The notes under the pieces: model-generated
Databases searched by the model: none
Seen by the model: only the letters and a program-made list of their open reading frames with translations
What the model was told of the DNA's origin: nothing
IMG/VR virus record: IMGVR_UViG_3300013093_000194
Coordinates: 1-29,054 of that record
Source: a virus
DNA length: 29,054 bases
Strand: one strand, 5' to 3'
Part shown: one piece after another, positions 1 to 29,054 of the stretch
Layout: each line of letters begins with the position of its first letter
Position numbering within the stretch: position 1 is the stretch's first letter
Position numbers and translations under genes: made by a program

Positions 1-1
1 C

Positions 2-55
2 GATGACATTGTTGTTTTTGCTAATTCAATACTAAGAAAGGCAAGTGAGAAATGA
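2..55 (+). CDS. C-terminal end of an upstream gene (partial)
   Basis: An open frame enters from the left edge and ends at TGA 53-55, giving a 17-residue tail (DDIVVFANSILRKASEK). The next gene's ATG at 52 overlaps this stop in an ATGA junction, the pattern used at many true gene boundaries here, which is the main reason to accept it as coding. Nothing can be said about function from so short a piece. Confidence 0.55.
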   Translation, partial: DDIVVFANSILRKASEK

Positions 56-360
56 AGTTAACTTGTGGGCATTGTGGTGAAGAATTAAAACTAATTCATG
101 GTGCTATTCACGAATGTGAAACAACAGAAGACAGAGAATCTGATATTTACTCAACAGGTTATTGGAATGGTATTCAGAAAGCCAAAGAAAAGAATGAAAC
201 CTTAGACACAAGGTCTTACTTGATTGGTAGATATGATGGTTTGCGTGAACTAAGCGATGAGGAAATAATTAAAAATTTTTTGGATAAACAAACACAATTA
301 CCACCTGAGTTTTTAAAAGTACTTTACGATAATCTTTGGAATTTATATGAAAGCGAGTGA
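52..360 (+). CDS. Hypothetical 102-aa protein with N-terminal CxxC
   Basis: A small acidic protein of unknown function. It starts with a CGHC knuckle (Cys5, Cys8) followed by a His and Cys22, which could form a small zinc site, though the fourth ligand is not obvious. The rest is charged and probably helical, with a GYWNG and a GRYDG segment. The start overlaps the upstream stop (ATGA) and is preceded by AAGTGAG, a weak Shine-Dalgarno. It opens a chain of coupled small genes leading to the DNA polymerase, so an accessory early role is a fair guess. No family is recognised. Confidence 0.75.
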   Translation: MKLTCGHCGEELKLIHGAIHECETTEDRESDIYSTGYWNGIQKAKEKNETLDTRSYLIGRYDGLRELSDEEIIKNFLDKQTQLPPEFLKVLYDNLWNLYESE

Positions 361-363
361 GAA

Positions 364-441
364 ATGAGTATTGAATTTTTATGGTTAGGAATGTTTTTAG
401 TTGGTATTGTTCTTGGTGTTATTTTAAGGAGAATGAAATGA
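364..441 (+). CDS. 25-aa single-pass membrane peptide
   Basis: A very short ORF filling the gap between two genes. It encodes a peptide with a continuous hydrophobic stretch (residues 4-21, including LWLGMFLVGIVLGVIL) followed by RRMK, a typical single transmembrane helix with a positive end on the cytoplasmic side. It begins 3 nt after the preceding stop and its TGA (439-441) overlaps the next ATG (438) as ATGA. The bases before its ATG (GAGTGAGAA) match those before the gene at 52. It is too short for standard gene callers. The hydrophobic composition and exact fit between neighbours support it. Function is unknown; phage membrane peptides of this size often modify the host envelope or exclude other phages, which is only inference here. 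Confidence 0.55.
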   Translation: MSIEFLWLGMFLVGIVLGVILRRMK

Positions 442-818
442 GTGAGATAAATGCAGGAATTGAAATAATACTAGAGCGCATTAGGACACACCCTGATGAG
501 TTTGTGCCACCAATCGCTTACGATAGTAAATGGGGAAGTTTTCTTAGAGAGATAATGGACGCTGAATACTTTGATGAAACAGAAAAAGATGCAGTCCGTA
601 TCGCTATCCGTGAAGCAAACCGAGAGGATTTTACTGGTCGTGTGATGCAACGGTTAGCAGGAGAGGACAAAGCGAGTGACATGGGAAAGTATATATTTCA
701 TCCCCCAATAAACCCCTATTATGGTCAGGGACTGATCAGTCAGTTACAAGCTGGTCAGTTGGGACTAACACAGGCGCAACAATCTTCCCTAAGTGAGACG
801 AAGGCAAAACTTAAATGA
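438..818 (+). CDS. Conserved-looking phage protein, 126 aa, unknown function
   Basis: The start is set at ATG 438, not at an in-frame ATG at 381, because AAGGAG (426-431) lies 6 nt upstream of 438 and the ATG overlaps the previous stop in an ATGA junction. The N-terminal two thirds are charged and helical (ILERIRTHPDEF, DSKWGSFLREI, REDFTGRVMQRLAG). The C-terminal third is Gln/Gly/Leu-rich and probably flexible. The pattern of a KWG segment followed by a short helix and VMQ..L resembles small proteins found next to phage DNA polymerases, but I cannot name a family. Its stop overlaps the polymerase start (815-818), which suggests translational coupling. Confidence 0.8.
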   Translation: MSEINAGIEIILERIRTHPDEFVPPIAYDSKWGSFLREIMDAEYFDETEKDAVRIAIREANREDFTGRVMQRLAGEDKASDMGKYIFHPPINPYYGQGLISQLQAGQLGLTQAQQSSLSETKAKLK

Positions 819-2707
819 ATCTAATAACATTAGATTTTGAGACGATGTATAGTCAAGACTACTCGCTAACGAAACTCACTACTGAGGAATACATTAGAGA
901 CAAACGCTTCGAGGTGATAGGTGTCGGAGTTAAACTCAACGATGGTGTTACTGAGTGGTTTAGTGGTTCGCATCTTGAGGTTGCTAAATACCTTTCCACC
1001 CTGCCGTGGAACGATAGTGCCTTACTCTGTCATAACACAATGTTTGATGGTGCGATCCTAAAGTGGCGATTCCAAATAAGTCCTAAGTTATATCTTGACA
1101 CCTTGTGTATGGGTAGGGCTATACATGGTGTTGATGTAGGTGGGTCGTTAGCCTACCTTGCTGAAAAATATAATTTAGGGAAGAAGGGACATGAGGTAGT
1201 CGACGCTAAAGGTAAAAATATAACTGGTTTCACAAATAGCGAGTTAGCCCAATATGGCGAGTATTGTAAAAATGATGTGGAGTTAACTTTCAAACTCTTC
1301 CAAGTATTGTCTAGTGCGTTTCCTGCCGATGAGATAAACCTGATCGACATGACTTTACGTATGTTTATTCAACCTGTATTGCGAGTAGACGATGCGTTGT
1401 TGCTTGACCGACTAGAGGAATTGAAGCATGAGAAATTACAGTTATTAGGCACGCTCAAAGACAAGTTAAATTGCGAAAACGAAGAAGCTGTACGTAAACG
1501 CTTGGCGAGTAATAAGCAGTTTGCGGAGATACTTAAAGAGTTTAATATCCCAGTACCATTGAAGATAAGTCCTAGAACTAACAAGTTAACATTCGCATTA
1601 GCCAAGAACGATACAGGCTTTATTGAGTTAGTAGAACATGAAGACCCGTTCGTGCAACAACTCGCTGCGGTGCGTTTGGGGACAAAATCAACAATTGAGG
1701 AGAGTAGAATTGAACGGTTTATCGACGTTGGGGCTAGGAACAAGGGTATGCTACCAATCCCCCTTAAATATTATGGCGCACATACAGGCCGGTGGGCAGG
1801 TTCGGACAAGGTCAACTTCCAAAACTTACCGAGTAGAGACAAGAAGAAAAAGGCTCTTAAGAATGCGGTGGTTGCCCCTGAGGGATATATGGTTATCAAC
1901 TGCGACTCGTCGCAAATTGAAGCTAGAGTCCTTGCGTGGTTATCAGGCCAGGAAGGGCTGGTCAATTCATTTGCCAATGGGAACGATGTTTACTCCGAGT
2001 TTGCGTCGAAGATCTATAAGAGGTCAATCAGCAAAAAAGATCCGATCGAAAGGTTCGTGGGTAAAACCTGCATCCTTGGATTGGGCTATGGGACAGGTGC
2101 GTTGAAGTTACAACATACGCTTAAGACGCAACCTCCTGGAGCTGACCTTGAGGAAGACGTGTGTAATGAGATTGTTAAGCTATACAGATCTGAGAATGAT
2201 CAGATTGTGAAGCTGTGGAAGGAAGGCGACAAAGCATTGAAGGCTATGGCTGATTGGACTAAAGATAAAAAGCCTTTCTACTATGGCAACCATAAATGTG
2301 TTGAAGTGCATAGCGATGGTATACGCTTACCAAACGGACTCTATATCCGTTATCCCGAACTCCAACTTAATACTGATGAAAATATTAGTGGATACCAATA
2401 CAAGTCACGAAAGGGGCCCGTTAGTTTGTGGGGTGGGTCAGTTGTGGAAAACGTAGTACAAGCACTTGCAAGAATTATTGTAGGTGAACAGATGTTAAAA
2501 CTAACTGAGCGTTATCGCCCAGTGCTTACTGTACATGACGCAGCGGTGTGTGTCGTACCTGAGGATGATGTAGATGAGGCTTGTGCATGGATCGTCGAGG
2601 TCATGTCAACTGCACCAGACTGGGCTAAAGGACTACCTGTCGCTTGTGAGGCTCATTATGGACATAACTATGGAGAAATGGAAGAATGGAAACCGAAGAA
2701 AGAATAA
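815..2707 (+). CDS. polA: Family A DNA polymerase with 3'-5' exonuclease
   Basis: Replicative phage polymerase of the Pol I family, 630 aa, without the 5'-nuclease domain of cellular Pol I. The proofreading domain is intact: Exo I DFE (Asp7, Glu9), Exo II around Asp78, Exo III YCKND (Tyr150, Asp154). The polymerase domain has motif A CDSSQIEARVLAW (Asp364), motif B on the O helix (Lys417, Tyr425, Gly426) and motif C VHDA (His574, Asp575), so all catalytic residues are present. The position equivalent to E. coli Phe762 is Leu421, a variant linked in viral PolA surveys to temperate or slower lifestyles. ATG 815 overlaps the upstream stop, and the end overlaps the next gene by 22 nt. Base composition is clearly richer in GC than the neighbouring small genes. 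Confidence 0.97.
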   Translation: MNLITLDFETMYSQDYSLTKLTTEEYIRDKRFEVIGVGVKLNDGVTEWFSGSHLEVAKYLSTLPWNDSALLCHNTMFDGAILKWRFQISPKLYLDTLCMGRAIHGVDVGGSLAYLAEKYNLGKKGHEVVDAKGKNITGFTNSELAQYGEYCKNDVELTFKLFQVLSSAFPADEINLIDMTLRMFIQPVLRVDDALLLDRLEELKHEKLQLLGTLKDKLNCENEEAVRKRLASNKQFAEILKEFNIPVPLKISPRTNKLTFALAKNDTGFIELVEHEDPFVQQLAAVRLGTKSTIEESRIERFIDVGARNKGMLPIPLKYYGAHTGRWAGSDKVNFQNLPSRDKKKKALKNAVVAPEGYMVINCDSSQIEARVLAWLSGQEGLVNSFANGNDVYSEFASKIYKRSISKKDPIERFVGKTCILGLGYGTGALKLQHTLKTQPPGADLEEDVCNEIVKLYRSENDQIVKLWKEGDKALKAMADWTKDKKPFYYGNHKCVEVHSDGIRLPNGLYIRYPELQLNTDENISGYQYKSRKGPVSLWGGSVVENVVQALARIIVGEQMLKLTERYRPVLTVHDAAVCVVPEDDVDEACAWIVEVMSTAPDWAKGLPVACEAHYGHNYGEMEEWKPKKE

Positions 2708-2982
2708 AAGCACTTGAAGAACAAGTTAAAGATTTAAGAACCACAGTAAATAATTTAGTAATAATAAATAGAGGTTTTACAGACTGTAAAGTAGCTGATG
2801 AGGAACGTAATGAGGTCGAATATATTAAACTTAGAATTGAACGCCACGCCATGAGTTTAGTCCATCAAAGAATGATCGAGCGTAAATATTTAGAATATGC
2901 TGGTGAACTAGAAAGAATAAAAGATCATATGCGAATTATGGAACAAGATAACCTATTTCTAAAGGCAAAATATGAAAATTAA
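2686..2982 (+). CDS. Small coiled-coil protein
   Basis: A 98-aa, highly charged protein with Leu/Ile heptad spacing in residues 1-30 (IKALEEQVKDLRTTVNNLV) and again in 65-95, so probably two helices able to form a coiled coil. It starts inside the polymerase gene (22-nt overlap), with GGAG and GGAAG elements just before the ATG, and overlaps the next ORF by 11 nt. No catalytic motif is visible. It may be a structural partner of the replication proteins, but only its position suggests this. Confidence 0.75.
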   Translation: METEERIKALEEQVKDLRTTVNNLVIINRGFTDCKVADEERNEVEYIKLRIERHAMSLVHQRMIERKYLEYAGELERIKDHMRIMEQDNLFLKAKYEN

Positions 2983-3154
2983 AATACCCGTATTCACCGC
3001 AATCCGTTATATGGTCTATGAACTTGATAGTCCGCTAAGAGGATTTGCAAGCAAGAAAGAGGCTGATGAGTTTGCTTCCAAAGATCCTGACTTAAGAGTT
3101 AAATTTATACCTAAAAAGTATAAAACTTATGAAGCAGAGGAAGCACCGTTTTGA
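2972..3154 (+). CDS. Hypothetical 60-aa protein
   Basis: A short basic protein with a likely beta-alpha-beta layout: a strand (KIPVFTAIRYMVYEL), a helix containing KKEADEFASKD, then another strand (LRVKFIPKK). The layout suggests a small compact fold, but no family is recognised. It overlaps the previous gene by 11 nt and its TGA overlaps the TTG start of the next. A weak AAAGG element precedes the ATG. Being flanked on both sides by overlapping genes makes it likely to be real. Confidence 0.65.
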   Translation: MKIKIPVFTAIRYMVYELDSPLRGFASKKEADEFASKDPDLRVKFIPKKYKTYEAEEAPF

Positions 3155-3591
3155 AAACGAAACGAATCGGATGGATGTCTTCAGGCGCACTATATACCAA
3201 GAGCATAAAATTTTTTTGGTTTAGTAGACGCAAACGTGACGGATATGACATACCAATATATACTGATGAAAAACTTTTTAAGAAAGGCAAGAAAATGGCT
3301 AAGAAATTAGAAGTTAAAGTACCAGCTATAAAAGAGAAGTCTGGAAAAATTGTCAAAGCGCCGAGCAAGGCATGGTCGCATGATGAGTTGATCGCTAAAG
3401 AAGGTAAGAAAGCTAAAGGTGCTAAACATGAGTTTGCATTAACTGATGGTGAAGTAGTTAATCGCAAGAAGGCGGCGAAGGTAGCAGAGAAAGCAGGCGA
3501 AGTTCCTAAGTCAGTAGGTAAGAAACTTCATAGCCATGACTTACGTAAGGCAGCCCGCATTAAGAAGATCAAAGAGAGTAATATAAAATGA
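3151..3591 (+). CDS. Basic two-part phage protein, TTG start, 146 aa
   Basis: Residues 1-48 form one module (IGWMSSGALYTKS, GYDIPIYTDE) that resembles small free-standing phage proteins ending in IPVYT. Residues 49-146 are Lys/Ala-rich and contain HEFALTDGEVVNRKKAAKVA and KLHSHDL, a pattern I associate with a phage family in which a GF..SDGRFV.R..A.. block precedes L.SEDL. The likely start is TTG 3151, overlapping the upstream stop, with GAGGAAG about 8 nt before it. An internal ATG at 3295 has its own AAAGG 7 nt upstream and would give a 98-aa protein (MAKKLEVK) holding only the second module. Function is unknown; the strong positive charge is compatible with nucleic-acid binding. Confidence 0.7.
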   Translation: MKTKRIGWMSSGALYTKSIKFFWFSRRKRDGYDIPIYTDEKLFKKGKKMAKKLEVKVPAIKEKSGKIVKAPSKAWSHDELIAKEGKKAKGAKHEFALTDGEVVNRKKAAKVAEKAGEVPKSVGKKLHSHDLRKAARIKKIKESNIK

Positions 3592-3779
3592 GATCATCTG
3601 ATAGCGGAAGAATGAGTTTAGAAGAAATACTTGGTCGACAGAATCACATGACACAGCATGAGGTTGCAGAAGTGATGGGTATATCTAGATCGCAAGTAGA
3701 TACCATAGAGAAAAAAGCCCTACGCAAATTAAAATTTGCATTAAGTCGCAAAAACTTTAACAAAAACGATTTCATTTAG
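3588..3779 (+). CDS. Sigma-70 region 4-like helix-turn-helix protein
   Basis: A 63-aa protein whose core (residues about 12-52: LEEILGRQNHMTQHEVAEVM followed by GISRSQVDTIEKKALRKLK) reads like the C-terminal -35-binding domain of sigma factors: TQ.EVAE..GIS...V..IE..AL.KL. No sigma region 2 or 3 is present, so it cannot be a complete sigma factor. It could act as a transcription adaptor or repressor. ATG 3588 overlaps the upstream stop (ATGA). A second Met at residue 9 is possible, but GGAAG sits too close to it. Confidence 0.75.
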   Translation: MRSSDSGRMSLEEILGRQNHMTQHEVAEVMGISRSQVDTIEKKALRKLKFALSRKNFNKNDFI

Positions 3780-3793
3780 TGTAATATGTATAG

Positions 3794-4447
3794 ATGAACT
3801 TTACATGGTCATTCTCCTCTCTCAAAGATTATATTAACTGTCCTAAGCAGTATCAGGAAGTTAAGGTTCTTAAGCGTCACGTCAAGTTTCCGACGGAGCA
3901 AATGCGTTATGGAACGGAAGTGCATAAGGCTTGCGAGGATTACGTTGGTAGAGATATACCTCTTGCAAAGAACTATGAGAGATTTCAAACTACACTCGAT
4001 GTACTACGGGCTATCCCGGGTGTAAAGTATCCTGAGCATCAGATGGCACTCTCATCAGCGAAAGAACCATGTGCGTATGGTAAAGGTTATTGGGTACGAG
4101 GGATTGTAGACTTGCTGATTGTAGATGGGGAAAATGCTTTTATTGTCGATTATAAGACTGGCAGTTCAAAATACCCTGACGTAAAACAATTAGCTTTGAT
4201 GGCTCTAATGACGTTCGCTCATTTCCCTGAAGTTAATAATATAAAAGCAGGATTACTTTTTATCGTTAACAATGCGTTCGTTACAGAAGTTTATAGTCGT
4301 GAAGATATTGATAAGTTGTGGAAGATTTTTGATCCCCACCTTGAAAGATTACAGCTTTCATACGAAAATGATGTTTGGCAAGCTAATCCAACCCCGCTGT
4401 GTGGGTGGTGTCCCGTTAAGACTTGCGAATTCCATAAGGAGAGATAA
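3794..4447 (+). CDS. PD-(D/E)XK nuclease, Cas4/RecB-like, Fe-S type
   Basis: A 217-aa exonuclease-type protein. The N-terminal FSSLKDYINCPKQY is the usual entry motif of the RecB/Cas4 group. Catalytic residues are visible as His44 (EVHKAC), Asp106 (RGIVDLL), Asp119-x-Lys121 (VDYKTG) and Gln132 (KQLALMAL). Four cysteines, Cys16 plus Cys203, Cys206 and Cys211 near the C terminus, match the layout that holds a 4Fe-4S cluster in Cas4 and AddB. It probably resects or trims DNA ends during replication or recombination, working with the adjacent helicases and binding protein. There is no clear Shine-Dalgarno before ATG 3794, which follows the previous gene by 14 nt. Confidence 0.88.
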   Translation: MNFTWSFSSLKDYINCPKQYQEVKVLKRHVKFPTEQMRYGTEVHKACEDYVGRDIPLAKNYERFQTTLDVLRAIPGVKYPEHQMALSSAKEPCAYGKGYWVRGIVDLLIVDGENAFIVDYKTGSSKYPDVKQLALMALMTFAHFPEVNNIKAGLLFIVNNAFVTEVYSREDIDKLWKIFDPHLERLQLSYENDVWQANPTPLCGWCPVKTCEFHKER

Positions 4448-4758
4448 TGCCGTACACTAAATCACCAAGACCATACAAGCATGAATATGAATTACAAAAA
4501 GCAAGAGGCGAAGAAGACCGCCGTGCTGAACGTCAACGTGCTAGACGTGCTATAGATAAACGAGATACTGGTACAGTAACTAAAGAATCTCCCAAGCGTA
4601 AAGGCAAAGATGTGGCACACGTTAAAGCGCTAGATAAAGGTGGTTCAAATAAAGATGGCGTGCGTATTGAAAGCGCTTCTAAAAATCGTAGTTTTAAACG
4701 TGATTCAAAAGGCAATCTAGTATCAGAAATAAGTACTAAAGAACGTCGTAAGGCATGA
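4447..4758 (+). CDS. Small basic HNH-like phage protein
   Basis: A 103-aa very basic protein. Residues 1-45 are Arg/Lys/Glu-rich and helical. The central block KDVAHVKALDKGGSNKDGVR followed by SKNRSFKRD looks like a minimal HNH core, with a His-containing strand, a loop with GG.N and a helix carrying Asn-Arg. The canonical first His/Asp and zinc-binding cysteines are not evident, so activity is uncertain. Similar small proteins are common beside phage replication genes. The start overlaps the nuclease stop by one base (TAATG), and the end overlaps a 28-codon ORF (ATGA). Confidence 0.65.
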   Translation: MPYTKSPRPYKHEYELQKARGEEDRRAERQRARRAIDKRDTGTVTKESPKRKGKDVAHVKALDKGGSNKDGVRIESASKNRSFKRDSKGNLVSEISTKERRKA

Positions 4759-4841
4759 GTGGACTTAAACCATGTCAGTTGGGCGGTGAATTGAAGACTA
4801 GTGTAACCCCATTAGCACTTCTCCTGTCACGACAGGCTTAA
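4755..4841 (+). CDS. Possible 28-aa leader ORF upstream of the helicase
   Basis: ATG 4755 overlaps the previous stop in an ATGA junction and opens a 28-codon frame (MSGLKPCQLGGELKTSVTPL, then ALLLSRQA) ending 6 nt before a terminator-like hairpin. Two hairpins lie within it: CTAGTG/CATTAG at 4798-4815 and CCTGT/ACAGG at 4823-4836. Ribosomes translating it would unfold them, so it could act as a leader peptide for attenuation. It has no recognisable domain and may be a chance frame, hence the low confidence. Confidence 0.3.
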   Translation: MSGLKPCQLGGELKTSVTPLALLLSRQA

Positions 4842-4847
4842 CCGATT

Positions 4848-4867
4848 AACTCCCGTAAGGAGTTTTT
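4848..4867 (+). terminator. Terminator-like hairpin before the SNF2 helicase
   Basis: AACTCC (4848-4853) pairs with GGAGTT (4859-4864) around loop CGTAA, and the T run from the stem end extends to 4867. The stem is only 6 bp, so it is a weak intrinsic terminator or attenuator. It lies 20 nt before the GTG start of the helicase and upstream of its Shine-Dalgarno, leaving no room for a promoter after it. Confidence 0.5.
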
Positions 4868-4887
4868 AATTTAGTTAAAGGACAGTC

Positions 4888-6450
4888 GTGGAAATAGTAC
4901 AAAATGAAGCCATAAAAGTTGTAATACAGTCAGATAATGTTGGGTTAATAACTAACCATATAGAAAAAAGTGAAGTTCTGACAGACAACGGGAATCATGC
5001 TGAAGTGTTAGTTTATTGGGGCATTGAAGAGATGCAACATCTAACAAAAGTCCTTCAAGAAAAAGTTCCATCACCCATAGAAAAAGATTACACATGGCCC
5101 GGAATGTACACACCTTTCCATCATCAAAAAGTTACAGCATCGTTCCTTTCCTTACATCAACGCGCCTTCTGTTTTAATGAGGCTGGTACAGGTAAAACAT
5201 CTTCAGTCATTTGGGCTATCGACTATCTAATGTCTCAAGGCTTAGTTAAGCGTGTGTTAGTTATCTGTCCTTTATCAATCATGTATTCAGCATGGCAAGC
5301 AGATGTATTTAAAACAGCTATGCACCGCACAGTAGCAGTTGCTTACGGAGACGCAAGTAAACGCAAAAAAATTATCGCCGGCGCTTATGAGTTTGTAATC
5401 ATTAACTATGATGGTGTGAATATTGTCCGTGAAGATATCGCTAAAGCAGACTTTGACTTGATCGTAGTTGATGAAGCCAACGCATATAAGACTGTTACTA
5501 CAAAGCGCTGGAAGACTTTAGCGAAACTAATCACTCCTAATACACGCTTATGGATGCTCACAGGTACACCCGCATCTCAGTCACCAGTAGATGCCTTCGG
5601 TCTAGCAAAGCTCGTCTCGCCCGCCAATGTACCAAAATATCTTACGGCATGGAGAGATAAAGTACTGTATCAAGTTACTAAGTTTAAATACGTACCTAGA
5701 CCAACTTCACGTCACGATGTATATAACGCTTTGCAACCAGCAATAAGATTTGAGAAAGCACAATGTCTAGATTTACCACCAGTCATGTATCAGACACGTG
5801 AAGTTCCGCTTAGCCATCAAGTTAATAAATATTACAACAATATAAAAAACCAAATGCTTATAGAAGCCGCAGGAGAAAAAGTTAGTGCAGTCAATGCGGC
5901 GGCGAAGCTGACAAAGCTGTTACAGATTTCGGGAGGGGCGGTCTATACAGACACCCATAACATTGTGGAGTTTGATGTATCACCACGATTGAATGCCCTA
6001 ATGGAGGTGTTAGATGAGACGGAGCATAAAGTTATTATATTTGTTCCGTATGGTCACACCATTGATTTAGTTTCTAAACATTTACAAGGAGAAGGAGTTA
6101 CAAATGAAATCATTAGAGGAAGCGTAAGCGCAAGAGAACGATCTGAAATCATTAACCGTTTTCAGACAACAGATTTTCCACGGGTTTTAATTATTCAACC
6201 ACAATCAGCGTCACATGGTGTTACTTTAACAGCCGCCGATACTGTAGTCTTTTGGTCGCCGGTCATGAGTGTGGAAACATATTTACAATGTATTGCTCGT
6301 ATTGATCGTGTAGGTCAAGTGAATAATATGACTGTAGTCCATCTACAAGGCTCAGAGGTTGAACGCAAGATGTATGCGATGCTACAAGGCAAAGTAAATA
6401 ACCATGAGAAGTTGGTTGATTTATACAAGGAAGAGTTAGGAATAAAATGA
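4888..6450 (+). CDS. SNF2-type superfamily 2 helicase/ATPase
   Basis: A 520-aa DNA-dependent ATPase with both RecA-like lobes. Lobe 1 has an upstream Q-motif-like FHHQ (Gln80), Walker A NEAGTGKT (97-104), the CPLSIMYSAW segment of motif Ia (127-136), Walker B VVDEAN (193-198; DEAN instead of the usual DEAH) and motif III LTGTP (225-229). Lobe 2 has KVIIFVPY, the QPQSASHGVTLTAAD block and motif VI ARIDRVGQ (470-477). These are typical of the SNF2-like helicases found in phage replication modules. The start is GTG 4888 with AAAGGA about 5 nt upstream. The stop overlaps the next gene in an ATGA junction. It probably remodels DNA or displaces proteins at forks or recombination intermediates. Confidence 0.93.
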   Translation: MEIVQNEAIKVVIQSDNVGLITNHIEKSEVLTDNGNHAEVLVYWGIEEMQHLTKVLQEKVPSPIEKDYTWPGMYTPFHHQKVTASFLSLHQRAFCFNEAGTGKTSSVIWAIDYLMSQGLVKRVLVICPLSIMYSAWQADVFKTAMHRTVAVAYGDASKRKKIIAGAYEFVIINYDGVNIVREDIAKADFDLIVVDEANAYKTVTTKRWKTLAKLITPNTRLWMLTGTPASQSPVDAFGLAKLVSPANVPKYLTAWRDKVLYQVTKFKYVPRPTSRHDVYNALQPAIRFEKAQCLDLPPVMYQTREVPLSHQVNKYYNNIKNQMLIEAAGEKVSAVNAAAKLTKLLQISGGAVYTDTHNIVEFDVSPRLNALMEVLDETEHKVIIFVPYGHTIDLVSKHLQGEGVTNEIIRGSVSARERSEIINRFQTTDFPRVLIIQPQSASHGVTLTAADTVVFWSPVMSVETYLQCIARIDRVGQVNNMTVVHLQGSEVERKMYAMLQGKVNNHEKLVDLYKEELGIK

Positions 6451-6839
6451 GCGATATAAATTTAGATGAATTAGTAAAAATTTACTTGACAATAAGAAGT
6501 GAACGTGAAAAACTAGAGCTTCAAGACAGAGAACTGAAAAACGATTTAGATATGATAGCTCAACAAATGTTAATCAAGTGCAACGAGGCTAATGCCACAA
6601 GCATTAAAACCAACGAAGGCACTGTAGTTAAGAAGTTATCCGAAAGATTTACTTTGTCTGATAGAAGTAGTTTTGACGCATTTGTCCGTGAACACGATGC
6701 AGTAGAGTTATATGAGGCACGTATTCATCAGGGCAATTTTAAAGAATTTATTTCTGAAAGAGGAGACGAAGGTCTACCCCCAGGAGTGAATGTTATGAGA
6801 GAGTTTACAATCGTAGTTCGTAAACCAAGCTCAGATTAG
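6447..6839 (+). CDS. Phage-conserved replication accessory protein, 130 aa
   Basis: The N-terminal half is a long charged helix (residues 5-45, probably coiled coil). The C-terminal half carries a pattern I associate with a widespread uncharacterised phage family: a SIKTNEGTV strand, an FTLSDRSSFDAFV segment, then GDEGLPPGV and an EFTIVVRKP final strand. The gene sits between the SNF2 helicase (4-nt ATGA overlap) and the putative ssDNA-binding protein, so a role in handling replicating DNA is likely but not shown. AGGAAGAG lies upstream of the ATG. Confidence 0.75.
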   Translation: MSDINLDELVKIYLTIRSEREKLELQDRELKNDLDMIAQQMLIKCNEANATSIKTNEGTVVKKLSERFTLSDRSSFDAFVREHDAVELYEARIHQGNFKEFISERGDEGLPPGVNVMREFTIVVRKPSSD

Positions 6840-6865
6840 TTTAATTAAGTTAAAAGGAGTTTTAA

Positions 6866-7711
6866 ATGAGTAATGAATTATTAGATTTAAGCGCATTGGG
6901 AGCATTAACAGTTGCAGGAGAACTTGATGAAGATACACTAGCTGTTGCTGGTGGTAAGCGTGATGGTAATAAACGCATCTCTATCAAGGGTGGTGTATTT
7001 CGTAAATACGCAGGCGGTAAAGAAATCGGTTCTATTGAAGATCGTCACATGAATGTTATCTTCGTTAAGATGGCACATAAGGCATCTCGTATGTATTACG
7101 CATCGGGTTATAAAGAAGGTGAGAAGGTTAGCCCAGCTTGCTGGTCATCTGATTCAGAAGCACCTGACGCAGATGTAAAAAACCCAGTTGCAGTTAGTTG
7201 TCTAAACTGCCCTAACAGTGCTAAAGGTTCTAGCGATAATGGTACGAGCGCAAAATGCAGACTATCATGGAGAACTGCAGTTGTTCTACCGAACGATCCA
7301 GCAGGCGATGTTATGCAGTTAGTTTTACCAGCAACTTCTTCTTTCGGTAAAGAAGATAATGGAAGATGGCCGTTTAGACCGTACATTCAGCACTTAGCGT
7401 CGCACAACGTATCAGCAGGACGTGTGGTAACTAAGATGGCATTTGATACAAAATCTCCTACACCAAAGGTATTGTTTGCTCCAGTAGGTGCTGTACCCGA
7501 AGCTGACTTAGATATAATTGCTCGTCAGTCTAAGAGTGTAGAAGCTGAGAAAGCTATCAAGTTAAACGTGTATCAGATGGATGCACCTGAAGTAGCTACT
7601 TCACCCGAAGTGGATGAAACACCAGAGCCAGTCAAACGTGAGTCAAAAGCTCCTGTCGGTGAGAAGGCTTCTGATATTTCAGACACTATTAAAAAATGGT
7701 CTAAGAAGTAA
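6866..7711 (+). CDS. Putative ssDNA-binding protein with four-cysteine site
   Basis: A 281-aa protein. After a variable N terminus, residues 35-205 look like a beta-rich core (ISIKGGVFRKYAGG, MNVIFVKMA, SWRTAVVLP, VMQLVLP). Cys92, Cys112, Cys115 and Cys131 (ACWSSD, SCLNCPNS, KCRLSW) form a likely zinc site inserted in it. Residues 230-265 are acidic and Pro-rich, like the flexible tails of ssDNA-binding proteins, but the protein ends with a basic helix (DTIKKWSKK). Position in the replication module and a strong AAAAGGAG before the ATG suggest high expression, fitting an ssDNA-coating protein. The assignment rests on pattern and context rather than a named domain. Confidence 0.6.
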   Translation: MSNELLDLSALGALTVAGELDEDTLAVAGGKRDGNKRISIKGGVFRKYAGGKEIGSIEDRHMNVIFVKMAHKASRMYYASGYKEGEKVSPACWSSDSEAPDADVKNPVAVSCLNCPNSAKGSSDNGTSAKCRLSWRTAVVLPNDPAGDVMQLVLPATSSFGKEDNGRWPFRPYIQHLASHNVSAGRVVTKMAFDTKSPTPKVLFAPVGAVPEADLDIIARQSKSVEAEKAIKLNVYQMDAPEVATSPEVDETPEPVKRESKAPVGEKASDISDTIKKWSKK

Positions 7712-7719
7712 GGATAGAA

Positions 7720-8034
7720 ATGCCACGAACATATAGTAAAGAATTTATTAAAGAGTTAGGAACACTGAAACCTTTCGATACCACGGGTATTCAGTTAGCA
7801 AAAGCATGCATTAGGGCAAACATCCCCGCATTGTACGTTGCTACAGCATTAGAAGTTACTCGTATGACAGTTCATAGCTGGTTTCGTGGCAACCCTATTC
7901 GGGATAAGAAGCGACGTATGGTAGCCGTATTTACTGAATTGATTGAGGAGGACTTAGATAATGGAATATTACCAGCTAAAAGCACCGCTCACGCTAGAAA
8001 ATACATAGAGGATATGATCGGTAAAAAGTTTTAA
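7720..8034 (+). CDS. Helix-turn-helix DNA-binding protein, 104 aa
   Basis: A small basic protein with a helix-turn-helix at about residues 37-55 (YVATALEVTRMTVHSWFRG) followed by a basic arm (RDKKRR) and a C-terminal helix rich in acidic and aliphatic residues. It resembles short phage repressor- or Cro-like regulators, or a replication-initiation HTH protein. AAGGA precedes the ATG. Immediately downstream is a perfect 9-bp inverted repeat (8040-8048 with 8103-8111), a possible target for it or a cis-acting RNA structure. Confidence 0.75.
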   Translation: MPRTYSKEFIKELGTLKPFDTTGIQLAKACIRANIPALYVATALEVTRMTVHSWFRGNPIRDKKRRMVAVFTELIEEDLDNGILPAKSTAHARKYIEDMIGKKF

Positions 8035-8039
8035 ACAAC

Positions 8040-8111
8040 GGAGTAGTGACAAAAGATCGGCACACACTAGGGGCTTGTACGAGATTGCAAATTGGATCGT
8101 ACCACTACTCC
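8040..8111 (+). ncRNA. Candidate structured leader RNA or operator (inverted repeats)
   Basis: GGAGTAGTG (8040-8048) is perfectly complementary to CACTACTCC (8103-8111). Directly inside the 3' arm, GTACGA (8077-8082) pairs with TCGTAC (8097-8102), so the two stems would stack. The remaining 28 nt (8049-8076) could form a weak extra helix (AAG/CTT). The 72-nt element begins 6 nt after the HTH stop and is followed by a strong terminator hairpin. It does not fit a tRNA (no T-arm or D-arm). It may be a regulatory leader of the primase-helicase or an operator; the sequence cannot separate these. Confidence 0.45.
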
Positions 8112-8124
8112 ACCCCAATAACCT

Positions 8125-8146
8125 AAGCGGAGCAATCCGCTTTTTT
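8125..8146 (+). terminator. Strong intrinsic terminator/attenuator before the primase-helicase
   Basis: AAGCGGA (8125-8131), GCAA tetraloop, TCCGCTT (8136-8142), then T to 8146: a 7-bp stem with a stable GNRA-type loop and a run of six Ts from 8141. It ends 13 nt before the primase-helicase ATG, so transcripts for that gene must read through it. Confidence 0.75.
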
Positions 8147-8159
8147 AAACCCTGCGCAT

Positions 8160-11012
8160 ATGTTAAAACAATTTTACGAGAAAGCATTGCCATCACAAGG
8201 AGTTTATTGCACTTGCGGTATAGACCCAAAAACAGGTAAAACCACAAACCGATTTGCAGAAACGCTTGAAGATGTATTTAAGAATATTGAATCACTAAAA
8301 ACCAAAGAAGTTAATATATATGTAACACCAGCATCATACGAAGGATGGAGTAGAAAAGCTGATAACTGTGCATTTACTAGAACATTTTTCTTAGACATAG
8401 ACACTCATGGAAAAAATTCTTACGGCACTAAAGAAGAAACAATAAAAGCGGTAAACTATTTAGTAGAAGCTACAGGTTTACCCGAACCAGTTTGTATAGA
8501 CTCAGGTGGTGGCATCCACGCATACTGGATCATGGATAGGGATATACCCTATGAAGAATGGAAACCTCTCGCTGAGAAGTTTAAAACCCTATGCCAAAAA
8601 CATATCATGATAGATCTCAGCGTTACGTCCGACGGCGCAAGGTTGATGAGATGTCCCGACACATTAAATTACAGATACGATCCACCACGTATGGCGGTTG
8701 TGACAAGCAATGCTATACACGTGTACGACCTTGATGAGTTTAAAGATTTCTTAGCGACACAAAACGTAGAGGTCCAGGGCCTAGCAAACGATGTGTTTGC
8801 AAAAGTCAAGAAGGGTTTAGATGAAGATACCCTAGCCATGAAGAAGATGGATAACTTTGAGTGGGACTTTGAGAAGTTAGCTGACCGCTCAGTAGCAGGA
8901 GACGGATGTGAGCAAGTAAAATACTGGGTAGAGAACTTAGAGTCGCTAGGCTACGAGGATTGGTTCTCCAGTATGAACATCGCATACTTTTGCAAAGACG
9001 GCGATAAATGGATACATGAACTATCTAAACCCCATCCCGAATATACATATGAAAGCGTTGAAAAGAAACGTCTCGAATATGAAAAGCTAGGCAAGCCACA
9101 AACCTGCCAGCATTTAGAAAACCAGAACCCAGAACGGTGTAAAGGATGCAAACATTATGGAAAAATCAACACGCCGATCGTACTCGGCAAAACACTTAGA
9201 AAAGCAACAGAAGCAACCCCCATTGAAATTAATACGACGGAATCAGTTCGGGAGACACCGAGTACCGAAACGATTCCAGTCTTCCCAGACTTCTTAAAAC
9301 CTTTTTTCCGTGGTGAGAATGGTGGTGTATATCAAGAGTTACCGCCCACAAAAAGTAAGAAGGGTATTGAGTATCACCAACCTATAGAAATATTACCACA
9401 AGTATTATACCCAACACGTAGACTTTATAGTCCACTTGATGGCGAATGTTTATCAATGGTTTTAGTTCTACCTAATGATGGTAAAAAAGAATTCTTATTA
9501 CCGCTAAAAGCTGTTACTAGTTTAGAAGAATTAAAACGCACACTATCATTTAATCAAGTAGTTCATTCACCAAAGGTGGCTACTAATATTCAAGAATACA
9601 TTATTAGATGGGGTCAATATATGATTTTAATAAGTAAAGCCCAACAGATGCGTATGCAGTTTGGTTGGTCAGAAAGTCGCACTAGTGATAATTGGGATGA
9701 TAGGACTTTTGTTTTTGGTAAGAATGAGGTTATATCAACTACTGAAATTATAGAGTCGCCTGTATCACCATACATCAAACAATTAGCCGAGCATTTTAAA
9801 CCAATCGGCACTTTTGAAAAGTGGAAACAAAGCGCTCTCGAACTTAAAAGACCTGGGCTTGAACTACATGCTTTGATGTGTCTATCAGGATTTGGTTCAC
9901 CACTTATGGAATTCATTAATCAAGGCGGCTTTACGATCGGTTTGTATGGTGGGTCTGGTAATGGTAAAACAGGTGCTATGTATGCAGCAATTAGTACGTT
10001 TGGCAATCCTAAAGCATTGAGCCTTTTTGATACTACAGATAATGCTATGACTCAGCGTTTTGTGACTTTACGTAGTTTAGTGTTTGGGATGGATGAAGTA
10101 ACTAATAAAGATCCAGCAGTTGTATCTCAACTTATTCATAAGATATCGCAGGGTACAGCTAGAATCAGGATGCAAGCTTCAAGTAATGCTGAAAGAGAAC
10201 ATTCACTAGGCGCATCTTTGATTGGTATTCTTACTACTAACGACTCTCTTGAAGGCAAACTTGAGAAGCATAGATCAACACCACATGGTGAACGTGCTAG
10301 ATATGCAGAGCTTTACATAGAGCAACCAGACATTCTTAAAGGTCCTGAAGGTGATGCATTAGGAAGAAAGATATTTGATCCTTTTAGATTTAATTATGGT
10401 CATGCAGGCCCTATGTTTATCAAAGAACTATTCAAGTTTAGTACCAATCAGATTATGGATAAGCTGGAAAAATGGGGTGAGCGTTACACAAATGATACGC
10501 AGAATGATGCATCTTATCGTTACTATAAAAACTTTATAATGTGTACGTTTACTGCCGCTGAGATTGTAGTTGATTCAGGCATCCTTGATTATGATATAGA
10601 ACATATTTATAAGAAGACGATTGATACATTAAATTATATGAAACAAAACGTATCTAAAATTAATGTCACAGACTATTCAGCTATACTTACGGACTTTATT
10701 TATGAAAACATGGGTAACATCTTACGTATTAGAGATGGTAAAGTTGTTGATGAACCCCGTGGTAGGTTAGTTGCAAGGGTATCAACCGATGAGCCTACAC
10801 GTATATCTAAAGAAGTGTTTAAAGATTATTTGAACAAACGCAATTTATCTACTAGGGAATTTGAAAAGGTAATGAAAGAGCAGGGCATACTTATTAAGGT
10901 GGATAGAAAGCATTTGGAAACTGGGTGGAAACCAACTACCAACTCTCAGGCATCTTATGTGTACATTATTAAAAATGATTTTCTAGATGATAAACCCGAA
11001 TCAAATAATTGA
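8160..11012 (+). CDS. Primase-helicase fusion (AEP-like primase, DUF927-like ATPase)
   Basis: A 950-aa replication protein. Residues about 1-200 form an archaeo-eukaryotic-type primase domain, with the metal-binding FFLDID (Asp79, Asp81), GGGIHAYW (His120) and a DGARLMRCPDTLN block (158-170). A zinc-like CQH...C..CKHYG element (Cys316, Cys327, Cys330) links to the second half. Residues about 375-760 are a DUF927-like AAA+/helicase domain: Walker A GGSGNGKT (597-604), Walker B LVFGMDE (Asp645, Glu646), polar sensor LTTND (Asn694) and possible arginine fingers Arg712/Arg714. The C-terminal part is probably a DNA-binding extension. It should both prime and unwind at the phage fork. No Shine-Dalgarno is visible before ATG 8160, but the N-terminal sequence fits the family start. 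The upstream hairpins may control it. Confidence 0.9.
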   Translation: MLKQFYEKALPSQGVYCTCGIDPKTGKTTNRFAETLEDVFKNIESLKTKEVNIYVTPASYEGWSRKADNCAFTRTFFLDIDTHGKNSYGTKEETIKAVNYLVEATGLPEPVCIDSGGGIHAYWIMDRDIPYEEWKPLAEKFKTLCQKHIMIDLSVTSDGARLMRCPDTLNYRYDPPRMAVVTSNAIHVYDLDEFKDFLATQNVEVQGLANDVFAKVKKGLDEDTLAMKKMDNFEWDFEKLADRSVAGDGCEQVKYWVENLESLGYEDWFSSMNIAYFCKDGDKWIHELSKPHPEYTYESVEKKRLEYEKLGKPQTCQHLENQNPERCKGCKHYGKINTPIVLGKTLRKATEATPIEINTTESVRETPSTETIPVFPDFLKPFFRGENGGVYQELPPTKSKKGIEYHQPIEILPQVLYPTRRLYSPLDGECLSMVLVLPNDGKKEFLLPLKAVTSLEELKRTLSFNQVVHSPKVATNIQEYIIRWGQYMILISKAQQMRMQFGWSESRTSDNWDDRTFVFGKNEVISTTEIIESPVSPYIKQLAEHFKPIGTFEKWKQSALELKRPGLELHALMCLSGFGSPLMEFINQGGFTIGLYGGSGNGKTGAMYAAISTFGNPKALSLFDTTDNAMTQRFVTLRSLVFGMDEVTNKDPAVVSQLIHKISQGTARIRMQASSNAEREHSLGASLIGILTTNDSLEGKLEKHRSTPHGERARYAELYIEQPDILKGPEGDALGRKIFDPFRFNYGHAGPMFIKELFKFSTNQIMDKLEKWGERYTNDTQNDASYRYYKNFIMCTFTAAEIVVDSGILDYDIEHIYKKTIDTLNYMKQNVSKINVTDYSAILTDFIYENMGNILRIRDGKVVDEPRGRLVARVSTDEPTRISKEVFKDYLNKRNLSTREFEKVMKEQGILIKVDRKHLETGWKPTTNSQASYVYIIKNDFLDDKPESNN

Positions 11013-11196
11013 ACCTGAATGGTTATTGCCGTTTGAAGGCATGGGGATTGGGGATAGTTTCTTTATTCCTACCCTGCGCCCAGCGGAACTAATTTATTCC
11101 ATTGACTGCGGCGCAAAGCGTGCTGGTATTAGAGTGAAATCGTACGTTGCAGAAAAGGAAGGCTACATAGGTGTACGGTGTTGGCGTACTGCTTAA
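10987..11196 (+). CDS. Small conserved phage protein, 69 aa
   Basis: It begins inside the primase-helicase gene (26-nt overlap). The central GDSFFIPTLRPAEL and the ending GYIGVRCWRTA match a pattern common in small phage proteins, in which a ..sFFvP.. strand is followed by a basic helix and a terminal G.RVWR. Its function is not known. It is the last gene of the rightward module, and its TAA (11194-11196) overlaps the stop of the oppositely oriented large virion gene. Confidence 0.75.
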   Translation: MINPNQIIEPEWLLPFEGMGIGDSFFIPTLRPAELIYSIDCGAKRAGIRVKSYVAEKEGYIGVRCWRTA

Positions 11197-14100
11197 GGCT
11201 TAATTCCGTACGCTCTAAACTGCTGAACTAATTCGTATTTGATTATGTTTTCTTCCTGAACAATAGACTTTAATATTGCTGTTCTATCTCTTGGCGATAG
11301 TCCTTGTACCAACCTTACCTCATTAGCTTGTTGTCTAAGTTCTTTTAATCTGCCATTAACTTCTTTGTTATAGAAATCAATTAACTCAGGAGCAAGTGGG
11401 TTTCTTTCTAGATAGTCAGCTTCTACCTCAGGTTTTAATTTAGCTTGATTATAAATACGCTCTTTCTCTTTAATTTGTTTTTCTACAGATGAAAATTCAC
11501 GGCTGTCTACGTTTGGTACAGCACCAATAAATGAGCCTATTAATGGAGTACCTTTTGCTCTAGCCAGTAAATCTTTTTCTTCTGCTTGTCCTGCTGATAA
11601 ATAAATACCATTAGTGATAGACTCAATAACACGTCCAGGCCCATCTGCATAACTATTAGATAAGAAATAAAGACTATTAGGCGACCAATCTATAGCACCA
11701 CCTGATGCGTCAAACAATCCTCTAGCAATATTTTTATAGATCTCAGGTATGTTATCGCCACCTAAATAAGCATCGCCCATTCTACGTTGAGAGTCGTTAT
11801 AAATATTTTGACCTAAACCATTTTTATTAACAACGAATTCTAAAGCTGGACGGAACATACTTGGTGTTAACGAATCGAGCGCCCACAATGCTGGATCATC
11901 TTGAATAGGCATACGTGATACTGGAATAGGTACAAAAGAATCTAAAGAAATCTGTGCAAGAATATTACCCATAGCGCCACCAAAAGACTGATGACCTGTA
12001 CCAACCATAGCAAGTTGTGCGCCTGCCGCAGCAAATGAACCTAAACCAAAACCCCACGTCAATTGAATTGGATTATCACTAAATGGTGTAAAGAATCTAG
12101 CAAAACGAGTCCATTGTCCTGGGTCATCATTCTGTACTTTATTTCTACCCAAGTCATCATCACCTGCCATCATCATTGACATAGTGTATGCAAACGCACC
12201 AAGCCCCATCAAAGCAGAAGCCATATATCTAGCATTGCGTTGGCGCTCATTAAAGTTAGCGATGAAAGCTGCTTTATCAGCTGCGCTTATATTTGGTGGA
12301 AGGTCTTTGATAACGTCTTCAGCTTTTTGGAATGCAGGAGCAATAGATTCTATAGCACTAACAGCACCTGTTGCTGATGGACGGAAGAACATAAACACAG
12401 CGCCAAGTTCTTTACCATATGCACCGACTTGCTCAAAGTTAGCTAAGTTCTTAGCATACTCAACCGCCTTATTAGATGCTTCTTCTTTTGTTAAACCTTT
12501 ACCTTCAAAGTTTCTTTTAGCAATAGCATAAGCAGCAGATCGACTAGATATCTCAAACATGTCAGTCCATATATCTACTAACTTATTAAGCTGCGCTATG
12601 TTACGCATTATGCCACTACGACCAACTTCTCTTTGCAGTTGTTGGAAATTAGATTTAAGTGATAGCCCTTGCAGATAACTAACCATACCGCCTTTTTCAA
12701 TAAACTCGTACATATCTCTAATAACAGGATCGTTTGAATTTGCTAAGGCTTTTATCTGTTTATAATCTTTGCTTTCATATAAAGCTGCAATTTTTAATGC
12801 TTTACCTAAACTATTATGTGCCACAACTCTAGTAGCAATATCAGCAATATACCTAGCGGATTCTAACGGGCCCATTTTAGCACCGATAGCCCAAGCATTA
12901 GTCAATGTGTCACGAACAAAGTTTAAAGGCGCAAAGTTAAAGTTATAACGTGTATGCATCATACCTAGTCGGCTGGTAAGATTATTAGCCAAGTCAACTA
13001 TAGGGTTTGTATCTTTAAAAGTACGACGGATTGATTCACGTAACTTAGGATCACCAAGCTCAATAATATCTATACTGCCATCTTCGTTATAGTGGAATAT
13101 AGTTTTTTCACGAGGTAATTCTCTTAATATATTTTCATCTCGTTTTTCTTCAAAAGTAATACGTTTAATTACTTTAGCTAATGGCAATAATCCTTGACCA
13201 TTCGGATTAAGTTTTTCATCAAACGCGGCTGCATTTTTAATAGATTGTGTTAAGTCTTTACGACCAGCGCGCATAGATGCACGTACAGCATCTGTCATAG
13301 ATTGTAATATAGCATTATCAGATTCTGTAACACGACCTTCAAATGAATGCGCAACATCTTGTAGTTCACGTCCCATACGTTTACTATCAAAATCTAACAT
13401 CTCATCTTCTTCAGTATTCTTAGCTAAACCAACTAAAGGTACATAGTTATCCCAACCATAAAACGCTACGTGATTAGTTACTGGCTGAGACCAATAGTTA
13501 GCCATCTTATTGAGTTCAGTAGTTACTTCATGCAATTTCTTTACTTCATTAAGCGCTTTATCAACTAAATCTTTATGCTCATATTTATGAAACTCTTCAA
13601 TGCGTTGCTGTGCCGCAGCATAACTTAAAACAGACACATCATATCTATTTGAATCAATATTAGTTTCAACTCCAGCACGACCACCACCTTCTTTTGTAAC
13701 TTGTTTTGGACTAGACCCAAATTCATTAACATATTTCATGTTAGGCGCTAACTCACCTTTAGAATTTCTAGTAAACACTATGGCATCTAATTCAGCACGT
13801 AACTGTCTAGCTTCAGCTTCAGTTACCGTATTATCATTTAGTTTCTTAAAAGCTAATTCACGGAAATCAGCGGCAGTAATATTTTTGCCATCATACGTAA
13901 AATCTTTTTTAGTGTCATCTAACGGAACAATTTTTAAATATTTAATGAGGCGACGTTCGTAGTCATGTTTACCGACCGCTACATTATGTAGCAACTCTAA
14001 AGTATTTTTTATATCATACCCAGTAGCTTTAGATAAATCATATATAGCCTTATCCAGTACTTGATATTTATCTTCTACTAAAGACTTATATAAATTCATA

Positions 14101-17100
14101 CCTTGTGCTGGCGCACGTACTAATTGACCATAAATATTATTGATCTTATCTTTACCTTCATAGTAAATTTTATTACGTAAGTCATTAATATCTTGCCAGT
14201 GTTTTATATGGATACGATCATTTTGAACAGCATGACCAATCTTTCTCCAACCAGCACGTGTAAAGAATAATTTTTTAAAGTAAGCCATATTTTTAGGCTG
14301 ATCTTTTTCTTTTACGCTATTTGATTTTTCATTAGGCAGTATGCTTCCATTATCTATATCTTCAGCTTTTTTAGTTTCTGAATACGATATACCTTTACCT
14401 TTTAAGTCTGCGGTAGGTAACGATATAATGCGCGCAATGTCTTCAAGAGTTTCTTTTAAAGTAACAGCAGCTGTTGGTTTATTTTTTAAATCACCTTCGC
14501 CTTTAACTTCAAACCCAAAAACACTAGCAATATTTCTAACTATCTTTTGGAAAAGACTTTCTTTAGGCATTGCATATTGTCTTTGTGGTCCAGCTACTTC
14601 ACGTTCTCTTTCAGCATTATATGTAACTTCTTTAGTGCCAACTATTTGAGTTTGTTTCTCCATGACTTTTTCAGTCATAGGTTCGCCAGTTTCTAGATTA
14701 GCCAACGCTTCTTGAAACTTAGGATTAGAATAAGTTTCCGCTATGAATTCTTTAATGGTTGGAATATTAAACTTATCGCCTAACTTTCCTTTAGCGTAAC
14801 GGTAATTATTATCTAACCTATTTAACGCAGCTCTAACTATCGGCTGCTTTTCTTTTGGAAGAGATTTTATATAAGCATCTTTATTATCTACAATATGATC
14901 AGTTAAATAGTGACCAACTTCATGCAGTACAGTTTCAACAATATTACGTGTACCAGTATATTTACCAGCTTCACCTTTTAAAGTAACAGTATTATTTTCT
15001 GGATTGAATTGACCATCTTCTTTAATGTTACCAAATTCAATTTTTAAATCACCAAAAGTTTTAACTAGATCTTTAAATGCAGTTGCAATACGTTTACCAA
15101 ACGTAACTTCTTTATCATCAGCAATAGCACTTATTACTTTTTCAGCTTGACTTTTTATAACCCCATTTTTATCAGTGGTTTCTTTTTCGTTAATTGCTTT
15201 TTCTATATTATTCTTTACTCTAGCACTTACCTGTACTATAGGTCCTTCTTTTAAGATAGGTTTTCTACGTGCTATTTCTTTTTCAGCAGCTGCTTCAGCT
15301 TCATCTTCAGCTAACTGTTCTTTTATTTCCTGCTCAGCTTTTAACTTTCTACTTTCAAGAATAGCTTCACGGCTTTTACGCTTATCAGATGATTTAGTTG
15401 GGCCTAATGACGTTGTACCTTCAACTTCTTTTCTAAATGCTTCTTTTTCTGCAAGCTCTACTTTTTTCTTTTGTAATGGGTCAAGGCTATCTATAAATGC
15501 TTTTCTATTAGCAGCTGCACTTTTTCTTGCATCACCGCCTTCAATTTCTGGGTTTGTATTAGCCTTAGAACGATACAAATTAACTAGTTCATCTAAAGGC
15601 ATAAACTCTAATGGTTTATCTGGGCTAACATCTTTAATTTGATTAGCTGCAGTTTTAGCTTCCGCATCTGTACTAGCAGAGTAGCGACCTTCTTTATTTA
15701 AAATAGCTTGACGTTCGGCTTTACGCTCTTTATTAATTGCAGCTGCTTTTTCTTTGAGTATAGGTTTTATTTCTTTTTCATAAGATATAGAATCAAAATT
15801 GTCAAAAGCCTCATCATGTCCAGCATTTTCTAAACCTTGATTAACTGTTTTAGGTGCTTCCAAACCGTAATAACTATTTTGATTTAAATAGTTTTGTGCT
15901 GACGGTTCTTCAGTCATTGGTCCTACAGCTTTAATAGGTTTAGCATTTTTAATATCTTTGACTACTACACCCTGCCCAGTGTCAGTAACAGTTCTATTTT
16001 TTTGTGTTTTCTTAGCAGCTTCTAAATCAGCAACTGATTGTTTTTGTACAGTTTCATTTTCTATAGCCTGCTGTTCAAGAGCAGATTTTAGTTTAGTTTC
16101 TTCTGCGGCTTGTTGTTCTAATGTATCACGCTGAGTTTCTTCTCTTGTTCTAGGCTGTCCTTGAGTAGTATCAGTTCCAGCCATGCTTCCTGGGATAGTT
16201 CCGGGAGTTCCTTCGGTGGTGGTATCCAATCCTTGTTGCTGAGATACTTCAGCGCCAGTTCTATCTGGTTCAACGATAGCTCCGTCATTTTTTTCTCCTT
16301 CTTCAATAGATGGTTCTTCTTTAGTTGCTTCTGGCGCTACAACAGGTTTACCATCAGGTCCAAGCAACACTGGTGCAGTAGCTACTTTTGTAGCTAAAGT
16401 AGAATGTAAATTATTATGTTCATCGCTTTGATTAGTTTCTGCAACTTTACCAGCTAAGTGCGTACGTATACCGCCAATACCAGCAGGTATAACAGACATA
16501 GCATATGAAGCGCCAATAGTATTTATATAATCTGTTAATGCTTCAGCATCAGTCAATGATATGTTTGCACCGTAACGCTGCGCAATTTCTTGTACAGTTT
16601 CTGGGACAGCTTCTTTAGTACCAGTTAATGCAACAGCTTTAGCTATGTCTTGAATCATTCGACCGGAAGATTTTCCAGCCATTTTATCTAAAGCATTTAA
16701 TCCTATCTTTTCTGCAAACCAATCAGCAACGCCGTGTACAATTGCAGCAGGAACAACACGACTCATATCAATATCAGTTGGAGCACGTCCTTCTATTTCA
16801 GCTTGTTGGACAGCTTGACCAGTAACTTCACCAGCGCCATGTAAAGCAGCAGAACCAGCTATACCCAAGTTACTACCTATTGATCTAGCAGCAGCGCCTG
16901 CAGCTTTTTTAGTTTCTAATTCTGTTAATGTTTTTGCAGCTTGATCAGCTACATACTTTTCAGCTGCAAGTTTGCCAGCATCTTTAGCGGCTTCTTTAGT
17001 TGCACCTTCAAGCAAAGCTTTTTCAGTAGTTTCTTTTAATATATCTTTAGCGGCTATCTGTATACCTTTTTTAACTAAAGATTTTTCTAATGCCCCAGTT

Positions 17101-17600
17101 ATTGCTCCTGGTACAGCTCCAATACCAGCTCCAGTTACAGCACCTACACCAGCGCCAATACCCATAAAGCCAAGCGTTTCTAATATATTACCAACACCTG
17201 CACCCATTTGATATGGAAGATAATCAGTTACAACAGTACCAATTCCTTTTTTCCAAGCTTCAGATAATTCATCAGTAGGTTTAACTTCAGTCTTAGCTTC
17301 ACCGGCTTTCATGCTTTCTAAACCAGATTGCATTAAGCTTTCACTACCAAGCGCTTTACCAGCTAATACTTTAGCTCCTCCCCATACATTTTGAAGACTA
17401 CCAAGTTCATTACCAAGACCACGTGAAAAGTCAGGAGCATTTTCATCTACCTGTTTAGGTCCTTCTTGTACGGCAGGTGCTGGTGTTACTGGCGCTTGTT
17501 GTTTCTGCGAGTTTATATAATTAAGAATCTTATTTTTTGCGGCGGCGTGATCATCAGTAGCAATATCATATTGCTGGCCTTGGTATTCATAGATAGGCAT
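11193..17600 (-). CDS. 2135-aa internal virion protein with metallopeptidase motif
   Basis: The largest gene, last in the late module. The N terminus MPIYEYQGQQYDI is followed by a Pro/Gln linker and a glycine-zipper hydrophobic segment (about 147-171, GAGVGAVTGAGIGAVPGAI) that could enter a membrane. Residues about 400-830 are Lys/Glu/Ala-rich, disordered or coiled coil. A zinc-peptidase site follows: HEVGH at 893-897, with IKEFIAE (948-955) supplying a likely third ligand. The C-terminal third (about 1545-2040; YNFNFAPLNFVRDTLTNAW) resembles a large polyvalent-protein-associated domain (LPD38-like) of phage ejected proteins. This suggests a core protein injected with DNA that remodels the envelope. 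No lytic transglycosylase motif was seen. AAGG precedes the ATG. Confidence 0.88.
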   Translation of the reverse strand: MPIYEYQGQQYDIATDDHAAAKNKILNYINSQKQQAPVTPAPAVQEGPKQVDENAPDFSRGLGNELGSLQNVWGGAKVLAGKALGSESLMQSGLESMKAGEAKTEVKPTDELSEAWKKGIGTVVTDYLPYQMGAGVGNILETLGFMGIGAGVGAVTGAGIGAVPGAITGALEKSLVKKGIQIAAKDILKETTEKALLEGATKEAAKDAGKLAAEKYVADQAAKTLTELETKKAAGAAARSIGSNLGIAGSAALHGAGEVTGQAVQQAEIEGRAPTDIDMSRVVPAAIVHGVADWFAEKIGLNALDKMAGKSSGRMIQDIAKAVALTGTKEAVPETVQEIAQRYGANISLTDAEALTDYINTIGASYAMSVIPAGIGGIRTHLAGKVAETNQSDEHNNLHSTLATKVATAPVLLGPDGKPVVAPEATKEEPSIEEGEKNDGAIVEPDRTGAEVSQQQGLDTTTEGTPGTIPGSMAGTDTTQGQPRTREETQRDTLEQQAAEETKLKSALEQQAIENETVQKQSVADLEAAKKTQKNRTVTDTGQGVVVKDIKNAKPIKAVGPMTEEPSAQNYLNQNSYYGLEAPKTVNQGLENAGHDEAFDNFDSISYEKEIKPILKEKAAAINKERKAERQAILNKEGRYSASTDAEAKTAANQIKDVSPDKPLEFMPLDELVNLYRSKANTNPEIEGGDARKSAAANRKAFIDSLDPLQKKKVELAEKEAFRKEVEGTTSLGPTKSSDKRKSREAILESRKLKAEQEIKEQLAEDEAEAAAEKEIARRKPILKEGPIVQVSARVKNNIEKAINEKETTDKNGVIKSQAEKVISAIADDKEVTFGKRIATAFKDLVKTFGDLKIEFGNIKEDGQFNPENNTVTLKGEAGKYTGTRNIVETVLHEVGHYLTDHIVDNKDAYIKSLPKEKQPIVRAALNRLDNNYRYAKGKLGDKFNIPTIKEFIAETYSNPKFQEALANLETGEPMTEKVMEKQTQIVGTKEVTYNAEREREVAGPQRQYAMPKESLFQKIVRNIASVFGFEVKGEGDLKNKPTAAVTLKETLEDIARIISLPTADLKGKGISYSETKKAEDIDNGSILPNEKSNSVKEKDQPKNMAYFKKLFFTRAGWRKIGHAVQNDRIHIKHWQDINDLRNKIYYEGKDKINNIYGQLVRAPAQGMNLYKSLVEDKYQVLDKAIYDLSKATGYDIKNTLELLHNVAVGKHDYERRLIKYLKIVPLDDTKKDFTYDGKNITAADFRELAFKKLNDNTVTEAEARQLRAELDAIVFTRNSKGELAPNMKYVNEFGSSPKQVTKEGGGRAGVETNIDSNRYDVSVLSYAAAQQRIEEFHKYEHKDLVDKALNEVKKLHEVTTELNKMANYWSQPVTNHVAFYGWDNYVPLVGLAKNTEEDEMLDFDSKRMGRELQDVAHSFEGRVTESDNAILQSMTDAVRASMRAGRKDLTQSIKNAAAFDEKLNPNGQGLLPLAKVIKRITFEEKRDENILRELPREKTIFHYNEDGSIDIIELGDPKLRESIRRTFKDTNPIVDLANNLTSRLGMMHTRYNFNFAPLNFVRDTLTNAWAIGAKMGPLESARYIADIATRVVAHNSLGKALKIAALYESKDYKQIKALANSNDPVIRDMYEFIEKGGMVSYLQGLSLKSNFQQLQREVGRSGIMRNIAQLNKLVDIWTDMFEISSRSAAYAIAKRNFEGKGLTKEEASNKAVEYAKNLANFEQVGAYGKELGAVFMFFRPSATGAVSAIESIAPAFQKAEDVIKDLPPNISAADKAAFIANFNERQRNARYMASALMGLGAFAYTMSMMMAGDDDLGRNKVQNDDPGQWTRFARFFTPFSDNPIQLTWGFGLGSFAAAGAQLAMVGTGHQSFGGAMGNILAQISLDSFVPIPVSRMPIQDDPALWALDSLTPSMFRPALEFVVNKNGLGQNIYNDSQRRMGDAYLGGDNIPEIYKNIARGLFDASGGAIDWSPNSLYFLSNSYADGPGRVIESITNGIYLSAGQAEEKDLLARAKGTPLIGSFIGAVPNVDSREFSSVEKQIKEKERIYNQAKLKPEVEADYLERNPLAPELIDFYNKEVNGRLKELRQQANEVRLVQGLSPRDRTAILKSIVQEENIIKYELVQQFRAYGIKP
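16118..16288 (-). CDS. Nested out-of-frame gene, 56 aa, inside the virion gene
   Basis: This ORF lies in the +1 frame within the 2135-aa gene. Its ATG (16288) has AAGGAG exactly 6 nt upstream (16300-16295), one of the best ribosome sites in the window. The product has a natural-looking composition: helix 1 (LSLNQIELALKYLSNK), a turn WIPPPKELPELS, then helix 2 (EAWLELILLKDSLEQEKKL), ending SVIH. In the host frame the same bases encode a Gly/Thr/Gln/Pro-rich low-complexity linker (residues about 438-494), where overprinting costs little. I have a vague sense of similar small helix-PP-helix phage proteins but cannot name a family. It has no membrane segment or signal peptide. Confidence 0.6.
   Translation of the reverse strand: MTELSLNQIELALKYLSNKDWIPPPKELPELSQEAWLELILLKDSLEQEKKLSVIH
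16295..16300 (-). promoter_or_regulatory. Shine-Dalgarno of the nested ORF
   Basis: On the minus strand these bases read AAGGAG, followed by AAAAAA and then ATG at 16288: consensus sequence with ideal 6-nt spacing, inside the coding sequence of the large virion gene. Confidence 0.6.
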
Positions 17601-17608
17601 TTTGTACC

Positions 17609-20113
17609 TTAATCAAGTTTAATTACTTTTGAACTAGTATTATCCGTTTTAAATCTATCAGGCGTTAAATTATTAACAACTTTTTCTATTCTAGCTTGAT
17701 TAATTTTAATTCTATTTTCAGTATCATCAATAATTTTTTGTGCCGCTGCTACTTTGTTTTTAGCAAATTGACTAGTATTATCTTTAAAAGTTACTACATC
17801 TTTTTGTGCATCAACATAAGGTTTAGAAGCACGAGCTTTTTCTGCAGAAGAATCGGCATTTTCTTGTAACCTATTAGCAGCTAAATAATTAGTATTTTCT
17901 TTAGTAGCGCCAGCTGAAATCTTATGACCTTCAATAGTAGCAGCTGCTGCTATTTTATGTCCTTCTAAACCAACATCAGCAACATATCTCTTATCTTGAG
18001 ATTCAACAACAATCTTATTTGACTCCATCATATATTTAGCGGCTTCCATTGTTTCTTTATGTGATTCAGAATAAAGACCAAGTGCTTCAGCGCGCTTAGC
18101 TTTTGCTATTGCAGCTTTAGCATCTTCAACGGCATTTATAGCTTGATCACGCTTTTCATTATTAGATATTAATTGTGGTAAACCTTGTTGTACACCAGTC
18201 ATGGCGGCAGTTATAAATGAACCGGGGGTTGTGGCCATTCTTGCAAACATACCTGCAAAAGTTAATTTTTCATTTTTATCAAATGTTTTTGATTCACGTT
18301 CAAGGCGTTTATCTAACTTAGCAAGTTGTGCTTCACTATCATCAGGACCTAAAAATTTACGCATTTCATTGATATGTTTATCTCGTTGAGCGCTCATTTC
18401 TTCTTCAGTAAGTGGCTTAATATAACCAGGAATATTTGGATCATTTCCGTCTTTAATTGTTTTTTCTTCAGAAGCTTTAGTCGCTAATACATGTGGGTCA
18501 ACAGCGGGTTTTGGCGATACATTAGTAATAGCGCCCGGTGCAGTTTTTGCAGCTGGTGGTGGCGGCGGAGTCTGAGCTGTAGGGGCAGATGCTACATTAG
18601 CGCTCCCTTGCCAATCTTGAGTCGGATTAGTTTGTTGAGTTGGTGGCGGCACAAAAGTATTAGGATTAGCTGCTTGTTCATTTCTAGCTGAAGCTTCTCT
18701 AAATTGTTGTGCTTGTATTCTAGGATCTGTTTGACCCCAGTTTATGATTGATTTACCAGTATTAACTAAAGAATTAAATGGATTGATTATATTACTACCA
18801 GCTTCTTTAGCAAAATTACCAATGCCTTGATACATAGCTGCATCTCTTAATTGACCTGGGTACAGTTCTTTAGAATCATCTTTAACTAAGCTTTGATTGT
18901 TAGCTTCTGTAGAATCACTGAATGCAATAATTCCACCGCCAGCATATTGTGCGCCAGCACGTGCTTGAAGTATCTGTTTAATTTGATTTCTAATAGTTGG
19001 GCTTTGTGTAACGCTCATTTCTTTTTGCAAAGCGTCTGTAGGCATATCTTCTAAATCTGATTGTGTGCCGCCTATCACGCCACCAACTGCGTAACCTTTA
19101 ATACCTTTTTTAAATTCAGAAGGCAAACCACCTTTTGCTCCGTACGCACTACCTAACATAGCAGCGGTACCAGCCATACCAACACCTTGAGCTAATGCAG
19201 TAGGCGCAGCTTGATATTGTTGAGTAGTAGTAGCTTGCATTGGTAAACCACGCAACATGTTAGACATAGTACCCAACTGCATAAGCGGATACTGTTGTGC
19301 TGTAGCATAGTTCTGAATACCTTGATTGATAATCTGTTGGGCATTAGCTTGTTGCGCTGCGCCTTGTTGGGCTTGAGTACCGATAATACCTTGTTGTTGA
19401 GCTAATTGTTGCCCAGCTAAAGAACCTGCTTGACCATAACCTTGCAACCCTAATTGCGCAACTTGATTCATTTGATTTTGTGCATTACCAAAAGCAGTAT
19501 TGTAAGCATTACCAACCAATTGATTTTGAGCTAACATTTGGTTTTGTTGGTTAAGTCCTTGCATAACAGCTTGACGTCCGCCACCAAACGCACCTTGTTG
19601 TGTAGCTTGTGCTTGATTTTGTGCATTTAGTTGACCAAATTGTTGATTCTGTAAAGCTAAAGAAGGAGCTAAAGCATTTTGTATATACGGATTCATGTAC
19701 GCATTAATTGCGTTTGGATTAGTAGATTGATTTTGTAAATTTCTACCAGCCATTAAAGAACCATAAGCTGAAGCTCCAGTAATTCCAGGCATTTGTGAGT
19801 TTGATAAATTAGCAGCGGAAGATTGAGCCTGTTGTTGAAGTGGGGAAAACCCAGCAACAGCTTGTGCAGCGTTGTTATATTCTTGTTGATTCATACCAGA
19901 ATAAGGCTGGTATTGATTGAAGCCAGTTACATTACCACTTGCATCGGTATTAAATATTTGTGATTGGGTAGCATTAAGCATGTTCTGCACATACGGCTGT
20001 GCATATTCGGGTATATTTGTTTGATATACATTTGAGCTAGTTTGTTGTGGAGCTGCTGAAGTTGACCCGCCGCCACCGCCGCCACCGCCAAATAGATTAG
20101 ATATAAAACTCAT
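17609..20113 (-). CDS. Asn/Gln-rich virion protein, 834 aa
   Basis: It starts with a short hydrophobic segment and eight consecutive glycines (residues 9-16). A segment IPEYAQPYVQNMLNATQSQI and GFSPLQQQAQ follow, a signature I associate with uncharacterised structural proteins of aquatic podoviruses. Residues about 130-330 are extremely Gln/Asn/Ala-rich. Then come Gly-rich GYAVGG and YAGGGIIAF blocks, a Pro-rich linker with PPPPP, and a long charged helical C-terminal part with a near-tandem EGHKI repeat. It lies between the GNAT-like gene and the 2135-aa internal protein, so it is probably an internal or ejected virion protein. AAGGAG lies before the ATG, inside the last codons of the upstream gene. 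Confidence 0.8.
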   Translation of the reverse strand: MSFISNLFGGGGGGGGSTSAAPQQTSSNVYQTNIPEYAQPYVQNMLNATQSQIFNTDASGNVTGFNQYQPYSGMNQQEYNNAAQAVAGFSPLQQQAQSSAANLSNSQMPGITGASAYGSLMAGRNLQNQSTNPNAINAYMNPYIQNALAPSLALQNQQFGQLNAQNQAQATQQGAFGGGRQAVMQGLNQQNQMLAQNQLVGNAYNTAFGNAQNQMNQVAQLGLQGYGQAGSLAGQQLAQQQGIIGTQAQQGAAQQANAQQIINQGIQNYATAQQYPLMQLGTMSNMLRGLPMQATTTQQYQAAPTALAQGVGMAGTAAMLGSAYGAKGGLPSEFKKGIKGYAVGGVIGGTQSDLEDMPTDALQKEMSVTQSPTIRNQIKQILQARAGAQYAGGGIIAFSDSTEANNQSLVKDDSKELYPGQLRDAAMYQGIGNFAKEAGSNIINPFNSLVNTGKSIINWGQTDPRIQAQQFREASARNEQAANPNTFVPPPTQQTNPTQDWQGSANVASAPTAQTPPPPPAAKTAPGAITNVSPKPAVDPHVLATKASEEKTIKDGNDPNIPGYIKPLTEEEMSAQRDKHINEMRKFLGPDDSEAQLAKLDKRLERESKTFDKNEKLTFAGMFARMATTPGSFITAAMTGVQQGLPQLISNNEKRDQAINAVEDAKAAIAKAKRAEALGLYSESHKETMEAAKYMMESNKIVVESQDKRYVADVGLEGHKIAAAATIEGHKISAGATKENTNYLAANRLQENADSSAEKARASKPYVDAQKDVVTFKDNTSQFAKNKVAAAQKIIDDTENRIKINQARIEKVVNNLTPDRFKTDNTSSKVIKLD

Positions 20114-20473
20114 TTAAATCTCCTTAATATACACCGTGGCTTTTTCTTTGTATTCTAACAATACTTTACCCCAACCACGCCTACCAATAATCATTACACC
20201 AGCAAAATTAAGTTCTTTAGCTTTAGCTTCAACTTGATTTACTAAATCTTTAATTTGTTCTAAATTTCCACCACCTAAAATAATATTAATAAAGCGCTTA
20301 CTATTTAATTCCATAGCTTCAATTATTAACACCGAATCTTTATTACTCCATAAAGAAAACTGCCCACGTTCTAAACCACTTTTAACATCTTCTAAACTTT
20401 GCGTACCAGCATTATAGCCAAGCGCATCTTCAATTTGCGGTTTTAATCTTTCAAATTCTTCTTGCCAACTCAT
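20114..20473 (-). CDS. GNAT-like acetyltransferase-fold protein
   Basis: A 119-aa protein whose second half (VLIIEAMELNSKRFINIILG, a helix EQIKDLVNQVEAKAKEL, then VMIIGRRGWGKVLLEY) has the strand-helix-strand order of small GNAT-like proteins found among podovirus virion genes, where GR.GW..vL is typical. A clear acetyl-CoA P-loop (Q/R-x-x-G-x-G/A) is not seen, so it may be a non-catalytic assembly factor. The start overlaps the upstream gene's stop (ATGA), and the stop directly precedes the next ATG, so production is coupled. Confidence 0.6.
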   Translation of the reverse strand: MSWQEEFERLKPQIEDALGYNAGTQSLEDVKSGLERGQFSLWSNKDSVLIIEAMELNSKRFINIILGGGNLEQIKDLVNQVEAKAKELNFAGVMIIGRRGWGKVLLEYKEKATVYIKEI

Positions 20474-21873
20474 ACTTTTGGTATAAATTTATCCGTTTTT
20501 AATTGTGGTGCTTGTTTATTTTTACCTGTCTTAGCTACTCTAATTTTGTCCATCATACCGTGCAGTTTTTCTGCGCCAGCTTTAGTAGAACCGTTACCTA
20601 AATGACTGACTACATCTGCGGGCACAACAAACTCGCCGTCTGCTAATCTAGCTGGTTGTCTTTGACCAATTACTGCAGGGATATCATCACTCATGCCATC
20701 ACCAGGACCGTGTAACAAACGAGGATTACCACCAGATGCATATCCGCCAAGACTATAACCCATGATGCCACCACTAGCTGCATTTTGTGTCTGTTGAGCT
20801 TGTTGAGCTTGTTGTTGCTGTACAGATAATGGATCTGTATTTATAGTTGCGTAAGGAGAAGTTTGTTGATTTAAACCAATTCCTGCACTTGTCGGCATCC
20901 CAGCAGCAGCCATTAATTTAGCGCGTTGATATCTAGCAGCTTCAAACGGAGATAAATTTTTAGTATTAGGGTCAGTGTCAGTAACAATTCCTATATCTTT
21001 TACCCAACTTGGATCTTGGCTACTAGATTGTTGTGGCGACACCATATTTGCAAAATATTGATATTCAGCTTGTTTATCTTTTAAATCTTGATAGTTGCTA
21101 TCTTTATATCCAGCAATACCACCAGACGCATAACCTGTAGGTTGATAAGGATTTTGTAAATAGTTAGGATAAGGTGGGGTAACGCCAGGTTTAACAGGAT
21201 TTACTGTTTGCGGTGGTCTACCAGGTTGGAATGTAGAAGGGTCTAGTTTATAGTAACCTGTATTCATTGGCGCAGGTTGATTAGGCGTAGTAAAAGTTGT
21301 TGGATTATTTAAACCTAAAAGATTACTTGCCCCTAAAACGCCAAGACCACCGAGCATGTATTTTTGGCCTTTAGATAAACCAGAAAGCAATCCAGATGTT
21401 TCACCAGGACTAGCGCTAGGCGTTGCTGTTGAGCCAGGTATAAAGTCTTGTGCAGGTGCAGCATTTGCTGCGTTTGTTCCTACTTCACTACCCCATGCAT
21501 TAGCATTTAATTCTTGAGCTGTCGGTGTATAAGCGCTTTCAGCACCCATACCTGGATATAAAGCAGCGGCACGCATATTAGCAGGTATTGTTGAAGTAGC
21601 AGGTGTTGTTGGTGTAACAGTTTCATAAGCAGTATCAGCAGGACCAGCGCCTGTAGCACCAGCAATGTCAGCACCACCTAAATAAGCACCCCCTGCACCA
21701 AGCGCACCGCCGTATAACATATCTTTACCAATATTACCGCCAGTTAATGCGCCGTATAACCCACCAGCACCGGCTCCTAATAAACCACCACCAATTACAG
21801 TAGCAGCCCCAGCCCCAAGAGCGTCAGCACCGACTGCTGTACCAACAGCTGCAGCAACGTCAACGAATGCCAT
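20470..21873 (-). CDS. Glycine-zipper virion protein, 467 aa
   Basis: Residues 1-70 are nearly all Gly/Ala/Leu/Val with small-residue spacing (VGTAVGADALGAGAATVIGG), resembling glycine-zipper segments that insert into membranes. The middle is Pro/Gln/Asn-rich with three Gly-rich ASGG-type repeats (ASGGIAGY, ASGGIMGY, YASGG). The C terminus (residues about 388-467) is conserved-looking: GPGDGMSDDIPA, LADGEFVVPADVVSHLGNG, KAGAEKLHGMMDKIR. That last block recurs in uncharacterised aquatic phage virion proteins by my recall. Its place among tail and internal genes suggests a component ejected with, or attached to, the tail. GGAAGGAAA lies before the ATG. No enzymatic motif is visible. Confidence 0.75.
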   Translation of the reverse strand: MAFVDVAAAVGTAVGADALGAGAATVIGGGLLGAGAGGLYGALTGGNIGKDMLYGGALGAGGAYLGGADIAGATGAGPADTAYETVTPTTPATSTIPANMRAAALYPGMGAESAYTPTAQELNANAWGSEVGTNAANAAPAQDFIPGSTATPSASPGETSGLLSGLSKGQKYMLGGLGVLGASNLLGLNNPTTFTTPNQPAPMNTGYYKLDPSTFQPGRPPQTVNPVKPGVTPPYPNYLQNPYQPTGYASGGIAGYKDSNYQDLKDKQAEYQYFANMVSPQQSSSQDPSWVKDIGIVTDTDPNTKNLSPFEAARYQRAKLMAAAGMPTSAGIGLNQQTSPYATINTDPLSVQQQQAQQAQQTQNAASGGIMGYSLGGYASGGNPRLLHGPGDGMSDDIPAVIGQRQPARLADGEFVVPADVVSHLGNGSTKAGAEKLHGMMDKIRVAKTGKNKQAPQLKTDKFIPKV

Positions 21874-21874
21874 A

Positions 21875-22261
21875 TTAGTTTCCTTCCAATGCTAGGGTAT
21901 CTATAAACATATGTTCTAACTTTTCAATATCAGTTTCTTCGGTAGCAAATATATTCTGGAACACAACGGTTTCTAAAATATAAGCTACTTTTCTACCAGG
22001 TTTTGCTACAAATGTAGTTGGCGCTTTTAGCTCAACAACTTCACCATCTTCACTTTTTACTCTCATATGTCCTTGAAGCATGACACATAAATGTTCTGTC
22101 TTGTGAGGCTTACCAACAATCACTGCACCGGCTGGCATGGTTACTTCTCTTACATATAACCCGGGTCCAAAGTAATGTTTTTCTTTACAATCTAATTGTG
22201 GTAAAGCTCTAAGTTCTGGCAACATTGCTTCTAACTTAGTACGTTGAGTAGATAATATCAT
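21875..22261 (-). CDS. Cupin-fold protein
   Basis: A 128-aa single-domain protein with the strand pattern of a small cupin: VREVTMPAGAVIVGKPHKTEH (start of motif 1), CVMLQGHMRV, DGEVVELKAPTTFVAKPG and VVFQNIFAT. His53 and His57, with Glu56 nearby, are candidate metal ligands, and Gly64 closes the first motif, so metal binding is possible but not certain. It sits in a run of virion genes with a 20-nt gap upstream and no strong Shine-Dalgarno, so the start could be Met13 instead. Its role in the virion or in assembly is unknown. Confidence 0.75.
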   Translation of the reverse strand: MILSTQRTKLEAMLPELRALPQLDCKEKHYFGPGLYVREVTMPAGAVIVGKPHKTEHLCVMLQGHMRVKSEDGEVVELKAPTTFVAKPGRKVAYILETVVFQNIFATEETDIEKLEHMFIDTLALEGN

Positions 22262-22281
22262 TTAAATAATCATTTCGCTAG

Positions 22282-23031
22282 TTATGTTGCTTGCGTTTGT
22301 GCAGTTAAAATACCATTAGTAAATGTCATACTCCCATTTGTACCACCAGTTGTTAGCTTAGCGGTTGTAATAGTTGCATTAATCCCCACGTTTTGTGTAC
22401 TCATCGTGCCTAAACCAGAAACTTGTGTATTTGTAATCGCTATTGGAGTCTCTGATAAAGCTGTTAATTGACCTTGAGCATTAACTGTTGCACTAAGTGC
22501 TTTACTTGCAGAACCATAAGAACCTGCCGATACTGTTGTGTTTGATATGGCTACAGTTACAGGCACAGATCCGTTAAATGATGTTCCTGATAAACCCGTA
22601 CCAATGGTTAACGCATTTGTTGTATTAGAAGTTACTGTTGTTGAACCGCCTAAAGATACGCTATTGCCATTAATTGTAATTGTGCTATTCGCTAATCCTG
22701 AATTTGGAATAGTAGGCGAAGCTGTCATAGCACCCGTGCCATTACCATAAACATATCCCGTTAAAGTTGTTGCGCCTGTACCGCCCGATGCTGGGTTTAA
22801 AGTACCGCTAAGAATAACAATACCTGCTGATGGAGTACTAGGTGATAACCCTGATAAAGATGTTTGGAACGAAATGACGCTACCTGTAATAATGTTGCTA
22901 ATAGCATTGTCTACTTGATTGAAATATAAAGTTAAAATCTGTTCAAGTTGGTCCATGAATATTTTATTGTATTCTACTGGCGCAGTGGGCAACCTAGGGT
23001 TTTTACTAGTCTTTAAAACAACAGTACTCAT
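22282..23031 (-). CDS. Beta-rich tail fibre-like structural protein, 249 aa
   Basis: The N-terminal KNPRLPTAPVEYNKIFMDQL and LTLYFNQVDN segment (residues 9-42) is a virion-anchoring signature I have seen in aquatic podovirus structural proteins. The rest is Gly/Ser/Thr/Asn-rich with short repeated strands (GGTGATTLTGY, GNSVSLGGST, IGTGLSGTSF) and no Cys or Trp, typical of fibrous tail proteins. It overlaps the nozzle-like gene by 4 nt (ATGA), which suggests a physical partner of the tail nozzle. No enzymatic motif is visible. Confidence 0.7.
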   Translation of the reverse strand: MSTVVLKTSKNPRLPTAPVEYNKIFMDQLEQILTLYFNQVDNAISNIITGSVISFQTSLSGLSPSTPSAGIVILSGTLNPASGGTGATTLTGYVYGNGTGAMTASPTIPNSGLANSTITINGNSVSLGGSTTVTSNTTNALTIGTGLSGTSFNGSVPVTVAISNTTVSAGSYGSASKALSATVNAQGQLTALSETPIAITNTQVSGLGTMSTQNVGINATITTAKLTTGGTNGSMTFTNGILTAQTQAT

Positions 23032-25451
23032 CGTCTACCATCCTGTCTAATTTCTAGTCTAGGAACACCAAGCAACCACTTTACCCCCAGCCCGTCTGAA
23101 GATATAACAAACGACATTTGCCGACCACGTATCCTACAATAAGCGTATTCTGTAAATTCTTGTACTTCATAAGTGCTTTGACTAATATAATTTTGACCAC
23201 TTGTTACAGACGGTAAATTTGTAAGCCCATATGCTGTACCTGGATTTTGTCTTGGGAATACAGTAAATTTAACACTTGGTGCAGTAGAATTTGAACCATT
23301 AAAACTAACATCTGGTATGATGCGCCATACAAATCCAAAATGATCTCCATCACCAATATCAAAGTCAGACGATTGTACATATGCACTAATCGGTGTTACC
23401 GGGTTACTTGTGCCGTTATCTATACCACTTTCATGATAAACAATGCCAGACTCAATTACACCAATATCTGTAACCGTAGCGCCAGCATCGTGTACAGCAG
23501 GGGTAGTTCCATCATAACCACGCTCACAACCAGTTAAAGTTGTTAATGTTGAGCCTGTATAATAAATTCTTTCCGCATCTATCTCAACAATCCCCGTGCT
23601 TGGAAAGTTAGTATTATTAGTAACATAAATTGTTGTATCTGTTAATCCTACAGCTTGGGTAGTAGTTGTAGCTGGAGCATAACTTAATGTTGTTGGAAAA
23701 CCTCTTAATGGAGAATCAGCCCATGCAGTGCGGGTTAAATTACCGTAGTACCATACATTATCTAAATGGTTATAGATAACATACTTGTCAATAACATTTG
23801 AATTAGCAGAGCAATAAAACCACCATACCTCATTATATCCTTCATTAATTCCCGCAAAACATTGATATGCTTGTGATTGGTTAATGTCTTGATAGACATA
23901 TTCTCTTAAGGTACATGGTAATGTTTGGACTTGACCAGAATACATAAAGAAGCGATCTTTACCCATCCAATAAGTAATATTATTTGCTGTAACTACAGCA
24001 TTAGGGCCCATGATAGAGATGTTATCAGCAAGGATATTAAATCCCCAGAAATAGGGAGCACCTAAATATTGCATAGAATATACAGCAATATCTGTAAAAA
24101 TTATAATCTCTTGGCGGCTTTGTACCGCACTGATAATCTGCGAGCCTTTACTTAGGGTGTAATTACCTGCTTGGTTAGTAATAGTGGGAGTCCATACTAA
24201 AAGATTTTCTTGATCTGACCAACTGACCAGCATGGGGTTTTGAACACCGTCTCCATAAGTATCTGTACCAAACGCAATCAAGAATCGACTGGCATCGGAC
24301 ACTATAATAAAATTAGCAATTGTTGGACAAGAAGCATCAGCTAACCAATATTGAGTTCCATTATTAACATTACCAGCTACAGTTTGTGGTCCTGTTGTAG
24401 AATTTATATAAGATACTGAACTTGTTGTACAAGCAGTTACATAGTAGGTTCCATTAAATCCTGTTGGCGTTATTCCTGAAATTACAATAATAGAACCTAA
24501 AGCAAAAGGCGGAGAAGCCTGAGTAGCAAAAGTAATTGTAGCCGTACCAGCCGAACTACTAGCGCCAGTCGTTGTTAAAGAAACCGTAGCGTTTTGTGTA
24601 TTAGTGTTTGTTGCAGATAATACCTGACCAACATTATAAGTATTTGGAGATACTGAATTCGGCACCCAATAATAAATAGGTCCACCTCTAGGATTAAATA
24701 CAAGGTTCTGACCGTAGTTTGACTGACTCCATAAGCGTAGTTGATTGACGATAGATTGTGAAGCTGGAGCAGCTTGACCCCAACCTATATTTGTTCCTGT
24801 ATAACTGATACCACCCCAACCACCAGCACCCCAACCTACGTTTGCTGTATAAATAACTGCACCAACATGGATTTGATATTTAGCTATAGTAGACGCACCA
24901 CCATTACCTGTATCGCTTGCATTGGCTACCGCAGAAACTGTGATGGAATAAGAGTTAGCATTAATATAAGTAATCTGATAGCCCGCCGCATTATTTAATA
25001 TAGCAGCAGTAATATTCCCGCCTAAAGACACCGCACCACTAAATATAACGTAGTCACCATTTAAAGCACCATGAGAAGTCTCATTAACCGTAATTATTGA
25101 TAAGCCGTTAGAAGCAACAAACGTAGCAGCGCCCGCCGCAGAAGTAAAGCGTATAGGAGTTACATCATAAATAAAACCGCTAATACCTGATTGAATATAA
25201 AATTTACTATTTGTACCTATACCAAGATAGTTATTTCCTGTTAACCCAATCCAGTTTTTTAACGATCTACCGACACCTAAATATGAACCTCCTGTATTAA
25301 CAGAACCTGTATCTAATGTATATCCGCCAATTTTTTCAACTTGCCCATAACGAAAACGAATTTTATCGCAAGCGTAATAACCGCCTTTATTAGAAAGTGT
25401 TGTTCCTTCTCTATTAATCCCTGCGGCAAATTGTAGTTTTTGTAAAGGCAT
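23028..25451 (-). CDS. Tail nozzle / tubular-like protein, 807 aa
   Basis: It begins LQFAAGINREGTTLSNKGGY and continues DKIRFRYGQVEKIGGY, the usual opening of podovirus tail nozzle or stabilisation proteins (P22 gp10 and T7 gp12-like role). The body is beta-rich with repeated aromatic strands (VYSMQYLGAPYFWGFNIL, YNEVWWFYCS, YVIYNHLDNVWYYG), consistent with a propeller that closes the tail tube. Two insert-like beta domains are visible: one near residues 300-350 (GTATITFATQ, GTYYVTACT) and one near 604-664 (TTIYVTNNTNFPSTGIVEID, GCERGYDGT). The end overlaps the fibre-like gene by 4 nt. Assignment is by pattern and position. Confidence 0.78.
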   Translation of the reverse strand: MPLQKLQFAAGINREGTTLSNKGGYYACDKIRFRYGQVEKIGGYTLDTGSVNTGGSYLGVGRSLKNWIGLTGNNYLGIGTNSKFYIQSGISGFIYDVTPIRFTSAAGAATFVASNGLSIITVNETSHGALNGDYVIFSGAVSLGGNITAAILNNAAGYQITYINANSYSITVSAVANASDTGNGGASTIAKYQIHVGAVIYTANVGWGAGGWGGISYTGTNIGWGQAAPASQSIVNQLRLWSQSNYGQNLVFNPRGGPIYYWVPNSVSPNTYNVGQVLSATNTNTQNATVSLTTTGASSSAGTATITFATQASPPFALGSIIVISGITPTGFNGTYYVTACTTSSVSYINSTTGPQTVAGNVNNGTQYWLADASCPTIANFIIVSDASRFLIAFGTDTYGDGVQNPMLVSWSDQENLLVWTPTITNQAGNYTLSKGSQIISAVQSRQEIIIFTDIAVYSMQYLGAPYFWGFNILADNISIMGPNAVVTANNITYWMGKDRFFMYSGQVQTLPCTLREYVYQDINQSQAYQCFAGINEGYNEVWWFYCSANSNVIDKYVIYNHLDNVWYYGNLTRTAWADSPLRGFPTTLSYAPATTTTQAVGLTDTTIYVTNNTNFPSTGIVEIDAERIYYTGSTLTTLTGCERGYDGTTPAVHDAGATVTDIGVIESGIVYHESGIDNGTSNPVTPISAYVQSSDFDIGDGDHFGFVWRIIPDVSFNGSNSTAPSVKFTVFPRQNPGTAYGLTNLPSVTSGQNYISQSTYEVQEFTEYAYCRIRGRQMSFVISSDGLGVKWLLGVPRLEIRQDGRR

Positions 25452-25454
25452 GGT

Positions 25455-25982
25455 TTACCCTAACATTGATTCAGATATTGTTTCTACTTTTGCTACTCTA
25501 CTTTTCCATCCATCTAAATATTTAATTTGATCAGGCCTATGTTCAACAATACTATCGTAAAAACTTTTCTTTAAATTACTAAATTTTTCAATTAACTCTT
25601 TAGGGTCAGCCGCTTGAATAGCCGATAAGCTCTTGGGTCCCAGCACGCCATCCGCAGCAACTCCAGCTGCCTCTTGAATGAGCTTGGTAGCCCTAGCCAC
25701 ACCCAAATTAACAGCAGCATCAAATACGGCATAGTCCACGCCAGCAGGCAAGTTATCAGCATTTATTTTATCCCAATATAGTTGTTTGTATAGGTTATAT
25801 ACATCGCTATCAGATACTCCTTTAAGTTGTTCTTTAGTTATATATTGGTTTCTTTTCCACTCACGATAAACACTTAGAGTAATCCCTTTCATAGTAGCAC
25901 CACCAGTATCGGTAGGATCATCAGACCAAAGACCTTCTGACACTAATACATCACGAAGAGCTATAACAAAATTATTTTGCAT
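25455..25982 (-). CDS. Endolysin, glycoside hydrolase 108 type
   Basis: A 175-aa lysozyme/N-acetylmuramidase-type protein that cleaves the glycan backbone of peptidoglycan. The catalytic region is clear: SEGLWSDDPTDTGGATMKGI, with Glu16 as the expected acid, then Asp25 and GG.T..GIT. The C-terminal half (AVFDAAVNLGVARATKLIQE, GVLGPKSLSAIQ) matches the peptidoglycan-binding domain normally paired with this family. There is no signal peptide, so export depends on the holin encoded just upstream, whose end overlaps this gene by 11 nt. The length is normal for the family. Confidence 0.92.
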   Translation of the reverse strand: MQNNFVIALRDVLVSEGLWSDDPTDTGGATMKGITLSVYREWKRNQYITKEQLKGVSDSDVYNLYKQLYWDKINADNLPAGVDYAVFDAAVNLGVARATKLIQEAAGVAADGVLGPKSLSAIQAADPKELIEKFSNLKKSFYDSIVEHRPDQIKYLDGWKSRVAKVETISESMLG

Positions 25983-26472
25983 TTGTAGGCACCGAATTAT
26001 ATAGCATTTGATCTTTTACGTGACTAGATGCAGTACTACCAAAATAATACCCAACGACTCCCGTCCACGCTGTCCCAAGTGAACCTAACATGACTAATAA
26101 TTCATTAGACGGAGTAATTGCATATGCCATCATATAGGTAAGAATACCAAAGAATCCAATAGTAATACCTAAAGCCAATGCTCCGGGTATCCAAGACTTA
26201 GTTGCAATTTGCATATTTCTAGCGGAGGAACGGTCTTCTGTCGCCAACTTTTCAAAGTTTAAACCTAGTTCTTGTGTACTCTTTTGGAATTCTATTTCAG
26301 CAATTTTTAATTGTGCTATTTGGTCAGCAGATAGCTTGCCTGCATCCATAGTTTTTTCCACATCATCTTCAGAAATACCGATTGCCTTGGAAATTGCCGT
26401 GACTGCCAAACCGCCCAATGGGCCTAATAATGCGCTCGCCAATGTAGGCGCTACTTGTTCTAACCAACTCAT
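25972..26472 (-). CDS. Holin with three membrane segments (GTA-holin-like)
   Basis: A 166-aa membrane protein. It has an N-terminal Gly/Ala-rich hydrophobic helix (residues 3-33), a long amphipathic middle with acidic and basic residues (ISEDDVEKTMDAGKLSADQI, KLATEDRSSARN), then two transmembrane helices (about 94-118 WIPGALALGITIGFFGILTY, and 124-147 LLVMLGSLGTAWTGVVGYYF) and a polar tail GSTASSHVKDQ. The RSSARNMQ-to-GSTASS layout is characteristic of the three-TM holin family used in gene-transfer-agent release. It makes membrane pores for the adjacent endolysin. Start and stop both overlap neighbours, so the lysis cassette is translationally coupled. Confidence 0.88.
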   Translation of the reverse strand: MSWLEQVAPTLASALLGPLGGLAVTAISKAIGISEDDVEKTMDAGKLSADQIAQLKIAEIEFQKSTQELGLNFEKLATEDRSSARNMQIATKSWIPGALALGITIGFFGILTYMMAYAITPSNELLVMLGSLGTAWTGVVGYYFGSTASSHVKDQMLYNSVPTNAK

Positions 26473-26741
26473 GATTTTAGAATCCTATAGTTCATATATA
26501 CAACGTAAACATAAATAATATTAATTAAACTAATGGCAAATAGTATGTCTTTTACAAACCACATTGCCACAATTACAAATCCCTTCATTAATGCAAATCC
26601 ACCTATTACTCCAATTTTGGAGAATAACCAAGCCATAACTGGATTACCTTCATGTCCTTTGTCGGCTTTTATGACGTTATAGGTTGTCCAAAAGTCTAGG
26701 AATTGGAGGATGACAAATAGTGCAAATAAGATATAGTTCAT
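26469..26741 (-). CDS. Small membrane protein (DUF5658-like), 90 aa
   Basis: The start is placed at ATG 26741 (MNYILFALFV), immediately after the tailspike stop; an in-frame ATG at 26804 would overlap that gene by 62 nt. Three to four hydrophobic helices are visible: ILFALFVILQFLDFWTTYNV, a loop KADKGHEGNPVMAW, IGVIGGFALMKGFVIVAMWF, and FAISLINIIYVYVVYM. The D.WTTY...G.EGNP pattern resembles DUF5658-type small membrane proteins. It lies directly before the holin and overlaps it (ATGA), so it may modulate lysis, for example as an antiholin; this is inference from position. Confidence 0.7.
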   Translation of the reverse strand: MNYILFALFVILQFLDFWTTYNVIKADKGHEGNPVMAWLFSKIGVIGGFALMKGFVIVAMWFVKDILFAISLINIIYVYVVYMNYRILKS

Positions 26742-26742
26742 A

Positions 26743-28227
26743 TTACACACCCAACGCAGGAATAATTGTATCAATTTGTAAAGTAGAAGATTCAATGTAT
26801 TCAAAAGACCATTGGAGTTGAGAGGTTAATTCAGTTGAAGGAACTAAACCTGTAAATACTGCTGATAATGTTAATAATGTATTTGTTGCGCCTGATGCTA
26901 CGCTAACAGTTAATGTGCAACCTGACGCATTGTCTAAACTTGAAAAATTATTAAGCGTACAAACCATTGTGCTAAAACCATCTGCAAGTACATTAACATG
27001 ATACATCCTTGAAAATTGTTTACCAAATCCACCTGCTTCTAAACTAAAAAATTGTATAGTTAATACACCAGTTAAAAATTGTGAGTTAGAAGTAGCTCCA
27101 GAACTACCAGCTCTAGTAAAAGTAAGTAAAGTTTGACCTAAAGAAGCAGGAGTTGGAATCCATTTGGAAACCATTTTTTTAGATTGAGGAGTGTACGAAA
27201 AATATAAATTATTGTTGCCAAAAAAAGTATTAGTTGCTGTAGGGCTTTGTGTTTTATTAATACCAGATAAATAAAATCCTTTAGCACCTGCTGAAATAGT
27301 CGGTTCTAAATAAAACGTATTATTTCCAAAATTAATAATGCCATCCGTTACAAAGTTATACGCAATGCTACCTGCAGCGTAAGTAAAATGGCAATTATCA
27401 AATTTAGTTGTATTGTCTGATCCTGATTCGTAATAAGCGTTACTGCTTGTTCCTTCAATGTAGCATCCATTAAAATTTAAATTAGATGGATTTAATACGT
27501 CAATTGTTGATCGACCACTTCCACTTATACCTCCGCCTTCAAATCTACATCCATAAAAATTATTTACAGATGAATTTCCAGATGTGTGCCAATAAATACC
27601 TGACCATGAGTGATTATTAAATTCACAATTAACAAAATTGTTAAAATTAACAAACCCTGTTCCGTTACAAACTATTCCGTATTGAGCATCATTAAAAATA
27701 CAATTAACAAATTTGTTTACTTCAAAATCGGTTGTATTCATGTTTTGATCGGTTTGCAAATCCATGTTGACATCTTCAAATACACAAGATTGCATCCCTG
27801 CTGAAAAATAAAATGCAGATTTACCACCTCTAAATGTCATATTACGAACGTGAAGTCCATAAATATTTGCACCGCCTGCCGCCACACATTGAGGTACAGT
27901 TAAAATTACTGTTTGATTGTTAATAATACAACCATTTGGTGTATTACCAAACATGGTAATCCAACTAGGAATTTGCAAAGAAGAAGTGATAACGTAATAC
28001 CCGTCAGGAAAAAATACTCCCAATCGAGCATATCCACTACTTAATGTTCCTGCATATGTCAATGCAGCTTGAATAGCAGCGGTGTCATCTGTTGCATTAT
28101 CCCCCTTAGCACCAAAATCTTTGACAGAAATTACTTCAGATAATTTATCTTGAATTGAACGATTTACCGCACCTGTTGGTGTAGAACCACCATTCATTAA
28201 ATCATATTTAGGTATTAATGTTGTCAT
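26743..28227 (-). CDS. Tailspike with pectate-lyase-type beta-helix
   Basis: The start is chosen at ATG 28227, giving MTTLIPKYDLMNGG, a familiar opening of phage spikes and in an ATGA overlap with the previous stop; an ATG four codons upstream is less likely. The head-binding leader is followed by VISVKDFGAKGDNATDDTAA, the signature of the Pectate_lyase_3 (right-handed beta-helix) family. Rungs run to about residue 340 (NKFVNCIFNDAQYGIVCNG, NFNNFVNCEFNNHSWSGIYW). The last about 130 residues are a separate beta-rich tip. It probably binds or degrades host surface polysaccharide; catalytic residues cannot be assigned by eye. Confidence 0.88.
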   Translation of the reverse strand: MTTLIPKYDLMNGGSTPTGAVNRSIQDKLSEVISVKDFGAKGDNATDDTAAIQAALTYAGTLSSGYARLGVFFPDGYYVITSSLQIPSWITMFGNTPNGCIINNQTVILTVPQCVAAGGANIYGLHVRNMTFRGGKSAFYFSAGMQSCVFEDVNMDLQTDQNMNTTDFEVNKFVNCIFNDAQYGIVCNGTGFVNFNNFVNCEFNNHSWSGIYWHTSGNSSVNNFYGCRFEGGGISGSGRSTIDVLNPSNLNFNGCYIEGTSSNAYYESGSDNTTKFDNCHFTYAAGSIAYNFVTDGIINFGNNTFYLEPTISAGAKGFYLSGINKTQSPTATNTFFGNNNLYFSYTPQSKKMVSKWIPTPASLGQTLLTFTRAGSSGATSNSQFLTGVLTIQFFSLEAGGFGKQFSRMYHVNVLADGFSTMVCTLNNFSSLDNASGCTLTVSVASGATNTLLTLSAVFTGLVPSTELTSQLQWSFEYIESSTLQIDTIIPALGV

Positions 28228-29054
28228 GCGACTATCCAATTCGTTCCGTTATAAAATACAGGTATGGTTACTGTTCCACCACCTACAACTGTTGCACCAT
28301 AAGTAGGTGCTAAAGCATTATTTACATAAGCCCTCATTCCTGTAACACCAGTTGGCAATGTTGCTACTGTATATCCTGCCGTTCTTGTTGTTGCATTAAA
28401 TATAGCTTGACCATTATTATCAAAATAACCCCTTACATTTGCTGCTCCATCACTAAATACTACATAATTAGACCCAGTTGTGGATATTGGTGCTGCACTT
28501 CCTGTATATGCACCTAAAATTACGTTTTGATTTCCTGTTGTAACTGCTTGACCAGCATTGAATCCTATAAATGTATTTTGATAACCTGTTGTATTATTTG
28601 AACCAGCACCATAATTAAATCCATAAGTACCGCCTCCAATAAACGTATTACTGTATCCTGATGTATTGGAATATCCAGCTCCATAACCAACCATTACATT
28701 AGTATCACCTGTTCCAACTGCGCCTGCTTGTGTTCCATACCCTACATAAGTATTTGCATTTCCAGTTGAATTCCCTGACCCAGAACCAGCTCCTAAAGCA
28801 GAATTATTTGCTCCAGTTGTGCTATATAAAGAAGCATTAAAAAATCCTGATACGTTATTTCCAACTGCCGTATTATTATTTGAAGTTGAATTATTATATA
28901 AAGATTGATAACCAATTCCTAAATTTCCAGAACCTGTTGAATTTGTAAATAAAGCACTTACACCATAAGCTGTGTTATTACTAACTGAACCAGAGCCTAA
29001 TCCAACAGTTAAAGTTTGTATTGTTGCTTTTCCTGTCACACTTAAATTACTTGC
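28224..29054 (-). CDS. Tail fibre with YadA-head-like repeats (partial)
   Basis: The frame is open to the right edge, so the N terminus is missing; the in-frame GTG at 29039 is unlikely to be the start, because coding continues through ASNLSV before it. The visible 276 residues hold a run of NTAxG/NTxIG repeats (NTAYGVSAL, NTAVGNN, NTYVGYG, NTFIGGG, NTFIGFNAG, NVILGAYTG) like the left-handed beta-roll of YadA-type adhesin heads. The C-terminal tip (YTVATLPTGVTGMRAYVNN, GATVVGGGTVTIPVFYNGTN, WIVA) is a common phage fibre ending. It is probably a trimeric receptor-binding or adaptor fibre working with the tailspike, whose start overlaps its stop by 4 nt. Confidence 0.82.
   Translation of the reverse strand, partial: ASNLSVTGKATIQTLTVGLGSGSVSNNTAYGVSALFTNSTGSGNLGIGYQSLYNNSTSNNNTAVGNNVSGFFNASLYSTTGANNSALGAGSGSGNSTGNANTYVGYGTQAGAVGTGDTNVMVGYGAGYSNTSGYSNTFIGGGTYGFNYGAGSNNTTGYQNTFIGFNAGQAVTTGNQNVILGAYTGSAAPISTTGSNYVVFSDGAANVRGYFDNNGQAIFNATTRTAGYTVATLPTGVTGMRAYVNNALAPTYGATVVGGGTVTIPVFYNGTNWIVA

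Follow-up and report, generated by a model that had tools for sequence, protein, structure and literature searches.

Several described systems come close to the leader that precedes the primase-helicase-like gene of the phage analysed here. Like intrinsic (Rho-independent) phage terminators, it has a GC-rich stem with a GNRA tetraloop and an immediate T-run, set among co-directional genes. Unlike them, its terminator-like hairpin (hairpin 2) lies directly before the start of a single gene that has no Shine-Dalgarno sequence, is kept in nearly all relatives, and is preceded by a second, exchangeable hairpin (hairpin 1) located just after a stop codon. Attenuators and riboswitch expression platforms likewise place a structured RNA and then a terminator hairpin ahead of a gene, yet the present leader has no conserved aptamer and its antiterminator pairing does not exceed chance. 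Among published elements, the STAXI motif of Rfam has the most similar gene neighbourhood (Weinberg et al. 2010, PMC2864571): it is a pseudoknot with UUCG loops, repeated in tandem close to genes whose products bind ssDNA or otherwise handle DNA, and the sarcin-ricin-like hairpins found in relatives lie in surroundings of the same kind. The STAXI covariance model gave no match at gathering score in the window and 16 loci, and none up to E = 10 in positions 7900-8300. Finally, the element of the relatives resembles sarcin-ricin (bulged-G, loop E) modules in having GAA opposite AGTA between two helices, a likeness of sequence, whereas hairpin 1 of the window has Watson-Crick pairs at that place. 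A literature search returned nothing on this leader.

The window, that is, the whole 29-kb IMG/VR virus record, carries a leader of 125 nt between the stop codon of a 104-aa gene and the ATG of the primase gene (Table 1). Its position and the tails of its relatives suggest that the 281-aa gene product further upstream is an ssDNA-binding-type protein. The 104-aa protein, for which Pfam gave no match, is by its sequence probably a helix-turn-helix protein. All three pairs of complementary arms in the leader were recovered independently by repeat search and by folding, and the 9-bp stem enclosing a 6-bp stem, first reported in the initial annotation, proved exact to the base. Two further points of that annotation were confirmed: the structure is not a tRNA (ARAGORN, 0 genes), and the ATG at 8160 lacks a Shine-Dalgarno sequence (0-nt match). 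Folding z-scores were -2.1 for 8035-8159 and -2.3 for 8040-8111, and 1.2% of shuffled leaders contained a perfect 9-bp inverted repeat whose loop measured 3-70 nt (the window contains three in total). Taken alone, these values are modest evidence; they become firm with the comparison of relatives. A terminator scan did not call hairpin 2, probably because the first T's of its T-run were counted as stem. We also note a possible pseudoknot: the GGGG at 8070-8073 within hairpin 1 is complementary to the CCCC at 8113-8116 just downstream of that hairpin.

Table 1. The primase leader and its flanking genes, in coordinates of the window.
Feature	Position	Strand	Description
281-aa gene	6866..7711	+	phrog_27714 (function of phrog unknown)
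104-aa gene	7720..8034	+	stop codon 5 nt upstream of hairpin 1
Hairpin 1	8040..8111	+	9-bp stem 8040-8048/8103-8111 (9/9 complementary) enclosing an internal region
Inner stem of hairpin 1	8077..8102	+	6 bp, 8077-8082/8097-8102 (6/6), abuts the outer stem
Linker	8112..8124	+	ACCCCAATAACCT; ACCCAATAACCN in related relatives
Hairpin 2	8125..8142	+	AAGCGGA-GCAA-TCCGCTT, arms 8125-8131/8136-8142 (7/7), GNRA cap, -9.6 kcal/mol
T-run TTTTTT	8141..8146	+	overlaps the base of the hairpin-2 stem; ends 13 nt short of the ATG (8160)
Spacer without Shine-Dalgarno	8147..8159	+	AAACCCTGCGCAT; AGACTCTGCGCAT or CAACTCTGGCGAGAC in relatives
950-aa primase-helicase-like gene	8160..11012	+	phrog_25314, phrog_8841; DUF927

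Homologous leaders were collected through primase protein similarity and a DNA pattern, which yielded 65 distinct sequences from relatives with primase identities down to 40-47%. RNAalifold on a MAFFT alignment of these leaders gave no structure, because hairpins of differing stem and loop lengths had been misaligned, and hairpins were instead sought in each sequence separately, with shuffled controls. Hairpin 2 (dG <= -7 kcal/mol) was found in 63 of the 65 leaders, as compared with 4 of 65 shuffled ones, and was absent from two relatives (L138 and L141). Its mean dG over all leaders was -12.0, and its spacing is fixed, the hairpin ending 14-20 nt before the ATG. The stems themselves change: there are 26 different ones (for example AAGCGGA/TCCGCTT, AGCCGAG/CTCGGCT, AAAGCGAGG/CCTCGCTTT and GGGCAGAGC/GCTCTGCCC), each followed by a T-run, and as the best perfect hairpin was taken from every sequence, their perfect pairing holds by construction, whereas their position, T-run and frequency relative to shuffles do not. 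Isolates carry comparable structures between the same genes, namely a hairpin GGGGGCTGCAAAGCCCCC after the homologous upstream gene in Rollin and a hairpin GGCGGGC...GCCCGCCTTTAAT before the primase in Rhizobium phage TM3_14A. Hairpin 2 of the window has the short loop, the T-run directly behind and the GC-rich stem (5 bp or more) expected of an intrinsic terminator, and it is a conserved terminator-like element; the original view of it as resembling an intrinsic terminator stands, with compensatory variation among the relatives. The T-run in relatives comprises 3-6 T, and as it is short (4-6 T) in many of them, termination at hairpin 2 may be weak or absent. In two relatives of about 65 kb, with some six terminator-like hairpins each, hairpin 2 is among the weaker ones (-9.6 to -12.3 versus -17 to -21 for those elsewhere).

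Hairpin 1 is conserved in another manner. In the window it starts 5 nt past the stop at 8034 and is followed by ACC at 8112-8114, so that it shares two traits with the sarcin-ricin-like element of relatives described below, a start 5-12 nt after a stop codon and an ACC behind the 3' arm. Of 63 relatives, 54 have a fold of <= -5 kcal/mol between the last upstream stop codon and hairpin 2, mostly starting 1-10 nt after the stop, and in 37 of the 63 the hairpin-1 slot reaches z <= -1.5. Many of the hairpins in this slot are short stems with GCAA, GAAA or UUCG loops, and the 72-nt hairpin of the window is an expanded version. The nearest relative (L001), whose primase is 96% identical, has an extra gene and a different, 13-nt hairpin, with the flanks AAC...ACCCAATAACC kept. 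IMG/VR contained no exact match to a 19-nt piece of the window hairpin, and the phage collection had none to the entire hairpin. Judged by these comparisons, what relatives keep of hairpin 1 is a post-stop hairpin and not its sequence, versions of which are exchanged between close relatives. The extra gene of the nearest relative (L001:3669-3935, 88 aa), which the window does not have, lies between the 104-aa gene and the hairpins, and different genes occupy this place in other relatives. Programmed read-through of the stop or frameshifting after the post-stop hairpin was considered and rejected, as extension lengths scatter and no conserved fusion is seen. In two relatives (L019 and L040) the loop of hairpin 1 carries a GTCGGCTCGGCGAC-GTTAAATAG-like insert reminiscent of pistol ribozymes; a search of L019 against Rfam at gathering score returned no pistol hit.

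In several relatives the hairpin-1 slot holds GGGGGAAAGYG...CRYNAGTACCCCACC, with a sarcin-ricin-like internal loop, and this element is the more unusual result, more so than the window leader itself. The pattern GGGGGAAAGYG...NAGTACCCCACC occurs in at least 119 viral contigs, frequently downstream of genes for ssDNA binding or recombination; the scan of IMG/VR gave at least 120 stretches and at least 119 new loci (the element loci are L148-L266 and L273-L295, for example L160, where it follows a 290-aa gene, L162 and L187). The same pattern had two matches in 257 Gb of bacterial and archaeal genomes, about what chance would give by our estimate. In an alignment of 33 variants GAA and AGTA are invariant, as in sarcin-ricin modules, and helix 2, the 3' side of which was left free by the pattern search, has 96.7% paired cells with changes on both sides and frequent G-U pairs; its pair 9-52 is G-U in 19 variants and G-C in 11. 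A scan of the outer stem with the fourth base fixed as C and its partner free returned G in 22 of 23 cases, or 7 of 8 distinct elements. Both helices of the predicted fold show compensatory changes. Of the initial proposal of a new structured RNA, the part that concerned hairpin 1 of the window as a family fell away, for it matched nothing; relatives do carry an element in the same slot for which Rfam 15 gave nothing credible at gathering score or at E <= 10.

A model of the element matched 17 of 32 records, with one copy in 14 and two copies in 3; the matching records had mostly been picked for carrying it, and these figures speak of copy number and not of prevalence. Half of the sites (86/171) start 5-12 nt after the stop of an ORF. 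The preceding genes include those for an Erf-like annealing protein, a Gp2.5/Enc34-type ssDNA-binding protein and small SSBs with DDIPF-type tails, and further for an exonuclease, a ParB-like protein and unknowns. In the window, element model R1 found nothing at E <= 0.05 and the GAA(A)/NAGTA internal loop is absent from hairpin 1; the element is therefore context for the window and not its identity. Some variants depart from the simple arrangement: in three loci (L280, L282 and L295) a nuclease-like gene is followed by a tandem pair of ACC-tailed hairpins and these immediately by a tRNA-Asn gene, and in two others (L281 and L284) a longer version, GAAGCC-AAAAGCG...GCGAGTA-GGCTTC-ACC, precedes a short GGGC/GCCC element after an SSB gene. 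Two element-bearing contigs also contain the Rfam Betaproteobacteria-1 RNA (RF02932; L168:1862-1983, minus strand, 107 bits, and L199:942-1064, plus strand, 91 bits), which may hint at the host group. A wider proposal, which we regard as possible though doubtful, is that the hairpin-1 slot houses an undescribed class of cis-acting phage RNA. Its members would be post-stop hairpins that bear a sarcin-ricin-like module and have ACC as a tail. They would stand next to ssDNA-binding and recombination genes of unrelated families, in most cases as a single copy per genome, and a host or phage factor governing the levels of replication proteins would recognise them; in the window member the module would have been replaced by another structure.

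At the start of the primase gene, the absence of a Shine-Dalgarno sequence is conserved, with no 4-nt match at 59 of the 63 primase starts tested and a 4-nt match at the other 4; the window genes starting at 4447, 4888, 6447, 6866 and 7720 have matches of 5-7 nt. By the usual Shine-Dalgarno measure the primase start is a weak one. The bases around it are strongly conserved among relatives, and codons 3, 4, 7, 8 and 9 are nearly fixed as AAA, CAA, GAG, AAA and GCA (window 8160-8210 and homologues). The idea of a translational operator, or of a DNA element lying across the start codon, was nevertheless mostly set aside, since neighbouring genes are comparably constrained: start-proximal constraint is 0.25-0.38 in the control genes (the ssDNA-binding-like, 104-aa and 130-aa genes) versus 0.31 in the primase. 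An antisense ORF over the primase start is open in 63 of 65 leaders, but its length scatters between 9 and 59 codons and it is not credible.

The explanation that we prefer, and hold to be reasonably probable though far from certain, is that the leader is a dosage-setting intercistronic region in which a hairpin, a leaky intrinsic terminator and a weak start together lower the primase relative to the upstream genes. The upstream replication genes and the primase would be co-transcribed, and the polymerase would pass hairpin 1 just past the stop codon. What most likely follows in vivo is termination of part of the transcripts at hairpin 2 and its T-run, which would act as an intrinsic terminator of moderate strength, and read-through by the remaining fraction. 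Hairpin 1, together with the terminator hairpin, would most likely protect the 3' ends of the terminated mRNAs, and the read-through transcripts would encode the primase, with weak translation from a start region that is rich in U, unstructured and without a Shine-Dalgarno sequence. Termination and the weak start would both hold the primase-helicase at what is most likely a low level relative to the preceding genes.

Hairpin 2 might instead be a full terminator of the upstream operon, in which case the primase would have a promoter of its own, located in the leader or in the gene before it. Phage promoters need not resemble the sigma-70 consensus, and the start-proximal bases are well conserved. 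Yet no sigma-70-like site was found on the plus strand in 7240-8580, the 17 nt between the hairpin-2 stem and the ATG are too few to hold a promoter after the terminator, and the part of the leader in front of it varies. The spacer sequence, tried as a phage promoter motif, occurs once per genome where found and is not a repeated promoter. An unrecognised promoter could lie upstream of the leader or overlap it; a separate promoter for the primase seems to us unlikely. On account of the short gap, the missing nearby sigma-70-like site and the unrepeated spacer, the primase is likely expressible only by read-through. Less probable still is a regulated attenuator or riboswitch, in which hairpin 1 would sense a signal and refolding would decide whether hairpin 2 forms; the initial annotation had spoken of regulated folding and an attenuator. 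An elaborate hairpin right before a terminator does resemble an aptamer with its expression platform. However, folding in full context gives hairpin 2 a mean pair probability of 0.935, and the 5' arm of this hairpin, once the 3' arm is removed, pairs upstream no better than in shuffled sequences (0.493 versus 0.513; above the control in 31 of 63), so a conserved antiterminator is not supported; no mutually exclusive antiterminator pairing rose above the shuffled level in the 63 leaders. Nor was there a conserved aptamer or sensor, as hairpin 1 varies completely among relatives, its sequence is not kept even at 96% primase identity, and many relatives have a plain tetraloop hairpin in its place. 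The Rfam search suggested at the outset left the window leader without a match, with nothing credible in the window at gathering score or in 7900-8300 at E <= 10.

It could also be argued that the terminated product of hairpins 1 and 2 is a small phage RNA acting in trans and that the terminator exists to make it. Hairpin, linker and terminator together have the usual shape of a small RNA, and in relatives the hairpin-1 slot contains a sarcin-ricin-like module that is conserved. But hairpin 1 is wholly different between near-identical phages, the window version is without a match in the collections searched, and no promoter is evident; we consider this reading improbable, to about the same degree as a separate primase promoter. 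An element that acts as DNA, such as a single-strand hairpin near the replication genes serving as an origin or priming signal, is less probable again, if not quite so remote as the attenuator. It would fit the roughly one sarcin-ricin-like copy per carrying genome, beside replication genes, yet the frequent G-U pairs in helix 2 favour an RNA of the coding strand, and hairpin 2 retains its T-run on that strand.

A model is now at hand to search for a recurrent hairpin that Rfam 15 lacks and that at least 119 viral contigs carry. The dosage-setting leader, for its part, provides a testable case: virulent phages may set the ratio of their replication proteins within one transcript, by means of a conserved weak terminator and a start without a Shine-Dalgarno sequence in place of a separate promoter.
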